A program made the translations under genes and the position numbers. 64,000 nucleotides of DNA from Oceanococcus sp. HetDA_MAG_MS8 (GTDB lineage: Bacteria; Pseudomonadota; Gammaproteobacteria; Nevskiales; Oceanococcaceae): the NCBI GenBank assembly GCA_019192445.1, contig JAHCMK010000001.1, positions 620,001 to 684,000 of the forward strand, read 5' to 3'. Positions 1-64,000 of this stretch are shown one piece after another. The stretch's first letter is position 1. The number at the start of each line of letters is the position of its first letter. The notes under the pieces are model-generated. The model saw only the letters and a program-made list of their open reading frames with translations, searched no databases and was not told the origin of the DNA.

Positions 1-656
1 GTCATGTGCGCGTTGAAGTTGCCGGTCGCTCCATTGAGCTTGCCGAGAATCTGGACATTTGCCAGTTGCTCGCGCTGGCGTCCTAGGCGATGTACGAAGA
101 CGCCGAGCTCCTTCCCCATCGTGGAGGGAGAAGCGGGCTGGCCATGCGTGCGCGACAGCAATGGAACATCCGCCAAACTCAGAGCCAGCTCGCGGATCTT
201 GGCGATGAGGTCGTCCAGTTTGGGGAGCAGGTAATCCTCACGCGCCCGCGTGAGCATCTGGGCATAAGCCAGATTGTTGATGTCTTCAGAAGTACAGGCG
301 AAATGTGTGAACTCGGTGTAGTCACTCACCTCAGGAATGGCCTTGAGCTTCTCTTTCAAGAAGTATTCAACAGCCTTCACATCGTGGTTGGTTGTATCTT
401 CGATGGCCTTCACGCGCTGCGCATCGGCCATGGAAAACTGCTCGAAGATATCCTCGATCTGCGCTTGCACTGATGCATCCAGCGCAGGGATTTCCGCAAT
501 TTGCGCCTCTTGCGCCAAAGCCTGCAGCCAGCGTAGCTCTACTCGGAGGCGGTAGCGAATTAGCCCATACTCGGAAAATACTTCGCGCAGACCCCAGGTT
601 TTATCGGCATAGCGGCCGTCTATTGGAGATAAAGCGGTGAGAGCAGACAAACGCAT
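1..656 (-). CDS. purB: Adenylosuccinate lyase, N-terminal part (runs off the left edge)
   Basis: Read on the minus strand from the ATG at 656, the frame stays open to the window edge for 218 codons. The protein begins MRLSALTALSPIDGRYADK, the typical PurB opening. It continues with the substrate-binding segment TNHDVKAVEYF and the segment TSEDINNLAYA, then SRTHGQPASPSTMGKE, which contains the conserved catalytic-region His. PurB acts in the cytoplasm. It splits SAICAR and adenylosuccinate with release of fumarate, serving IMP and AMP synthesis. About half of the usual ~455 residues is present; the signature near the C-terminal half lies outside the window. It is divergent from dsbB, with 176 bp between the starts. 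Confidence 0.95.
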   Translation of the reverse strand, partial: MRLSALTALSPIDGRYADKTWGLREVFSEYGLIRYRLRVELRWLQALAQEAQIAEIPALDASVQAQIEDIFEQFSMADAQRVKAIEDTTNHDVKAVEYFLKEKLKAIPEVSDYTEFTHFACTSEDINNLAYAQMLTRAREDYLLPKLDDLIAKIRELALSLADVPLLSRTHGQPASPSTMGKELGVFVHRLGRQREQLANVQILGKLNGATGNFNAHM

Positions 657-832
657 AGCGGTTCCAGTCCAGCGTAATGAACATCGATTCAGGGGCGCCT
701 AGGATACCGAAACCGTCTTCCAACGGCCGTCTGGCATTGTCCTGCGTCGACGGTAGAAGCAGCGCGCCTACAATCACTTTGCTTAGACTGGACAGCTCAA
801 TCCTCCATCGTTTCGGCCAACCGCAACACATC

Positions 833-1339
833 ATGCCCACACTGACATTTCGCCAAGCCAGCTTATTTGGCTGGTTATTCCCTTTGCTGGCCATGGCCTG
901 GGCCCTCTATCTCCAACATGGTCTGGAGCTCGAGCCCTGCCCAATGTGCGTCTTCCAACGCATCGCCATGATCAGCCTGGGTATGGTGTGGCTCACCGCC
1001 TGCGTGCATAACCCTGCAAACGCTGTGATGCGAGGCTTCTACGCGGCGGCGGGCGCGCTCGCGGCTGCCGTTGGCGCCGCCATTGCTGGCCGTCATGTAT
1101 GGCTGCAGGGGCTGCCGGAGGATCAGGTGCCGGCTTGTGGGCCCTCTTTGGACTACCTGCTAGACATTGCACCATGGCAAGAAGTTGTAGCGACCGTCCT
1201 GCGGGGGGACGGCAACTGCGCCATCATTGAAGCCTCATTCTTAGGCCTCTCGATTCCCGCCTGGACTCTCATCACCTTTCTCGGCCTGACCATCTTGAGT
1301 TTGGTCATTCCATTGATTGCCAAAACGGAGCACCTATGA
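833..1339 (+). CDS. dsbB: Disulfide bond formation protein B
   Basis: DsbB is a quinone-dependent inner-membrane protein that reoxidises periplasmic DsbA. The 168-residue protein from the ATG at 833 has the family length and four hydrophobic segments. The first periplasmic loop carries the redox pair CPMC (Cys36, Cys39). The second loop carries the other pair, Cys102 (VPACGPS) and Cys129 (GDGNC). The frame is open upstream to 677, but that extension is not hydrophobic and does not resemble DsbB, so the inner start is preferred. Its stop overlaps the rraA start by 4 bp. It is a possible functional partner of the CcmG/CcmH thiol system encoded downstream, since apocytochrome cysteines pass through the Dsb pathway. 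Confidence 0.93.
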   Translation: MPTLTFRQASLFGWLFPLLAMAWALYLQHGLELEPCPMCVFQRIAMISLGMVWLTACVHNPANAVMRGFYAAAGALAAAVGAAIAGRHVWLQGLPEDQVPACGPSLDYLLDIAPWQEVVATVLRGDGNCAIIEASFLGLSIPAWTLITFLGLTILSLVIPLIAKTEHL

Positions 1340-1818
1340 CTCACGCCACCACCGATATCGCAGATGCGCTAGGCCAAGACGCCCAAGTCGCAGCGCCGAT
1401 TTTTCGTCACTTCGGCGGCCGCACCCGCTTTCATGGCCCGATCAAAACGCTCAAAGTTTTTGAAGACAACACCAAAGTTCGCGAGATCCTTGAAACACCG
1501 GGTGAGGGGCGAGTGTTGGTGGTAGACGGTGGCGCTTCTCCGCGCTGCGCCTTGGTTGGTGGAAACCTCGGCCAACTCGCTGTCGATAACGGGTGGGCAG
1601 GAATCGTCGTCTACGGCTATGTGCGTGATGCCGTGGAACTGGGAGCGCAAGCCGTGGGCGTGATGGCCATGGGCACCCATCCTCGAAAAAGCGTCAAGCG
1701 CAATAGCGGTGAGTTTGACGTGGATTTGAGTTTCGCAGATTTGCGAATTGGCCCTGGACACTGGCTTTATGCCGACGAGGACGGCATTGTGACAACAACC
1801 CAGGCCTATACCGGTTAA
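1336..1818 (+). CDS. rraA: RraA family protein (RNase E activity regulator)
   Basis: The 160-residue protein has the RraA core. It shows the N-terminal FRHFGGRTRFHGPI, then VLVVDGGASPRCALVGGNLGQ, then the segment GWAGIVVYGYVRDA followed by MGTHPRKS. RraA binds the C-terminal scaffold of RNase E and lowers its activity. The same fold also covers metal-dependent HMG/oxaloacetate aldolases, and the GN-G-VRD type residues are shared. A lyase role therefore cannot be excluded from sequence alone. The start codon overlaps the dsbB stop (ATGA), which suggests translational coupling. It converges with the pseudouridine synthase gene, with 60 bp between the stops. Confidence 0.88.
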   Translation: MTHATTDIADALGQDAQVAAPIFRHFGGRTRFHGPIKTLKVFEDNTKVREILETPGEGRVLVVDGGASPRCALVGGNLGQLAVDNGWAGIVVYGYVRDAVELGAQAVGVMAMGTHPRKSVKRNSGEFDVDLSFADLRIGPGHWLYADEDGIVTTTQAYTG

Positions 1819-1878
1819 ACAGCGGCTTGCGCATGCGGGCAGGGGTCATGACGCGCATTAAGATGGAACTGGTGTCGC

Positions 1879-2505
1879 TTAAGGGCGCCACTGGCTCAGT
1901 CTCGCCACATTCGTAGGAGGCAGTCGAATCCACTGTCCCAGGGCGAGGGAACCAAGCTCTAATGGTCCAACACGCGTCCGAATCAGACGCAGGGTAGGGT
2001 GACCAATGGCGGCCGTCATGCGCCGGACTTGACGGTTTCTGCCTTCGTTAATGTCGATGCGTAGCCACGTTGTGGGTATGTTCTTACGCTCACGAATAGG
2101 AGGCTGGCGTGGCGGCCAGTTTGGGTCGGCGAGTCGCTGCGCTACCAGAGCCTTGGCCGGCCCATCTTTAAGCTGTACTCCCTCCACCAACTCTGCCAGG
2201 GCCGAGTCTTCTACAGCCCCTTCGACCTGAACCCAATAGCTCTTGGCCCACTTATGCCGAGGATGCGCCATGCGGGTTTGCAGCTTGCCGTCATTGGTCA
2301 GTACCAGCAGCCCCTCACTATCTTTATCGAGGCGACCTGCGGCATAAACGGACTCGGGCAAACCAAACTGCGCCAAAGTTTGCTCTAGGGGTGCGCCGGA
2401 GAACTGGCTCAGCACTCCGTAGGGCTTATGCAGTAGAAGGACCTGCGCTTGAGGGCGCTGCGCCTGCCGCCGAAATTTCTGCCGTGCTGGGTGGTTGCCT
2501 GTCAC
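1879..2505 (-). CDS. rluE: 23S rRNA pseudouridine synthase, RluE type
   Basis: This is an RsuA/RluB/E/F-family pseudouridine synthase. The catalytic motif AGRLDKDSEGLLVLTNDG is complete, with the nucleophilic Asp at residue 60. The family segments LLHKPYGVLSQF (residues 24-35) and GRNRQVRRMTAAIGHPTLRLIR are also present. There is no N-terminal S4 RNA-binding domain, only a short basic leader. That layout and the 208-residue length fit RluE, which modifies U2457 of E. coli 23S rRNA, better than RsuA or RluB. The specific target is inferred. It is monocistronic on the minus strand. Confidence 0.88.
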   Translation of the reverse strand: MTGNHPARQKFRRQAQRPQAQVLLLHKPYGVLSQFSGAPLEQTLAQFGLPESVYAAGRLDKDSEGLLVLTNDGKLQTRMAHPRHKWAKSYWVQVEGAVEDSALAELVEGVQLKDGPAKALVAQRLADPNWPPRQPPIRERKNIPTTWLRIDINEGRNRQVRRMTAAIGHPTLRLIRTRVGPLELGSLALGQWIRLPPTNVARLSQWRP

Positions 2506-2682
2506 GTCTGTATGGCGACCGAAGTGCGGTCGAAGTGAGTAAAGACCGCAGACTAACAGTGTTGCCGTGGCGGCCCCGAATATGTGCTAGAAGAGGATCT
2601 GGGCGGCGATCACTAGTCCTACACTGGGCGCCGACCGCAAAGCTATTGCCTGCCGAAGCAGCAATCAGGCTAAAATCAAGCC

Positions 2683-3336
2683 ATGCAAATGATTCGCCTT
2701 ATTCTCTGTGATGATCACCGCTTGGTGCGGGCGGGGCTGAAGCGCGTTCTCACCGACACCCCAGGCATCGAAGTCGTTGCTGAGGCGGATAACGGCGAAG
2801 ACGCCGTAGAGCTGGCGCGTCGCCACGAGCCCGATGTGATGCTCATGGACGTCAACATGCCAGGGATTGGCGGATTGGAGGCCACGCGGCGAATTTTGGC
2901 GCGACAGCCCGAAATCAAGATCATTGCCGTATCCATGTACGTAGAAGAGCCCTGGCCGAGTCGCCTACTCGGTGCCGGCGCCCGCGGCTACATCAGCAAA
3001 GATGCAGCGGCCGACGAGGTGGTATCTGCTATTCGCCGCGTCGCACAAGGCGGGGTGTATGTGGCTTCTAGTGTGGCTGCCAACCTCGCAGCCAGCTTCA
3101 TCCAGGGGCATGACCCCAAGAGCTCGCCCTTCGATCGGCTGTCCCAGCGCGAAATGCAGGTGATGCTGATGGTCACTCAAGGTCAAAGCAACCAAGTGAT
3201 CTCTGATGCCCTCTGCTTGTCGCCCAAAACCGTCAGCACCTATCGCTACCGTCTGTTCGAAAAACTCGGTGTGACCAACGATGTTGAGCTGACACGGATG
3301 GCAATGCGCTACGGCGTATTAGACGAGCAAGCCTAA
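2683..3336 (+). CDS. Response regulator, GacA/UvrY type
   Basis: The 217-residue protein has an N-terminal receiver domain with the acidic pair Asp10/Asp11, the phospho-acceptor Asp56 (LMDVNMPG) and the conserved Lys in GYISKDA. A C-terminal LuxR-type helix-turn-helix follows (LSQREMQVMLMV, LSPKTVSTYRYRLFEKLGV). Its place directly before uvrC and pgsA is the classical context of GacA/UvrY. Those proteins, with a BarA/GacS-type sensor, activate the small RNAs that titrate CsrA/RsmA. No sensor kinase is in the window, as is usual for this system. A second in-frame ATG lies two codons downstream; neither has a strong ribosome binding site. Confidence 0.9.
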   Translation: MQMIRLILCDDHRLVRAGLKRVLTDTPGIEVVAEADNGEDAVELARRHEPDVMLMDVNMPGIGGLEATRRILARQPEIKIIAVSMYVEEPWPSRLLGAGARGYISKDAAADEVVSAIRRVAQGGVYVASSVAANLAASFIQGHDPKSSPFDRLSQREMQVMLMVTQGQSNQVISDALCLSPKTVSTYRYRLFEKLGVTNDVELTRMAMRYGVLDEQA

Positions 3337-3397
3337 GCCGCCTGTCTCGAAAGATTGGCCTGTCCGTGCAGGCCACAATTCATGTTCATCAGCGCCA

Positions 3398-5215
3398 ATG
3401 AGTTTTGACGCCGGCCCATTCCTACGCAGTCTGACCACCAAGCCCGGCGTGTACACCATGTACGACGCCGAGGACCGGGTGTTGTACGTGGGCAAAGCGC
3501 GCAACCTACGGAATCGGGTGAGCAGTTATTTCAGCTCAACCGCCAAACCGGCCCGTATCGCGCAGATGGTGCGCAAGATTGCCCGTGTCGAGGTCACCAT
3601 CACGCCCTCAGAAGATCAAGCGTTAATGCTTGAACATGAGCTGATCAAGACCCGGCGCCCCATCTACAACATCCTCTTCCGCGACGATAAGTCCTACCCC
3701 TGGCTGCGCATCGGTAGCGGGCCCACGCCGCGCATTGGATTACACCGCGGTAAGCAGCGCAAAGGGGATACCTATTTTGGGCCTTATCCCTCCAGCAGTG
3801 CGGTCAAGGAAACTGTAGGCACCTTGCAGCGAACCTTTAGGCTGAGAACCTGCCGGGATAGCGATTTTCGGAGTCGTTCCCGACCCTGCTTGTTGCACCA
3901 AATCAAACGCTGCAGCGCGCCTTGCACGGGTGAAATTTCAGCAGCCGAGTATCAGCTTGATGTTGCTGCCGCCATTGACCTGCTGTCCGGACGTGGGGAG
4001 CATGTTGTGCATGCTCTCAATGAGCGCATGCAAACCGCTGCCCAAGAGCTGCGCTTTGAGCAGGCTGCGGATTTACGGGACCGCGTCGTGGCCCTGCGGC
4101 GGTTACAGGAAAGCCGGGTGGTCACCGACAGCAAAGGAGACTTTGACGTCCTGGCGGTGAGTCGGCATCACGGTTTAGCAGCAGTTGCTGTGATGCCAGT
4201 TCGCGGGGGGCGTAGTCTGGGCACACGCAGTCACTTCCCCAGGGAAACCGGGGAGGCGGACTTGGACGAGATTTTGGCCTCCTTTGTGGTGCAGCACTAT
4301 CTAGAACGCAAACCGCCGCGCGAGATTGTGTTGTCTAGACCCTTGGCGGAAGCCGACAGTATTGGTCGGGTCCTCAGCCTCCAGGCTGAAAAACCGGTGA
4401 AGGTCCATTACAAACAGCTTCGCGGCGTGCGCCGTAGCCTGCTGCAAATGACCGAAGAGTCCTTACATTCGGCCTTAGTGGCGAGACTTGCCGAGCGCGA
4501 GACTGTGGAGGGGCGCTATAGCGCCTTGCAACAACGTCTGGATCTCAGCACTCTGCCCATGCGGATGGAATGCTTTGACATCAGTCATACCCGAGGTGAA
4601 GGCACGCGGGCCAGCTGTGTGGTGTTTGGGAGCCAAGGACCTGAAAAGTCGCAATATCGCCGCTTCAGCATTGAGAACATCACTCCCGGCGACGATTACG
4701 CTGCCATCGAACAGGCCGTGAGCCGGCGCTATAAACGCCTTGCTAAAGGCGAGGCCCCCTTGCCGGATGTGCTGTTCATCGACGGTGGCAAGGGCCAGCT
4801 CAAAGCTGCTCTCAAGGCTCTCAGAGACTTGGATTTGGATGAACAAGTCCGCGTCGTTGGCATTTCCAAAGGCCCGGAGCGACGGGCGGGGGAGGAAGAA
4901 CTGCATCTTCCTGAACTGGGTGAGCCCATGATCTTATCGGCTGACGACCCCGCGCTACATCTCATTCAGCAAATTCGGGATGAGGCCCACCGCTTCGCAT
5001 TGGCCGGACACCGCGGGGCCCGAGCCCGTACACGCACCCGCAGTGAACTGGAAGATGTTCCGGGCTTGGGCGCCAAGCGCCGCGCGGCGTTGCTCAAACA
5101 GTTTGGCGGCATGGCCCAAGTCCGCCGCGCCAGCCTCGATGATCTGCAACGCGTTCCCGGCTTATCCAAAAAATTAGCGCAGCGACTGTATGATTTGCTG
5201 CATGACACGGACTAA
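3398..5215 (+). CDS. uvrC: UvrABC system protein C (excinuclease subunit)
   Basis: UvrC makes both incisions in nucleotide excision repair. The 605-residue protein has all the expected parts. An N-terminal GIY-YIG nuclease domain (PGVYTMYD, then VLYVGKA at 28-34) makes the 3' cut. A UVR motif near residues 205-235 binds UvrB. The RNase H-like endonuclease domain contains MECFDISHTRGEG and FIDGGKGQLKAAL. Two C-terminal helix-hairpin-helix motifs follow (DVPGLGAKRRAALL, RVPGLSKKLAQ). Length is normal for the family. It lies 61 bp after the regulator gene and 9 bp before pgsA, probably in one operon. Confidence 0.97.
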   Translation: MSFDAGPFLRSLTTKPGVYTMYDAEDRVLYVGKARNLRNRVSSYFSSTAKPARIAQMVRKIARVEVTITPSEDQALMLEHELIKTRRPIYNILFRDDKSYPWLRIGSGPTPRIGLHRGKQRKGDTYFGPYPSSSAVKETVGTLQRTFRLRTCRDSDFRSRSRPCLLHQIKRCSAPCTGEISAAEYQLDVAAAIDLLSGRGEHVVHALNERMQTAAQELRFEQAADLRDRVVALRRLQESRVVTDSKGDFDVLAVSRHHGLAAVAVMPVRGGRSLGTRSHFPRETGEADLDEILASFVVQHYLERKPPREIVLSRPLAEADSIGRVLSLQAEKPVKVHYKQLRGVRRSLLQMTEESLHSALVARLAERETVEGRYSALQQRLDLSTLPMRMECFDISHTRGEGTRASCVVFGSQGPEKSQYRRFSIENITPGDDYAAIEQAVSRRYKRLAKGEAPLPDVLFIDGGKGQLKAALKALRDLDLDEQVRVVGISKGPERRAGEEELHLPELGEPMILSADDPALHLIQQIRDEAHRFALAGHRGARARTRTRSELEDVPGLGAKRRAALLKQFGGMAQVRRASLDDLQRVPGLSKKLAQRLYDLLHDTD

Positions 5216-5224
5216 GAGCGCCTA

Positions 5225-5803
5225 ATGCTCACCATCCCCACCCAGCTCACGCTGATGCGCGTGGCCGCCATTCCGGTAATGGCTTTGCTGTATTACCTTC
5301 CATTTCCATTGCACACCATCGCTGCCGCCATGGTGTTCATCTTGGCTGCCATTACGGATTGGCTAGATGGGTATTTAGCGCGCCGGCTCAATCAAGCGTC
5401 TGCCTTTGGTGCTTTTCTCGACCCAGTGGCAGACAAACTCATTGTGGCCACGGCATTGGTCATTCTGGTACAGCAGGACCCGAGTTTGGCCGTGCTCATT
5501 CCAGCGGGGGTGATCATCGGCCGTGAAATTACCATCAGCGCTTTGCGTGAATGGATGGCGGAACTCGGCCGACGGGCCGAGGTAGGGGTTCGCTCCCTGG
5601 GCAAGTGGAAGACTGGGTTTCAAATGACCGCCATTGCCATGATGTTGTGGCGAGATGATCTGGGCCCCATTCCGATATACGAGATTGGCTTTGCACTCTT
5701 AATCATTGCCAGCGTACTGACGGTATGGTCCATGGCGATGTACTTGAAAGTCGCTTGGCCAATGTTTCGCGAGAGTGAAAAAAACCCAGGAAGTTTTTCT
5801 TAA
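5225..5803 (+). CDS. pgsA: CDP-diacylglycerol--glycerol-3-phosphate 3-phosphatidyltransferase
   Basis: PgsA makes phosphatidylglycerophosphate, the committed step to phosphatidylglycerol and cardiolipin. The CDP-alcohol phosphotransferase signature D-G-x2-A-R-x8-G-x3-D-x3-D is visible in DWLDGYLARR followed by AFGAFLDPVADKL. The 192-residue protein is strongly hydrophobic and has several membrane helices. It follows uvrC with 9 bp between, and a tRNA promoter starts immediately after its stop codon, as in E. coli where glyW-cysT-leuZ follow pgsA. Confidence 0.96.
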   Translation: MLTIPTQLTLMRVAAIPVMALLYYLPFPLHTIAAAMVFILAAITDWLDGYLARRLNQASAFGAFLDPVADKLIVATALVILVQQDPSLAVLIPAGVIIGREITISALREWMAELGRRAEVGVRSLGKWKTGFQMTAIAMMLWRDDLGPIPIYEIGFALLIIASVLTVWSMAMYLKVAWPMFRESEKNPGSFS

Positions 5804-5809
5804 AAGCTG

Positions 5810-5838
5810 TTGACAGGGGCGCTCTACTTCCCCATAAT
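5810..5838 (+). promoter_or_regulatory. Promoter of the tRNA-Gly/Cys/Leu cluster
   Basis: A near-consensus sigma-70 promoter: -35 box TTGACA at 5810-5815, 17-bp spacer, -10 box CATAAT at 5833-5838. The mature tRNA-Gly starts 12 bp after the -10 box. The -35 box lies 6 bp past the pgsA stop codon, so the tRNAs have their own promoter. Confidence 0.8.
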
Positions 5839-5850
5839 TCTGGTTTCGGC

Positions 5851-5926
5851 GCGGGAATAGCTCAGTTGGTAGAGCGCAACCTTGCCAAGGTTGAGGTCGC
5901 CGGTTCGAACCCGGTTTCCCGCTCCA
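5851..5926 (+). tRNA. tRNA-Gly (GCC)
   Basis: A complete 76-nt cloverleaf. The acceptor arm GCGGGAA pairs with TTCCCGC, then discriminator T and an encoded CCA. The D-loop AGCTCAGTTGGTAGAGC and T-arm GGTTCGAACCC are standard. The anticodon GCC is at 5884-5886 in loop TTGCCAA. It corresponds by position to E. coli glyW. Confidence 0.98.
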
Positions 5927-5937
5927 AAAGATTTCTC

Positions 5938-5965
5938 AAAGCCCCGGTCCTCCGGGGTTTTTTGT
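5938..5965 (+). terminator. Rho-independent terminator-like hairpin between tRNA-Gly and tRNA-Cys
   Basis: The stem CCCCGG / CCGGGG (within 5942-5957) is followed by TTTTTTG at 5958-5964. It has canonical terminator form yet sits only 12 bp before tRNA-Cys, inside what should be one transcription unit. Confidence 0.75.
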
Positions 5966-5976
5966 AAGCGCACCTA

Positions 5977-6050
5977 GGCTAGGTGGTAGAGTGGTTATAC
6001 AACGGCCTGCAAAGCCGTGGACGCCGGTTCGATTCCGGCCCTAGCCTCCA
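5977..6050 (+). tRNA. tRNA-Cys (GCA)
   Basis: A complete 74-nt tRNA. Acceptor arm GGCTAGG/CCTAGCC, discriminator T and encoded CCA. The anticodon GCA is at 6009-6011 in loop CTGCAAA with stem ACGGC/GCCGT. It corresponds by position to E. coli cysT. Confidence 0.98.
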
Positions 6051-6126
6051 TAATTTCGGTCAACTCGAATTAATGCTCCGCAAGGAGTGCGCGTTGGGGG
6101 CGGACACGGAATTTCATGACAACGTG

Positions 6127-6213
6127 GCCCGGGTGGCGAAATTGGTAGACGCAAGGGACTTAAAATCCCTCGGGGGAAACCCTGTGCCGGTTCGAGCCCG
6201 GCCCCGGGCACCA
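6127..6213 (+). tRNA. tRNA-Leu (TAA)
   Basis: A class II tRNA of 87 nt with a long variable arm. Acceptor arm GCCCGGG/CCCGGGC, discriminator A and encoded CCA. The anticodon TAA is at 6161-6163 in loop CTTAAAA with stem AGGGA/TCCCT. It corresponds by position to E. coli leuZ. Its last 22 nt and the bases just after it are duplicated 126 bp downstream. Confidence 0.98.
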
Positions 6214-6470
6214 TGGTGTCATGCCTCACCTCTGTACCGGTTGACCTTGGCCGTCCATGGCCAAGGCCCTGCGGGTGACGCTGCGCGTCATCCCAACGCG
6301 GCTATCCTGCCGCGTGGTCGAGCCCGGCCCCGGGCACCATGGTGTCATTCCTTACCTTTGTGCCGGTTGACCTTGGCCGTCCATGGCCAAGGCCCTACGG
6401 GTGACGCTGCGCGTCATCCCAGCGCGGCTATGCCGACGCGTGATTGAGCCCGCTGCCACACCCATTCTCA
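6192..6470 (+). repeat. 126-bp tandem repeat carrying tRNA-Leu 3' ends
   Basis: Unit 1 is 6192-6317, unit 2 is 6318-6443, and a degenerate third start runs from 6444. Positions 6192-6222 and 6318-6348 are identical for 31 nt. That block covers the last 22 nt of tRNA-Leu including CCA plus 9 nt of flank. The rest of each unit is highly similar. Each unit contains a perfect hairpin CCTTGGCC/GGCCAAGG, a near-palindrome GGGTGACGC...GCGTCATCCC and, in unit 1, CGCGGC/GCCGCG. The layout matches that described after tyrT in E. coli (rtT repeats, also tRNA 3'-end copies), but the sequence differs. The open frame across the repeats (period 42 codons) starts inside a tRNA and is probably not translated. 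Confidence 0.9.
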
Positions 6471-7066
6471 GCGTTCAGGAGCTTTGGCATGAACGCGCCG
6501 ACAAAGAGCTCTTTGCCGGCCTGAGCCTGGATGTGCATGCTGGGGAGCTGCTCCAAGTTGTCGGGCCGAACGGACACGGCAAATCCACCTTATTGCGCAT
6601 TCTGGCTGGGCTGATCACACCAGACTCAGGGCACAGGCTATGGCGTGGCCGTGAGTTCGGCAGCTGGAAAGATGAGTCACCAGCACCCATTGTTTGGGCA
6701 GGGGAGCGCAGCGGTTGGTCCGCCCATCTACCAGTCCTGCAAAACTGGAATTATTTGCACGCTCTGCGCGGGAATACGCCGCCGCCCTTAAAACAGGCTT
6801 GGCTGGACCCCGGGTGGGCAGAGCGTCGATATGGCGATTTGTCCACCGGCCAACGCAAACGGACACAGTTAGCCATGGTAGACCTCAGTGGTGCCGCCCT
6901 GTGGTTGCTGGATGAACCCCTGTCTGGCTTAGACCGTGAAAAAAGCCAGATCTGGCAGCGACGCATGCGCCAGGCCGCAGACGAGGGCACTGCGGTGGTT
7001 GTTGTGAGCCATGAAGATCTATCGGTCGACATCGATCGTCAGCTTGCCTGGAGCACCCAGCCTTGA
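6440..7066 (+). CDS. ccmA: Cytochrome c maturation ABC transporter ATP-binding protein
   Basis: CcmA is the ATPase of the CcmABCD complex that releases holo-CcmE. The Walker A motif is GPNGHGKST (residues 42-50 from the GTG start). The signature is LSTGQRKR and Walker B is LWLLDEP, followed by the H-loop VVSHED. An ATG 57 bp upstream at 6383 is in frame, but it lies in the tandem repeat derived from tRNA-Leu. The GTG at 6440 gives 208 residues, the usual CcmA length, so it is preferred. Neither start has a clear ribosome binding site. The stop overlaps the TTG start of ccmB. Confidence 0.9.
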   Translation: MIEPAATPILSVQELWHERADKELFAGLSLDVHAGELLQVVGPNGHGKSTLLRILAGLITPDSGHRLWRGREFGSWKDESPAPIVWAGERSGWSAHLPVLQNWNYLHALRGNTPPPLKQAWLDPGWAERRYGDLSTGQRKRTQLAMVDLSGAALWLLDEPLSGLDREKSQIWQRRMRQAADEGTAVVVVSHEDLSVDIDRQLAWSTQP

Positions 7067-7719
7067 AGACCATCTTGGGGCGTGAGCTACGCAACTATTG
7101 GGGCAATCGATATGAGGCCATGCAGGGCGTTGCCGTGTTTGTCGTTGTTTGCGCCCTGTTTCCACTGGGGGTTAAGCCCAGTAATGAAACCCTTGTCGTC
7201 ATGGCACCCGCCGTCCTCTGGGCCGCTGCGCTGCTCGCCTGCGTATTCGGCTTGGAAACTTTGTTTCGACAGGAGCTCCGCGACGGTTGGTTAGAGCAGG
7301 TCGCCACCTCGGTCTGGCCGCTACCATTGCTCTTAGGGCTCAAGCTACTGGTGCACTGGTGCTTCACTGGGCTGCCTGTGTGTCTAGCGAGTCTTTTTGT
7401 GGGATACAGTTTGGGCTTGTCCAGCGAGGCAACTGGCGTTGCGGCCTTGAGTTTGGCCTTAGGCACGCCTGCACTGGTGGGATTAGGCAGCGTTGCGGCA
7501 GCGCTCACGGCCAACCTGACTGGGGGCGCTATGCTTTCAGCCTTGTTGGTACTGCCGCTTTATGTGCCAGTCATGGTGTTTGGCGCCAGCGCCATCGAAC
7601 TCGCCCAAAACGGTGGAGAATCAACAGCTCCGCTATACTTGCTGGGCTGTTTTCTCCTGCTGACGATGTGCCTAGCGCCACTGGCGTCAGCGGCGGCTTT
7701 ACACGCGGTTGCTGAATGA
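7063..7719 (+). CDS. ccmB: Heme exporter protein CcmB
   Basis: CcmB is the membrane permease subunit of the CcmAB transporter. The 218-residue protein starts at a TTG (MKTILGRELRNYWGNRYE) and has about six membrane segments. It shows the family segment FGLETLFRQELRDGWLEQ and has normal CcmB length. The start overlaps the ccmA stop (TTGA), and its own stop overlaps the ccmC start by 4 bp. The close packing supports one ccm transcript with coupled translation. Confidence 0.93.
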   Translation: MKTILGRELRNYWGNRYEAMQGVAVFVVVCALFPLGVKPSNETLVVMAPAVLWAAALLACVFGLETLFRQELRDGWLEQVATSVWPLPLLLGLKLLVHWCFTGLPVCLASLFVGYSLGLSSEATGVAALSLALGTPALVGLGSVAAALTANLTGGAMLSALLVLPLYVPVMVFGASAIELAQNGGESTAPLYLLGCFLLLTMCLAPLASAAALHAVAE

Positions 7720-8459
7720 GCGTCTTGTCCACCACCTTCCATCGCTGGGGCTCTCCGCCCACGTTCTACCGCTTTGCCGGGCGTGCATTGCCGTGGTTTG
7801 GCTGGCCCGCCTTGCTACTGATTGTGTGGGGGCTTTACGGGGCTTTATGGCAAGCCCCCGCGGATTATCAGCAGGGCGAAGGCTTTCGCATCATCTACGC
7901 CCATGTTCCTGCAGCGTGGATGAGCTTATTCATCTACACCTCCATGGCTGTGGCCGGGGCCATCGTGTTGATTTGGCGGATGAAGGTCGCTGAGGTCTAC
8001 ATTGCTGAGGCCGCCTTGGTAGGCGCCGGCTTCACAGCGGTGAGCTTGGCAACCGGCATGCTCTGGGGCAAACCCATGTGGGGCACATGGTGGGTCTGGG
8101 ACGCGCGCCTCACATCGCAACTGATTCTGCTGTTCTTATATCTGGGCGTGCTGGCTTTGCACCAAGCCCTGCCTGATGCGCGTACCGCCGCACGCGCTTG
8201 CGCCATCCTCGCGGTGGTGGGTGTTATCAATGTGCCCGTGGTGCATTACTCGGTGGAATGGTGGAATACCTTGCACCAAGGAGCCAGCATTACCCGCTTG
8301 GATAAACCTGCTATGCCTGCGGCCATGCTGTGGCCCCTTTTGCAAGTTGCATTGGGCTGCATGCTGTTTTTTGGGTGGGTGGTTTTGATCCGCATGCGAG
8401 CGGGAATTTTATGGCGAGAACGGCGTCAAAGATGGGTGCAGGAGGTCTTGACTCAGTGA
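7716..8459 (+). CDS. ccmC: Heme exporter/handling protein CcmC
   Basis: CcmC presents heme in the periplasm and loads it onto CcmE. The 247-residue protein has six predicted membrane helices and the heme-handling WWD signature WGKPMWGTWWVWDARLTSQ (residues 118-135). External histidine ligands are expected from YAHVPAAW (His63) and VVHYSVEWW. The stop codon overlaps the GTG start of ccmD. Confidence 0.96.
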   Translation: MSVLSTTFHRWGSPPTFYRFAGRALPWFGWPALLLIVWGLYGALWQAPADYQQGEGFRIIYAHVPAAWMSLFIYTSMAVAGAIVLIWRMKVAEVYIAEAALVGAGFTAVSLATGMLWGKPMWGTWWVWDARLTSQLILLFLYLGVLALHQALPDARTAARACAILAVVGVINVPVVHYSVEWWNTLHQGASITRLDKPAMPAAMLWPLLQVALGCMLFFGWVVLIRMRAGILWRERRQRWVQEVLTQ

Positions 8460-8611
8460 CTGAATTTCTCGCCATGGGGGGCTACGCAAAATATTTGTGG
8501 CCCAGCATGGGCTTGTTTGTCGCTTTGCTTCTGGGGCTGGCGTGGTCCTCAGTGCAACGTCACCAGCGCACAGTGACACGCCTACGGCAGCAACTAGGAA
8601 GAAGGACATGA
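8456..8611 (+). CDS. ccmD: Heme exporter protein CcmD
   Basis: A 51-residue reading frame starts at a GTG overlapping the ccmC stop and ends overlapping the ccmE start (ATGA). It begins MTEFLAMGGYAKYLWPS, with the aromatic Gly-Tyr segment typical of CcmD. One membrane helix follows (MGLFVALLLGLAWSSV) and then a basic cytoplasmic tail rich in Arg and Gln. CcmD keeps the CcmABC complex and holo-CcmE release working. Position, size and topology all fit; sequence conservation in this family is low. Confidence 0.88.
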   Translation: MTEFLAMGGYAKYLWPSMGLFVALLLGLAWSSVQRHQRTVTRLRQQLGRRT

Positions 8612-9075
8612 CGCGTCGTCAAAGACGAATGGCCATGGTGATCAGCCTCATCGTCGGAGTGACCGCCATTGTGGTTGTCGCCACTCAGGTTTTTGAACAG
8701 AACCTGATGTACTTTTACAGCGCCACAGAATTAACCACGACACCACCATCTGCCGATAGCCGAATTCGTTTTGGTGGTTTGGTCGTGCCAGGCAGCGTGG
8801 ATCGTACGCCAGGCGAAATTGAGGTGGAGTTCGTGCTCGCCGATTGTGACCACGCGGTTCCTGTGGCCTTTTCTGGGATTCTTCCCGATTTGTTTCGTGA
8901 AGGTCAGGGCATCGTCGCCAGTGGCTTCTACCGCGAGGGTGTGTTTCAGGCCGAAGAAGTTTTGGCCAAGCATGATGAAAACTATATGCCCCCAGAGCTG
9001 GCCCAAGCCTTGGGTGGGGAGGGTAATCAACACTCCTGTGCCCCCTTCAAAAGCCTAGAAGAGGCCAAGCTATGA
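8608..9075 (+). CDS. ccmE: Cytochrome c-type biogenesis heme chaperone CcmE
   Basis: CcmE binds heme covalently in the periplasm and hands it to CcmF. The 155-residue protein has an N-terminal membrane anchor (residues 8-27) followed by an OB-fold beta domain. The heme-binding motif HDENY is complete, with His122 as the covalent attachment site and Tyr126 as ligand. The open frame extends upstream to 8497 through ccmD, but the ATG at 8608 gives the family length. It overlaps the ccmF start by 4 bp. Confidence 0.96.
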   Translation: MTRRQRRMAMVISLIVGVTAIVVVATQVFEQNLMYFYSATELTTTPPSADSRIRFGGLVVPGSVDRTPGEIEVEFVLADCDHAVPVAFSGILPDLFREGQGIVASGFYREGVFQAEEVLAKHDENYMPPELAQALGGEGNQHSCAPFKSLEEAKL

Positions 9076-11036
9076 GCACTCCAGGCTTGGCCGCGAGCGG
9101 TCATCTGGCGCTCGCCTTTGCCTTGGTGCTGTGCGCTACCCAGGCGCTCACAGCGAGCCTAGGTTATTGGCGCCGCAATGCTGCATTGGTCCATACGGCT
9201 TCGCAGACCGCTTATGCCTTGTTTGCCGTCACGGCGGCAGCCTTCGCGGTACTGATCACCGCGTTTGTCCAAAACGACTTCAGCATTGCCTACGTTGCCA
9301 ATCATTCCAATACCTTATTGCCCGTGCACTACCGTGTGGCGGCGACTTGGGGCGGCCACGAGGGTTCGTTATTGCTATGGGCCCTGATGTTGGCAGGCTG
9401 GAATATGGCCGTAGCGCTGACCCTGCGCCAGCGCGCCCTGGATGTCAGCGCCGGCGTATTGGCCACCTTAGGCGCAGTGGGCTTGGGCTTCATGCTTTTC
9501 ATGCTCGGTACCAGCAACCCCTTTGAGCGGGGTTTTCCGGTCCCTACCCAGGGCCGTGATCTCAATCCACTGCTGCAAGACCCCGGCCTGATTTTCCACC
9601 CGCCGATGCTCTACATGGGCTACGTAGGGTTTTCCGTTGCTTTTGCCTTTGCGGTAACCGCCCTGGTGCAAGGGCGCCTGGACGCCGCTTGGATTCGCTG
9701 GGTGCGACCCTGGACAAATGCAGCATGGGTGTTTCTCACCCTAGGTATCGCACTGGGTAGCTGGTGGGCCTATAACGAGCTGGGCTGGGGCGGATGGTGG
9801 TTTTGGGACCCGGTAGAGAATGCCTCCTTCATGCCTTGGTTGGTTGGTACAGCCTTGATGCACTCTTTGGCGGTCACCGAGAAGCGCGGACACCTAGTGA
9901 GCTGGACCTTACTCCTGGCCATCGCGGCATTTTCACTGAGCCTGCTTGGCACCTTCTTAGTCCGCTCAGGTGTACTCGTTTCGGTGCATGCTTTTGCCTC
10001 AGATCCATCGCGCGGCGTTTTCATCCTCGCCTTCTTCGCTGCGACGGTGGGCTTGTCGCTGCTGCTATTTGCCCTGCGTGGTCATACGGTGCGAATGGCA
10101 CCGGGGCCGTTATCGCTAGGTTCCAAAGAAGGCTTACTTCTGCTGAACAATTTATTGCTGACCGTCGCGGCCGCGAGCGTCTTGCTCGGCACCTTATACC
10201 CCTTAGTCGTAGATGCCATGGGCTTGCCCAAACCATCGGTAGGGCCACCTTGGTTCAACGCGACATTTGTCCCCTTGATGCTGCCTGCACTCGTGCTCTG
10301 CGCGGCGGGCTTCTTCGTTCCGTGGCGCTCTGGCCGAGCAGCGGCCTTATGGCGCGCTGCAGCGGTCTGCATACCCATGGCTTTGATACTCAGCCTGTTG
10401 CTCATGCTCAGTGCGCGCAGCGACATTCGCCTGAGTGCATGGTTGGGCTTAGCTTGTGGCGCGCTCACTTTGGTGGCGGCCCTATGGGCTATCATCCAGC
10501 GGGCACGTCGCGGCTCTGGTTGGACGCGTTCTTGGCTGGGCATGACTGTGGCCCACTTTGGCCTGGGCGTGTTCGCCTTAGGGGTCGGTTTAGTATCGGC
10601 AGCAGATTATGAACGCGATATTGCTTTAGCCCCGGGTGAAACGGTGGAAATGGGCGGCTATGACTGGAGCCTCATGCAGATGGGGCCGGTTGAAGGCCCA
10701 AACTACGTCGGTGATCGCGGTGTGGTTCAAGTGGCGCGCGACGGCAAGCTCATAGCAACGCTTAGTCCTGAAAAACGCATTTATCACTCGCAGCCGAATA
10801 ACCCCATGACCGAATCGGCCGTCGATGCCGGTGTACTGCGCGATTTGTATGTATCGCTGGGTGAACCTCTGGGCGCCAATCGCTGGAGTTTACGGGTGTA
10901 CTACAAACCACTCATGCGCTGGGTGTGGGGTGGGGCCGTGCTGATGGCCTTGGGCGGCGCTCTGGCCATGTCGGACCGACGCTACTATCGGCAACGCCGC
11001 ACGCAGCCGACGGTTGCCCGGGAGGCCTTGGCGTAA
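9072..11036 (+). CDS. ccmF: Heme lyase CcmF
   Basis: CcmF ligates heme from CcmE to apocytochrome c. The 654-residue polytopic membrane protein carries the periplasmic WWD domain: WGGHEGSLLLW near residue 94 and WGGWWFWDPVENASFMPWL near residue 240. The conserved histidines flanking these loops are present (VHYRVAATWGG, FHPPMLYMGY, LMHSLAVTEKRG). A periplasmic beta domain precedes the last membrane segment. Length is normal. Its stop (TAA) shares one base with the ccmG start. Confidence 0.97.
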   Translation: MSTPGLAASGHLALAFALVLCATQALTASLGYWRRNAALVHTASQTAYALFAVTAAAFAVLITAFVQNDFSIAYVANHSNTLLPVHYRVAATWGGHEGSLLLWALMLAGWNMAVALTLRQRALDVSAGVLATLGAVGLGFMLFMLGTSNPFERGFPVPTQGRDLNPLLQDPGLIFHPPMLYMGYVGFSVAFAFAVTALVQGRLDAAWIRWVRPWTNAAWVFLTLGIALGSWWAYNELGWGGWWFWDPVENASFMPWLVGTALMHSLAVTEKRGHLVSWTLLLAIAAFSLSLLGTFLVRSGVLVSVHAFASDPSRGVFILAFFAATVGLSLLLFALRGHTVRMAPGPLSLGSKEGLLLLNNLLLTVAAASVLLGTLYPLVVDAMGLPKPSVGPPWFNATFVPLMLPALVLCAAGFFVPWRSGRAAALWRAAAVCIPMALILSLLLMLSARSDIRLSAWLGLACGALTLVAALWAIIQRARRGSGWTRSWLGMTVAHFGLGVFALGVGLVSAADYERDIALAPGETVEMGGYDWSLMQMGPVEGPNYVGDRGVVQVARDGKLIATLSPEKRIYHSQPNNPMTESAVDAGVLRDLYVSLGEPLGANRWSLRVYYKPLMRWVWGGAVLMALGGALAMSDRRYYRQRRTQPTVAREALA

Positions 11037-11569
11037 TGCGCTACCTGTGGGGCTTACCCATCATCGCGGTCGGGGCCATGATCTGGGTCTTGGCGCAGGG
11101 GCTCAAGCTTGACCCTTCAGAGATTGAGTCACCACTTCTGAATCAAGCTGCTCCGGACTTTGCGTCGACTCGCTTGCACGATGGGCTGACAACCTCGCTA
11201 GAAGACCTGCGTGGTGAAGTCACTTTACTGAATGTATGGGCGAGCTGGTGTGTGGCCTGCCGGCAGGAGCACCCACTTCTCAACGACATGGCACGCGCAA
11301 ACGTGGTGCGCATCGTGGGACTGAACTACAAAGACACGCCCGAGCAGGCCAAAGACTGGCTGGCCCGACTGGGCAACCCCTATGCCTGGAGCGTGGTCGA
11401 CCAAAGCGGCCGTATCGGCATTGATTATGGCGTCTATGGCGTGCCAGAGACCTTCGTATTGGATCAACAAGGTGTGATTCGCGCCAAGCGCATCGGGCCC
11501 ATCACGCCCGACTATTTGGAGCAACAACTTCTACCCCTGCTGGATCAACTCCGGGCGGAGCAAGGCTAA
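11036..11569 (+). CDS. ccmG: Thiol:disulfide interchange protein CcmG (DsbE)
   Basis: CcmG is a membrane-anchored periplasmic thioredoxin-fold protein that reduces the apocytochrome CxxCH site for heme ligation. The 177-residue protein has an N-terminal anchor (residues 3-21) and the active site WASWCVACRQEHP (Cys72, Cys75). It also has the CcmG-specific GVYGVPETFVLD loop with its cis-Pro. The middle residues VA between the cysteines differ from the common PT/VT. The frame is open upstream to 10925, overlapping ccmF, but the ATG at 11036 gives the expected length and signal anchor. Confidence 0.95.
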   Translation: MRYLWGLPIIAVGAMIWVLAQGLKLDPSEIESPLLNQAAPDFASTRLHDGLTTSLEDLRGEVTLLNVWASWCVACRQEHPLLNDMARANVVRIVGLNYKDTPEQAKDWLARLGNPYAWSVVDQSGRIGIDYGVYGVPETFVLDQQGVIRAKRIGPITPDYLEQQLLPLLDQLRAEQG

Positions 11570-12018
11570 TGCGCAGACTCATTGCATTCTTGCTGCTCAG
11601 CCTGGCAGCCCTGAGCGGCCAGACTGCCGATGTTGACCCAGACCGTCTCCGCGCCTTATCCGAGGAGCTGCGCTGCTTGGTCTGTCAAAACCAGTCCATC
11701 GCCGAGTCGCAGGCGCCCCTGGCTCAAGATCTACGCGAGGAACTGGAGAGACTGATCCGCGAAGGCCGAACAGATGCTGAAATCCGCCATTGGATGGTGT
11801 CTCGCTATGGCGACTTTGTGCTCTACCGCCCGCCGTTGAGGCCTCGCACCTGGGCCTTGTGGTTTGGCCCTCCGGTCCTGGTCGTATTGGGTTTGTTGTT
11901 GATATGGGGCGTAGTCAAGCGACAGCGACAACATCCGCCGCTAACGACTGAAATTGACGAAGAAAAGTTGCAAGCCGCCTTGAAAACCGGCGCACACGAC
12001 CCAGGTCCTAATCAATGA
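11569..12018 (+). CDS. ccmH: Cytochrome c-type biogenesis protein CcmH (CcmL-type)
   Basis: The 149-residue protein has a signal peptide (residues 1-19) and the thiol motif LRCLVCQNQSIAESQAPLA (Cys36, Cys39). It ends in a membrane helix after RPPLRPRTWALWFGP. It belongs to the short CcmH form, which lacks the TPR domain of E. coli CcmH; that part is encoded separately by the next gene. It works with CcmG and CcmF in heme ligation. The start shares one base with the ccmG stop, and the end overlaps ccmI by 4 bp. Confidence 0.94.
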   Translation: MRRLIAFLLLSLAALSGQTADVDPDRLRALSEELRCLVCQNQSIAESQAPLAQDLREELERLIREGRTDAEIRHWMVSRYGDFVLYRPPLRPRTWALWFGPPVLVVLGLLLIWGVVKRQRQHPPLTTEIDEEKLQAALKTGAHDPGPNQ

Positions 12019-13211
12019 CGGGATTCTTTCTCACCGCAGCGCTGGGTACAACCCTTTGGGCGCTGCTCTGCGTGCGTGCATGGCGTGGCGGTGGCAGCGC
12101 AGCGTCGCAGCGTCAGGCCATCAATGCGGCAGATTACGCAGCAGGGTTAGATCGCATCAAAGCAGCGCAAGACAATGGCGAGCTTGATGCTCAGCAAGCG
12201 CAACAAGAGACCCTCCGGCTTAAACAACAACTACTTCTGGCGACCGAAGCTGAAGCTGAGCAGAGCGCCGCGAGTTGGAGCCACAATCTTCGCGGACCTG
12301 CCAAGATAGCTTTGCTTGTGCTTCCACTGAGCTTAGCCAGCATCGTCTTTTTACTCACCCAAGGCCAGGCCCATTGGCCCCAAGCCCAGGTCGCACCCAG
12401 CGCCGCCGATGTGGAAGGGATGGTCGCGCAATTGGCCAGCCGCCTCGAGCAAAACCCCGAGGACACCCAGGGCTGGTTAATGCTTGGGCGGTCTTACATG
12501 GTGATGCAGCGCTACCCACAAGCAGCGCAGGCCTTGCGCGAAGCGAATACCAGAATGCAGCCGCCCATTACCGCTGCACAGCTTGCCGAAGCAGAAGCCC
12601 TTGCTCTTGCCGGCGATCCGGAGTTCGCACAGCGAGGCCGGGTGCTTCTGCAGCAAGTCCTCAATGCCGAGCCCAATAACGTACGCGCCCTGTGGTACGC
12701 CGGCTTGGCGGCGCAGGTTGCCGGAGATGATTCGGCCGCGCAAGGAGCTTTTGAGCGACTACGATCTCAGCCGGACTTACCACCGGAAGTGGCCAGAGCT
12801 TTAGACCAACTCGCCGCCAGCAAACCGGCGCAACCGGCATCACCCTCAGCGGCCAGCGTCGAAGAAGCACCAGAGATCACATTGCGCATTGAACTCGGCG
12901 ACGACCTTCGAAACCAGCCCAGGCCAAGCCAGACTCTGTTTGTCGTGGCCAAACGTCCAAATGGTCCTCCCATGCCCTTAGCGGCGCGCAAGTTACAAAC
13001 CCAGAACTTTCCGCTGCAGGTGAAGCTTGGTCCGGAGCATCTGTTGCGACCGGATAACAATTGGAGCGCACAAGACCGCCTCCTGATCACCGCCCGACTC
13101 TCCACTTCAGGCCAAGCAATTGCGCAAAGCGGGGATTGGCAGGGCCAAGAAATCTGGGCAGGGCAGGCCGACTCTGCACTGACCATCAAGCTCAACACCG
13201 TCCTGCCTTAG
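12015..13211 (+). CDS. ccmI: Cytochrome c-type biogenesis protein CcmI (TPR domain)
   Basis: CcmI chaperones apocytochrome c to the heme ligation complex. The 398-residue protein has two membrane helices (residues 1-17 and roughly 96-115) with a cytoplasmic coiled-coil-like loop between them (ALDRIKAAQDNGELDAQQAQQE type). TPR repeats follow at about 135-270 (EDTQGWLMLGRSYMVMQRY, NNVRALWYAGLAAQVAGD). A C-terminal periplasmic domain follows (ITLRIELGDDL, LFVVAKRPNGPPMPLAARKL). It is the last gene of the ccm operon; no terminator is obvious before the next gene. Confidence 0.93.
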   Translation: MTGFFLTAALGTTLWALLCVRAWRGGGSAASQRQAINAADYAAGLDRIKAAQDNGELDAQQAQQETLRLKQQLLLATEAEAEQSAASWSHNLRGPAKIALLVLPLSLASIVFLLTQGQAHWPQAQVAPSAADVEGMVAQLASRLEQNPEDTQGWLMLGRSYMVMQRYPQAAQALREANTRMQPPITAAQLAEAEALALAGDPEFAQRGRVLLQQVLNAEPNNVRALWYAGLAAQVAGDDSAAQGAFERLRSQPDLPPEVARALDQLAASKPAQPASPSAASVEEAPEITLRIELGDDLRNQPRPSQTLFVVAKRPNGPPMPLAARKLQTQNFPLQVKLGPEHLLRPDNNWSAQDRLLITARLSTSGQAIAQSGDWQGQEIWAGQADSALTIKLNTVLP

Positions 13212-13250
13212 ACTATCGTCAATCTGCAAACATCAAGACGCTTGGAACCC

Positions 13251-14111
13251 ATGAACAACACTCTGCAGTTCGATCGCATTCCGCCAACGCTGCCTCTTTT
13301 TGCCAAACTTGCCGTCACTAAGGCGAAACCTGAAAAAATTCTTCCAGTTCCGCTGATCGCGCAGGCCAGCGGCATCCGGCCGAAGGCTGAGGATGTGGAG
13401 AAGTATTTAGAAGTATGTGGCGGACAGGCCAATGGTCGTCTGCCCATTTTGTACCCCCAGGTGATGTCCACGCCGCTCACCATGAGCTTATTGGTGCACC
13501 CACAGTTTCCACTAGCGGCCCTGGGCCTGGTGCATGTGGAGAACACCGTCGAGCAACAGCGCGCGCCTCGTGTGGATGAGGCATTGGATTTTCTGGTAAC
13601 CATCCCCAACATCGAGCGAACCAGCCGCGGTTATGAGTTCGACATGCTCACGGAGGTCAGCGTAGAGGGGGAAAAGATTTGGCAATCCCGCGCCCGTATT
13701 TTGAGCCGAGCCAAAGATCCAAATGCCGCCAAAAAACCCCGAGAGCCGCGTCGCCCCCCCAGTGCTAGCGACTGGCCTCTGATTGAAACCTACTCCTTGG
13801 CCCCCAACTTGGGTCGTCGTTACGCGCGCGTCTCTGGCGACTTCAACCCGATTCACCTCTACGCGAATACCGCCAAACTTTTGGGCTTTAAGCGCGCCAT
13901 CATTCATGGCATGTGGTCTGCTGCTGCAACTGCAGTGGCTTTGGATATCGGTCCAGGCCCTGGGGTTTTCGACTGCGAGTTCAAGACACCCCTATTTCTC
14001 CCCGGCAAGGCGAATCTCCACGCCAAAGCCAGCACCAAAGGGCGTGAGTTCCTGCTCCAGGACGCCAAGAGCTTTAAACCTATCTTGAGCGGTAGCTACA
14101 AACAGGGTTGA
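13251..14111 (+). CDS. MaoC-like hot-dog dehydratase
   Basis: The C-terminal half of this 286-residue protein carries the hydratase-2 motif ARVSGDFNPIHLYANTAKL (about residues 192-210). The catalytic-type Asp and His are in DFNPIH, and AIIHGMWS follows. The N-terminal half looks like a second, degenerate hot-dog domain. Such double hot-dog proteins hydrate 2-enoyl-CoA or related thioesters in lipid metabolism. The substrate is not deducible. A TTG 9 bp upstream is also in frame; the ATG at 13251 was chosen. It lies between ccmI and galU with no evident functional link to either. Confidence 0.85.
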   Translation: MNNTLQFDRIPPTLPLFAKLAVTKAKPEKILPVPLIAQASGIRPKAEDVEKYLEVCGGQANGRLPILYPQVMSTPLTMSLLVHPQFPLAALGLVHVENTVEQQRAPRVDEALDFLVTIPNIERTSRGYEFDMLTEVSVEGEKIWQSRARILSRAKDPNAAKKPREPRRPPSASDWPLIETYSLAPNLGRRYARVSGDFNPIHLYANTAKLLGFKRAIIHGMWSAAATAVALDIGPGPGVFDCEFKTPLFLPGKANLHAKASTKGREFLLQDAKSFKPILSGSYKQG

Positions 14112-14146
14112 CCGCAAACTACTACTAAAACGCTTGGAGAGCTCAT

Positions 14147-15025
14147 ATGCGCATCAGAAAAGCCGTCTTTCCCGTCGCGGGACTGGGAACTCGATTTTTA
14201 CCTGCGACCAAGGCCAGCGCCAAAGAAATGCTGCCCATCGTGGACAAGCCCCTGATCCAATATGCGGTGATGGAAGCCGTAGCTGCGGGAGCCGAGCAGC
14301 TGGTTTTTATTACCAGCGAGAACAAGAATTCCATCCTCGATCACTTCGACCGTAGCTACGAGCTCGAGAAAACTCTGGAAGAGAAGGGCAAGGATGAAAT
14401 CCTCAAGGTTGTTCGGGAAATTCTTCCAGCCGGTGTGAGCTGCATTTACATTCGACAAGCCGAAGCGCTGGGCTTAGGCCACGCCGTTTTGTGCTCAGAG
14501 CCTGCAGTTGGCAACGAAGACTTTTCCGTCATTTTGGCCGATGACCTCATCAACGGAGACATGCGCCCGTGCATGGCGCAAATGGCCAGAATCTACGATG
14601 AGCACGGCCTGAGTGTGTTGGCGGTACAACGGGTACCACCCGATCAAACGCATAAATACGGCATCGTGGAAGTCGAGGAGATTGAGCCTGGGCTGAGTAA
14701 GATCAAGGGCATTGTGGAGAAGCCCAAGCCCGAAGACGCACCTTCCAACTTGGCTGTCGTGGGGCGCTACATCCTGAGCTCACGTATTTTCAAGCTCATT
14801 GAACAAACCGGGCGCGGGGCTGGCAATGAAATTCAGCTCACCGACGCGATTGCCGATTTGCTCAAAGAGCAAACCGTATTGGCCTACGAATTCAAGGGTA
14901 CGCGTTACGACTGTGGTAGCAAGTTGGGCTACTTGCAGGCCAACGTAGACTACGCTTTGCGCCATCCAGAATGTGGCGAGGACTTTGAAGAATGGCTACG
15001 TTCACGGGTGGCAGAGAAGTCTTAA
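14147..15025 (+). CDS. galU: UTP--glucose-1-phosphate uridylyltransferase
   Basis: GalU makes UDP-glucose for surface glycans and glycogen-type pathways. The 292-residue protein has the nucleotidyltransferase signature [20 protein letters not shown] near residues 10-29. [12 protein letters not shown] and the metal/sugar-binding [10 protein letters not shown] region follow. [22 protein letters not shown] and the basic segment near [14 protein letters not shown] complete the family pattern. Length is normal. A ribosome binding site TTGGAGAG precedes the ATG. Confidence 0.97.
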
Positions 15026-15135
15026 GACGGTTGTGAAGAGTATTTTGACGATCCGTTTTATGCAGCGGAACACCATTTCAAGCAAGCCGCTTGGGAATGC
15101 TGTGCATACCCAAGTCGTACAACGGGAGACCCACC

Positions 15136-17994
15136 GTGCACGGTGACCTCATCAAAAAACAATGGGCAGGAACGCCGCTCTCTGGCTCCCATTCGGGTTA
15201 TGTGGACGCACTCTACGAAGAGTTTCTGAAGAACCCGCAAAATGTGGAACCCAGCTGGCGGGAGTACTTTGAAGCCAACACCGATCTGGCTCAACCGGAT
15301 GTGCCCCATGCGCCCATCCGTGAGTCCTTCGTGGCCCTGGCACAAGAGCGGGACCGCCGTGCGCGCCGCGGCGTGGGTATGGCCCCAGAGGCAGCCACCA
15401 AGCAGGCGGGTGTGCTCCGCCTGATCAACTACTATCGCGTCCGTGGTCATCAAGCCGCCAACCTGGACCCCTTAGGGTTGACCGAGAAGCCAATGCTGCG
15501 GGACCTGGACCCGGCTTTCCATGGGCTCAGCGATCAGGATCTGGACACGGAATTCAATACTGGCTCTTTGGTCGCCCCTGAACGGCTGCCGCTAAGGGAC
15601 ATCATTGCACTCTGCCAGGAGGTCTACACCGGCAGCATTGGCGCCGAGTACATGTACATCACCGAAACGGCAGAGAAACGGTGGATTCAGCAGCGTTTGG
15701 AAGGAGCGGCTTTTCAGCCCAAGCTGAGCCAGGACGAGCAGAAGAATTTGCTCATGCAGCTTACCGCAGCGGAAGGCATAGAACGCTACCTGCACACCAA
15801 ATATGTGGGCCAGAAGCGGTTTTCCTTAGAAGGCGGCGAAAGCCTCATACCTGCGCTTGATACCGCCTTGCATACCGGCGTCAAAGCCGGGACGGAAGAA
15901 GCCGTGATAGGCATGGCGCACCGCGGCAGGCTGAATGTCTTGGTGAACATCCTGGGCAAGTCACCAGCCGACCTGTTTGCCGAGTTTGAGGGCAAACACA
16001 TATCGGATGAGGATATTTGGGCATCGGGCGACGTGAAATATCACATGGGCTTTTCCACCGATGTGGAAATTGAAGACAAGCGCTGCCATCTGGTGCTGGC
16101 TTTCAACCCCTCGCACTTAGAAATCGTGAATCCCGTTGTTCAAGGTAGCGTTCGGGCTCGCCAGGACCGCCGCAATGATGAAGATGGCAGTGAGATTCTG
16201 CCCATTCTGATTCACGGTGATGCGGCTTTTGCCGGCCAAGGCGTGGTTATGGAGACCTTACAGCTCTCCAACTCTCAAGGCTACGGCACCGGCGGCACCT
16301 TGCACTTCATTGTTAACAACCAGATCGGCTTCACGACTCCCAACCCTATTGAGGCCCACCACGGCCGTGAAGCACGTACCTCTCTGTACTGCACCGACAT
16401 TGCCAAAATGTTGGAGTCGCCGGTCTTCCACGTGAATGCCGATGATCCGGAGGCTGTGGTCTTCGTGACCAAACTGGCAGCGGACTACCGCGCCAAATTT
16501 GGCAAGGATGTATTCATCGACCTGATTTGCTATCGCCGTCATGGCCATAATGAAGCCGATGAACCAGCCGTCACGCAGCCGCAGATGTATGCGGTCATCC
16601 GCAAAATGGAGACCACGCGGGCGCTGTACGCTAAATCTTTGATCAACCGCAACGTTGTTAAAGAAGGCGCCGCTGAACAACTGGCCGAAGACTATCGCGC
16701 TGGTCTGGACCAAGGCGTCAACATCGCGCGCAAGACGCTCGGGATGGTGGGCAATGAGTACACCGTAGACTGGTCTAAGTACTCTCCGGATGATCAGAAC
16801 ACAGACTTCGAGAGTGGGGTGCCGCTAGATAAGCTGCGCGAACTCAGCGAAAAGATGCTGCAGTTGCCTGAAAACTTCAGCTTGCACAATCGGGTACAAC
16901 GTATCTGGAAGGACCGCGCCAAAATGGCCGCAGGCGGTGCGCCATTGGATTGGGGCTTTGCCGAAACCATGGCTTACGCCAGCCTGCTTGATAGCGGACA
17001 TAACGTACGGCTGACGGGACAGGATTCGGGTCGCGGAACGTTCTTCCATCGCCACGCCACCGTGCACAACCAAAACGAGCTCGGCGAATTCACGCCGCTC
17101 AGCCAAGTAGGGCCCGGCCATTTTGAGGTTCTGGAAACCCTACTTAGCGAAGAGGGTGTATTGGGCTTTGAGTATGGTTACAGCACCGCTTCACCTGATA
17201 CTTTGGTGATTTGGGAGGCCCAATTTGGAGACTTTGGCAACGGCGCACAAGTGCTGGTTGACCAGTTCATCTCCTCGGGTTACGCCAAATGGGGCCGGCT
17301 CTGCGGTCTCACCATGTTCCTTCCTCATGGCTATGAGGGGCAGGGTCCGGAGCATAGTTCGGCGCGTCTGGAGCGTTTTCTACAGCTTTGCGCCCAACGG
17401 AATATGCAAGTCTGCGTGCCATCGACCCCGGCGCAGATGTTCCATATGCTGCGTCGTCAGCAGTTGCGCAGCATGCGCGCGCCGCTGGTGGTGATGACGC
17501 CCAAGAGCCTGCTGCGTCATCCATTGTCGGTATCGACCTTGGAAGATTTAACCGACGGCAGTTTCCAAAACATCATTGGTGAAATCGATGATTTACCGGT
17601 GAAGTCGGTCAAGCGGCTCGTGTTCTGCAGTGGCAAGGTGTATTACGACCTCTACAAGGCCCGCCAGGAACGCGAGATCACCGATGTGGCCCTCATTCGG
17701 ATTGAACAGCTGTATCCCTTCCCTGAGGACGAGTTCGCAAAGATCTTGAAGAAATATCCACAGGCCAAGGATATTGTGTGGTGTCAGGAGGAGCCTGAAA
17801 ATCAGGGAGCTTGGTACCAAATTAAACACCGGTTGCACCAACCACTGGATGATAATAAGCACACCTTGTTGTATGCCTCCCGGCCAGGGGCAGCATCTAC
17901 AGCCACAGGTTATATGTCCTTGCACGTTCGCCAACAAGAACACCTTATTGAACAGGCCCTGAGCGGTGGATCGCCGCTCAAGGGTCTGTCTTGA
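15136..17994 (+). CDS. sucA: 2-oxoglutarate dehydrogenase E1 component
   Basis: SucA is the thiamine diphosphate-dependent decarboxylase of the 2-oxoglutarate dehydrogenase complex in the TCA cycle. The protein shows GMAHRGRLNVLVNILGK, the TPP/Mg-binding region HGDAAFAGQGVVMETLQL through VNNQIGFTTPNP, and RRHGHNEADEPAVTQP. The C-terminal transketolase-like half contains RLTGQDSGRGTFFHRHA. The N-terminal SGYVDALYEEFLKNP segment is also typical. The frame begins at 15091, but GGGAG at 15124-15128, 7 bp before the GTG at 15136, supports the later start (952 residues). It is followed at 39 bp by sucB. sdh genes are not upstream, unlike in E. coli. Confidence 0.97.
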   Translation: MHGDLIKKQWAGTPLSGSHSGYVDALYEEFLKNPQNVEPSWREYFEANTDLAQPDVPHAPIRESFVALAQERDRRARRGVGMAPEAATKQAGVLRLINYYRVRGHQAANLDPLGLTEKPMLRDLDPAFHGLSDQDLDTEFNTGSLVAPERLPLRDIIALCQEVYTGSIGAEYMYITETAEKRWIQQRLEGAAFQPKLSQDEQKNLLMQLTAAEGIERYLHTKYVGQKRFSLEGGESLIPALDTALHTGVKAGTEEAVIGMAHRGRLNVLVNILGKSPADLFAEFEGKHISDEDIWASGDVKYHMGFSTDVEIEDKRCHLVLAFNPSHLEIVNPVVQGSVRARQDRRNDEDGSEILPILIHGDAAFAGQGVVMETLQLSNSQGYGTGGTLHFIVNNQIGFTTPNPIEAHHGREARTSLYCTDIAKMLESPVFHVNADDPEAVVFVTKLAADYRAKFGKDVFIDLICYRRHGHNEADEPAVTQPQMYAVIRKMETTRALYAKSLINRNVVKEGAAEQLAEDYRAGLDQGVNIARKTLGMVGNEYTVDWSKYSPDDQNTDFESGVPLDKLRELSEKMLQLPENFSLHNRVQRIWKDRAKMAAGGAPLDWGFAETMAYASLLDSGHNVRLTGQDSGRGTFFHRHATVHNQNELGEFTPLSQVGPGHFEVLETLLSEEGVLGFEYGYSTASPDTLVIWEAQFGDFGNGAQVLVDQFISSGYAKWGRLCGLTMFLPHGYEGQGPEHSSARLERFLQLCAQRNMQVCVPSTPAQMFHMLRRQQLRSMRAPLVVMTPKSLLRHPLSVSTLEDLTDGSFQNIIGEIDDLPVKSVKRLVFCSGKVYYDLYKARQEREITDVALIRIEQLYPFPEDEFAKILKKYPQAKDIVWCQEEPENQGAWYQIKHRLHQPLDDNKHTLLYASRPGAASTATGYMSLHVRQQEHLIEQALSGGSPLKGLS

Positions 17995-18033
17995 ATCACG
18001 CCCTAGCCACGCAATAGAAATTTCGGAGAAAAA

Positions 18034-19266
18034 ATGAGCATCGAAATCAAGGTTCCCGCCTTGCCGGAGTCCGTCGCGGAAGCCACCATCGCCACTTGGC
18101 ATAAGGCCGAAGGCGACGCGGTGGGTCGCGACGAAAATGTGGTGGACTTGGAAACCGACAAGGTTATGCTGGAGGTGCCAGCTACGGCGGCCGGCAAGCT
18201 AGTCAAGGTGTTGAAGGGCGAAGGCGATACCGTTGTTGCCGGCGATGTCCTAGCCGTCTTGGAAGAAGGCGAAGTCGCTGCGAGCACTGACAACAAAGCA
18301 GAAGAAAAGACCAGCGAAGAGCCGTCCAGTAGTAGCAGTAATGGTGACGCACCAGACCCGGGCCCAGCAGTGCGTAAATTGCTTGCAGAGAATGGTCTGC
18401 AGGCCTCAGATGTCAATGGCACGGGCAAGGGTGGCCGCGTTACGCGTAAAGACGTAGAAGCCCACCTGGCACAATCCAGCAAGGCCAATGCACCGACCCA
18501 GGCTGCGCCAGCGGCTCAACCCAGCTCCGAAGCCAAGGCGGACCTGCCCGATGTCACCAGCTCGGACCGGGTCGAGCAACGGGTGCCCATGACCCGTATC
18601 CGTGCACGCATTGCTGAGCGCTTGGTCGAAGCGCAGCAAACCGCAGCCATGCTCACCACCTTCAACGAAGTGGATCTGCTCGCGGTCGACAAGTTGCGCA
18701 AACAATATCGTGACTCTTTTGAGAAGAATCACGGCGTGCGCCTGGGATACATGAGCTTCTTCGTCAAAGCCACGATTGAAGCCCTCAAGCGCTACCCCAT
18801 CCTCAATGCATCGGTCGATGGCAGCGATATCGTTTATCACGGCCACTATGACATTGGCGTCGCCGTTAGCTCGCCACGCGGCTTGGTTGTGCCAGTGCTG
18901 CGTGCCGCCGATAAGCTCAGTTTCGCTGAGATTGAATCTGGCATTGGTGACCTGGGTCGTAAAGCGCGCGACAACAAGCTGAGCTTGGATGATCTTAGCG
19001 GTGGGACCTTCTCCATCACCAATGGCGGGGTCTTCGGTTCCATGCTCTCCACGCCCATTCTCAACCCGCCGCAAAGCGGTATCTTGGGCATGCACGGCAT
19101 CAACAAACGGCCGGTGGTCGTCGGGGATGAGATTGTCGTAAGGCCAATGATGTATCTGGCACTCACGTATGATCACCGCATCATTGACGGACGGGAGGCT
19201 GTCATGTTCCTGCGCACCATCAAGGAAGTGTTGGAAGATCCCGCCCGCATGTTGCTGGAAATCTAG
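18034..19266 (+). CDS. sucB: Dihydrolipoyllysine succinyltransferase (E2 of 2-oxoglutarate dehydrogenase)
   Basis: The 410-residue protein has one N-terminal lipoyl domain with the lipoyl-Lys43 in [14 protein letters not shown] Glu/Ser-rich linker follows, then a peripheral subunit-binding domain ([20 protein letters not shown]), another Ala/Pro-rich linker, and the catalytic acyltransferase domain. The active-site motif [12 protein letters not shown] lies near the C-terminus. [13 protein letters not shown] at the start is typical of SucB rather than pyruvate E2. AGAAA-type purines precede the ATG (CGGAGAAAAA). Confidence 0.97.
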
Positions 19267-19305
19267 CCCCGAAGCCTGCCTACAGAGATTGCGAGCGAGA
19301 GAACC

Positions 19306-20745
19306 ATGAGCAAGGATTACGACGTTATTGTCATCGGCGGGGGTCCCGCCGGTTATGTGGCTGCCATTCGCGCCGCCCAACTGGGATTGAAAACTGCCTG
19401 TATTGACGCCTGGCTGAACCGCGACGACACCCCCGCCTTCGGTGGCACCTGCCTCAATGCTGGATGTATTCCATCCAAGGCCATGCTGGAGTCCAGTGAG
19501 CTATTCCACAAGGCGCAGCATGAGTTTGCGACCCACGGCATCGAGGTGGGGAAGGTCAAGCTGAATTTGGAGGCCATGCAAGAGCGTAAGGCCGGGATTA
19601 CCAAACAGCTCACCAGTGGCATCCAAGGCCTATTCAAAGCCAATAAGGTGGATGGACTACACGGCAAGGGCTGCATCCAGGGTAGTGGTGAGGTGGAGTA
19701 CACCGACCTTGAGGGTGAGAGCAAAACCCTCAGCTGCGAGCACATCATTGTGGCAAGCGGCTCCGCACCCACCCAGTTGCCTATGGCCAAATTCGACGGT
19801 AAGCACATACTGGACTCCTGGGACGCGCTCGATCTGGATGCGGTACCCAAGAAACTCGGAGTGATCGGTGCGGGCGTGATTGGCACCGAGCTGGGCTCCG
19901 TATGGTCCCGTCTAGGCTCGGAAGTGGTGCTGTTGGAGGCCATGGAAAGCTTCCTGGACGGTATTGCAGATTCCGCCATTGCCAAAGATGCTCTGCGTCA
20001 ATTCGGCAAGCAGGGGCTGGATATTCGCCTGGGCGCTCGCGTGAAGGGTGCTGAGGTAAAACGCGGCAAGGTAGAAGTGGAGTTCACCTACAAGGGCGAA
20101 GACCACAAAGAAACCTTCGATAAGCTCATCGTTGCCGTGGGTCGCCGCCCTTACACCGAAGGCTTGTTCAAATCGGATGCTGCCCTGGAGCTGGACGAGA
20201 AGGGCTTCGTTGCGGTTGACGAGGAATATCGCACCAATCTGCCCAAGGTCTACGCCTGTGGCGACTGTATCGGCGGACTCATGCTGGCGCATAAAGCCAT
20301 GGAAGAGGGCGTTGCCGTTGCCGAGATCATTGCTGGACATGCCGCGCAGGTGAACTACGCCACCGTACCTTCGATTATTTACACCTCACCGGAGGTGGCC
20401 TGGGTGGGGCAAACCGAAGATGCCCTGAAAGCCGCGGGTACCGACTACAAGTCCGGCAGCGTGTCCTTTGCAGGTAATGGCCGTGCCAAAGCCATGGAAC
20501 AGGCCGTTGGCCAGGTCAAAATTTTGGCCGATGCCAAGACTGATCGCATCCTAGGGGTACATATGGTGGGGCCTATGGTGGGCGAACTGCTCTCAGAGGC
20601 CGTCGTGGCTATGGAGTTTGGCGCTAGCGCTGAAGACCTCCAGCTCACCATGCATGGCCATCCGACTCTATCGGAGACGGTCCATGAAGCGGCCTTATCG
20701 GTTGATGGGCGAGCGATCCACGCCATGAACAAGAAGAAGCGCTGA
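19306..20745 (+). CDS. lpdA: Dihydrolipoamide dehydrogenase (E3)
   Basis: This FAD flavoprotein reoxidises the lipoyl groups of SucB. The 479-residue protein has the N-terminal Rossmann motif VIVIGGGPAGYVAAIRA. The redox-active disulfide is in GGTCLNAGCIPSKAM (Cys49, Cys54). The NAD-binding GAGVIGTELGSVWSRLGSEV and the C-terminal active-site MHGHPTLSETVHEAAL with catalytic His/Glu are present. The third gene of the sucA-sucB-lpd unit, it gives the complex its own E3. A terminator-like hairpin lies just after it, inside the next frame. Confidence 0.97.
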   Translation: MSKDYDVIVIGGGPAGYVAAIRAAQLGLKTACIDAWLNRDDTPAFGGTCLNAGCIPSKAMLESSELFHKAQHEFATHGIEVGKVKLNLEAMQERKAGITKQLTSGIQGLFKANKVDGLHGKGCIQGSGEVEYTDLEGESKTLSCEHIIVASGSAPTQLPMAKFDGKHILDSWDALDLDAVPKKLGVIGAGVIGTELGSVWSRLGSEVVLLEAMESFLDGIADSAIAKDALRQFGKQGLDIRLGARVKGAEVKRGKVEVEFTYKGEDHKETFDKLIVAVGRRPYTEGLFKSDAALELDEKGFVAVDEEYRTNLPKVYACGDCIGGLMLAHKAMEEGVAVAEIIAGHAAQVNYATVPSIIYTSPEVAWVGQTEDALKAAGTDYKSGSVSFAGNGRAKAMEQAVGQVKILADAKTDRILGVHMVGPMVGELLSEAVVAMEFGASAEDLQLTMHGHPTLSETVHEAALSVDGRAIHAMNKKKR

Positions 20746-20750
20746 TCGCA

Positions 20751-21335
20751 ATGCGCAAGCTTCTGATGCGGGCCGCGTGTGCGGCCCTTTTCGCTTGTCC
20801 GCTCAATGCTCTGTCCTCCGAGCTGCGCATCAGCTTTGGCAACGACAGTTTGCGCGGAGAATTCCTGCAAGCCCTTGGCGAGCCTGTGGCGGATAGTGCC
20901 CCCACACTTCATGCTGGGGTTCTGTACCGCGAAGAAAGCGACAGCGACGGCACCTTGGGACACGCCGGCTTAGTCATCTATGGTGACGCCGGATCCGAAG
21001 AGGTTATTCTTCAAGCGGGTATTGGTGGGCGTCTCTACCTCTTGTCCACCGATCCAGACATCAACGGAGCTGCTCTGGCCATGGGCGGTGCTGTCCTCGG
21101 ACGCCTACCCGGCGTCGATCGCTTGGGCGCTTTTGGCGGAGTCTGGTACGCGCCCAGGGTCAGCGCCTTTGGGGAGCTTGATCGCGCCCTGGAGATCAAC
21201 CTTGGCGTTGAGTATCAATTGCTGCGGCAAGCCGCATTAAGCCTAGGCTGGCGACGCATTGAGTTTAAAACTCAGGATGGGCCTAGCTTCGACTTTGAAG
21301 ATAGCGCATTTGTTGGCTTTAAGTTCCTTTTCTAA
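20751..21335 (+). CDS. YfaZ-like outer membrane beta-barrel protein
   Basis: The 194-residue protein has a signal peptide (MRKLLMRAACAALFACPLNA) and a body of alternating strands with glycine turns. It ends in VGFKFLF, a C-terminal Phe typical of outer membrane barrels. The overall pattern (LGHAGLVIYGD, RLPGVDRLGAFGGVWYAP, WRRIEFKTQDG) fits the YfaZ family, which has no established function. The start lies 5 bp after lpdA. The signal-peptide codons contain the hairpin at 20770-20791, which may limit transcription into this gene. Confidence 0.72.
   Translation: MRKLLMRAACAALFACPLNALSSELRISFGNDSLRGEFLQALGEPVADSAPTLHAGVLYREESDSDGTLGHAGLVIYGDAGSEEVILQAGIGGRLYLLSTDPDINGAALAMGGAVLGRLPGVDRLGAFGGVWYAPRVSAFGELDRALEINLGVEYQLLRQAALSLGWRRIEFKTQDGPSFDFEDSAFVGFKFLF
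20770..20791 (+). terminator. Terminator-like hairpin inside the YfaZ-like signal-peptide codons
   Basis: Perfect 7-bp stem GGGCCGC (20770-20776) / GCGGCCC (20781-20787) with loop GTGT, followed by TTTT. It sits 25 bp after the lpdA stop and would end the sucA-sucB-lpd transcript. It lies within the next reading frame. Confidence 0.5.
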
Positions 21336-21356
21336 ACCTCTAATTTAAAAAGATTT

Positions 21357-22085
21357 ATGGCAGGTCATTCCAAGTGGGCGAATATCCAGCACCGAAAAGG
21401 AGCACAGGATAAAAAACGCGGCGCCCTGTTCACCAAGTTGGTTCGGGAAATAACCGTGGCAGCCCGCATGGGTGGTGCCGACCCAGACATGAATCCACGG
21501 CTACGTCTGGCAGTCGATAAGGCCAACGGGCAAAGCATGCCCAAAGACAATATCGAGCGCGCCATCAAAAAAGGCGCTGGCCTGCTCGAGGGCGAAACCT
21601 ACGAGGAGGTTCGTTACGAGGGCTATGGGCCCCATGGAGTTGCCGTCATTGTTGATTGCGTCACCGATAACCGCAACCGCACCGTGGCTGAGGTTCGACA
21701 TGCATTCAGCAAGGGTGGGGGCAACTTGGGTACCGAAGGATCAGTCGCCTTCCAATTCGAACACACGGGGCAACTTCTTTTCGCTCCCGGTGTAGATGGC
21801 GATCAGCTCATGGAAGTGGCCTTGGAGGCGGGTGCTAAAGATATGGAGCTGTTCGATGACGGCTCGGCCGAGGTACTCACAGAGCCGGCGGACTTCGATA
21901 GCGTACGCACAGCGATTACCGAGGCCGGGTTTGAGATTGCCGACGCTGAACTCACCATGCGTGCCATGACCCCTGCTGAAGTTCCCGCCGATGCGCGCGA
22001 GTCTATTGAGCGCTTGCTCGAGCGTTTGGATGACCTCGACGATACTCAAAAGGTTTACTCCAACTTAGCGGACGCTGAGGAGTAG
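21357..22085 (+). CDS. yebC: YebC/PmpR family transcriptional regulator
   Basis: The 242-residue protein starts [22 protein letters not shown], the invariant family opening. It carries [54 protein letters not shown] and [18 protein letters not shown]. Family members were described as DNA-binding regulators, and some YebC proteins also help ribosomes through proline-rich stretches. It lies upstream of ruvCAB as in many proteobacteria, though here a mobile-looking element separates them. Confidence 0.95.
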
Positions 22086-22154
22086 TCTGCTTGGCGCCGC
22101 GCAGTCTTAGGCGAAACCCTGGGGCTGGTACTACCGGAACGAGCGGGCCATAGG

Positions 22155-22293
22155 GAGCCGCTGAAGAAGTCCGTGAGCGAAGCAAGGTGGTCCGCCGCCG
22201 GCGCGCAGTAAACGCAGCATATGAGACATATGTGAGGCTTTCGAGCACCGCCGGCGGGCTAGATTGTGAGCGCAACGATTTATTCAGCGGCTC
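22155..22293. mobile_element. MITE-like element between yebC and ruvC
   Basis: A 139-bp non-coding element with 11-bp perfect terminal inverted repeats: GAGCCGCTGAA (22155-22165) and TTCAGCGGCTC (22283-22293). It is flanked by a 6-bp direct repeat, CATAGG, at 22149-22154 and 22294-22299, the form of a target-site duplication. Inside are nested complementary arms (CCGCCGGC near 22193 and GCCGGCGG near 22250) and paired CATATG-type hexamers, so the whole could fold as a long hairpin. No transposase is present. I do not recognise the parent family. Confidence 0.6.
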
Positions 22294-22331
22294 CATAGGT
22301 TTGGCGGGGTCAGGTCGCCTACAATGTGCCA

Positions 22332-22823
22332 ATGCGCATCTTGGGAATTGATCCAGGCTCGGTTTACACCGGCTACGCCGTCTTGGCTATCGAGGGCAAT
22401 AAATTGCTCCCTTTGGCGAACGGGCGCTGGCACCTGCGCGGCAGCAGCATTGGTCAGCGCTTACTGCAGCTGCAAGAGAACCTGCAAGACTTAATCGAGG
22501 TGCAGCGCCCTAGCGTAGCAGCGGTGGAAACGGTCTTCGTACAAAAGAACCCCAACACCGCTATTAAGTTAGGGCAGGCAAGGGGCGTTATTTTGTGCAC
22601 CTTGGCACGCTACGCTTTGGATACGCATGAGTACACACCGGCGACCATCAAGCAGACCCTGTGCGGCAATGGCCGCGCTGACAAAGAGCAAATTGGCTGG
22701 ATGGTCGGGCGCTTGCTTGGTATGCGGCCCGCACCAGAAGCCGATGCCGCAGACGCTGCCGCCGTCGCCATTTGCCATCACCACCATGCGCCCTTACGGC
22801 GCTTAAAGGCGGCTCAACAATGA
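22332..22823 (+). CDS. ruvC: Crossover junction endodeoxyribonuclease RuvC
   Basis: RuvC cuts Holliday junctions in recombination. The 163-residue protein begins MRILGIDPGSVYTGYAV with the first catalytic Asp at residue 7. AVETVFVQKNPNTAIKLGQARGV supplies the catalytic Glu and the junction-binding segment, and DAADAAAVAICHHH supplies the last acidic residues. A GTG 6 bp upstream (22326) is an alternative start. The stop overlaps the ruvA start by 4 bp. Confidence 0.97.
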   Translation: MRILGIDPGSVYTGYAVLAIEGNKLLPLANGRWHLRGSSIGQRLLQLQENLQDLIEVQRPSVAAVETVFVQKNPNTAIKLGQARGVILCTLARYALDTHEYTPATIKQTLCGNGRADKEQIGWMVGRLLGMRPAPEADAADAAAVAICHHHHAPLRRLKAAQQ

Positions 22824-23419
22824 TCGGACAATTGCGTGGAGAGGTGTGGAGCATCGCTCCGCCCACACTGGTACTTGGTGCTGGTGGTGTGGGCTATGAG
22901 CTGGACCTGCCTTTGTCTGCGTTTACGAGCCTACAAGTCGGACAAGCTGACGTCGCTCTCCACACCCACTTAGTGCAACGGGATGACGGCAGCTTTCTGT
23001 ATGGCTTTTTGGAACTGGGTGAGCGTGAGCTTTTCCGGCGGCTACTGAAAATTTCCGGTGTGGGCCCCAAGCTCGCCTTGGTGTTGCTCTCCAGCCTCCC
23101 GCCAGAGAGCTTGGCGCGCTGCGTGCAGGAAGGCGATGTGGGCCCGCTAACGCGAGTTCCGGGCATTGGCAAGAAAACCGCGCAGCGACTGTTATTAGAG
23201 CTGCGCGGCAAACTCGACGGTCTGGTGTCCTACCCGGCGCATAACCAAGGGGGCGGTCAGCAACAGCTAGGTCCCCGCGCCGAGGCACAGGCTGCGTTAC
23301 TCAGCCTGGGATATACGGCCAAAGATGCGGAGCGCATGCTCGATGCCAGTGGCGGCGAAACCCCTCCGGAAGACACCGCCCAATGGCTGAAATTGGCGCT
23401 ACGCCAGGCGGCTCGCTAA
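22820..23419 (+). CDS. ruvA: Holliday junction branch migration protein RuvA
   Basis: RuvA binds Holliday junctions and recruits the RuvB motor. The 199-residue protein starts MIGQLRGEVWSIAPPTLVL at the ATG overlapping the ruvC stop. It shows the acidic-pin and helix-hairpin-helix regions (LLKISGVGPKLALVLLSSLP, TRVPGIGKKTAQRLLLELRGKL). The C-terminal RuvB-binding domain follows (AQAALLSLGYTAKDAERML). The frame extends 48 bp further upstream inside ruvC; the overlapping ATG matches the family start. Confidence 0.97.
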   Translation: MIGQLRGEVWSIAPPTLVLGAGGVGYELDLPLSAFTSLQVGQADVALHTHLVQRDDGSFLYGFLELGERELFRRLLKISGVGPKLALVLLSSLPPESLARCVQEGDVGPLTRVPGIGKKTAQRLLLELRGKLDGLVSYPAHNQGGGQQQLGPRAEAQAALLSLGYTAKDAERMLDASGGETPPEDTAQWLKLALRQAAR

Positions 23420-23422
23420 ACC

Positions 23423-24475
23423 ATGGAAGTGATTCGCAACCCAGACCTACCGGATAACAGCGCCGAAGACCGTGCCATTCGTCCTCGTCGCCTTCAGGAC
23501 TATATTGGCCAGAGCGCCGTCCGCGAGCAGATGGATCTCTTCATTGCCGCAGCGAAGAAACGGGGCGAGGCCATGGATCACACGCTCATCTTTGGCCCTC
23601 CTGGATTAGGCAAAACCACGCTGGCGTCCATCATCGCCCAGGAGCTTGGTGTGCACCTGCGTTCGACCTCCGGCCCCATCCTCGAAAAACCGGGGGACCT
23701 GGCTGCTCAGCTCACCAATTTAGAGCCACATGATGTGCTCTTTGTGGACGAAATTCACCGCTTAAGCCCAGTGGTAGAAGAGGTGCTCTATCCGGCGTTG
23801 GAAGACTTTCAGCTGGACATCATGATTGGGGAAGGGCCAGCGGCGCGCAGCGTCAAAATCGACTTGCCTCCTTTCACCTTGGTAGGGGCAACAACTCGGG
23901 CTGGCGCACTCACATCTCCACTACGAGACCGTTTCGGCATCGTGCAGCGCCTGCAATACTACAACGCGACGGATCTGGCGCAGATCGTCGAGCGCTCCGC
24001 CAATATTCTGCAAGTTCCCATCGAAGGAGATGGCGCTATGCAGATTGCCCGACGCTCCAGAGGCACCCCGCGTATTGCTAACCGGCTTCTGCGGCGAGTG
24101 CGGGATTACAGCGAGATTCGTGGGGAAGGGCGCATTACTGCCGATTTGGCCGATGCAGCGCTCAGCATGTTGGAGGTGGATCAGCAGGGCTTCGACAGCA
24201 TGGATCGACGCCTGCTCACAGTGCTTTGCGAGCATTACAGTGGCGGGCCTACTGGCCTTGATGCCCTGGCTGCAGCAATTTCAGAGTCGCGGGACACCAT
24301 CGAGGATGTGCTGGAGCCCTATCTGATTCAACAGGGCTATTTGATGCGCACACCGCGAGGTAGGGCTGCGACTCCTAAAACTTGGCTATACCTTGGATTG
24401 ACGCCACCGCAGGGCAGTGTCGCCGCCCAACATAGCTTATTAGACGCGACGAATGAGGACCTTGATGCAAGTTGA
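23423..24475 (+). CDS. ruvB: Holliday junction branch migration ATPase RuvB
   Basis: RuvB is the AAA+ motor that drives branch migration. The 350-residue protein has [11 protein letters not shown] at the N-terminus and Walker [12 protein letters not shown]. Walker B is in FVDEIHRL, sensor 1 in LVGATTRAG, the arginine finger region in SPLRDRFGI, and sensor 2 in [17 protein letters not shown]-terminal winged-helix domain ends the protein ([17 protein letters not shown]). It follows ruvA after 3 bp and overlaps the ybgC start region, joining ruv and tol genes in one block. Confidence 0.98.
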
Positions 24476-24881
24476 GGCGCCCCCTTGGTTACTGCGTGTT
24501 TACTACGAGGATACCGACGCTTCGGGCGTGGTCTACCATGCACGCTACTTGGCATTTTTTGAGCGCGCGCGCACTGAAGCACTACGCGCCGCTGGGTTTT
24601 CTCAGCAACAACTCATTGATCAAGAGCAGGTTGCTTTCACCCTAGCGGGTATTGCTGTGCAGTACCGACGGCCGGCCCGCTTAGACGATTCGCTGCGTGT
24701 GCACACCACACTGCATTGCCGCCGCGCCCTGATAGAATTTGAGCAAGGTATATACCGGGTTGAGGACAACACTGAGCTCGCTAGCGCCCAAGTTCGCGCT
24801 GGTTGCGTCAGCTTGCCTTCCTTTAAGCCCACTCGCATTCCCGCTGCTATCTTGACTGCCCTTGAGGGCCTTCGTGCATGA
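24465..24881 (+). CDS. ybgC: Tol-Pal system acyl-CoA thioesterase YbgC
   Basis: YbgC is a hot-dog thioesterase of the cytoplasmic membrane face, linked to phospholipid metabolism and conserved at the head of tol clusters. The 138-residue protein shows [19 protein letters not shown] with the catalytic-type Asp18, then [10 protein letters not shown]. An in-frame ATG at 24453 lies 12 bp upstream. GAGG at 24455-24458 is well spaced for the ATG at 24465, which was chosen. The gene overlaps the end of ruvB and its stop overlaps tolQ by 4 bp. Confidence 0.94.
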
Positions 24882-25549
24882 ACCTAAGCCTGTCCCAACT
24901 CCTGTTTGCTGCCAGTCCTGTCGTACAGGGCGTGATGCTGCTGCTACTGCTGGCCTCACTCAGCTCTTGGTTTGTGATCTTCCGCAAGCGCGCCATGCTC
25001 AGCCGGCAAACCAAATCGGCCGCGAAGTTTGAAGAAATGTTTTGGTCAGGCGGCCGCCTGGCAGACATCTACGAATCTCTGCGCCGGCGCAAGAATGGGG
25101 AAGAAGGCCTAGAGGCCTTGTTCCGGGCGGGTTACGAGGAAATCGGCCGGGCGCAGAGTGAGGAAGGTGCTGAAGCTGTGGCATCGGTGCAGCGTTCTTT
25201 GCGAGTCGCGCAAATGCGCGAAGTCGATGAGCTGGAAAGTGGACTAGCCTTCTTAGCAACTGTGGGCTCTACAGCACCCTATGTGGGGCTCTTCGGCACC
25301 GTCTGGGGCATCATGAACGCCTTTATTGGCTTGGGCAATGTGCAGCAAGCCACCTTGACCCAAGTGGCTCCCGGCATTGCCGAAGCACTTATTGCCACTG
25401 CCATTGGTCTGTTCGCTGCTATTCCTGCCGTCATCGCCTACAACACTTTTACTAGTCAACTGACCCGTTTAGAGTCGCGTTTTAATGCCTTTTCTGAAGA
25501 GTTTTTAGGCATCGTCGACCGGCATGTACGGGAAGGGCGGCAGCAGTGA
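24878..25549 (+). CDS. tolQ: Tol-Pal system protein TolQ
   Basis: TolQ, with TolR, forms the proton-driven inner-membrane motor of the Tol-Pal system that constricts the outer membrane at division. The 223-residue protein has an N-terminal helix (SPVVQGVMLLLLLASLSSWFVI). A large cytoplasmic loop precedes two adjacent helices, which contain VGSTAPYVGLFGTVWGIMNAF and GIAEALIATAIGLFAAIPAVI with the conserved Thr and Gly residues of the proton channel. It overlaps tolR by 4 bp. Confidence 0.97.
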   Translation: MNLSLSQLLFAASPVVQGVMLLLLLASLSSWFVIFRKRAMLSRQTKSAAKFEEMFWSGGRLADIYESLRRRKNGEEGLEALFRAGYEEIGRAQSEEGAEAVASVQRSLRVAQMREVDELESGLAFLATVGSTAPYVGLFGTVWGIMNAFIGLGNVQQATLTQVAPGIAEALIATAIGLFAAIPAVIAYNTFTSQLTRLESRFNAFSEEFLGIVDRHVREGRQQ

Positions 25550-25965
25550 CCCCGAATCCTCGGCGGCGGCTCGCCCATGAAATCAATGTGGTGCCCTACA
25601 TTGACGTCATGCTGGTACTGCTTGTCATTTTCATGGTGACCGCGCCATTACTCCAACAAGGGGTCGAAGTCGAGCTGCCACAAGCCAGCGCTGAGGCGCT
25701 ACCAGCCGACAAAGATGCTGAGCCACTCATCGTGAGTGTAGACGCTCAGGGGCAGCGCTACCTCAATCGCGGTCAAACCCCCGAAGAGCCATTAGACGAT
25801 GCCGAATTAATTCGGCTCATCCAAATTACGCTTAAGGCCCAACCGGGCTTGGCGGTGGTTGTGGAAGGGGATAGACGCGCCAGCTATGAACAAATTATGC
25901 AGGCGATGACCTTGCTGCAGGGGGCAGGAGTCCGCCAGGTCGGTCTCGCCACCCAGCCGGGATAA
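25546..25965 (+). CDS. tolR: Tol-Pal system protein TolR
   Basis: The 139-residue protein starts at a GTG overlapping the tolQ stop. The ExbD/TolR signature is INVVPYIDVMLVLLVIFMVT, with the membrane Asp (YIDVML) that carries protons. A periplasmic domain follows (VEVELPQASAEALPADKD ... VVVEGDRRASYEQIMQAM). It pairs with TolQ and contacts TolA. It lies 6 bp before tolA. Confidence 0.96.
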   Translation: MTPNPRRRLAHEINVVPYIDVMLVLLVIFMVTAPLLQQGVEVELPQASAEALPADKDAEPLIVSVDAQGQRYLNRGQTPEEPLDDAELIRLIQITLKAQPGLAVVVEGDRRASYEQIMQAMTLLQGAGVRQVGLATQPG

Positions 25966-25971
25966 GCCAAC

Positions 25972-26889
25972 ATGCAGCGCACCTCGCAGCGTGGCTTCCA
26001 GCGCGCCGATCTGGGCCCATTGCTACTCAGCATTGGCCTCCATCTGGCATTGGCTGCCTTGCTGGTGTTTGGTCTACCGCAATTAACCAGGCCCTTACCC
26101 CCTCCTGGTCCCAAAATTGTGGGAACGGTGGTGGAATCACCCACAGCGCGAGCTCTGGAAGAAAAACGGCGCAAGGAAGCTGAACGCCGGGCGCGCGAAG
26201 AGGCTGAACGTAAGGCCAAGGCCGAAGCCGAACGTAAAGCGCGGGAGGAGGCCGAGCGCAAGGCCAAGGCCGAAGCCGAACGTAAAGCGCAGGAGGAGGC
26301 CGAGCGCAAGGCCAAGGCCGAAGCCGAGCGCAAAGCGCGGGAAGAGGCCGAACGTAAGGCCCAGGCCGAAGCCGAGCGCAAAGCGCGGGAAGAGGCCGAA
26401 CGTAAGGCCAAGGCCGAAGCCGAGCGCAAAGCGCGGGAAGAGGCCGAGCGCAAGGCCAAGGCCGAAGCCGAGCGCAAAGCGCGCGAAGAGGCCGAACGTA
26501 AGGCTAAAGCCGAAGCCGAGCGCAAAGCCCGTGAAAAAGCCCAGCAGGCTAGAGAGGATGCCTTAGAAGCCGCGATGCGCGAGGAGGAACAGCGCATACA
26601 GCAAGCTCAAGACGCGCAAGATGCCAATCGTTGGGCAGAACAAATCGCCGATGAGATCCTGCGGGAATGGGTAAGGCCTTCAGGCGCACCGGCCGACTTC
26701 TCCTGCGAGGTGCGCGTCGAACTCTCGTTATATGGTGATGTCCTTCAACGTGAGATCATTCGATCCTGCGGTAACGAGTTTTTAGATAACTCCGTATTGC
26801 AAGCTGTGGATCAGGCGAGTCCCTTGCCATTGCCGCGCAATTCACGGGTATTTCAAACCACTATCAACATTACCTTTGAGCCTTTGTAA
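25972..26889 (+). CDS. tolA: Tol-Pal system protein TolA
   Basis: TolA spans the periplasm from the TolQR motor to Pal/TolB. The 305-residue protein has an N-terminal membrane helix (LLLSIGLHLALAALLVFGLP, about residues 19-38) and a short Pro segment. A long charged alpha-helical domain II occupies about residues 55-220. The C-terminal domain III (about 220-305) has the paired Cys of FSCEVRVELSLYGDVLQ and IIRSCGNEF. Domain II is built from near-identical 16-residue blocks of the type AEAERKAREEAERKAK, encoded by the 48-bp tandem repeat. Its stop shares one base with the tolB start. Confidence 0.94.
   Translation: MQRTSQRGFQRADLGPLLLSIGLHLALAALLVFGLPQLTRPLPPPGPKIVGTVVESPTARALEEKRRKEAERRAREEAERKAKAEAERKAREEAERKAKAEAERKAQEEAERKAKAEAERKAREEAERKAQAEAERKAREEAERKAKAEAERKAREEAERKAKAEAERKAREEAERKAKAEAERKAREKAQQAREDALEAAMREEEQRIQQAQDAQDANRWAEQIADEILREWVRPSGAPADFSCEVRVELSLYGDVLQREIIRSCGNEFLDNSVLQAVDQASPLPLPRNSRVFQTTINITFEPL
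26221..26508 (+). repeat. Six 48-bp tandem repeats in tolA domain II
   Basis: Six contiguous units of exactly 48 bp start at 26221, 26269, 26317, 26365, 26413 and 26461. They differ only at scattered positions, mostly synonymous; a seventh partial unit follows from 26509. They encode TolA residues 84-179. Near-identity at DNA level suggests recent expansion or recombination between units. Confidence 0.95.
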
Positions 26890-28187
26890 TGGCCTTATTC
26901 GTTTTATCTCGCAGTGCTCCCCTCGCGTTACTGCTGACTATTCTCGGCTGTGGGCTGGCCCAGGCGGCGCTGGACGTCACCGTACGTGGCGGCCGCCAAG
27001 CTCCGGTTCCGGTGGCTGTAGTTCCCTTTGCCAACAATGGGGATCTGACCGACGTCGCAAAGGTCGTCGCGCAGGACCTACAGAGCTCAGGGCTATTCTC
27101 CCCATTAGACCCGAATGACATGTTGGCGCGGCCCAGCCAGCCCAAAGATGTGAAGTTCATCAACTGGCGAACCATCAGCGCGCAGCATCTGGTCATCGGC
27201 ACCTTAGAGCCTCGCGATGCTAGCTCTAGCCTGATTCGCTTTTGGTTGCTCAATGTGACTCAAGAGCGAGAGTCTCTGGCCTATACGATCCCGGCGCGCA
27301 ATAGCGACCTACGCTACGCGGCGCACCGAATTGCCGATCTGATTTACCAAGAGCTCACTGGCATCCGTGGCGTTTTCAATACGGACATCACCTACGTAGT
27401 TGCCCGTGGGCGAGGCGACCAACGCGAGTTTCAGCTCGTCATGGCGGACGCTGACGGCGCTAACGAGCGACTGCTGACTCGCTCAGACGAGCCGCTGCTG
27501 TCTCCGACCTTTTCCAAGCAACGTGACAAGGTGGCTTATGTGGCATTTCAGCAAGGGATGCCAGGAATTTTTGTGCAAACGCTCGCGACTGGTGCCATTA
27601 CGCCGTTGCTGTCCAAGCCTGGCATCAATGGTGCTCCTGCCTTCGCTCCTGATGGGCAGCGGCTGGCGGTGACTTTGTCCTTTGAAGGCAACCCTGAAAT
27701 CTACTGGGTCGATCTGCAAACACAACGGCTCACACGCTTAACCCGTAGCTCTGCCATCGACACCGAACCCGTGTGGTCGCCGGATGGGCGGAGTATTTAC
27801 TTCACCTCTGACCGCGCTGGAAAAGCCCAGATCTACCGCATGGACTCTACGGGTGGCGGAGTTGAGCGGCTGACCTTCGAAGGGCTGAGCAATGCGCGGG
27901 CGGATGTGTCACCAGATGGGCGCAAATTGACTTACGTTCAGCAAACAGCCAATGGTTATCAGGTGGTCGTGCATGACCTACGGACGAACGATACACGTTT
28001 GCTCACACCTGGCCCCTTGGATGAGAGCCCGCGCTTTGCGCCCAACGGCGACGTGATAATCTATTCAACCAAGGGTCGAGGAAATCAGGCAGAGCTCGCC
28101 ACCGTCACGATTAGCTCGGGGGTCCGCCGCGAGCTGCGTCAGGCAGGCGATGTGCGCGAGCCAGCATGGTCCCCATTTACAGATTGA
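26889..28187 (+). CDS. tolB: Tol-Pal system protein TolB
   Basis: TolB is the periplasmic partner of Pal and TolA. The 432-residue protein has a signal peptide ending near GCGLAQA (residue 25). The N-terminal domain that binds TolA follows (VPVAVVPFANNG ... VVAQDLQSSGLF). A six-bladed beta-propeller follows, with repeated blades of the type PVWSPDGRSIYFTSDRAGKAQIY and RADVSPDGRKLTYV. The end overlaps the upstream open frame of pal. Confidence 0.96.
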   Translation: MALFVLSRSAPLALLLTILGCGLAQAALDVTVRGGRQAPVPVAVVPFANNGDLTDVAKVVAQDLQSSGLFSPLDPNDMLARPSQPKDVKFINWRTISAQHLVIGTLEPRDASSSLIRFWLLNVTQERESLAYTIPARNSDLRYAAHRIADLIYQELTGIRGVFNTDITYVVARGRGDQREFQLVMADADGANERLLTRSDEPLLSPTFSKQRDKVAYVAFQQGMPGIFVQTLATGAITPLLSKPGINGAPAFAPDGQRLAVTLSFEGNPEIYWVDLQTQRLTRLTRSSAIDTEPVWSPDGRSIYFTSDRAGKAQIYRMDSTGGGVERLTFEGLSNARADVSPDGRKLTYVQQTANGYQVVVHDLRTNDTRLLTPGPLDESPRFAPNGDVIIYSTKGRGNQAELATVTISSGVRRELRQAGDVREPAWSPFTD

Positions 28188-28210
28188 AGAACAGCGGAGT
28201 CCGCATTCCC

Positions 28211-28762
28211 GTGAGAATTTTTTCTATTGCCATCGCTTTAAGCGGCACCGTGCTGTTAGGCGCCTGCGCCTCAACGGATGACAAGAATAGCCCTGTCTTT
28301 GATGCCCCAAGCTCCAGCGACGAGTCGGGTATTCAGGGTCGTGAGCTGCGCAATCGTCCAGACCTCAGCGCAGAACCTGCTGACCTCAGCGACTTGCGTG
28401 ACGGAATAGAACCCGCGGACGCATTCGATGCACTAGCCACCGTGGTGTACTTCGAGTTCGACTCCGCCCAACTGAACCCCCAAGCTCTGCAGATCATTGA
28501 AGAGCACGCAAGACGCCTCCGTGGTCAGGCGGATGCACGCTTACGTTTAGAAGGCCACACCGACGAACGTGGCACCCGCGAATACAACATCGCACTGGGT
28601 GAGCGGCGCGCCGAGTCCGTCCGCCGAGCTTTGCTGCTACGCGGCGCATCTCGCGCTCAAGTTTCGGTAGTGAGTTATGGCGAAGAAAGCCCAGCCGCTT
28701 ACGGTAGTACTGAACAAGCTTGGGTGAAGAACCGCCGAGTAGAGTTCCGTTACCTGCGATAA
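28211..28762 (+). CDS. pal: Peptidoglycan-associated lipoprotein Pal
   Basis: Pal anchors the outer membrane to peptidoglycan. From the GTG at 28211 the protein (183 residues) has a compact lipoprotein signal MRIFSIAIALSGTVLLGAC with lipidated Cys19. A variable linker follows, then the OmpA-like domain: VYFEFDSAQLNPQALQII, LEGHTDERGTREYNIALGER and a conserved SYGEESPAA. An in-frame ATG at 28166 would add 15 residues and overlap tolB. GGAG at 28196-28199 suits the GTG better, but spacing (11 bp) is long, so the start is uncertain. Confidence 0.95.
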   Translation: MRIFSIAIALSGTVLLGACASTDDKNSPVFDAPSSSDESGIQGRELRNRPDLSAEPADLSDLRDGIEPADAFDALATVVYFEFDSAQLNPQALQIIEEHARRLRGQADARLRLEGHTDERGTREYNIALGERRAESVRRALLLRGASRAQVSVVSYGEESPAAYGSTEQAWVKNRRVEFRYLR

Positions 28763-28784
28763 ACCACGCTCTGGAGTCAGAAAT

Positions 28785-29519
28785 ATGTCAAGCATGCGCT
28801 TAATTCTGGTCTGTACCAGCGCCGTGATAGCGGGCTGCGCGAGTAGCCCCCAAGTCGACCCCGTGGCGCAAACCCTGGGCAGTCATGATCAACAACTCAG
28901 CGACCTACGCAAGGAAGTGAGTCAACTGCGAGCCTTGGTAGAGGGCATCAGTGCTGCCGGGCTCGGCACCAGTTTGGTCTCCATAGAAGAGGACATGCGC
29001 AACTTGCGCGGGCAAGTAGAAGCCTTGGAGTATGAGCTGCGCGATATGCAGCAAAGACGCCGCACTGTAATCGGTAGTGGCGAACGGCAAGTACCACCGC
29101 CACAGCCTAGCCAGGCACCGAGCGCGACAGCCACCGATCCCGACGATCAAAAAGCCTACCTGAGCGCCTTTAGCAAGCTGAAGTCGGGAAACTATGAAGC
29201 GGCCATCCAAAGTTTTGGTAGTTTCCTCCAGAACTTCCCTCAGAGCGCTTACGCACCCAATGCCCAGTACTGGATCGGCGAAGCCTACTACGTACAGCGG
29301 AATTTTGAGTCAGCATGGGCGGCCTTCGATAAGGTGAGTCAAAATTTCCCTCAAAGTCTCAAGGCTGCAGATGCGCGCCTCAAACAGGGTCTCATTCGCG
29401 TCGACCAAGGGCGTATGGGGGAAGCCCGCAAAATTCTGCAACAGGTCGCCTCTGAGCACGCTGGCAGCTCTGCGGGACGTCTCGCCGCCGAACGCCTGCA
29501 GCGCATGGGTGGGGGCTAA
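28785..29519 (+). CDS. cpoB: Cell division coordinator CpoB, lipoprotein form
   Basis: CpoB (YbgF) links PBP1B activity with Tol-mediated outer membrane constriction. The 244-residue protein has a coiled-coil trimerisation region (about residues 25-80) and a linker rich in Pro/Gln. C-terminal TPR repeats follow (KAYLSAFSKLKSGNYEAAI, YAPNAQYWIGEAYYVQRNFE, SLKAADARLKQGLIRVDQG). The N-terminus MSSMRLILVCTSAVIAGC reads as a lipoprotein signal with Cys18, whereas E. coli CpoB has a plain Sec signal. It is the last gene of the tol cluster and precedes tRNA-Lys, as ybgF does in E. coli. Confidence 0.92.
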   Translation: MSSMRLILVCTSAVIAGCASSPQVDPVAQTLGSHDQQLSDLRKEVSQLRALVEGISAAGLGTSLVSIEEDMRNLRGQVEALEYELRDMQQRRRTVIGSGERQVPPPQPSQAPSATATDPDDQKAYLSAFSKLKSGNYEAAIQSFGSFLQNFPQSAYAPNAQYWIGEAYYVQRNFESAWAAFDKVSQNFPQSLKAADARLKQGLIRVDQGRMGEARKILQQVASEHAGSSAGRLAAERLQRMGGG

Positions 29520-29618
29520 GCTCAGCGTGTGGGGTATGCGTGTGCAGCGCCTGCAAGGCACGCGCCAATGTCCACGGTCGCGCTTTGAGGTAGGCCATCA
29601 GAATTTGCGTCTAAAGGC

Positions 29619-29646
29619 TTGACCTTTTTCAGTTTTCAGGTACTAT
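29619..29646 (+). promoter_or_regulatory. Promoter of tRNA-Lys
   Basis: -35 box TTGACC at 29619-29624, 16-bp spacer, -10 box TACTAT at 29641-29646, and a GC-rich discriminator before the tRNA at 29662. The short spacing to the mature end and GC discriminator are typical of stringently controlled tRNA promoters. Confidence 0.75.
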
Positions 29647-29661
29647 GCTGCGCTTCCTGGC

Positions 29662-29737
29662 GGGTCGTTAGCTCAGTTGGTAGAGCATCGGACTTTTAAT
29701 CCGCTGGTCGCTGGTTCGAGCCCAGCACGACCCACCA
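29662..29737 (+). tRNA. tRNA-Lys (TTT)
   Basis: A complete 76-nt tRNA with acceptor arm GGGTCGT/ACGACCC, discriminator A and encoded CCA. The anticodon TTT lies in loop CTTTTAA. The first anticodon-stem pair (27:43) reads T opposite C, a mismatch; the other four pairs are intact. The position after cpoB matches the lysT context of E. coli. Confidence 0.97.
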
Positions 29738-29753
29738 CCAGATCAAAGAATGA

Positions 29754-29782
29754 GGCCACCTTAGCGGGTGGCCTTTTTCTTT
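29754..29782 (+). terminator. Rho-independent terminator after tRNA-Lys
   Basis: Perfect 7-bp stem GGCCACC (29754-29760) / GGTGGCC (29767-29773) with a 6-nt loop, then TTTTTCTTTT. It ends the tRNA-Lys transcript. Confidence 0.9.
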
Positions 29783-30225
29783 TGGTGCAAAGAAATGTCC
29801 AACACCGCTCCTAGAGTGCGACTGCTCTAAGGAAACAAATCGCTGCATCGAAAGAATGTATCGATGGCGCAAATCCCCGGCTAGTTGATCCCGTCTGCCT
29901 GCGCCTGAAGCCCGAGACAAGGGTTAGGGCTGGCCGATACCCCGACAACAACACAGCTTCCTTTGCCACGGGATTAGGTGGCAGCCACGAGTCCCGGCCT
30001 GAGGGTCACCAAAATTCTGTTGCCTCAAGCCGGTCTGCAAAGCGCGCGTGGTAGAGGTTCCGTCCCGCTACGCTAGTGCCCGGATCAGGCTTGGCCGCAT
30101 AAACCATCGGCGGCTTTTGGCTCGGTCTCAAGCTCCAGCTACGCCTCAAGCCATGAGGTAATAAGCCTTAGCAGCTCTCAGAACATAGGTATGTGTACGG
30201 ATAGGCCTGCCATGATCGCTGACGT
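29783..30225. other. 443-bp stretch without a recognised gene
   Basis: Nothing here matches a family I know. It follows a tRNA terminator, a usual place for integration. Repeated short blocks CCTCAAGCC occur near 30024 and 30147. A minus-strand frame of about 33 codons (30107 down to 30006, beginning MVYAAKPDPGTSVAGRN) is open but short. I see no tmRNA, RNase P RNA, 6S or SRP RNA signature. It could be a remnant of a mobile element or an undescribed RNA. Confidence 0.4.
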
Positions 30226-31824
30226 ATGTTGACCGTCTGCACAATGCGGAGTCTGGTCGTGGCATTGAAGAGTGAAACACATATCTGGGTGGGGTGTCTG
30301 CTAAGTATGGCGCTGGCACTGGCGGCCTGCGGCGGTGGGGGAGGGGACGGGAATAACGAGAGAGTTCCACGCAATACTGCTGAAGCGGTGCGCAAACAGC
30401 AGCAAGCGGCTGCGGATATACAAGGTCTGGTAGAGGAGCTAATTAGCGAAGAGAGCGCGGCCAGCCAGGCACTCGATGAGGAACGCTATGCCGACTTCGA
30501 TGCCTACTGGTTGGAGCGCTATCCGGGGTGGGTGGATCGTTTGGATGCCGCCGCTGAGGAATTTGCCACAAGTGAAGAGTTTGTACGCGATCTGGCCCTG
30601 GACCAGCAAAGCAGTACCAAGGCCGTACCGGTACCCATTGTGCTGCTCGCCGCCGCGACCATCACCACCATTGCTGCGGCCGAAAAAGAACGTTTGGCCA
30701 GAATCAATGATGGCGTTGAAGGTAATGAACGCGAAGCTTTAATTGAGGCGCGCACCAGGGCTCTGCAACAACAGGGCCTGAATGAAACTCAGGCTCGCAC
30801 CCGTGCCATCGCCGATGTCACCCAGGTTCTGGTGCTACAAGGCCTAAAGAATGGTATCGAGCACGCACGCCAGTTTGTGGTGGAACAGGTCCCCAACTTT
30901 TTTAGCGGCTACCTGCCCGAGCCCGTGTCAGGTGCATTGGATCTGGCTGAGACCTCTGGGCGCCTGGAGCAAATTCGGGACGGCGCTACAGTGCTCTTGA
31001 GCGATACAGACTGCGCAACCGACTCCCAACGCAAGCTTGAGCAGTTTCCGGTCTGCCGCTTGGTGATCTGCGATCCTGCCGATTTGAAGTGCAGTGGTGT
31101 GCCCCCTGGCGACTGGGCGGTTGGGGTGTTTGATAGCGAATTTGTGCGCGACGAAGTAGCGACCCCGGTTAGCTCGGGTGGTACCAGCACAGCGGATCTG
31201 TCCTTGTTTACTCCAACCGAGGCCGATGCCGCCAACCAGCCAGACAATGACAATGGCGGCGGCAGCTTTAATCCCATTGTCGAAGTGGATTTCTCGCTGA
31301 GCGTAACCGCCCAGGGCACCCGCTTTGGCGAACAGGACCCGCCTGGCGGTGTCACCCAAGCGAGGCTGGTGTCGGTCAACGTGACCATGCTGCAGCCCGA
31401 GGGTCCCTTTAGCTGCTTCTTTTTTGAGGGTACGCCCGAGCAAACTGGTTTCGCCTTCACACTCCAGCAGACTGGAAGCTCCGGAGGTACGGCTACCAAT
31501 GTTCAAAGCCTCGCCGGGGGACTTATGCGGACCAGCGATTGCGCGCTGATGCCACAGTTCAGCCTGGTGCGCGAGGAAACCCTGCAATCGGACGCCAGCG
31601 TGGACATCTCAGACTTGGACGCCCTGTTCAACAACGTGCCCAGAGAGAGTATTAGCGGTGGCAGCAGCTTTAACGATGCCAGCCGCATTACTTTTGGCTT
31701 GAGCGGCAGTGCAGTCTGTGACGCCATCGGTGATTTTGATCTGCGGGAAGATGATGGCGAGTACATCGCTGAGTCGGCAACTTGCGATGGCAGCAGTCGC
31801 TTGGAGGTGATCTTCCGTCGCTGA
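30226..31824 (+). CDS. Predicted outer membrane lipoprotein of unknown function
   Basis: The 532-residue protein has a lipoprotein signal ending LALAAC, with lipidated Cys35 followed by a run of Gly. A helical, Ala/Gln/Glu-rich region occupies about residues 45-250 and includes a hydrophobic stretch (PVPIVLLAAATITTIAAAEKE). A Cys-containing segment (DTDCATDSQRKLEQFPVCRLVICDPADLKCSG) follows. The C-terminal half is beta-rich with clustered Asp/Gly/Ser. No family is recognised. Starts at 30244 (ATG) or 30259 (GTG) would give a more usual signal length. It converges with dinB. Function cannot be stated. Confidence 0.75.
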   Translation: MLTVCTMRSLVVALKSETHIWVGCLLSMALALAACGGGGGDGNNERVPRNTAEAVRKQQQAAADIQGLVEELISEESAASQALDEERYADFDAYWLERYPGWVDRLDAAAEEFATSEEFVRDLALDQQSSTKAVPVPIVLLAAATITTIAAAEKERLARINDGVEGNEREALIEARTRALQQQGLNETQARTRAIADVTQVLVLQGLKNGIEHARQFVVEQVPNFFSGYLPEPVSGALDLAETSGRLEQIRDGATVLLSDTDCATDSQRKLEQFPVCRLVICDPADLKCSGVPPGDWAVGVFDSEFVRDEVATPVSSGGTSTADLSLFTPTEADAANQPDNDNGGGSFNPIVEVDFSLSVTAQGTRFGEQDPPGGVTQARLVSVNVTMLQPEGPFSCFFFEGTPEQTGFAFTLQQTGSSGGTATNVQSLAGGLMRTSDCALMPQFSLVREETLQSDASVDISDLDALFNNVPRESISGGSSFNDASRITFGLSGSAVCDAIGDFDLREDDGEYIAESATCDGSSRLEVIFRR

Positions 31825-31852
31825 CGGGGCTAAGAGCCTGGCTTAAGCCCCG
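31825..31852. terminator. Hairpin between convergent genes
   Basis: CGGGGCTAAG pairs with CTTAAGCCCCG allowing one bulged base. It lies 1 bp past the lipoprotein stop and 53 bp from the dinB stop. There is no T-run on either side, so it may be a weak bidirectional terminator or an RNA-stabilising end. Confidence 0.3.
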
Positions 31853-31904
31853 CAGGCGCAGTGATTAAGCGCTGAAACCGTTGCTTCAGCGGTAGACGCC
31901 GCGT

Positions 31905-32972
31905 TCACAGCATGGGCAATTGCGTTTGCAGGGGCGCGGATTGGTCCCGAGCAAAGGTTTGTAAGCCGAGCCCCAATAGGCGCGCCGGTTTTTGCCCCCG
32001 TTGCCAGGCCTTTGTCAAAAGCTCTTGAAAGTCTTTGTGCAAGGCCTCGCGATCCCATTCGTAGGCTGCCGTACAACTGGCTGTGGTGAGCTGAAAATCA
32101 TGGAATTTGAGCTTGAGCACCAGCCCCTTAAACTGATACTGCGCCGCCGCCTTAGACCACCGCCGTTCCAACTCCAGGAGTAACTCTGGCAGGCGCTGAC
32201 TCAGGCTCTGTAGATCTGCGAGGTCTCCAGAGAAAGTGCGTTCCACACTCAAGCTTTTGCGCTGGCGGTTCACCCGTACAGGCCGATCATCGATACCGCG
32301 GCATAACTCATACAAGCGCCGACCAAACTTCCCGAAGTGTTGGGTGAGGGTATGCTCTGGAAGGGCGCGCAAGTCCTGGCAAGTTTTGAGACCCATCTGA
32401 TGAAGCTTGTCTTCGGTCACCTTACCGACGCCGAAAATCTTTCCCACTGGAAGATTGGCCACAAAGGCATCAACTTGGTGCGGTTTCACCACGTATTGCC
32501 CGTTGGGTTTGCGCCAATCACTAGCAACCTTTGCAACGAATTTATTCACCGAGATACCTGCAGAGGCCGTGAGCTCGCGTTCTCGCCATATGGTTTGGCG
32601 AATATCCGTAGCAATGCGCGTCGCTAATTGGCTAGCCGCCGTCACATCCAAAAAGGCTTCATCCAAGGACAGCGGCTCTATAAGGTCGGTATACCGCGCA
32701 AAGATCGCCTGAATATACTGTGACTCTTGTTTGTATTTGGCCATATCCACCGGCACCAGCCTAAGCTGTGGACAATGCCGTAGGGCAATGGCCGTAGGCA
32801 TAGCCGAGCGACAGCCATACGCCCGCGCTTCATAGTTCGCTGTAGTGAGCACGCCCCGGCCACTCCTTGAGCCGCCTACCGCCAAGGGCTTACCGGCCAG
32901 CTCGGGCCGATCGCGCATCTCTACGGCCGCGTAGAAGCAGTCCATATCAATGTGAATGATTTTCCGTGACAC
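31905..32972 (-). CDS. dinB: DNA polymerase IV
   Basis: DinB is a Y-family translesion polymerase. The 355-residue protein begins RKIIHIDMDCFYAAVEMRD with metal-binding Asp9. It has the steric-gate region and YEARAYGCRSAMPTAIA, the catalytic SLDEAFLDVT, and the helix-hairpin-helix segment GVGKVTEDKLHQMG. The little-finger domain carries RKSLSVERTF. The C-terminus ends QLPML without an obvious beta-clamp motif of the QLx-LF form, apart from a possible QTQLPML. I found no CTGT-N8-ACAG LexA box upstream, so SOS control is not evident. Confidence 0.96.
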   Translation of the reverse strand: MSRKIIHIDMDCFYAAVEMRDRPELAGKPLAVGGSRSGRGVLTTANYEARAYGCRSAMPTAIALRHCPQLRLVPVDMAKYKQESQYIQAIFARYTDLIEPLSLDEAFLDVTAASQLATRIATDIRQTIWRERELTASAGISVNKFVAKVASDWRKPNGQYVVKPHQVDAFVANLPVGKIFGVGKVTEDKLHQMGLKTCQDLRALPEHTLTQHFGKFGRRLYELCRGIDDRPVRVNRQRKSLSVERTFSGDLADLQSLSQRLPELLLELERRWSKAAAQYQFKGLVLKLKFHDFQLTTASCTAAYEWDREALHKDFQELLTKAWQRGQKPARLLGLGLQTFARDQSAPLQTQLPML

Positions 32973-33049
32973 GCTCGGCTAGACGGAGACAAGTCGCCAA
33001 GTGAGGAGTCTAGTCAGTAGTGGAGTAGAGTGCATGAGCACTCAAAGGC

Positions 33050-34801
33050 CTATTCCACGAGTGGAATCACGCCGCCTGGTATATCCATCTCTGTGGACTT
33101 GCTTTGCAGGCGAGGATCGTAGGCGAACTCCACACTCAGGAAGGGCTGCAAGGGATCCGTAGTGTCCCATTGGTAGGCGGCATAGTCATGCCGTGTCTCC
33201 AAAAGACGCCGGTCAAAGCTCGCCACAATTTCACACTGCTCACCGGGCTCAAGATGACCCAAGCAACCGTCACTGAGGGTGATGGAATCTCTAGCCTGCA
33301 AGCTACGCCGGTTACTCAGCCGAATGCTCTGGCTGCCAGTATTGAGAACCGGTACAACCAGCGCGCCACCCGATGCCGGAAAACGATAAAAGTAGCCTTG
33401 TGGCAGCGTGAGACTAGAGCCGCGAATACGCACGCGTGCGACACCGTTGGTCTGCCGGTCTACGTAGTCGATACGCAGACCACGGTGTTGGTCGACGTAG
33501 CTCTGCCCAACTTCCAGCTCGCCACTGAATAAGCTCCCGCGCGTGGGTGTGCTGCTGTGACGAATGCCAAAGATATCTCCATCGGCATCGAAGGACTCTC
33601 CCTTTGCGATGTAGAGCTGAAGCTTGCCAGAGCTGGAGATGTGTTCGGTAGAACTTTGCCCGATGAGGTAGCCAAAATCGCTGGGGTTACGAAGGTAGTA
33701 AGCCAGTGACTGGCCGTTCAAGCTATTGCCTAATTTAATCTGCAAGCTTTCGCTGCCAAATCGCTGCCGATCGGGGTTCAGTAAGAACTCCTGCGTAGCA
33801 CCCGCTTGAGGGATGTTGATGCGCGTGATGTCACGCTCTGCCACCCAGCCCAAAGCATCGCGCTGGTGGACTGCCACGTCGCCATAGTTTGTCCCCATGA
33901 TGGTGTTCACCGTGTATTCGTCATAAGGACGGCCGCTAAGGTTGCACTGCTCATAGAGCCCGCGGTTTTGACTCAATGTGGCCGATGCAATGCCATCTGG
34001 CGCATCCACACAATCATCCGTACCTACATGCCCCAAGCCCAGGTTATGGCCCAACTCATGGGCGATGACTCCGCCGCTATCGCAACGTGAGGTGACCAAG
34101 GCAATGGGTATGGATCGCTGGCCGGCGCTATCTCTCACCACAATACCCTTGCCAATACTCGCCATACACGGGATGCGCGGGGCTTGGTTACTGTAATCCA
34201 GAGCAATCATCAATCCATCTACACCGTCGAAGGATGCGGAACCGGCGATAGCCTGCATGGTAAGTGTTACCACCTCGGTCCAGAGGGGATCTGAGAACTG
34301 TCCGAACTCTTGATTACTCGCTCCCAAGATGTTCGCCAGCGCGACTGGCAAGGTCACTTTATTCGCCACCTCAAAACGGTAATCCAACCGGCCTCTTGAG
34401 GCCTCCTGAAAGAAGCTACGGACTGACTTAGGCCGGTCCACACTGCCATTGAGAATGCTGTTCCAATCCGCCGCAGAGGTGCCGCGGACTAGGCTGGACA
34501 AAAAGCGTACCGGCACCACCATGTAGTTCATCTGCTGCTGCAGCGGATATTCCGGCTGATAGTTCACATCCTCGGCATCCTTGATGCCATCTCCATCAAC
34601 ATCGGAGGCTTTGGCGACCTGCCCGACGGGCAAAGACGGACGTTGGGCGTTAGGCGCCGGGTCTGGAGTCGGGTCAGGACCAAGCAGCGCTTGTGGGTTT
34701 CCTGCCGCTGGGTCGCTAGCAGCCGTGGGCGCATCATCGCCACCCTGGCACGCTACTAAACAACAACTCATAGTCAACATGCACAGCGGTATGAGCCGCA
34801 T
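33050..34801 (-). CDS. Secreted metzincin-type zinc metalloprotease lipoprotein
   Basis: The 583-residue protein has a lipoprotein signal (CCLVAC, lipidated Cys18). A Pro/Asp-rich linker and a short calcium-type segment DVDGDGIKDAED (68-79) follow. The zinc site HELGHNLGLGH (248-258) has the third His, and a Met-turn candidate TIMGTNYGD follows (300-308). FFQEASRGRLDY (130-141) resembles the strand before the catalytic domain of M6-like peptidases. C-terminal beta-rich regions may bind substrate. It is probably an outer-membrane-anchored, surface or periplasmic endopeptidase. SD GAGGAG lies 7 bp before the ATG. Peptidase family (M6 versus M11 or M43-like) is not certain. Confidence 0.82.
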   Translation of the reverse strand: MRLIPLCMLTMSCCLVACQGGDDAPTAASDPAAGNPQALLGPDPTPDPAPNAQRPSLPVGQVAKASDVDGDGIKDAEDVNYQPEYPLQQQMNYMVVPVRFLSSLVRGTSAADWNSILNGSVDRPKSVRSFFQEASRGRLDYRFEVANKVTLPVALANILGASNQEFGQFSDPLWTEVVTLTMQAIAGSASFDGVDGLMIALDYSNQAPRIPCMASIGKGIVVRDSAGQRSIPIALVTSRCDSGGVIAHELGHNLGLGHVGTDDCVDAPDGIASATLSQNRGLYEQCNLSGRPYDEYTVNTIMGTNYGDVAVHQRDALGWVAERDITRINIPQAGATQEFLLNPDRQRFGSESLQIKLGNSLNGQSLAYYLRNPSDFGYLIGQSSTEHISSSGKLQLYIAKGESFDADGDIFGIRHSSTPTRGSLFSGELEVGQSYVDQHRGLRIDYVDRQTNGVARVRIRGSSLTLPQGYFYRFPASGGALVVPVLNTGSQSIRLSNRRSLQARDSITLSDGCLGHLEPGEQCEIVASFDRRLLETRHDYAAYQWDTTDPLQPFLSVEFAYDPRLQSKSTEMDIPGGVIPLVE

Positions 34802-34808
34802 GCCTTTA

Positions 34809-34831
34809 CTCCTCGCCTCCCTGACGGAGGC
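34809..34831 (-). promoter_or_regulatory. Hairpin abutting the ribosome binding site of the metalloprotease
   Basis: On the minus strand GCCTCC-GTCAG-GGAGGC (34831-34815) is followed immediately by the Shine-Dalgarno GAGGAG (34814-34809). The hairpin could shape access to the ribosome binding site. It is only 6 bp long, so chance is possible. Confidence 0.3.
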
Positions 34832-35030
34832 CTCATTCTTGATGGGCCGGCCATTTGCAGCGCATCGACGAGTAGCTGGCGGCCGGATTCATCGAGTAGG
34901 GGCAAGGCCAATGCCACGCCGACTTGACCGCCGCAAGCTGGATGGCGGATCCACGTAGGTGGCGCTTTGAAGGGGCCTGGCGGTGCTACGCCATCTAGCC
35001 TTGGATGGATATGCCCGAAAGGGTTCGCCG

Positions 35031-35056
35031 ACAAAAAACCGACGCAGGCGTCGGTT
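35031..35056 (-). terminator. Rho-independent terminator (minus strand)
   Basis: Stem AACCGACG/CGTCGGTT with a 4-nt loop, followed on the minus strand by TTTTTT-G. It ends the transcript of the small Cys-rich protein gene at 35100-35492. The rest of the gap up to the metalloprotease start (34832-35030) shows no supported gene. Confidence 0.85.
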
Positions 35057-35099
35057 CTAAGGAGTCAGTGGGTGCTGGGAAGTCGCGCTGATTACCGCA

Positions 35100-35492
35100 C
35101 TAATCTGTGGCTCGGCGACCTCGACCCTGTCGGGGGACCAAAGCTTCCGCCCCAAAGAAGTCACCCTGAGCCAGAAGAATAGGGCTGCGCCTTTCGCCTT
35201 CTCGGCGGTCTGGGAGATGCTTGTAACGACAATGGCACTCGGCCTGATCACAACTCGGCAAAGGCAACACCGGCGCTTCGCGAGCTAAGTAATTGTGACC
35301 ACAAATGTCTTTGGCATCGGCGCAGCAGGTACTACCGCTGATGATTTTTACGCCAGCATAAGGGTTACTTTTGCGGCGGGTCGCCTGCGCTCTTTGCGAG
35401 CGTTGTGACTGAGCCTTTGGCGACAACACCCACACCTTCAAGAGTACCCAGATGACGGTGGCGCCAAGCAAACTGAGTAAGTACATATCCAT
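35100..35492 (-). CDS. Small membrane-anchored Cys-rich protein, unknown function
   Basis: From the ATG at 35492 the protein (130 residues) begins with one membrane helix (MDMYLLSLLGATVIWVLLKV) and a basic linker. A conserved-looking C-terminal domain follows: VKIISGSTCCADAKDICGH, AREAPVLPLPSCDQAECHC, then RYKHLPDRREGERRSP. The spaced Cys/His residues (CC, C, C, CHC, H) could bind metal. I believe similar Cys/DRR-motif proteins occur across proteobacteria, but I know no name or function. The frame is open to 35552. Monocistronic, with a terminator 44 bp downstream. Confidence 0.65.
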   Translation of the reverse strand: MDMYLLSLLGATVIWVLLKVWVLSPKAQSQRSQRAQATRRKSNPYAGVKIISGSTCCADAKDICGHNYLAREAPVLPLPSCDQAECHCRYKHLPDRREGERRSPILLAQGDFFGAEALVPRQGRGRRATD

Positions 35493-35591
35493 GGGGTCGT
35501 CTACCAAGATTCCTGTTCGCTCAGAGTTCAGCACCGATTGCGTCAAGAGCATGTCAACCCGGCTGGCCGCTTCGCACAGACCCTAATCCAA

Positions 35592-37517
35592 TCAATCTTC
35601 AGGCACGACGATGGAAAGCAGGCCGGCAGGAACGGCGTCAATGGAGTCACGGCAGGGTTGATTGAGCAGTTCCGCGCAGCTCAAAGCGGGCGGACGCGGC
35701 TGGGCGTCTGGCAGCATGCCAAGCACCAACTTGGAGTCATACGCTCCACCCTGCCAAACCGTATTGACCGCCGGCACAGGGTTAAACAGTCCGCCCCAAT
35801 CGCCGGTGAGCGCCATGGGTGCGTCTACAATCATCCTCAACGCGCTTCCACTGCGGATACGATGCGCAAAAGGGAAGACCTCCACACGCATCAATGTGGG
35901 TTCCCCCGGCACCAAGTCCTGTACTGTTGCCTGACTGTGGTCGTGGAAAGGTCGCGTCGGTGTTGAGCGGCTCGGGACTAAGGCACGCTTAGAAGCCCGT
36001 AACCAACCTCGGGATAAATACACTTCTTGACCGTCTGCGCGGACTTCACTCAGGGTGACTTGCACGTCCGTATCCACAGCGGTGGAGCTCAGCCACAGGT
36101 CTGCACTGGCGGAGCCCAACAACTGGAGATCATCCGCCAAAGGTGGACTTGTCCATACCAGCCGACCAGCTGCCGGTGCCGGCAACCTCCACAAGGCATC
36201 CAGCGCTGCCGTACTCCCTGGAAGAGGATTCGTAGAAGAGGACAGCAGAGGATAAAGGTAATCGCGACGACCAATTGGCTGCTCAGTAGCGTCCATGCTG
36301 AGCTCGCCAGAGGAGGTCAGGTACAAGGCCACAGGCTGCGGCTTCGGCAGAGTGCGATGTTCGGTAATCCATTGAGGCTGCAGATCGCTTCGACTCACCT
36401 CGTGCAAGATCTGCAGCCGCGGCGTGTTCTCCCATCCGTTGTGAACACCGCGCAGGTAATGCTCGAAAAAGTCGATGAGCATCTGCGAATGCAAAGGGTG
36501 GTCCCAACTGAGGTCATGGTTGCCATTACTCATCACGCTCCAGCTGCGCTTCGCATCCAGAACTTGTAACAGCCCTCCGGCTTCGAGCAGGCCCCCTAAG
36601 CGCGAACCGGTTTGCTCGTCTTGCCAGTAATTCACATTCAGCACCGGCACATCAATCTGAGCCAATGTGGCCTGTGGGCTGCGTTGGGCCCAGCCAAAGG
36701 AGCCATCAATATGGGGGCTGAGTAGACCGTCCAGAATAAAGGCCTCATAGCTAGCCGCATTCTGGATTGCATTGTTTAAGCACTCAGGATCACCTTGGAG
36801 TGCAACCGCCGGTACAGCTAGGCGACCAGGAGCTTGTTGTTGTAGCGTGAAAAGCGTAGAAAAAGCGCCGTTGGGGATACCTCCAGGACTTCCAACATCT
36901 CGGTATAAGTCCACAAAAACGTTCGATGGAGCAATAGCCCGCAGATGAGCGGGCTTTTGAGCCGCAACGAATAACTGCGTGATGCCCGGATAGGAGTAGC
37001 CCATCATCCCAATCTCACCATTAGACCATGCCTGCTTTGCAGCCCACTCCACAGCCTGAGCACCATCAATGGCCCACTGAGGGTCGAACAAAGAGAAGGC
37101 GCCGCTGGAGCAGCCGGTGCCACGAACTGAGACACCCAGCATGGTGTATCCCCTACGCATCAATGTGGCTTTGACCGCCGGTATGTTGCTGAAATAACCA
37201 CCGGTACCGGCATCGTAGCCATCGTATTGAATGAGCACAGGCCCAGGTGGAGCGGCATCTGCGCGTTCCATGTGGTAACGCAGTCGCACGCCATCCGCCA
37301 GGGAAATATATCCCTCTTCAATCTCACTCTCGCTGCCGTAATCCGGTACATCAACCCCGCTATGGGCTGCTGCGGCAACGTCAGTTGCACCGCCGCAGGC
37401 CTGGAGAAGCAGGGCGGCTAGCAGCAGCACAACCTGCCCTATGAGACCGGCGGGAGCGCAAGAGCAACGCCAGACTCCATGGTGATCAGTCCTGAACCAG
37501 CGATCTCCCCTCAACAT
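35592..37517 (-). CDS. CocE/NonD-family hydrolase lipoprotein (Xaa-Pro peptidase S15-like)
   Basis: The 641-residue protein has a long lipoprotein signal (LLLAALLLQAC, Cys41). An alpha/beta-hydrolase domain follows, with the nucleophile Ser175 in GMMGYSYPGITQ. Upstream DGVRLRYHMERAD and RGYTMLGVSVRGTGCSSGAF are typical of the S15/CocE group. The C-terminal beta-sandwich domain of the family is present (LLGSASADLWLSSTAVDTDVQ, LMRVEVFPFAHRIRSGSALRMIV). Members hydrolyse esters, amides or X-Pro peptides; the substrate here is unknown. Anchored at the cell surface or periplasm by its lipid. Confidence 0.85.
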   Translation of the reverse strand: MLRGDRWFRTDHHGVWRCSCAPAGLIGQVVLLLAALLLQACGGATDVAAAAHSGVDVPDYGSESEIEEGYISLADGVRLRYHMERADAAPPGPVLIQYDGYDAGTGGYFSNIPAVKATLMRRGYTMLGVSVRGTGCSSGAFSLFDPQWAIDGAQAVEWAAKQAWSNGEIGMMGYSYPGITQLFVAAQKPAHLRAIAPSNVFVDLYRDVGSPGGIPNGAFSTLFTLQQQAPGRLAVPAVALQGDPECLNNAIQNAASYEAFILDGLLSPHIDGSFGWAQRSPQATLAQIDVPVLNVNYWQDEQTGSRLGGLLEAGGLLQVLDAKRSWSVMSNGNHDLSWDHPLHSQMLIDFFEHYLRGVHNGWENTPRLQILHEVSRSDLQPQWITEHRTLPKPQPVALYLTSSGELSMDATEQPIGRRDYLYPLLSSSTNPLPGSTAALDALWRLPAPAAGRLVWTSPPLADDLQLLGSASADLWLSSTAVDTDVQVTLSEVRADGQEVYLSRGWLRASKRALVPSRSTPTRPFHDHSQATVQDLVPGEPTLMRVEVFPFAHRIRSGSALRMIVDAPMALTGDWGGLFNPVPAVNTVWQGGAYDSKLVLGMLPDAQPRPPALSCAELLNQPCRDSIDAVPAGLLSIVVPED

Positions 37518-37547
37518 TCAACCGACTCCCTAACTTAGGCTGTGCCC

Positions 37548-38507
37548 CTAGAGGATGTGTAGACGCTCAGCTTGATCCCCCATGGGCACTCGGCCCGATT
37601 GCATGGCCTGCAACATATGCTCGAACACCACCCCTGGCGCGCCGGCCTCGTTCTCAATGAAATAGCTGTGGCCCTTAGGCGGGTCATAACGCGTATTGAA
37701 ATTGTCACAGTCCACCGCAAAAACATTGGACGGCGTTTTGGCCAAACTCTCCGGCCCGGTATGCCCAAGCCGTCGAGAGGCCACCTTATTTTTGAGGTTA
37801 GACACTTTACTGGCGCGTAAGGCCAAGTCATCCGACGCAAAGTAGACCACAACGTTGCGACTCGCCTGACTAATGAGGCGTCCGTCTTGGTTCTCTTCTA
37901 ATGACTCATTGACGATGTCTGCTGCCATGAGGAAGGTGTTCCTGAACAACAAGGGCACACCATTGGCGAGGTCGTAGCGATTCCAACAGGCCAGCGTTTG
38001 CCTTAACACCCGATTCCCCATGGAATGGGCCAGAACGTTAATCCGCTTAGTACAGGGTTGATCCTCGGGCTGCGCATTGCGCCAGCGCATGAAGAACTCC
38101 AAGGCCCGCGCAAACGAAAAACCGCTCATATCCGCAGACTTTTGATCGTCCCAATAATCCTTGACGATTCCTGGGTCATCGTCACAAGGCCAAATCACAG
38201 GAATGACCTGCACGGTTTCGGGAGCGACAGCGTCGCAAAGCTGTTGTAGAGCCAAGGCCCGTGGAAAGATGGACGACTCTGGCAGGTTTGAAAAGCCGTG
38301 AATAAAAAACAGAACCTGTGCATAGGCACTGTTTTTCAATGCGCTAAGCCAAGCCTCTGAGCCCAACTCGGAGTACTCGTCTTGACCCATTCTTTGGCAA
38401 CAATAAATCGAATTAGACGGTGCGTTCTTGCGTAAGTCGAAGTGAAATGACCGCCCTTTGCGAGTCCGTATCGACCCCCTAGGCTCGCGATTAGTGACAA
38501 ACAGCAT
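37548..38507 (-). CDS. Alpha/beta hydrolase, DUF900-like
   Basis: The 319-residue protein shows the opening MLFVTNREPRG and VLFFIHGFSN with the oxyanion-type strand. The nucleophile elbow is VLAHSMGNRVLRQTL (Ser162). These are features of the DUF900 alpha/beta hydrolases. A late GHSYFIE segment may carry the catalytic His. No signal peptide is seen, so it is probably cytoplasmic. The start at 38507 is supported by AGGAGGGG just upstream; an ATG at 38525 is also in frame. Substrate unknown. Confidence 0.8.
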   Translation of the reverse strand: MLFVTNREPRGSIRTRKGRSFHFDLRKNAPSNSIYCCQRMGQDEYSELGSEAWLSALKNSAYAQVLFFIHGFSNLPESSIFPRALALQQLCDAVAPETVQVIPVIWPCDDDPGIVKDYWDDQKSADMSGFSFARALEFFMRWRNAQPEDQPCTKRINVLAHSMGNRVLRQTLACWNRYDLANGVPLLFRNTFLMAADIVNESLEENQDGRLISQASRNVVVYFASDDLALRASKVSNLKNKVASRRLGHTGPESLAKTPSNVFAVDCDNFNTRYDPPKGHSYFIENEAGAPGVVFEHMLQAMQSGRVPMGDQAERLHIL

Positions 38508-38663
38508 GGTCCCCTCCTGTTTCATCAGCCGTGCTTATTCAGCACCACTTCATACTGCGCTCAAGCGCCAGGCCACGCAAGTTGCCTAGAAAGGCAAGCA
38601 AGGGATAGGAAGCGACCTCCGATCGTGCGCTGGGGATATCAAGCCGCGCGAAGCCTCATTGGC

Positions 38664-39404
38664 TCAGCGATAGTAGCGGGTCCACTGCAATTGAACGCCA
38701 ATATCGGCAGAGTCTGCCGTGCCTACAGCAATTGTCAGCGTTTGGTCCTGATGGTAGGGCAAGCCCAAAAAGATGCTGAATCGATCATCGGTCGAAGCGA
38801 ACTCAGCACCTACAACGCGTTGCTCGCCCAAAGCCGTTGTGGCTCCCACAACCACTCCGGCATCAAAAAAGCCTTCGGCTCCGATAGAAGCACTGGCATA
38901 TAAATCGGCTGCTCGCCCCCATTCTAGGCCCGATGCCTGGTAACGCAGATTCACATTGCCAAAAACATCAACCTTGTTGTCGTCGTCCTCGCTCAAATAG
39001 GCCACATTGAGGTTGGTGCTGGCCCACAGCCCGGGAATAAAGACAACGGGAGCACCGAGTTTCAAGCCGCTACGCAGATTGATCACCTGGTCGCTCTCCT
39101 CCAATGTGTCCTCATCAGAGATCAGCAAACCACCAAGAGCCGCCCAAAAGGCTCCATCCTCATCCGCACTGAGATGGTGAAAGGTACTCTCCCCTTGCAG
39201 ACCCACGATGGCCTTATCGGTATCACGATCTGCAAGCGCCACCTCTCCACGCAATGCGGTGAGGGGCAGGGGGTGGTCCAACCCTGCACCCAGCGAAACC
39301 GGCAGTTTGGTGCGGAAAATACTGGCCTGCGCCGGTATACACACCACGCAGGCCAGAAGAACAAGCCACAAACGCTGGTCATCATTTCGATATCGAACCC
39401 ACAT
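38664..39404 (-). CDS. Predicted outer membrane beta-barrel protein
   Basis: The 246-residue protein has a signal peptide (LWLVLLACVVCIPAQAS). Alternating short strands with Asp/Gly turns follow, such as GLKLGAPVVFIPGLWASTNL, VFGNVNLRYQASGLEWG and DAGVVVGATTALGEQRVVGA. It ends QLQWTRYYR, aromatic-rich but not a terminal Phe. Length suits a barrel of 8-12 strands. It is vaguely YfaZ-like, like the gene at 20751, but I cannot assign a family. Confidence 0.6.
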   Translation of the reverse strand: MWVRYRNDDQRLWLVLLACVVCIPAQASIFRTKLPVSLGAGLDHPLPLTALRGEVALADRDTDKAIVGLQGESTFHHLSADEDGAFWAALGGLLISDEDTLEESDQVINLRSGLKLGAPVVFIPGLWASTNLNVAYLSEDDDNKVDVFGNVNLRYQASGLEWGRAADLYASASIGAEGFFDAGVVVGATTALGEQRVVGAEFASTDDRFSIFLGLPYHQDQTLTIAVGTADSADIGVQLQWTRYYR

Positions 39405-39633
39405 GAGCTAGCCCCGCATAAAAGAGCTCCATCATTAACCATCTGTGGGAATGAGAAAAGCCCCCGGTCGTCCCTGCAAACGCTGCGACCGTATGTCTCA
39501 GGCGAATAGCTAGTAAAGCTCTCCTGAGCAGCACAGCTTATCGGCGGCGCGGTTCCATGACCGATTGCAGCGCAAGCGATGACGACTCATTCGAATCGTG
39601 AACACGCCAGTAATCTCGAGCCACATCACGCAC

Positions 39634-39665
39634 AAAAAAGCCGGCGTTGAAGCGCCGGCTTTTCT
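39634..39665 (-). terminator. Rho-independent terminator, both orientations
   Basis: Perfect 9-bp stem AAGCCGGCG (39638-39646) / CGCCGGCTT (39653-39661), with an A-run before and TTTTC after. On the minus strand it ends the beta-helix/diheme gene, whose stop is 18 bp away. The remaining gap up to 39405 holds no supported gene. Confidence 0.9.
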
Positions 39666-39682
39666 CATTGCGGAATTGGGTG

Positions 39683-42600
39683 TTAATGCCCGGCGCCAAA
39701 CCCGGACAGTGGGAGAAGGTCTCCGAGGCCGCCTAAACCACCACCGCCAGTACAGGCATCTGCGTTGGGGTAGCTTTCATCCACCACATCATTAATCCAT
39801 CGAGTGACAAGCTCGAAAGCTTCCTCATGGACCACACTGCGTGCTAAAGGCGGCATACGCGCAGCCAATGTGTCCGCCTCCGGCCCCATGCGGTAGGGAA
39901 GAATGGACTCTGGTGCATCACCGGGTACGATATCGAACTCGCGCCCACCACGACCTTCAGTGCCACTTGCCGTAGGCCCTTTACAAATGCCGTAGGTGTC
40001 GTCCACCGGACGGAAGACATCTAAGTAAAAGCCCGTGTTCTGGGCCAGGCCACGGTTGTTATGGCAATGGGCACAGTTGATTTCCAAGTAGGCTCTAACC
40101 CGGGCTTCAATATCGGCATCAGAGTCGGCCGGGAAGCCGGAATCGCCAGGCTTATTGAACACTGGCACCCGTTCAGCACCAGCAGCGTATTGGGTCACGG
40201 GGTCCACAGCCAAGTTGCTGGGGCAGTTCCGTAAAAACCCATTCTGACACCACCAGGCCAACTGGTTGACCCCCGCCACCGGATGGCTGGCCTGCCCATT
40301 ATCGAAGGGTGACTCAGACTGGTAGGGACGGTTGAGATTACGCGGCTTAGGCCCAATCGGCGCTGTTCCAGTTTCGGCGTCATCGTTGGCATGGCAGCTC
40401 ATACACTGGTTGGCATTGGGGAACATGTAGGCATTGGTGGAGCCGCGATGGCGTACACCACTGTCTGCATCTTCGTAATCCCAGGACGCACTCGCAGTAC
40501 CCCCTTGCTGGGTGAGCTTGGCCACTTTACGACCGTTTTGCTCTTCCCAGATGTACTCCAGACCAGACCAATACACGCTGCCATCACGGTTTTGCCGTTT
40601 GATCAGCAGTCGTGTTTCCATGGCCGTTTCCGTACCCGCAGTCTCGTCCGGATAGGAGAAGGTTTTGGCCACGATGGTTCCCACAGGGAACAAGATGGTG
40701 GCATTGACGTTGTCCTGACCATCACGCCAAGTCGCCTGTTTGCCTGGCGGCAAATAGGCCACGCGATACTTCACCGAAAAATCCGTGAAGAGCTTGCTGT
40801 TCAGCACAAAGGGAATACCGTCCCCATTTGGCAGACTGGTTGGGTCTTCGGGGTCAGCGAAGAGGTTGTACTGCGCCAAATCCGGACAATTCACGGTGAA
40901 GGCCTCATGGTTGACCTCACCAGTTGCCAAGGCGGCATTGCAGAGTTTGTCGATGGTGGCCTGAGTCGGTGCTGGATCCAAATTACCCGACCGCTCAAAG
41001 GGCGGAATCACCACCGGAGGTAGCAAGGGTAGGTTGGAGCCGTACTGCTCTACGCATTGATGCGGGCTCATATCCAGGTCGGCCGCGAAGTTGGGCAAGC
41101 TTTGAACCTGATCAATCAACACATCCGGCCCCACATTGGGGAAAGCCAGCAATAACTCTAAGCCTTCCAGACCATTGAAGTTGGCATAGGTGAGACTGTC
41201 ATCGGAGAAAGTATTATTGGCATCGATGCAGGATGCCCACCATTTCGGTTTGATGCGCTCTCCGTTGTTATCGAACTTATAGGCGTTGTAGCGGCAATCC
41301 GGATTGGGGTACTGATTGCCTTGTATAGGCTTGCCATCCTCATCCTGAGGAATTGGCTGACCATCACCGTCAACAGGGTAGGGGCAGTCTTCATCGAGTT
41401 CGTCCAGATACCCGTCCCAAACGATGTGTCCGCCGCGATAACCGCCGAGTGCCGCAGCCACTTTAAGACCAACAATCATGGGGAAGGCAGAGGTCACCTG
41501 GCTGCCGCCGGTCGCCAGAATGGTAGCGAAATCTGGCTGGGGAAGGTCGTTACCATTGTCGCGGAAGGTATTGTTGAATACGTGCATACCTTCGGTATAC
41601 ATATCCAGTCGTTTGTCCCCAGGCTCACCCAAAACCACGTAGCTAGTGTGCACGATACCTGCTGTGCCGTGATTCTCGAAAATGTTGTCAAAAACATCGA
41701 TCTGGTCGTAGGCGAGAGTGATCATCCCAACCCCACGCGGCACGTTAGACACAATGCTGCCAGGCTCTGCGAAGTTGTAGGTGTTGTTGTTACGCGCATG
41801 GTTGCGGTACATCCGCGTCTTACTGCCATAGCGTGTGAGACCATCCAGGTCATAGACCAAGAAACCGCCAGTGTTGCACTCCGCCAAGTTGTCTACATAC
41901 TCACCGCCGCGCACGTTCTCAATCTCGAAGCCAAACACGTTAAACGCAGCGCGGCTGTTACGGATGATGGCGTTATCGGTCTGACCGACATAAATGCCCG
42001 CATCTGAGGCGCCAACCGACTCGGTAAACTCCACCAAAATATTGTTGGAGTTCACGGGATAAATACCGTACCGGCCCGAGGCCACACTCACGGTGTAATC
42101 CGGCGAGGTGGTGTCGGTTTCGGTGGGATTGGGGTTGGCAGGGTTGTGCCGTGCCGGGTCTGTACATGCCACATTCAACTTGTCTTTGAAGTTGCTTGCA
42201 GTCACGGTGTCTTCATCTGGCGTGTTACGGCCACTGGACCAAAAAGCCCGCACCCGTCGCAACGTGCCCCAATTCACGCCTTGAAGCTTAAAGGCATCGC
42301 CGGGGCTGTCGAGTACCGTTAGGTCCTCAACCGTGACTCCGCGAACATTCGTCGCCAAGAAGCCTTCTTGTGAACTGCTGTTTTTAAAGGAGAGGACGGT
42401 CTCATCCATCCCTTGACCTTTAACCAAGATGTCTTCGGTAGAAGATAGCTGCAGTCCGGACTCCAACTCGAAATAGCCCGCGCTGAATTCGATGACATCT
42501 CCAGGCCTGGCGTCGATGGCCGCCAGCACCATTTCGGTGGTGGCATTTGGCCCAGGCTCGATGAAGAAGGTCCGACCGGGCGAGTTATCGCCAGATTGTG

Positions 42601-42691
42601 CACCTCCACCAGAATCTTCACGGCCCGCACCTTGGCAAGCGACCAGTGCCGTACAAACAATTGCCCCTAACAAACCCAAGCTATTGCGCAT
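39683..42691 (-). CDS. Lipoprotein fusion: parallel beta-helix protein plus SO_2930-like diheme cytochrome c
   Basis: The 1002-residue protein starts at the ATG with SD GAGGAG upstream and has a lipobox ALVAC (Cys19). Residues about 35-400 form a right-handed beta-helix (ISSTEDILVKGQGMDETVL-like turns, NILVEFTESVGASDAGIYVG, NAIIRNSRAAFNVFGFEIEN, GMHVFNNTFRDNG). The C-terminal half resembles the SO_2930-family cytochromes, with two heme sites: CMSCH (763-767) and CAHCH (873-877). Met residues in MPPLARS may be distal ligands. These two families (TIGR03805/TIGR03806 type) are known as paired genes, sometimes fused, of unknown function. Heme attachment would use the ccm system in this window. 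An Asp/Gly-rich calcium-like segment lies between the halves (VDGDGQPIPQDEDGKP). Confidence 0.85.
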   Translation of the reverse strand: MRNSLGLLGAIVCTALVACQGAGREDSGGGAQSGDNSPGRTFFIEPGPNATTEMVLAAIDARPGDVIEFSAGYFELESGLQLSSTEDILVKGQGMDETVLSFKNSSSQEGFLATNVRGVTVEDLTVLDSPGDAFKLQGVNWGTLRRVRAFWSSGRNTPDEDTVTASNFKDKLNVACTDPARHNPANPNPTETDTTSPDYTVSVASGRYGIYPVNSNNILVEFTESVGASDAGIYVGQTDNAIIRNSRAAFNVFGFEIENVRGGEYVDNLAECNTGGFLVYDLDGLTRYGSKTRMYRNHARNNNTYNFAEPGSIVSNVPRGVGMITLAYDQIDVFDNIFENHGTAGIVHTSYVVLGEPGDKRLDMYTEGMHVFNNTFRDNGNDLPQPDFATILATGGSQVTSAFPMIVGLKVAAALGGYRGGHIVWDGYLDELDEDCPYPVDGDGQPIPQDEDGKPIQGNQYPNPDCRYNAYKFDNNGERIKPKWWASCIDANNTFSDDSLTYANFNGLEGLELLLAFPNVGPDVLIDQVQSLPNFAADLDMSPHQCVEQYGSNLPLLPPVVIPPFERSGNLDPAPTQATIDKLCNAALATGEVNHEAFTVNCPDLAQYNLFADPEDPTSLPNGDGIPFVLNSKLFTDFSVKYRVAYLPPGKQATWRDGQDNVNATILFPVGTIVAKTFSYPDETAGTETAMETRLLIKRQNRDGSVYWSGLEYIWEEQNGRKVAKLTQQGGTASASWDYEDADSGVRHRGSTNAYMFPNANQCMSCHANDDAETGTAPIGPKPRNLNRPYQSESPFDNGQASHPVAGVNQLAWWCQNGFLRNCPSNLAVDPVTQYAAGAERVPVFNKPGDSGFPADSDADIEARVRAYLEINCAHCHNNRGLAQNTGFYLDVFRPVDDTYGICKGPTASGTEGRGGREFDIVPGDAPESILPYRMGPEADTLAARMPPLARSVVHEEAFELVTRWINDVVDESYPNADACTGGGGLGGLGDLLPLSGFGAGH

Positions 42692-42754
42692 GGGAATCTC
42701 CTCACGTCCCGTAATCGTCCCAGTATGCCCAAATACAGTGACTGAAAACATCGT

Positions 42755-42797
42755 AAAAACTCAGCAGAGCTTGTGAAATCTCGTTCACAAGCTCTGC
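42755..42797 (-). terminator. Strong Rho-independent terminator (minus strand)
   Basis: Perfect 14-bp stem GCAGAGCTTGTGAA (42764-42777) / TTCACAAGCTCTGC (42784-42797) with a 6-nt loop. On the minus strand TGAGTTTTT follows. It lies 22 bp after the stop of the DUF6351-like gene and separates it from the beta-helix/diheme gene. Confidence 0.92.
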
Positions 42798-42819
42798 CGC
42801 CGATAGCGTCAAGCCACCT

Positions 42820-45552
42820 TTACAAACCGCCGAAGCTCTCGCTCATCCACCCCAGGCCTGAGTTGGTCGGAGCTGGAGGCATCGGCTCGCCGCCATAAAC
42901 CACACCTCCTTGCTCATTGGAATAGCTCATCCATGGAATGGTGCCCTGGAAAGACACACCGGGCTTGCTGTAATCACAGACCCCATCGGGGAAGATCTCG
43001 CTAAGACTCTCTAGCTGAGCTTCACTCAGCAAGGGTGGCGAACCCGGCACTGGAACTCCCTGAACATGAAGCACATAGTCCTGTGGATCTATCGCTTTGA
43101 GTTCACACTTGTTGGTATCGGTTGTAATCGCATCGCCGGCCACCATTCGCGGAGTTCCATAAACCGTCAGCAATGCCTCTGGACACAGCACTGGCGCATC
43201 GAGGTTACCCGTACCATCCCAACAAGCATCTGCGAGTGAACTCGGTTTGTTGGCGGTGAGTTTTTGCGCCAAGGGTAGGGCACTCGTATCGGCCTCTACC
43301 GCAGATAACCATTCGTCCATCGCGACCAAGCTGTTATAGGCGCATTGAGCATCACCAATAATTGGAACCGGGCCGCCCCAGATCACGTGGTTGTCGTGAT
43401 GACCATGTTCACGATCCAAGCGTGCACGGATCGCGAAGGCGCGGTAAGCATCGTGGAATAAGCCGGGGTCTGGTCCGCGGCAATCAATGATCGCGGTTTG
43501 GTCCAGGTTGTTTCCCACGTTAATCATGCCGCTGCGGTAGGCATTTGCCAGCGCAGGCTGTGAGGCGGGAGTGCGCTCAGTGGTGGGGCGGGTATCAATA
43601 TCCAAACCGCCAACATTGCGATTGAGGTCAATGAATTGATCCGGAGTGATCTGCCCTTGCTGCAAGGCAGCCAGCCCGTACTGAACACCGACGTTATCCA
43701 AGGGGAAACCTGCAAAGCCACGTCCTGCAGCCGTTTCTGCGGCAATCCAATCCTCTGGTGGACGAGGACCAAAAACGTTGATGGAGGCGTCCACGATGGA
43801 ACAACGCACACCATTCGGATTGGTCTCCGGGTGGTAGAGCTGCTCATCACTCACACCACCACAACCACTACGGTCGTCGGGAACGGCTACATGGAACTGC
43901 GCCTGTTCACTCACCTGAGCATTGACGACAGTGACATGACCCATGACATCCGCCATCTGCGTAGGCAGCCATGGAATTCGCCCAGCGCTGAGGAAGTCGA
44001 AATAGTCGGGGGGAAACTCCTCAAAGTCGTGAATCCCAAAGTAGATCAGCAAGCCGTGATAATCCACGAACTGCGTAGCCGTACTCCATGTGTCTGGAAA
44101 GGAGCAGGTGGGCAGGATGCCCTGGTAGATGCCTGGATAGGCATTGGCCACCCACTGCGCAGCGAGCGCGCCGCCTGAGCAGCCCGTACCAATGGTGTAC
44201 CGCAGTTCACCATACTGCTCAATTAGATGCTCTTTCGCCATCACCATAGACTCAGCCTGCAGAGGCAAATCGCAGTTGTGGCCGGAATTGTTGAGAGCCG
44301 TAGACATCACGGCATAACCTCGGCCTAAGGCATACACCGCACTATCCTCACTCAAAGGTGGCGGCCCGGAGCCCGTAATCGGATCTTCTAGTCCAGCGAA
44401 ATCCAAGGGGTTGTACTTCAACACACTTGGGGCGCCACCTGTTTCGTAGTCCACGCCGCAACTGGCGCCATGGGTAATCAGTAGCTTCCCGTTGAACTGC
44501 GGCTGTGGTGCAGCGGCTGTCCAGCTCAAATTAGGCTGGTACAGCATGGCAATTTTGTATTGGTCCCGGTCCAAATAACCGATTTCGCGGCGGACAATGA
44601 AAGGCACCGTTTCGCCTGAGTCCGTCTGCGTCATTGCAACATCATCAGCTGGGTTCGCCGGGTCATAAGCCATCAGTGCATCTCCGCCTTCGGGCAGGTA
44701 ATGCCAGCTAAACTCTGGGTCTTGGTTGCACTGGGCATCCACGGCCGCTGCGTTTCGACACCGCCAAGGTTGTAACTGCGGACCCGCAAACACGGGCCCA
44801 CCCTGCGGGTGATTACGTATCGTCAGCTCAGAACTTACCCCGTTCACCGCAGCGCTAAGCGTGTTGTCCCCAACGATCAGCCCATCTAGTCGAGCAATGA
44901 AGCGACCATTACCCGTGCGCACAAAGGATGAGGTCGCGTCGTCTCCGTTTAATAAAATGTCTAGCGCTTCAGGCGCAATGCCGGCTGGGGGAACTGCTTC
45001 AACTAGCACATTCCCTCCGCTGATCAAATCGGCACGATTCGAGAGCACCTTCAGCGTCGGCGGAGCTGTGGGCTGATCACAAACATCTCCAATGCCGTCT
45101 TGATCTTCATCGGCCTGACCGGGGTTACTGAGAGTGGGGCAATTATCCGTGATATCCGGAACGCCATCCCCATCGGCATCTGTTGCGCAGGCATCACCGA
45201 CCCCATCTGCGTCGGAGTCGGCCTGATTCGGATTTGCGACGCTAGGGCAGTTATCCACGCCATCAGCAACACCATCTAAATCGGCATCGCTCAGCGAAGA
45301 ACTGTCGCACGCATCTCCAAGGCCATCTCCATCCGCATCTGACTGGTTGCTGTTGGATGTGTTTGGACAGTTATCGGCATCATCCGAGATGCCGTCATTA
45401 TCACTGTCGGCTGTGGGTATTGGTGTTGGTGCTAGCGTAGGCGTAGCCGAGGGTTCCACTGCATTCGGCGGAGCATCATCAGTACTAGAACCACAGCCCA
45501 CCACCAGGAGGGCGATTAGGACTACCGCAGCGCCACGCTCATTCATCATCAT
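42820..45552 (-). CDS. DUF6351-like hydrolase lipoprotein with thrombospondin type 3 repeats
   Basis: The 910-residue protein (start at the first of three ATG-type Met codons near 45552) has a lipobox VVGC (Cys20) and a Thr/Pro linker. Four thrombospondin type 3 calcium repeats follow (residues 49-159), each of the type [15 protein letters not shown] or [12 protein letters not shown]. The large C-terminal region resembles DUF6351 proteins. It has an alpha/beta-hydrolase nucleophile elbow [13 protein letters not shown] with Ser459, a possible catalytic His in [12 protein letters not shown], and many paired Cys. Activity is unknown; an esterase or polyester/steroid-ester hydrolase role is only a guess. 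A terminator follows it. Confidence 0.8.
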
Positions 45553-45961
45553 TAGGGTTTGTCTCCAAGGTTCTGGCGATAACCGCCATATCGCGCCGTT
45601 GGTCCAGGCGCGAAGTGGGCCACATACTAGCGATGTCTCCCTCACATGGCTACTCGCTCTAGCTGCCACGCTCTTGCGTTCAGGTCTTTGAGCGCGGCTC
45701 ATTCACCCATTTCCGATACTTTACATAATATACATTCTGCGCAGTTCTGAATGTATGTCGAAATCGGCTACGAACAAAACCTGCAGCCATTTTTCGCAGG
45801 CAATAGAGCCTACCTTCGTGTAAGCCGACGCCTCATTGCGATGGCAATTGATGCTTTCTTAGCAACGCGCTCAGAGCCAAAGCTAAACAGGACGCGATCA
45901 CACGCAATTTCAGGCTCACGACGTAAACCTGCAGATGCGTAGCTGCAGTTGAACACCAAAC
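45553..45961. other. Intergenic region upstream of the DUF6351-like gene
   Basis: This 409-bp gap separates the DUF6351-like gene and the SDR gene. An open frame continues the DUF6351-like gene upstream to 45702, but its residues ([16 protein letters not shown]) look non-coding. A 63-codon plus-strand frame at 45751-45942 has no ribosome binding site and no recognisable content. The AT-rich part at 45715-45760 with its inverted repeat is the likely promoter area. Confidence 0.5.
45730..45756. promoter_or_regulatory. Operator-like inverted repeat
   Basis: ATACATTC (45730-45737) and GAATGTAT (45749-45756) form perfect 8-bp arms with an 11-bp spacer in an AT-rich stretch. On the minus strand a TATTAT-like -10 box overlaps its left side, about 180 bp before the DUF6351-like start. 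It could be the binding site of a dimeric regulator; none is encoded nearby. Confidence 0.4.
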
Positions 45962-46783
45962 TCACTTCAGGAACGGGAGTTCACGCCGACTCAACTGGCC
46001 CAGCAGTCCTGGCACCAAGCGCTTCGCCCAATACATGCCCCAGGCCTCTGGGGATACGGGTTGCACCGCAACATTGCGGCGAACAGCTTTGAGTACTGCC
46101 TGAGCCACCTGCGCCGGGGTGTAATTGCGTTTCTGGTAGAACGCCACCACCTTGTCTTGAACATCTCCTTCACCCATGGCGCCTTCCATGATGGTGGTAC
46201 GCACAATATCAGTATTGATGATTCCAGGACAAATCGCGCTCACGCCGATCTTGTGCTGAGCCATGTCCGCACGCAGGGATTCAGACAAACCCAGCACAGC
46301 AAATTTGCTAGCCGCATACACCGGCATATCCGGTGCAGCCAAAAAGGCCGCTGCGGAGGCTGTGTTGACCACATGACCCCCCTGCCCGCGCTGCACCATG
46401 GCGGGCAAAAAGGCTTGGCATCCGTGAACAACGCCCATGAGGTTGACGTCCATGACCTTTTTCCAGGTCTCTAAAGACGCATCCAGAAACCGTCCAGCAC
46501 TGCCTATACCGGCGTTGTTAACCAAGATATCCAATGCGTCAATCTGAGCATGAACCTGCTCGGCGGCGGCCCTCACCGCATCGGCGTCGGCGACATCCAT
46601 GATCAGCGTCTGCGCGCGGCCGCCTTGCTGGGCAATCTGCTGCGCAACCTCGTCTAACCCCTTTTGATTAAGGTCAGACAGCCACAAAACCGCACCCTGG
46701 CTGGCAAAGGCCAAGGCGGTTTCACGCCCAATGCCGCTCGCGGCGCCAGTGACCAAGACCTGTTTATTCTTAAATGACTTCAT
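45962..46783 (-). CDS. Short-chain dehydrogenase/reductase
   Basis: The 273-residue SDR has the NAD(P) motif TGAASGIGRETALAFA, with Asp in LWLSDLNQ. The NNAGIGSAG segment, the catalytic Ser region VVNTASAAAFLAAP and the Tyr-x3-Lys of VYAASKFAVLGLSE are present. CPGIINTDI follows. The Asp after the second strand suggests NAD preference. The C-terminal VQPVSPEAWGMYWAKRLVPGLL resembles SDRs acting on lipids or steroids, but the substrate is not deducible. The ATG at 46783 starts the fold directly; 46804 is an alternative. Confidence 0.87.
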   Translation of the reverse strand: MKSFKNKQVLVTGAASGIGRETALAFASQGAVLWLSDLNQKGLDEVAQQIAQQGGRAQTLIMDVADADAVRAAAEQVHAQIDALDILVNNAGIGSAGRFLDASLETWKKVMDVNLMGVVHGCQAFLPAMVQRGQGGHVVNTASAAAFLAAPDMPVYAASKFAVLGLSESLRADMAQHKIGVSAICPGIINTDIVRTTIMEGAMGEGDVQDKVVAFYQKRNYTPAQVAQAVLKAVRRNVAVQPVSPEAWGMYWAKRLVPGLLGQLSRRELPFLK

Positions 46784-46871
46784 GTAGCTGACATCTGGAA
46801 ACATTTGCAGTCACTTTACAACGAGTACCCGCATGGATGCACCCAAGCTGTGCTCACGAACATCTGAGACA

Positions 46872-46904
46872 TAAAAAAAGGGGAACGGATATTCCGTTCC
46901 CCTT
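46872..46904 (-). terminator. Rho-independent terminator of acnB
   Basis: Perfect 12-bp stem AAGGGGAACGGA (46878-46889) / TCCGTTCCCCTT (46893-46904) with a 3-nt loop. The minus strand continues with a run of T. It lies 40 bp after the acnB stop. Confidence 0.93.
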
Positions 46905-46943
46905 GTCACCCGACACAGCCAAAACGGCTGTCTTTTCAGCTGC

Positions 46944-49709
46944 CTACATCGTACCCGTGGGCATGAATTTGGTCAGGCTAATACCGGCCACGGCTTGCTT
47001 GTACTCCTCGACATTCGGCGTACGGCCGAGGATGGTGGAGAGCACCACCACCGGCGTGGATGCCAGCAAGGACTCACCCTTCTTGTCGTCGGCGTCTTCC
47101 ACCACGCGGCCCTGGAACAAACGGGTGGAGGTCGCCATCACGGTATCGCCCTTCTCCGCCTTTTCCTGGTTACCCATGCACAAGTTACAGCCGGGACGCT
47201 CCAGATACATGATGTTTTCGTACTTGGTGCGGGCCTGGCTCTTGGGAGCCTTGTCGTCGAACTCGAAGCCGGCATGGCGTTGGAAGATTTCCCAGTCGCC
47301 TTCGGCCTTGAGCTCGTCGATGATGTTGTAGGTCGGCGGTGCAATCACCAAGGGCGCCTTGAACTCGATCTTGGAGCCGTCTTTTTCCAGGTTACGTAGC
47401 ATTTGCGCGATGACCTTCATGTCGCCCTTGTGCACCATGCAGGAGCCCACAAAGCCCAGGTCCACCTTCTTTTCGCCCTTGTAATAAGACACGGGGCGAA
47501 TGGTGTCGTGGGTGTAACGCTTGGACACGTCCTGGTTGTTCACATCCGGATCGGCAATCATGGGCTCGGAAATGTCGTCCAGGTCCACCGTGAACTCGGC
47601 GAAATACTTGGCATCGGCATCAGGCTTCAGCGCCGGAGCCTCACCCGAACGAATCTCGGCAATACGCTTGTCGGCGCGGTCAATCAGCCCCTGCAGGGTT
47701 TGCGCCGCGTTATCCATCCCCTTATCGATCATGATCTGAATCCGGCTCTTGGCCAGCTCCAGGGACTCGATCAGGGTGTCGTCATTGGAAATACACACTG
47801 CGGCCTTGGCCTTCATCTCGGCCGTCCAGTCGGTGAAGGTAAAGGCTTGGTCGGCCAGCAGCGTGCCGATATGAACTTCCACCACCCGGCCCTGGAAGAC
47901 GTTATCACCGAACTTCTTGAGCATTTGCGCCTGGGTAGCGTGCACCACATCACGGAAGTCCATGTGGTCTTGCATACGGCCCTTGAAGGTCACCTTTACA
48001 GACTCGGGGATGGGCATATTGGCTTCGCCGGTGGCCAGGGCCAGAGCCACGGTGCCGGAGTCGGCGCCAAACGCCACACCCTTGGACATGCGCGTGTGCG
48101 AGTCGCCACCAATGATCACAGCGCGATCATCCACGGTGATGTCGTTCAACACCTTGTGGATCACGTCGGTCATGGCCGGGTACTGGTCTTTAGGATCACG
48201 CGCGGTAATCAAACCAAAACCGTTCATGAAGCCCATCAACTTGGGAATGTTCTTTTGGGCTTTGAGGTCCCACACCGAAGCGGTGTGGCAACCAGACTGA
48301 TAGGCCCCATCCAGCTTGGGTGAGATCACCGTAGCAGCCATGGCTTCCAGTTCCTGCACGGTCATCAAACCCGTGGTGTCCTGCGAGCCGACGATGTTCA
48401 CGTTCACACGCACATCCGAGCCGGCATGCAGCACGGTGCCTTTGGCCACACCGACGGCATTCCGGTTGAAGATCTTCTCAACAGCGGTCAGACCTTGGCC
48501 GGGGTTGGATACCACCTTGGACGGTGCAAAGACTTCTGGCGCCACGGTGCCCAGAGTCTGCGCAGCGAAGGTTTGCAGCTGCTTCCCAAAGACGATGGCG
48601 TAGGAGCTGCCAGCCTTGATGAACTCCAGCTTTTGCGGCGTGAAAGCCGAGGAGATATCGGCCAGCTCGGTGCTGCCGTCGGCGTCGTAGAGCGTCTTGG
48701 TCTTGGTATTGATCGTGAGCACGGTGCCGGTATCGACAGAGTACTTCTGCTCCAGCACGGGGTCGCCGTTTTCGTCCAAAACGGGCTTGCCCTGGTCGTC
48801 CAGTTTCTTGACCCAGTTCTTCAGGTCCAAACCAATACCGCCCGTCACACCCACGGTGGTCAGGAAGATGGGGGAGATGCCGTTGGTGCCGCCGACAATC
48901 GGCGCGTAGTTCACAAACGGCACGTAGGGGCTGGCTTGCTTACCGGTCCACAGCGCCACGTTGTTTACGCCGGACATCCGTGAGGAGCCCACACCCATGG
49001 TGCCCTTTTCTGCCACCAGCATCACCCGCTTGTCCGGATGCTGCTGCTTAAGTTCTTCAATCTCGGCCTGGGCTTGCGGCGAGATCATGCACTTGCCATG
49101 CAGCTCACGGTCGGAGCGCGAGTGAGCCTGGTTGCCCGGCGAGAGCAAATCGGTAGATACATCGCCAATGGCGGCCACGTAGGTGACAACCTTAATTTCT
49201 TCTTCCGGCTCCGGGAGTTTGGTGAAGAACTCGGCCTGCGCGTAGCTTTGCAGCAGCTCCTTGGCCACTGGATTGCCCTGCTCATAGGCGGCTTTCAGAC
49301 GCTCGGTATCGGCTTCGTAGAGGAACACCTGGGTTTTCAAAACCTCAGCGGCATCTTTGGCAATGGCAGCGTCATCACCCAAGGCCAGGTCTAGAAGCGC
49401 GGCGACAGACGGCCCACCCTTCATATGGCCCAACAATTCGAAAGCGAATTCGGCAGAAATCTCCTCAACTTTAACCGTGCCAAGAATGATGTCCTTAAGG
49501 AACTGCGCCTTCACAGCGGCTGCACTCGTGGTTCCTGGCAAGGTGTTGTAAATCAAAAACTGTAAGGAGTCTTTGCGGTGCGCATTACCGCCGTCCTTGA
49601 CTTGCGCAATGAGCTCCTCAACCAGCGCACCGTCTTCGATCGGCTTGGGGCTCAGGCCCTGCTCTTTTCGGGTGGCAATTTCTTCTAGATATTTTTGATA
49701 TTCACTCAT
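46944..49709 (-). CDS. acnB: Bifunctional aconitate hydratase 2 / 2-methylisocitrate dehydratase
   Basis: AcnB interconverts citrate and isocitrate in the TCA cycle and acts in 2-methylcitrate metabolism. The 921-residue protein starts MSEYQKYLEEIATRKEQGL and has the N-terminal HEAT-like domain of AcnB. The swivel domain VTYVAAIGDVSTDLLSPGNQAHSR precedes SRMSGVNN and HTASVWDLKAQKN. The 4Fe-4S ligands are expected from the Cys in SGCHTASV and the pair RPGCNLCMGNQ. It is somewhat longer than E. coli AcnB (865). It has its own strong terminator and appears monocistronic. Confidence 0.97.
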   Translation of the reverse strand: MSEYQKYLEEIATRKEQGLSPKPIEDGALVEELIAQVKDGGNAHRKDSLQFLIYNTLPGTTSAAAVKAQFLKDIILGTVKVEEISAEFAFELLGHMKGGPSVAALLDLALGDDAAIAKDAAEVLKTQVFLYEADTERLKAAYEQGNPVAKELLQSYAQAEFFTKLPEPEEEIKVVTYVAAIGDVSTDLLSPGNQAHSRSDRELHGKCMISPQAQAEIEELKQQHPDKRVMLVAEKGTMGVGSSRMSGVNNVALWTGKQASPYVPFVNYAPIVGGTNGISPIFLTTVGVTGGIGLDLKNWVKKLDDQGKPVLDENGDPVLEQKYSVDTGTVLTINTKTKTLYDADGSTELADISSAFTPQKLEFIKAGSSYAIVFGKQLQTFAAQTLGTVAPEVFAPSKVVSNPGQGLTAVEKIFNRNAVGVAKGTVLHAGSDVRVNVNIVGSQDTTGLMTVQELEAMAATVISPKLDGAYQSGCHTASVWDLKAQKNIPKLMGFMNGFGLITARDPKDQYPAMTDVIHKVLNDITVDDRAVIIGGDSHTRMSKGVAFGADSGTVALALATGEANMPIPESVKVTFKGRMQDHMDFRDVVHATQAQMLKKFGDNVFQGRVVEVHIGTLLADQAFTFTDWTAEMKAKAAVCISNDDTLIESLELAKSRIQIMIDKGMDNAAQTLQGLIDRADKRIAEIRSGEAPALKPDADAKYFAEFTVDLDDISEPMIADPDVNNQDVSKRYTHDTIRPVSYYKGEKKVDLGFVGSCMVHKGDMKVIAQMLRNLEKDGSKIEFKAPLVIAPPTYNIIDELKAEGDWEIFQRHAGFEFDDKAPKSQARTKYENIMYLERPGCNLCMGNQEKAEKGDTVMATSTRLFQGRVVEDADDKKGESLLASTPVVVLSTILGRTPNVEEYKQAVAGISLTKFMPTGTM

Positions 49710-50072
49710 GCTTTATCTCGACGAGCCGTTGCAGGGCAACGCTGGTGTATGGAAATCGGCCCAGTACCTCAGGTCGTTTGCACGACGCGGCTCTGCGCTG
49801 CGAACCAGCGCGAGCCAAAGGCACACGAATCGGGTGCGCGAATTTTAGTGGTTCAGCGGCTTGGGGTCCATGCCGGGGGCCTGCGCACTTGGTCTAGCGA
49901 GGGTGTACCCACCATTCTGGTGCTTTATGCATGGCTCGTTTTGCTTCAGCAGGCCGGCTGAAATGCCATGACACAGCTGCGGTCATGACTTAACATCGAA
50001 TATGCAGTGATTTGGCGCGCCGTTATTTGTAGTAGCCCGCCAAGCTGCCAGAGTCAACGAGGAGACAAAGTT
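49710..50072. other. Intergenic region between divergent acnB and lipoprotein gene
   Basis: No supported gene in these 363 bp. It should hold divergent promoters. A small palindrome CATGAC-N9-GTCATG at 49967-49987 could be an operator; I could not assign convincing -35/-10 boxes. Confidence 0.35.
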
Positions 50073-51596
50073 ATGCCTATCCCGGCGATGGTTTCGCGCC
50101 GTTCCCATGCGTGGAGTCGGCTTGGCCTGGCTGTGGTGCCCGCCTTGTTGGGCTCAATGGCTGCGTGCACCCAGGAGGCAGCCACTTTGCCATTGACCAT
50201 GGATATCTCTGCGGCCACCGATTCCGATGATCGTCCCGCCGATTTACCAGACAATCGCCCGCAGCGCCCCAAGTTCCCCGGAGGTTTAGGCTGCGGATGG
50301 CAAGTCGCCTCAGACATCAACGTCACTAATGTGGCCTTCCCCGACGAATCGGCCAAGTACTGGGTTGCCATCCTGCCCCATGTCCCCGGTGCCCGGCTGC
50401 GAATTGATGGTCGCTTTGGCCATATGCGCTACTTCTCTTTCAACGTGTATGACCCCCTCTTACGCCCTGTGGACGCTTTGGCTGATGAGGAGCTGCTTGC
50501 AAATGACAACCTCGATAACCCGTTTATCAACCCCAAGGCACCCTTAGGCGGCGGCTACACCGCTTACTTGGAATTCACCGCCAAACCCGAGCAACCGGCG
50601 CCGAATACTCTGTATTCAGGAGCTATTCCTTCTGGAGATAACGCCCTACCAAACCCCGTAGGGACGGCTATTTTTTATCGTAGCTATGTCCCCGAAGCTG
50701 GCTTTGCGTTTGACGGTGGAGTCGGTCTGCCCGTACTGACTTTGGAGACCACGGATGGGGCGCAGGAGCTCGTGCCCTTTGCGGACTGCGATGAGCCGGC
50801 GGTTCCGACATTGGGCGGTAATGTTCCCGACCCAGGCCTCAATGGAGTATTACTGGGGCTGGACCTACCCGATGAACTGCTGGGACTCATCAACTTCCCT
50901 ACCGCGGTCATGCCGCCACGCTCCCAGGTGTTCTACGGCCTGCCCACAACCTTGCTGAATATTGCCGGCAACCTTCTGGGCATTCCGTTAGGGGAACAGC
51001 CCAGCGGTTTACCGCTGAGTGGCGGCGGTGGATTCTTAAGCAATATCCATAATGCTTATATATCGGTGCCGTTCTCGCGCTACTTTGGCAGCCACTATAT
51101 GGTGCGCGCCAGGGCTCCCAGCTGGCGCGGCGCCCCAGGCCTTACTTGGAACCAGGAGCAAATGCGCTATTGGTCGGTTTGCCAAAACGAGTTCGCAACC
51201 CAGCGATTTGTGGCCTGCGCCCGTGATGACCAAACCGCCATCGACGAACAGGGTTTCTTCACAGTCATGGTCACGGACCCGGCCGATCGTCCCCAGTGGG
51301 CGACTCGCGAGAACGGCATTACCTGGCTTCCTTGGGGCCCCTTCCCCGATGGCTTGATCATTTATCGCCATATGCTGCCAAACCCAGGCTTTGACCAAGC
51401 TATCCAGAATGTGCCCCAAGGCACAGCGATTGAAGAGGTTATGGCCGACTATCAGCCCGTGGGGGCATACTGCTATCCGGAGCAACTCGAGCAAGCTCCG
51501 GACAATGCGGCCGAGCTATTCCAGCGCTGCCTCGAAGCCACCTTGGAACAAGGAGAGCAAACGGGTCTTCTACCAGGGCTGCTGCCTGGCACCTAA
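50073..51596 (+). CDS. Predicted lipoprotein of unknown function
   Basis: From the ATG at 50073, preceded by GAGGAGAC, the protein (507 residues) has a lipoprotein-like signal ending LLGSMAAC (Cys32). GLGCGWQVASDINVTNVAFPDESAKYWV and RFGHMRYFSFNVYDPLLRPVDAL follow. The C-terminal half reads RYWSVCQNEFATQRFVACARD, then TVMVTDPADRP and TWLPWGPFPDGLIIYRHMLPNP. The Cys pairs suggest disulfides in an exported protein. I cannot name a family. It converges with the cupin gene, 34 bp away. Confidence 0.78.
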   Translation: MPIPAMVSRRSHAWSRLGLAVVPALLGSMAACTQEAATLPLTMDISAATDSDDRPADLPDNRPQRPKFPGGLGCGWQVASDINVTNVAFPDESAKYWVAILPHVPGARLRIDGRFGHMRYFSFNVYDPLLRPVDALADEELLANDNLDNPFINPKAPLGGGYTAYLEFTAKPEQPAPNTLYSGAIPSGDNALPNPVGTAIFYRSYVPEAGFAFDGGVGLPVLTLETTDGAQELVPFADCDEPAVPTLGGNVPDPGLNGVLLGLDLPDELLGLINFPTAVMPPRSQVFYGLPTTLLNIAGNLLGIPLGEQPSGLPLSGGGGFLSNIHNAYISVPFSRYFGSHYMVRARAPSWRGAPGLTWNQEQMRYWSVCQNEFATQRFVACARDDQTAIDEQGFFTVMVTDPADRPQWATRENGITWLPWGPFPDGLIIYRHMLPNPGFDQAIQNVPQGTAIEEVMADYQPVGAYCYPEQLEQAPDNAAELFQRCLEATLEQGEQTGLLPGLLPGT

Positions 51597-51630
51597 ACCG
51601 ATAACGCGGCAAACAAGGCCAGCCGCACAA

Positions 51631-52314
51631 CTAAGGCGGTGGCAGATGACCAACCTTCACGTAAATCAGGGCGGGGGCGTCTAGAGTAAAGGGCTGATGC
51701 ACACTGCCATGAGGGCTGCGAATCCAGCTGCCAGCCGGATAAGCCCCATGCTCGTCATACCAAGTTCCCTCCAGCACCAAGATCTCTTCGCCGCCCCAGT
51801 GACGATGCTGGGAGAATTGGGTGTGCGGAGCCCAGCGAACCAAAGCCACATGCTCTGCCTTGAAGTCGTGCAGAGCCAGAACTTCCAAGCCTTCAACCAG
51901 CCCTGGTCGAAATTGCTGCTCGCGCGTGTTGATGTGAACAGGCGCCTGATCATCCTGCGAAAACTGGTGCAGCTTCACGAAGATCACCGCGCCCTCTTCG
52001 CCTATCTGCGGTTGATGTGCAGTGCCAATGGGGTTGCGCACGTAGCTCCCAGCGGGGTATCGCGCATGCTCATCGGCAAACACACCCTCGAGTACCAAAA
52101 ACTCCTCGCCCCCTCCATGACGATGGGGGCTAAAAGTACTGTTTGGTGCGTATCGCACGATGGAGGTGGCCCTGGCCACTTCGTCGCCAATGCGATCCAA
52201 CATCATTCTCTCAACGCCAGGCATAGGAGAGTCCACCCATTGGTAGTCTTCCGGCAGAACCACTTCTCGGCGATTGAAATCTGAACGCAGTCGCGTCACA
52301 CCTTCGCTGGACAT
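51631..52314 (-). CDS. Double-cupin protein, ChrR-type
   Basis: The 227-residue protein contains two similar cupin domains. The first has FSPHRHGGGEEFLVLEGVFADEHARYPAGSYVRNP and the second FSQHRHWGGEEILVLEGTWYDEHGAYPAGSWIRSP (about residues 60-100 and 168-205). The HxH-x3-E(E) and later His are the metal ligands. This is the ChrR-like cupin fold. ChrR itself is an anti-sigma factor, but this protein lacks the N-terminal zinc helix domain. An enzyme or small-molecule sensor role is possible. It ends 6 bp from the YicG-like gene, in the same direction. Confidence 0.82.
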   Translation of the reverse strand: MSSEGVTRLRSDFNRREVVLPEDYQWVDSPMPGVERMMLDRIGDEVARATSIVRYAPNSTFSPHRHGGGEEFLVLEGVFADEHARYPAGSYVRNPIGTAHQPQIGEEGAVIFVKLHQFSQDDQAPVHINTREQQFRPGLVEGLEVLALHDFKAEHVALVRWAPHTQFSQHRHWGGEEILVLEGTWYDEHGAYPAGSWIRSPHGSVHQPFTLDAPALIYVKVGHLPPP

Positions 52315-52320
52315 GCAGGC

Positions 52321-52938
52321 TTATCCTCGGCTGCGAAATCGGGGTAACTCCCAGCCGCGCCGCAGTGACACAGCCCGAAGACAAAATATGAGTAAACCGC
52401 AGATGGTTTCGGCATAACCAGGCGGCCAGGATAACTGCCGCAGCTGGGTATAGAGCAATGTTCCCACCAAGGCATTCGTCGCGTACAAGGGCCCCTGAAA
52501 TACCAATGGCTCTTCGTTGCAAAGCACATCGCGGATCACGCCGCCCATCACCCCGGTAATTACGCCCATCATGGCCGCGATCAGAGGATCGACCCCAAGA
52601 AGTAAGGCGGTTCTAGTGCCCAGCACGCCAAACAAGGCTAAACCGAGGGCATCCGGCCAAACGAAGATGGCCGCCGGTAAGCGCCAAAGGCGTGCCGCAA
52701 AGAAGGTGCCCAAGGCTGCAATCACCGACACCCAGACATACACAACATCTGCGACCCAAAACACGGTGCGATCCAAGAGCAGGTCACGCACCGTCCCGCC
52801 CCCTAAGGCACCCGCCATGCCAATGACCACCATGCCGAACATGTCAAAAGACTTGCGTCCCGCTTCCAGAACAGCGGCGCCAGCCATGCTGGCAACGGCC
52901 ACCATGCCTACGAGATAAATCGCCTCTGCGACGGTCAT
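52321..52938 (-). CDS. YicG/UPF0126-type membrane protein (TRIC-like)
   Basis: The 205-residue protein has about seven membrane helices in two related halves. Each has the glycine motif of the family: ALGGGTVRDLLLDR and GVMGGVIRDVLCNEEP. This is the UPF0126 / trimeric intracellular cation channel-like group; some members are linked to glycine transport. The frame is open to 53322, but the ATG at 52938 (MTVAEAIYLVG) starts the first helix. It is divergent from the flavoprotein gene and possibly cotranscribed with the cupin gene downstream. Confidence 0.9.
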   Translation of the reverse strand: MTVAEAIYLVGMVAVASMAGAAVLEAGRKSFDMFGMVVIGMAGALGGGTVRDLLLDRTVFWVADVVYVWVSVIAALGTFFAARLWRLPAAIFVWPDALGLALFGVLGTRTALLLGVDPLIAAMMGVITGVMGGVIRDVLCNEEPLVFQGPLYATNALVGTLLYTQLRQLSWPPGYAETICGLLIFCLRAVSLRRGWELPRFRSRG

Positions 52939-53025
52939 AGCCTCTCCGCGGGGGTGTGAAGGATTCAACGGCAGGGTTGCCAAGCCACTATAGTGTGCGC
53001 CATTGAGGAGATTAACGGAGCCGTT

Positions 53026-54666
53026 ATGGCCACTGCACACACTGATTACGATCCCACGCATGCGACGAAGCGCCGAGTAAAAGCACAGCCTCCGGCACAA
53101 GTCGACGTCGCCATTATTGGAGCGGGATTGGGTGGCTTGATGGCCGGCGCCAAACTCAGTCAAGAAGGCATGAAGGTTGCAGTTTTCGACCAGCACTACG
53201 TGGCTGGCGGCTGCTGCACCATGTTTTCCCGGGGTGGTCCACGTAGCCGGCGCAACTTCGATATTGGCCTGCATTACATTGGCGACTGTCAGCCCGACGG
53301 AGCCATTCCTCAGATGCTGCAAAGCCTAGGCATTGAGGACATGGTGTACGAACCCCTGGACCCCGATGGCTTCGATACCTTGGTCTTCCCAGATTTAGAG
53401 TTTCGGATTCCGGTTGGCCGCGCGGCTTATCGTCAGCGTTTGCTCGATACTTTCCCCGAAGACAAACGCGGCATCGATCGCTACATCCGCTTCTTGGACG
53501 AAGTCGAGACCATGATGGGTCTGATGGCAGCCAAGCCCTCCCGCTGGCAAATGGCATGGACGGCCGTCACCCAAGGCCGGATGGTCAGCAGACATATGCA
53601 ATCCACCCTGGCCGATGTCCTCGACCAGTGCACCCAAAATCCGGCTCTGCGCGCGGTCATTGCCGGGCAAAGCGGCGATTATGGCCTGCCCCCCAGTCAG
53701 GTCAGTGCTTTACTGCATGCTGGCTTGGTGAACCATTACTTCAGTGGCGCTTATTACCCGCGTGGTGGTGGTCAGGTCATCGCCGATAAACTGGCGCAGA
53801 AAATCGAAGCGGAAGGCGGCAGTGTGCATTTGCGCCGAGGCATCGAGTCTATCTTGGTCGAAGGCGGCCGCGCCGTCGGCGTGCGCACCGAAATGTACAA
53901 AGGCCAGCAATTTGAGGTTCGGGCAGAACAGGTCATCAGCAATGCCGACTTGCCGCGAACCCTCACCGAGCTGATGCCTCAGGATCAACAAACGGCCGTG
54001 CAAAGCTGGCCGCACGCCGCGAACGACATGAAGATGGCTGCAGCTTTGTTTATTTGCTGTTTGAACGTTAAAGGCGACATGCGCAGCCGAGGCATGCGTA
54101 ATGCCAATTACTGGCAGTTTGATGGCTACGACATGGAAGGCTTCTACGCCGCCACCGACCTGCGCCCTCGCGGCTGCTACATCACCGCAGCAACGCTGAA
54201 GGACCCACACACGCCCCATCATGCCCCTGCAGGTGAAGACAGCGTGGAAGTGATGACGGTACTGCCAGGTGACCCCTCTTTATGGGGTGCCGAGGCTGAC
54301 CAGATCGATAACTGGAAATACAAAAAAAGCGCGACATATCAGGCCCACAAAGAACGTATTCAGGATGACCTCATTGCGCGTTTGGACCGGCTCTTCCCAG
54401 GGTCCGCAGCCAATGTGAGCTTTGCAGAGTCTGCGACCCCTCTATCGCATGGTCGCTACACCAGGGCTACCGCAGGGACCGGATATGGCCTTGCTGCCAC
54501 TCCCGACCAGTTTATGGGTGCCAGACCGGGTTACTCTGGTCCCATTCCTGGACTGTTTTTGGCGGGAGCCTCCACCCGTGCTGGCCATGGTGTTGTGGGC
54601 AGCATGCGCTCTGGCGAGGCCTGCGCCCGACGCGTGCTCAAAACGCGTGCTATGGCCGACGCTTAA
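53026..54666 (+). CDS. FAD-dependent CrtI/RetSat-type oxidoreductase
   Basis: The 546-residue protein has a dinucleotide motif VAIIGAGLGGLMAGAKLSQEG near residues 28-48. FDQHYVAGGCCTMFSRGG and HYIGDCQP follow, then GAYYPRGGGQVIADKLAQKIEAEGG, the phytoene desaturase signature region. The C-terminus has PGLFLAGASTRAGHGVVGSMRSGE. This layout is shared by carotene isomerase, retinol saturase and related enzymes. No other carotenoid genes are near, so the substrate is unknown and may be another polyene or sterol. ATG 53026 is preceded by CGGAGC; an ATG-less extension to 52993 is less likely. Confidence 0.87.
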   Translation: MATAHTDYDPTHATKRRVKAQPPAQVDVAIIGAGLGGLMAGAKLSQEGMKVAVFDQHYVAGGCCTMFSRGGPRSRRNFDIGLHYIGDCQPDGAIPQMLQSLGIEDMVYEPLDPDGFDTLVFPDLEFRIPVGRAAYRQRLLDTFPEDKRGIDRYIRFLDEVETMMGLMAAKPSRWQMAWTAVTQGRMVSRHMQSTLADVLDQCTQNPALRAVIAGQSGDYGLPPSQVSALLHAGLVNHYFSGAYYPRGGGQVIADKLAQKIEAEGGSVHLRRGIESILVEGGRAVGVRTEMYKGQQFEVRAEQVISNADLPRTLTELMPQDQQTAVQSWPHAANDMKMAAALFICCLNVKGDMRSRGMRNANYWQFDGYDMEGFYAATDLRPRGCYITAATLKDPHTPHHAPAGEDSVEVMTVLPGDPSLWGAEADQIDNWKYKKSATYQAHKERIQDDLIARLDRLFPGSAANVSFAESATPLSHGRYTRATAGTGYGLAATPDQFMGARPGYSGPIPGLFLAGASTRAGHGVVGSMRSGEACARRVLKTRAMADA

Positions 54667-54677
54667 GCGGCCAGCCC

Positions 54678-55016
54678 CTACATGGTGTGCGTGGGCCGCT
54701 CCGGGTCTTTCATGCCGGCCAAGGCCGTTTCAATGCGCTTTTGAGTCTCGCCGGAGTCTTGTGGGGAGAATTGCACGCCTATTCCTTGCTGGCGCTGATT
54801 CTGCGCGCCCCGAGGCGTAATCCACACCACCTTAGCTGCCACCGGCAAACGCTCTTTATCCTCCAGCAGGCTGAGCAAAATAAAGACCTCATCGCCTAGC
54901 TTGTAGTTTTTGGCGGTGGGAATAAATAGCCCCCCGTTCTGCACAAAGGGCATGTAAGCATGCTGCAAGGCCTGCTTCTCTTTAATGTGCAAAGTCAGAA
55001 TGCCGGGTTGGCTCAT
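54678..55016 (-). CDS. pilZ: PilZ domain protein (type IV pilus biogenesis PilZ)
   Basis: The 112-residue protein fits PilZ of the type IV pilus kind. It has YMPFVQNGGLFIPTAKNYKLGDEVFILLSLLED, then VAAKVVWITPRGAQNQRQQGIGVQF. The classical RxxxR c-di-GMP motif is absent at the N-terminus (KEKQALQHAYM), as in true PilZ, which does not bind c-di-GMP. In pseudomonads and relatives pilZ also follows holB. The start overlaps the holB stop by 4 bp. It is the last gene of the long minus-strand operon. Confidence 0.9.
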   Translation of the reverse strand: MSQPGILTLHIKEKQALQHAYMPFVQNGGLFIPTAKNYKLGDEVFILLSLLEDKERLPVAAKVVWITPRGAQNQRQQGIGVQFSPQDSGETQKRIETALAGMKDPERPTHTM

Positions 55017-55942
55017 GCTGCCGTCTCCATGGCAAAGGGCTGTTTTTGGTGGGCACGTCGCAGCAGGATAATCAGCGCTTCAATGCTCAACAAGCGATTC
55101 GTGGCGATGGCTTCGCCGCGTCTTTGACGCAGCATGGCCGTCCAGGCTTCCTCCAGCACGGCGGCGGCTCCGCTGCGCGCCCATTCCAAGGTGCGGCGCT
55201 GCAACCAGCGTAGCGCCAGCGGCCAATCATCTGCATCGAACATAGCCGCCGCCTCGAAGGTATCGCCCTGCTCTACACCGCGCCGCCACGCTTGCCGCCA
55301 CCGAGCCAATGTCTCCTGCGTCTGCTCAGACAGCTGCGCTGCGGCCAAAGCATCACCTGGCGCCCATTCCAACGCATCTTGAATGCGTGTGCTCGACCAG
55401 CCCTGTTGCTGAGCCCAACCCACAAACACCTGCTTGCCAGGTGCCGGCACATCAATGCGTACACAGCGGCTACGAATGGTTTGCGGAAGGCGATGCCACT
55501 GGCGCGTGCTCAAGACGATACATAAACCCAAAGCCGGCTCTTCCAGGGTTTTCAGAAACGCATTCGCAGCGCTGCGGTTCAACTCATCAGCATGTTGAAT
55601 GTAGAGAACGCGACGCCCAGCACGCGCCGTCTTCGTGGACCATTGCGAGGCCTGGCGGATCTGATCTACAACAATCTCGCGCTTGTCCTCAGGTCGTTGA
55701 AGGTGTTTAAGATCCGGATGGGTGCCGGCAGCAACCTCACGACAATCCCGGCACTGCCCACATGGGCGCTCAGTCACATCAGCAGTACATAAAATGGCCG
55801 ACAACAAAGGTGTGGCCAAAGCATGGGCATCGCCATTTTGCGCGCTAGACAGCAACAATGCCGCTGGAGGCTTGGCGCTGAGCTGTTGTAGACGCTGCCA
55901 AACCGGCCTGAGCCAGGGGGGCAACTGCGCAAGGTCATACAT
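55013..55942 (-). CDS. holB: DNA polymerase III delta-prime subunit
   Basis: HolB is part of the clamp loader of the replicative polymerase. The 309-residue protein shows LPPWLRPVWQRLQQL, then PCGQCRDCREVAAGTHPDLKHL with the zinc-binding cysteines. RRVLYIQHADELNRSAANAFLKTLEEP and VLSTRQWHRLPQTIRSRC with the arginine-finger SRC motif follow. The nucleotide-binding loop is degenerate (LLLSSAQNGDAHALA), normal for delta-prime. It overlaps tmk by 8 bp. Confidence 0.95.
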   Translation of the reverse strand: MYDLAQLPPWLRPVWQRLQQLSAKPPAALLLSSAQNGDAHALATPLLSAILCTADVTERPCGQCRDCREVAAGTHPDLKHLQRPEDKREIVVDQIRQASQWSTKTARAGRRVLYIQHADELNRSAANAFLKTLEEPALGLCIVLSTRQWHRLPQTIRSRCVRIDVPAPGKQVFVGWAQQQGWSSTRIQDALEWAPGDALAAAQLSEQTQETLARWRQAWRRGVEQGDTFEAAAMFDADDWPLALRWLQRRTLEWARSGAAAVLEEAWTAMLRQRRGEAIATNRLLSIEALIILLRRAHQKQPFAMETAA

Positions 55943-56555
55943 GGCTAAGAATTGCTGTCAGACAAGCCGAGGCAACCTGCTCAGGCGAGGCTGCCGCATC
56001 AATGCGCACCAGCTTAGCGGGCTGTGCAGCAAACTGCTTGGCATAGGCCGTAGCAACCTGTTGCCAACGCACCTGACTGCTGGCGTCCATATGATTATTG
56101 TCGGTGCGCGCTTGTAATCTCGACCACGCCGTTTGCGCGTCCAACTCCAAAAACAGGCGTAGATCAGGCTGTGGCAAAGGAAGCTGGGCGTAAAGAGCCT
56201 CAATTTTGCTCAGGTTCAACCCACCCAAGCGCCCTTGGTAGACCATGGTGCTGTCGATGTAACGATCACAGAGCACAATCTCCCCCGCCTCCAGGCGTGG
56301 TTCAATCAGGGCACTAGCATGGTCCAAACGAGCCGCTGTCATCAGCATCAGCTGAGTCCACGCCCCAGCCTCGCTGAGGCCCTCACTCAGGCAAAGGTCT
56401 CGAATTTTCTCCGCTATAGGCGTCCCCCCCGGCTCTCGGGTTGTGGTGACGGTTTGGTGAGCCTGACGTAAGCCCTCGGCAACGGCAGCCAATGCGGTGC
56501 TCTTGCCGCTGCCGTCCGCCCCTTCAAAAACAACAAAAAGTCCGCGTCTCGCCAT
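55935..56555 (-). CDS. tmk: Thymidylate kinase
   Basis: Tmk phosphorylates dTMP to dTDP for DNA synthesis. The 206-residue protein has the P-loop FEGADGSGKSTAL, TTREPGGTPIAEKIRDL, the DRY motif LCDRYIDSTMVYQGRL, and a LID region near LQARTDNNHMD. The length is normal. It lies 5 bp after mltG and overlaps holB, consistent with the conserved mltG-tmk-holB order in gammaproteobacteria. Confidence 0.96.
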   Translation of the reverse strand: MARRGLFVVFEGADGSGKSTALAAVAEGLRQAHQTVTTTREPGGTPIAEKIRDLCLSEGLSEAGAWTQLMLMTAARLDHASALIEPRLEAGEIVLCDRYIDSTMVYQGRLGGLNLSKIEALYAQLPLPQPDLRLFLELDAQTAWSRLQARTDNNHMDASSQVRWQQVATAYAKQFAAQPAKLVRIDAAASPEQVASACLTAILSHV

Positions 56556-56560
56556 CTGAA

Positions 56561-57586
56561 TTAGCTGCCTCGCTGGTAGCGGATGTAGGCGCGCACGGCA
56601 CGCTGGTGCTCCTCGAGCGTGCGACTAAACACATGTCCACCGCGGCCATCCGCCACAAAATACAAGGCCTCTCCTGCAGCCGGCTGGGCAGCCGCCTGCA
56701 ATGCCGCAGCACTGGGCATGCAGATGGGCGTGAGAGGTAGGCCGTGCCGGGTGTAGGTGTTCCAGGGCGTATCTGTGCGCAGGTGCTTACGCGTGATATT
56801 CCCGTCAAAAGAGTCCCCCAACCCGTAGATCACAGTCGGGTCTGTTTGCAGCCGCATACCCTTATTGAGCCGCCGCGCAAATACCCCAGCGACTTGGTCG
56901 CGTTCTGCCGCAACAGCTGTTTCTTTTTCGATGATCGACGCCAAGATAATCAGTTCCTGAACGCTGTCCAGCGGCAAGTCAGGATGACGCCCTGACCACG
57001 CTGCATAAGCGGCTTGGTCCAGAGCATCTGCCATGATTTGTAGTACCGCCAAACTGCCGGTGCCAACGGACACCTGATAGGTTTCCGGCAGAAAGGCGCC
57101 TTCAGCAGTGCGCTCGGGATAACCCACCGCCACCATCAGCTCTTTTGCACTGAGTTTGGAACTGGTGTCGCGCAGGTCTGGATGTTGTTCCAGCATTGCG
57201 CGAAGTTCCCTCAGGGTTTGGCCTTCAATCAGCGTCAAACGTGTGCGCGCAACCTCGCCTTGGCGGAAGTCCTGCGCTATCTCCAAGGGGCTCTGCCCCG
57301 GCGCGAGAGTGTAGACCCCAGCCTGCCACTGTGCCCATTCAGGCTGCCAACGCAGAGCCAGCTTCAGCAGCCAGTCACCTGTCTTCGGCCATTCCATCCA
57401 ACCCTGACTCCGCCACTGCTGCAAGGTGCCTTGCAATGTGGAACCCGAGACCAATTCCCAACGATGCTCCTCAGAAATATTCAAGGGGTCACGCAGGACC
57501 TCAGAAAAACGCCAAAGTTGGTGTATGCCCCCGGCGAGGCCAAGACAGACGACCAGGGCTACACACAGAATCCCCGCACGCTTCAT
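56561..57586 (-). CDS. mltG: Endolytic murein transglycosylase MltG
   Basis: MltG is an inner-membrane enzyme that cuts nascent glycan strands and may end their polymerisation. The 341-residue protein has one N-terminal helix (GILCVALVVCLGLAGGIHQLW). A LysM-like part follows (YTLAPGQSPLEIAQDFRQGEV, TLIEGQTLRELRAML). The YceG catalytic region contains LIILASIIEKETAVAAERDQVAGVF with the catalytic Glu, then TDPTVIYGLGD and NTYTRHGLPLTPI. Its start overlaps the pabC stop by 4 bp. Confidence 0.95.
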   Translation of the reverse strand: MKRAGILCVALVVCLGLAGGIHQLWRFSEVLRDPLNISEEHRWELVSGSTLQGTLQQWRSQGWMEWPKTGDWLLKLALRWQPEWAQWQAGVYTLAPGQSPLEIAQDFRQGEVARTRLTLIEGQTLRELRAMLEQHPDLRDTSSKLSAKELMVAVGYPERTAEGAFLPETYQVSVGTGSLAVLQIMADALDQAAYAAWSGRHPDLPLDSVQELIILASIIEKETAVAAERDQVAGVFARRLNKGMRLQTDPTVIYGLGDSFDGNITRKHLRTDTPWNTYTRHGLPLTPICMPSAAALQAAAQPAAGEALYFVADGRGGHVFSRTLEEHQRAVRAYIRYQRGS

Positions 57587-58422
57587 CGTCGCATTGCGCC
57601 TTGGTCCCCTAAGGGCTCAAAACCCAAGCCCTGTCGCCACTCCTGAACGCGCGAGTCCCGGCTGGTCCAGCTGCCGCATTGGCCCACATTCACCGGCCCC
57701 CACAGCGCATTCATCACTACCAATTCTTCGGCCTGGCTGAGAATATCGGCCATAGGCCAAGCCTCGAGGTGCACCTTGCTTCCTTGCTCCTCCAACCAAC
57801 GCAGCAGACGAGCGCGGGTGTGTCCGCGCACGCCGCAATGGAGTAATGGATGGGTGTAAATGCGCCCCTGCGGCAAACGCCAGAACACGTTGGAGGAAAT
57901 CCCACAGCTCAAACAGCCGTGAATATCCAGCATGAGGCCTTCGGGATAATGCACCGGGTCGTGCTCCGCGCGCGCCAAGGTTTGTTCTAAGCGGTTGAGA
58001 TGTTTAACGCCAGCCAAACGGGGCTGCTCAGCCAAGGTTGTGCGGCAAACCCACGACTGGAACATCTGCGGCGGCTGGTACTCTTCCGGCATTGGCATAA
58101 GGGCGATTCGCACCCGCGGCTCTCCCGTGCGCACATAGCCTCCGGGCGCATCGCCGCCGCTAATCACCCACTTCAGACGCGCGCGAGCGTGGCCTCGAAC
58201 CAAAGACTTGGTCACCTCGGCCAGATGTTCAGCCTCGGGCAGTGGTGTCAGCTCTAGGTGTCGGGCATCGTCCAACAAATGCAAAATCTGACTGACAAGG
58301 TCATGAACTTTGCCATCGCGCACGCTGGCGGTTCTGAACACCCCATCACCAAACTGCCAACTGCGATCTGTTTCCGGCCAGCTTGCGGGCTGTCCCTGCA
58401 AATCGAATAACAACATACTCAT
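57583..58422 (-). CDS. pabC: Aminodeoxychorismate lyase
   Basis: PabC is a PLP enzyme that forms p-aminobenzoate for folate. The 279-residue protein has the class IV aminotransferase fold. The PLP-binding Lys is in AGVKHLNRLEQTLARAEH, then GLMLDIHGCLSCGISSNVFWRLPQGRIYTHPL, RGHTRARLLRWL, and VNALWGPVNVGQC near the end. It overlaps both pabB and mltG by 4 bp. Next to pabB it completes the p-aminobenzoate branch apart from the amidotransferase, which is not in the window. Confidence 0.92.
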   Translation of the reverse strand: MSMLLFDLQGQPASWPETDRSWQFGDGVFRTASVRDGKVHDLVSQILHLLDDARHLELTPLPEAEHLAEVTKSLVRGHARARLKWVISGGDAPGGYVRTGEPRVRIALMPMPEEYQPPQMFQSWVCRTTLAEQPRLAGVKHLNRLEQTLARAEHDPVHYPEGLMLDIHGCLSCGISSNVFWRLPQGRIYTHPLLHCGVRGHTRARLLRWLEEQGSKVHLEAWPMADILSQAEELVVMNALWGPVNVGQCGSWTSRDSRVQEWRQGLGFEPLGDQGAMRR

Positions 58423-59642
58423 GGCGCGCCGCTCCTGGCCAAGGCTGCGATAACTCCTCGCGCCTTTGCGCGTGTTTCTTCCAGCTCAGCCTGTGCTTGT
58501 GAAGACACCACAATCCCACCGCCAGCGCTGAGGTGCAAGCGCTGCGGGGTTTTGAGCAGAGTCCGGATCAGGATATTGAAGTCAACCGCGCCCTTATCCA
58601 TGCAATATCCCAAGCTACCGGTGTAGGCATGGCGGGGGGTGGCCTCCAGCTCAGTCAATATTTGCATGCAACGAATTTTGGGGCACCCAGTAATGGTTCC
58701 ACCGGGGAAAACGGCCTGCAGAATGTCGGCCAAGGATGTCCCCGGCCGCAACGCGCCGCTAACATCACTCACCAAATGCTGCACGCTAGCGTAAGGCTCG
58801 ACGGCAAGCAGACGCTCAACCTGAACACTACCCGCTTGGCATACCCGCCCCAGGTCGTTGCGCTCCAAGTCCACCAACATGATGTGCTCGGCCCGCTCTT
58901 TGGGGTGCGCATGAAGTTCTGACCGAAAGCGCGCATCCTCGGCCGGGGTTGCCCCGCGCGGACGCGTTCCTGCAATGGGTTGGGTGCGAATCCGCAGGCC
59001 GCGGGCTTCAAACAAGCGCTCGGGCGACGAAGAAATCACCTCAAAATCTGGAAAGATAGCGCGCGCCGCAAAGGGTGCGGCATTGGCGCTGAGAAGCTTC
59101 TGGTAAATGCGTTCACCCGCCATCGATGTCGTGGTGTTCCAGCGCCGGCTCAGGTTGACCTGGTAGACATCCCCGGCCCTGAGGTATGACTGAATGCGAT
59201 CAAAACCCGACAAGAATTGCTGGGGATCTTCTTCGATCCAATGCTGTGTAGGCACCACATCTTCAGATACGTAAGGATCAGGTACGACTTCGCGCCGACG
59301 TTGGGCCAAGCGCACGCGCTGTAATACAGCCACAGGAAGGGGCGCTGTTGGCAGCATCTGTAGACGCCCCGCGGGCACGAAAGCTGCCGCTGCCTCATAG
59401 CTGAGATACACCAACCAACCTTCATCCCCAGGCTCTGGATGCAGCTGATTGTTTGGCTGCGCCCGCCATTGCAAGCGTTCAAGCGCCGCGCTTAACTCGG
59501 CCGCATCGGCACAGATGACTGGCGCATCCACGGCCGAAAACAGCAAGTGCTCTGCTGGCTGCCCAGGAGCCGCAGTGCTTAGCAGGGCCGGGAACTCTTC
59601 GGGGGCGCTTTGCTGCAACCGCAGCAAACTCGGCTGGTTCAT
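58419..59642 (-). CDS. pabB: Aminodeoxychorismate synthase component I
   Basis: PabB aminates chorismate to 4-amino-4-deoxychorismate, with ammonia from PabA. The 407-residue protein carries the chorismate-binding domain. It has YLRAGDVYQVNLSRR, the PabB-type PIAGTRPRGATPAEDARF, HAEHIMLVDLERNDLGRVC-like segment KERAEHIMLVDLERNDLGR, and VFPGGTITGCPKIRCMQILTE. The PIAGT motif separates PabB from TrpE. A GTG at 59687 is in frame upstream; the ATG at 59642 is preferred but neither start has a good ribosome binding site. It lies 162 bp after fabF. Confidence 0.92.
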   Translation of the reverse strand: MNQPSLLRLQQSAPEEFPALLSTAAPGQPAEHLLFSAVDAPVICADAAELSAALERLQWRAQPNNQLHPEPGDEGWLVYLSYEAAAAFVPAGRLQMLPTAPLPVAVLQRVRLAQRRREVVPDPYVSEDVVPTQHWIEEDPQQFLSGFDRIQSYLRAGDVYQVNLSRRWNTTTSMAGERIYQKLLSANAAPFAARAIFPDFEVISSSPERLFEARGLRIRTQPIAGTRPRGATPAEDARFRSELHAHPKERAEHIMLVDLERNDLGRVCQAGSVQVERLLAVEPYASVQHLVSDVSGALRPGTSLADILQAVFPGGTITGCPKIRCMQILTELEATPRHAYTGSLGYCMDKGAVDFNILIRTLLKTPQRLHLSAGGGIVVSSQAQAELEETRAKARGVIAALARSGAP

Positions 59643-59804
59643 CGGGGCTGTTGTTTGCGGGGCTGACGCGTCCCGAAACGGCCGCACCAGTCAGCGCCCC
59701 GCGCTGGAGCTTGGCGCACATCCCCAATGAGCGCGCTGAAGCTAACCAAATCGCGCACACGCATTCTTGCTAAGCACATGCAAGCAACAGCTTCGGTCCT
59801 CAGC

Positions 59805-61055
59805 CTAGGCTGAGTAACGCTTGAAGATTAGGGTGCCGTTGGTTCCGCCGAAACCAAAGGAATTAGAGAGCACATGTTCAATGGACATTGAACGAGCCTG
59901 ATGCGGCACTAGATCCAGATCACAGGCTGGGTCTGGCTGGTCCAAGTTAATGGTGGGCGGTGCCACCTGATCACGCAGGCAGAGCACGCTGAGGACAGCC
60001 TCTAGGCCACCTGCAGCGCCTAATAAGTGCCCAGTCATGGACTTGGTAGAACTCACTGCCAAGGCCTGCGCTGCGGACCCGAACACCGTTTTGATGGCCG
60101 CAATTTCCGCCTTGTCGCCGGCCTGGGTCGATGTTCCGTGGGCGTTAATGTATTGCACATCAGAGGGGTCTAAAGCGGCGTCGCGCAAGGCATTACGCAT
60201 GCATTGGGCCGCACCGCTGCCGTCCTCGCGCGGCGAGGTGATGTGATACGCATCGCCACTCATCCCAAAGCCCACTAGCTCTGCATGAATTGTGGCGCCG
60301 CGTGCCTGCGCGTGCTCCAAGGACTCCAAGACCATCACGCCAGCGCCATCACTGAGCACAAAGCCATCGCGATTCTGATCAAAAGGCCGAGACGCTGTTT
60401 GCGGCGAATCATTCTGCGTACTCAAAGCACGCGCCGCGCAAAAACCCGCCATACCGGCCGGGCTTGAGCCCCGTTCAGCACCACCTGCAATCATGACATC
60501 CGCATCGCCAGCAGCAATTAATCGGGCTGAGATGCCAATGGAATGAGCGCCGGTGGTACAGGCTGTCACCGTAGCCAAATTCGGACCACGAGCACCGGTA
60601 AGAATTGAGATGTTGCCCGAGATCATATTGATGATGCTCGAAGGAACAAAAAACGGCGACACCCGCTTCACAGAGCCCGTGCGCACCATATTGCGCACGG
60701 TGTCTTCGATAGTTCCGATCCCGCCAATACCGCTGCCCACGTGCACGCCGATACGGTCTGCATTGGCCTCGGTGATTTCCAGTCCTGCGTGCTTGAGAGC
60801 GTCTACAGACGCTGCCACGCCATAGTGGATGAAGGGATCACACTTACGGGCTTCTTTAGGGCTGCCAAAATAGGGCACCGGATCAAAGTCTCGGATTTCT
60901 CCGGCAATGGTCGTGGTGTAACCCTCTGGCTCCCAAGCTTGAATGGGGCCGATGCCGCTACGCCCAGCTAACAGTCCTTCCCAGGTTTGTTCAACAGTGT
61001 TGCCCAAAGGCGTAATCGCCCCTAGGCCTGTGACTACTACCCGCCGCTGCTGCAT
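59805..61055 (-). CDS. fabF: Beta-ketoacyl-ACP synthase II
   Basis: FabF elongates acyl-ACP by condensation with malonyl-ACP. The 416-residue protein begins [19 protein letters not shown]. The nucleophile Cys166 is in [14 protein letters not shown], and the catalytic His residues lie in [13 protein letters not shown] and [29 protein letters not shown] ends the fold. The common family sequence at the nucleophile is ACATG; here it is ACTTG. It lies 35 bp after acpP. Confidence 0.97.
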
Positions 61056-61090
61056 TGCCGGCCGCCTGCTTTACGCCCCAATTGAGGCGC

Positions 61091-61336
61091 TTAGGCCTCG
61101 TCGCTGGCGTTAGCTTGGATGTAATTCAGTACATCCTGGAAGGTCACGATCTTCTCGGCTTCCTCGTCCGGAATATCAATCTCGAACTCTTCTTCCAAAG
61201 CCATGACCAACTCGACTGTGTCCAAAGAGTCTGCCCCAAGATCATCGACGAACTTAGCGTCCGCGGTGATTTTGTCGATCTCGACGCTGAGTTGTTCGGC
61301 GATGATTTTCTTAACGCGTTCTGCAGTGTTGCTCAT
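61091..61336 (-). CDS. acpP: Acyl carrier protein
   Basis: The 81-residue acidic protein carries the acyl chain on phosphopantetheine during fatty-acid synthesis. The attachment Ser37 is in [37 protein letters not shown] is the typical start. The frame runs upstream to 61453, but that part ([17 protein letters not shown]) is non-coding; the ATG at 61336 is preceded by GGGAGA at a suitable distance. It lies between fabG and fabF as in E. coli. Confidence 0.98.
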
Positions 61337-61458
61337 GACAGTTTTCAATCTCCCTGGGGACTCCCCCGACGCCCGGCATTGTATAGGACTTAGGCGAAGG
61401 TCTGGCGTAATTCCTTGGTCGCGGTGTGCTGCAGCCGACTCGGCTGCAAACAACCGTA

Positions 61459-62169
61459 TTAACCCATGTACATGCCGCCGTTCACATGCAGCGTTTGGCC
61501 GGTAATGTATGCGGCCTCATCACTGCATAAAAATCTGACGGCGGCGGCAATATCCTCGGGCTGGCCCAAACGACCAAGGGGGATACTACCAAGCAAGCTT
61601 TGCCGCTGTTCCTCGGACAAACCACGGGTCATGTCCGTATCAATAAACCCTGGGGCAACCACGTTAGCTGTGATTTCCCTAGAGGCCACCTCACGCGCCA
61701 ATGAGCGAGCAAAGCCCTCCAGGCCAGCCTTGCTAGCGGCATAGTTGGTTTGCCCGGCATTGCCGGCGGCCCCAACCACACTGCCCAAGCACACCACACG
61801 GCCAAACCGCTGTTTCATCATGCCGCGTAAGCAAGCCCGCGTGAGGGATATTGCCCCGATCAGGTTGGTGTGCAGCACCTCAGCAATGGCAGCGTCATCG
61901 AGGCGCAGTAGTAGGTTATCGCGGGTCACCCCAGCGTTATGAACTATGCATGCAAATGGCCCATGGGCCTTGACGAAGTCCGGGAAGCTTTGCGGCTGAG
62001 ACACATCGAGCACCGCGCCTTTGAGGCCTCGCTCCGTGATGGCTTGGGCCCCGTGTGCTGAAGTCGCCGTCCCTACCACCATATAGCCAGCGTCCTGCAA
62101 GGCATTCGCAATGGCAGCGCCAATGCCACGCGTCGCGCCGGTTACTAGCGCTGATCTTTGTTCAGTCAT
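61459..62169 (-). CDS. fabG: 3-oxoacyl-ACP reductase
   Basis: FabG reduces 3-oxoacyl-ACP with NADPH. The 236-residue SDR has [29 protein letters not shown] and the catalytic Ser-Tyr-Lys in [22 protein letters not shown]. The C-terminal family hallmark is [13 protein letters not shown], ending [15 protein letters not shown] at 62172 directly precedes the ATG at 62169; GGGGGA upstream serves either. It lies 45 bp after fabD. Confidence 0.96.
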
Positions 62170-62214
62170 CACTGATCCCCCTAAAAAGACCGGCCCGCCC
62201 TAGGGCCGGAATCA

Positions 62215-63156
62215 TTACTGTCCCTGTACCCATTGCATGCTTTCCGCTAGCCCCTCTGGCGCCGGAAATGCCTGAACGGCCAGCTCTACGCCACTGCGAC
62301 GCCCCAGGCCAGCCAACACATTGCCAGGGCCACATTCCAGGGCCCGAGCACAACCAAAGTCTGCCTGGATGCGCTGCTGAGTGCGTACCCACTGCACTGG
62401 TGAATGCACCTGATCCAACAACGCGGCCTGAACATTCGCGGTTCCCTGCCGCACCTGAGCGTCAACATTATGTAAGAGCGGGTAATGCGAATCGGACCAG
62501 CTCTCTTCGGCAAAGGCTGCCTCTAGCGGGCCTCGGGCGGTGCGCATCAGTCGACTATGGGCGGGCACGCTGACTGGCAGCCGCCGCGCCATTCGGGCAC
62601 CCGCGTCTTTGGCTGCGCTGCACACGGCGTCCACAGCGGCAACCTCCCCGGCAATAACCACTTGCGTCGGCGCATTCATGTTCACCGCGTCCACGATCCC
62701 GGCACTGTGCGCGGCGCAGAGCTGCTCTACGCGGGCAGCGTCTAAGCCCACCACAGCGGCCATGGCGCCAGTGCCTTTGGGTACGGCCTCCTGCATGGCG
62801 CGGGCCCGGACGGCCACGATACGGAGCGCCGCGGCGAACTCCAGCACGCCCGCAGCGACTGCCGCCGCATACTCGCCCAAGGAGTGGCCTGCGACGACCG
62901 CAGGTTGTGCGCCGCCTTCTTCCAACCACACCCGCCACAAGGCCACATCCGCCAGCAACATCGCCGGCTGGGTGTTCTGGGTTTGATCCAACTCGCAGCT
63001 GGGACCCTGCCCCATCAAAGTGCTGAGGGGACGCCGCAAGATGCTATCTGCTTCTTCAATGAGCTCACGCACACATGTGTAGCGCTCAGCCCAATCTTTG
63101 AGCATGCCGACTCGTTGCGACCCCTGTCCGGGGAACAGCATGGCAAAGCCCGTCAT
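62215..63156 (-). CDS. fabD: Malonyl-CoA:ACP transacylase
   Basis: FabD loads malonyl groups onto ACP. The 313-residue protein starts MTGFAMLFPGQGSQRVGML. The nucleophile Ser92 is in VVAGHSLGEYAA, with the conserved Arg in VRARAMQEAVPKGTGAM and His in VSVPAHSRLM. The preferred ATG at 63156 has GGGAG upstream and overlaps the rhombosortase stop by 4 bp (ATGA). The usual upstream neighbours fabH and plsX are not here. Confidence 0.97.
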   Translation of the reverse strand: MTGFAMLFPGQGSQRVGMLKDWAERYTCVRELIEEADSILRRPLSTLMGQGPSCELDQTQNTQPAMLLADVALWRVWLEEGGAQPAVVAGHSLGEYAAAVAAGVLEFAAALRIVAVRARAMQEAVPKGTGAMAAVVGLDAARVEQLCAAHSAGIVDAVNMNAPTQVVIAGEVAAVDAVCSAAKDAGARMARRLPVSVPAHSRLMRTARGPLEAAFAEESWSDSHYPLLHNVDAQVRQGTANVQAALLDQVHSPVQWVRTQQRIQADFGCARALECGPGNVLAGLGRRSGVELAVQAFPAPEGLAESMQWVQGQ

Positions 63157-63752
63157 GTCGATGAATCTCCCTGTATGCATGAATTCATAGCCGCCTGGAC
63201 CAACAGCCAAATACCGGCGCCAATAGCGCCAAAGCTATGTGCCTGGGTTAATACCGGAACGCCTACCAAGTCCTCATCGCTGGTCAACGGCCCCTGAAAA
63301 TGTTCCCAACCCAGCTTGAAGAGCAAGCCCAGCAGCAGCAGCAAGGCTAACCGATCTCCACTGCGCCACAACCACCACAGACCAAAGACGAAACTTCCAT
63401 GCAGCACCCCGGACAAGCCCACGTACCAACCCAAACCCGGCAGGCTGAACATCGCCAGGCTGATAAATAGCGCCAACCATGCAAAGCGCAAAAACTGCTC
63501 AAGCAGCGTTCGAGGTTCCGGAAACAACCAAGCAATAAGCACTAGCCCCATAAGGTTCAAGCCCACGTGCGGCCAGCTGGCATGGATAAGGTGCCCCGTC
63601 CAGAGCCGCCACCAATCGAACTCTGCCAAAGCAGCGCGGTCCCAGCGCAGTAATTCCAAGGCGGCCTGCCCTCCACTTTGGGCCAAAACAATGACCAAGC
63701 CCATCAACAAACAAAACCGGCTGGTGCCGGAGAGTTGCAGTGTCGGTATCAT
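63153..63752 (-). CDS. rrtA: Rhombosortase (rhomboid-family GlyGly-CTERM processing protease)
   Basis: The 199-residue membrane protein is a small rhomboid of the rhombosortase kind. It has WWRLWTGHLIHASWPHVGLNLMGL, the catalytic Ser114 in YVGLSGVLHGSF, and the catalytic His172 in TQAHSFGAIGAG. About six helices are predicted, typical of this short family. Rhombosortases cut the C-terminal GlyGly-CTERM sorting tail of proteins sent out by type II secretion. No such substrate tail is seen in this window. ATG 63761 is an alternative start. It is divergent from gspG and coupled to fabD. Confidence 0.87.
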   Translation of the reverse strand: MIPTLQLSGTSRFCLLMGLVIVLAQSGGQAALELLRWDRAALAEFDWWRLWTGHLIHASWPHVGLNLMGLVLIAWLFPEPRTLLEQFLRFAWLALFISLAMFSLPGLGWYVGLSGVLHGSFVFGLWWLWRSGDRLALLLLLGLLFKLGWEHFQGPLTSDEDLVGVPVLTQAHSFGAIGAGIWLLVQAAMNSCIQGDSST

Positions 63753-63783
63753 TCGTCCCATGAAACTTTCGTCAGTCCTCAAT

Positions 63784-64000
63784 ATGTCGCACTCACAGCG
63801 TTCACAATCTGGCTTCACCTTGATCGAAATCATGGTGGTGGTCGTGATCTTGGCCATTCTGGCCGCAGCCGTCGTTCCGCGCATCATGGGTCGCCCCGAT
63901 GAAGCGCGGATCACGAAAGCCAAACAGGATATCCGCGCCTTAGAAAGCGCGCTGGAGCTGTACCGGCTGGACAACTTCAACTACCCCAGCACCCAACAGG
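63784..64000 (+). CDS. gspG: Type II secretion major pseudopilin GspG, N-terminal part (cut by right edge)
   Basis: The frame from 63784 is open to the window end. It encodes a prepilin leader MSHSQRSQSG followed by FTLIEIMVVVVILAILAAAV. The prepilin peptidase site is G/F, with Glu at position 5 of the mature form. VPRIMGRPDEARITKAKQDI, then ALELYRLDNFNYPSTQQ, is the GspG consensus. An in-frame ATG at 63760 would lengthen the leader by 8 residues and overlap the rhombosortase start. GspG forms the periplasmic pseudopilus that drives export through the outer membrane secretin. Confidence 0.94.
   Translation, partial: MSHSQRSQSGFTLIEIMVVVVILAILAAAVVPRIMGRPDEARITKAKQDIRALESALELYRLDNFNYPSTQQ

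Follow-up and report, generated by a model that had tools for sequence, protein, structure and literature searches.

A rhombosortase gene between type II secretion and fatty acid synthesis genes in Oceanococcus: probable origin of the arrangement in an ancient inversion

At the end of the window (the whole stretch of 64,000 nucleotides that was analyzed), a rhombosortase gene, rrtA, heads a set of fatty acid synthesis genes and is divergent from the type II secretion system (T2SS) gene gspG. The union of rrtA with fabD probably arose by a single ancient inversion, and rrtA seems to belong to the T2SS cluster. The features concerned are the following.

59805..61055, minus strand: fabF (TIGR03150, 625.9 bits; cut-off, 493.75)
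61091..61336, minus strand: acpP, ATG start chosen (TIGR00517, 112.3 bits; cut-off, 70.45)
61459..62172, minus strand: fabG, GTG start, ATG at 62169 possible (NF009466 above cut-off; equivalog models below)
62215..63156, minus strand: fabD (TIGR00128, 296.2 bits; cut-off, 260.9)
63153..63156, minus strand: ATGA overlap of the rrtA stop and the fabD start (from the sequence)
63153..63752, minus strand: rrtA, rhombosortase, alternative start at 63761 (TIGR03902 score; invariant Ser117 and His175)
63747..63752, plus strand: TATCAT, candidate -10 element for gspG, overlapping the rrtA start codon (conservation of TATSAT)
63784..64000, plus strand: first part of gspG, alternative start at 63760, running beyond the window (TIGR01710, 85.6 bits on the cut part; remainder in L002)

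Identity and surroundings of rrtA

The catalytic pair of rhomboid proteases consists of Ser in a GxSG motif and His on a later helix. Both residues are encoded by the rrtA reading frame (minus strand; start ATG at 63750-63752, TGA at 63153-63155): Ser117, within GLSG, and His175, counted from the start at 63761, show no variation across 26 aligned members. The product scored 133.1 bits against TIGR03902 (cut-off, 84) in an NCBIfam equivalog search, in agreement with the rhombosortase call of the initial annotation, and by these sequence measures rrtA encodes a genuine rhombosortase. Simple hydropathy analysis gave five segments, one spanning 35 residues, compared with six expected transmembrane helices. 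The genome encodes a further rhomboid protease (G000:C2:69109-69531; L278), which scored 24.8 bits with the rhombosortase model and 85.6 bits with Pfam Rhomboid.

The GlyGly-CTERM model found 20 matches in the genome at an E value of ≤5. Among those listed, 13 were located: one is internal, and 12 lie at the C terminus, where they combine GG with a hydrophobic stretch and a basic end. The initial annotation had staked its reading on the presence of such proteins, and at least 12 C-terminal tails are present. Pfam matches above cut-off among the 12 tailed proteins include M4, M36 and M14 peptidases, a subtilase and a beta-lactamase-fold protein. BNR, sortilin-like or NPCBM-associated matches exceed the cut-off in three of the 12, while two have sub-threshold sortilin-like matches alone and two have no Pfam match. 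Three large sortilin-like proteins with GlyGly-CTERM tails (G000:C3:533685-542862, L269, and C3:511096-517158, L276) are probable paralogs, and two of them match Pfam below cut-off only.

The family score above cut-off and the retained Ser and His place rrtA within the rhombosortase/GlyGly-CTERM system (TIGR03902/TIGR03501; PMC3237569; Vibrio cholerae RssP and VesB, PMC6219818), which the genome also resembles in having a T2SS and many substrates with the tail features given above. It differs from the system in the accessible text of PMC3237569 in that rrtA lies in the gsp cluster or at its broken end, heading fab genes. According to that text, the rhombosortase gene adjoins the GlyGly-CTERM gene in single-substrate genomes, and the text of this founding paper, as far as accessible, reports no indication of rhombosortase as the marker of a T2SS subclass. 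In the open-license PMC literature, no report of rhombosortase together with fabD was found, nothing linking a rhomboid protease to gspG and type II secretion, and nothing judged related on an inversion joining type II secretion and the fabD operon; the accessible parts of its rhombosortase operon literature held nothing on a position beside gsp or fab.

Downstream of rrtA the gene order is fabD-fabG-acpP-fabF. FabD, ACP and FabF pass NCBIfam equivalog cut-offs, and FabG passes the subfamily cut-off of NF009466 only. The fabD ATG, at 63154-63156, shares 4 bp with the rrtA TGA, exactly as initially annotated. This order is that of the operon rpmF-plsX-fabH-fabD-fabG-acpP-fabF (present in L299, L300, L306 and L307), which we take to be of the Escherichia coli type, but the upstream plsX-fabH is replaced here by rrtA, and plsX faces gspF. 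The absence of fabH and plsX noted initially holds for this operon but not for the genome, as both genes lie on other contigs (plsX, C7:141659; fabH family, C8:18866 and C2:492696), which rules out their loss from the genome.

GspG scored 85.6 bits against the TIGR01710 cut-off of 88.85 because the window truncates the gene. Beyond the window, gspG leads into an apparent gspGHIJKLMN-mnmA-acnA run, in which the genes after gspG were named by inspection, and the divergence of rrtA and gspG is confirmed. From the rrtA ATG (63750-63752) there are 7 bp to the gspG ATG at 63760 and 31 bp to a second ATG at 63784. The latter is favored as the likelier start because it would give a 10-residue prepilin leader, and it reproduces the distance of about 30 bp originally given. 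Compared with a contiguous gspD-to-gspN cluster, gspDEF and gspGHIJKLMN are each in order, but the cluster is broken between gspF and gspG, at rrtA.

Conservation of the arrangement and of the rrtA-gspG control region

In the taxonomic order of the window, which we take to be GTDB's Nevskiales, 61 genomes were searched for a rhombosortase above cut-off. NCBI taxonomy places Panacagrimonas under Nevskiales and Oceanococcus under Chromatiales. All 41 genomes with such a gene have rrtA-fabD divergent from gspG; the adjacency, whose conservation was in question when it was first described, is therefore not peculiar to this strain. The spacing from the rrtA stop to the fabD start ranges from -4 to +135 across the 41 genomes, with overlap in 17, and the gap is positive in all 10 fab-linked genomes outside the order. 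The 4-bp overlap is not a general feature of the arrangement.

Rhombosortase and GlyGly-CTERM proteins co-occur across the order, with exceptions. The 41 genomes with rrtA have a median of 6 matches at E ≤ 5 (range, 1 to 20), compared with a median of 1 (range, 0 to 2) in 17 genomes of family f6 (presumably Salinisphaeraceae) without rrtA and none in G005; this cut-off is loose, as nine of 14 control genomes also match, one of them above the family cut-off. The exceptions are three genomes with rrtA and a single match each (G007, G050 and G051) and two in which no rrtA above cut-off was found, G016 (17 matches) and G060 (5 matches). In G016 the fabD contig ends at the expected rrtA site; in G060 no fabD was found at an E value of 1e-50.

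Rhombosortase above cut-off was found in 93 of 274 gammaproteobacterial genomes, and 92 (the window's own genome excluded) form the class survey. Its counts are lower bounds, because 19 of the 92 loci were read with 1.5-kb flanks only and 11 with <1.2 kb on one side. In at least 33 of the 92, gspG is divergent from rrtA within 1.5 kb, and fabD is next to rrtA in at least 10, all among these 33; no fabD linkage without gspG linkage occurred in the 10. In the remaining 23 of the 33, rrtA and gspG diverge but fabD is not alongside, and 14 of the 33 have neither fabD nor gspF beside rrtA. Reversed rrtA between gspF and gspG is found in at least nine of the 92, all among the 33 (gspF within ca. 330 bp in seven and 2.35 kb away in two), and one further genome has rrtA between these genes on the same strand.

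A scan of named records covered the best 80 of 533 relatives and is for that reason biased to this order. Among these 80 loci, 26 are rrtA-fabD, seven are rrtA-fabG without fabD, 12 have gspG only (three of them with gspF on the opposite side) and 35 have neither; Vibrio, Psychromonas and Colwellia loci within the 80 have neither a gspG nor a fab neighbor. Two loci (L191 and L217), missed by the distance or score limits of a recount, were placed in the fabD class. In L192, L195, L227, L228, L242, L245 and L251, no fabD was found, and fabG directly follows rrtA.

The initial annotation proposed a control region shared by the divergent genes. A TATSAT element facing gspG is present at the rrtA start in 38 of 41 order genomes (mean in shuffled sequences, 1.23; maximum, 4), and TGYTATSAT is present in 29 of 41 (shuffle mean, 0.02; maximum, 1); the copy in the window, TATCAT at 63747-63752, is without the TG extension. 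An in-frame gspG ATG lies 28 to 54 nt downstream in 32 of the 38, and in the other six such ATGs lie at 7 nt only or at ≥60 nt. The rrtA ATG at the element is replaced by ATC in five genomes (L026, L038, L045, L046 and L048), the element is out of the rrtA frame in L028 and L029, and G005 retains TGTTATGAT though it has no rrtA there. Conservation of ATGATA for rrtA translation alone is ruled out by these cases, and because the element persists in them, selection looks to act on DNA rather than on protein. We read TATSAT as the putative -10 element of the gspG promoter, and TGYTATSAT as what we presume to be an extended -10. Outside the order TGYTATSAT is rare (two of 10 fab-linked, one of nine in-cluster and one of 14 gspG-only genomes).

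On the rrtA strand, a search of short words shared by the 41 genomes gave no clear conserved promoter facing rrtA-fab, so that of the proposed shared region the gspG side stands, with its conserved -10-like element. The shared words were ATGATAACA words, GATAAT (12 of 41 genomes versus 0.7 expected, part of which overlaps the TATSAT-type element) and GC-rich words. A sigma-70 consensus scan of the region returned no promoter-like site (0.5 in shuffles), and there was one terminator-like site versus 2.3 in shuffles. Early in rrtA, a terminator-like hairpin with a T-rich tail lies at 63717-63730 on the minus strand, a type of site not above shuffles. Five loci of related genomes (L010, L014, L024, L025 and L030) have a GC-rich palindrome, AGGCG...CGCCTTT, just 5' of the rrtA start, with apparent paired changes; it may serve as an operator or fold as an RNA hairpin.

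Origin of the rrtA-fabD junction

In the older T2SS arrangement, rrtA would have stood reversed between gspF and gspG (gspD-E-F-> <-rrtA gspG->...N). An inversion cutting the DNA at gspF|rrtA and at fabH|fabD would have placed rrtA before fabD and gspF tail to tail with fabH-plsX-rpmF, and fabH would afterwards have gone from beside plsX in this order. We infer the event from the junctions: a single inversion would convert the old pair into the new pair, orientations included, and no intermediate was seen among the genomes compared.

Both old states, gspF-rrtA-gspG and rpmF-plsX-fabH-fabD, coexist in G279 and G074. The old fab state is present in four of 12 outgroup genomes fetched (L299, L300, L306 and L307) and was not seen in the other eight, in one of which the contig ends just past fabH. 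Both new junctions are present in this genome and its relatives. In this genome (L186), plsX is convergent with gspF-E-D, with 35 bp between the stops and with GspF, GspE, GspD and PlsX all above NCBIfam cut-offs. In the same order, plsX and gspF are also side by side in L290, L291, L293 and L294 but not in L292. With f6 excluded, 10 of 13 order genomes compared have gspE convergent with plsX at a distance of no more than 4 kb; in the remaining three the two genes are 10 kb apart (G060) or on different contigs (G009 and G016). Outside the order, G239 has gspF-> <-fabH-plsX-rpmF with ca. 73 bp between the stops, and the gap from gspF to fabH-plsX-rpmF is ca. 4 kb in G099 and ca. 10 kb in G226. 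By inspection, the gap in G226 (L308, about 7900-14000) holds lexA-imuA-imuB-dnaE2-like genes between fabH and gspF. In the other five of eight fab-linked class genomes examined, no gspF was in reach and this junction was not seen. In a gsp tree of 54 rows, fab-linked rows fall into three groups on a weak backbone, and the data do not reject a topology that unites f6 with every fab-linked row in one clade (p-AU, 0.408), so that one origin of the fab-linked loci is compatible with the tree, not proven by it.

Because the old and new junction states fit one inversion, rrtA appears to belong to the secretion module, with fabD as its neighbor by rearrangement. The same rearrangement, which also set plsX beside gspF, would account for the fab half of the arrangement.

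Alternatively, rrtA may have been recruited to the fab genes because sorted proteins attach to phospholipid, with the overlap coupling translation. We consider a functional operon of this kind unlikely. It would fit the adjacency in all 41 order genomes with rrtA and in 10 class genomes, the 17 overlaps, the seven loci of the best 80 named in which rrtA still abuts fabG after fabD has gone, and the glycerophosphoethanolamine-type moiety on Vibrio VesB described in the accessible text of PMC6219818. However, in 23 of 33 class cases rrtA stands beside gspG but lacks fabD as a neighbor, conservation does not extend to the overlap, 17 f6 genomes and G005 keep fabD without rrtA, the search for a conserved promoter facing rrtA-fab found none, and Vibrio rhombosortase loci have neither neighbor.

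The f6 genomes and G005 bear on another explanation, in which an rrtA-gspG-N block moved as a unit between fabD and nudJ-mnmA. In all 17 f6 genomes fabD is beside mnmA with no gsp genes there, nudJ lies between the two in L183 and L184, and G005 has gspG-N, without rrtA, between fabD and nudJ-mnmA. Such a translocation alone leaves gspF facing plsX or fabH-plsX unexplained, and rrtA-fabD also occurs in fab-linked loci outside the order, for which reason a later loss of the block is the better reading of f6. Part of the pattern could come from transposition of rrtA-gspG-N; as the whole account we rate such a move more doubtful still than recruitment. Chance neighborhood or assembly artifact deserves scarcely any credence, being refuted by a gene order that 41 genomes share and that independent named records repeat.

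Inversion remains the preferred reading, and the gsp genes of f6 count against it. The T2SS persists in f6 (gspE above cut-off in 14 of 17 genomes), and without rrtA the cluster is contiguous from gspD to gspN in L287 (G029) and from gspD to gspL within the stretch of L288 (G031). A foreign T2SS is disfavored, as both f6 gsp sets examined cluster with the window's order (support, 99/100). The contiguous f6 cluster does not fit the single inversion and would need a second rearrangement. Some f6 rhomboid proteins (e.g., G019:C1:1445006-1445464) score ca. 54 bits on the rhombosortase model, under the cut-off, and the genomes concerned have few or no GlyGly-CTERM matches.

Protein sorting and fatty acid supply

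By analogy with Vibrio, the rrtA product would act in the inner membrane, cutting the GlyGly-CTERM tail from exported proteins, and the cleaved proteins would be lipid tethered and then exported by the T2SS. In the accessible text of PMC6219818, Vibrio VesB needs rhombosortase, and an added mass of ethanolamine or glycerophosphoethanolamine at its new C terminus fits phosphatidylethanolamine; that of PMC13393428 has the GlyGly-CTERM tag direct proteins to RssP and the membrane. After the inversion, rrtA would probably share a transcript with the fab genes.

The initial annotation suggested that the arrangement might tie secretion, tail processing and lipid synthesis. As a reason for its existence this is not supported, given the 23 of 33 class loci without fabD and a fab half explained by rearrangement. 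A selected tie of rrtA to fatty acid supply is possible, and the anatomy is explained without it. The rearrangement may have built a working regulon, with the protease in step with fatty acid synthase and the gspG start competing with rrtA expression, but we regard this as improbable. If it were so, lipid supply would match the number of lipid-tethered proteins, and the overlapping control point would keep the secretion channel in balance with tail processing and with lipid supply.

The junction of rrtA with fabD should not be read as a designed operon without expression data. Lineages from before the rearrangement, from after it and from after the loss of rrtA are available as sets for comparison. 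For the family as a whole, rrtA divergent from gspG within 1.5 kb gives rhombosortase and the T2SS a physical genetic link in at least 33 of 92 gammaproteobacterial rhombosortase genomes.
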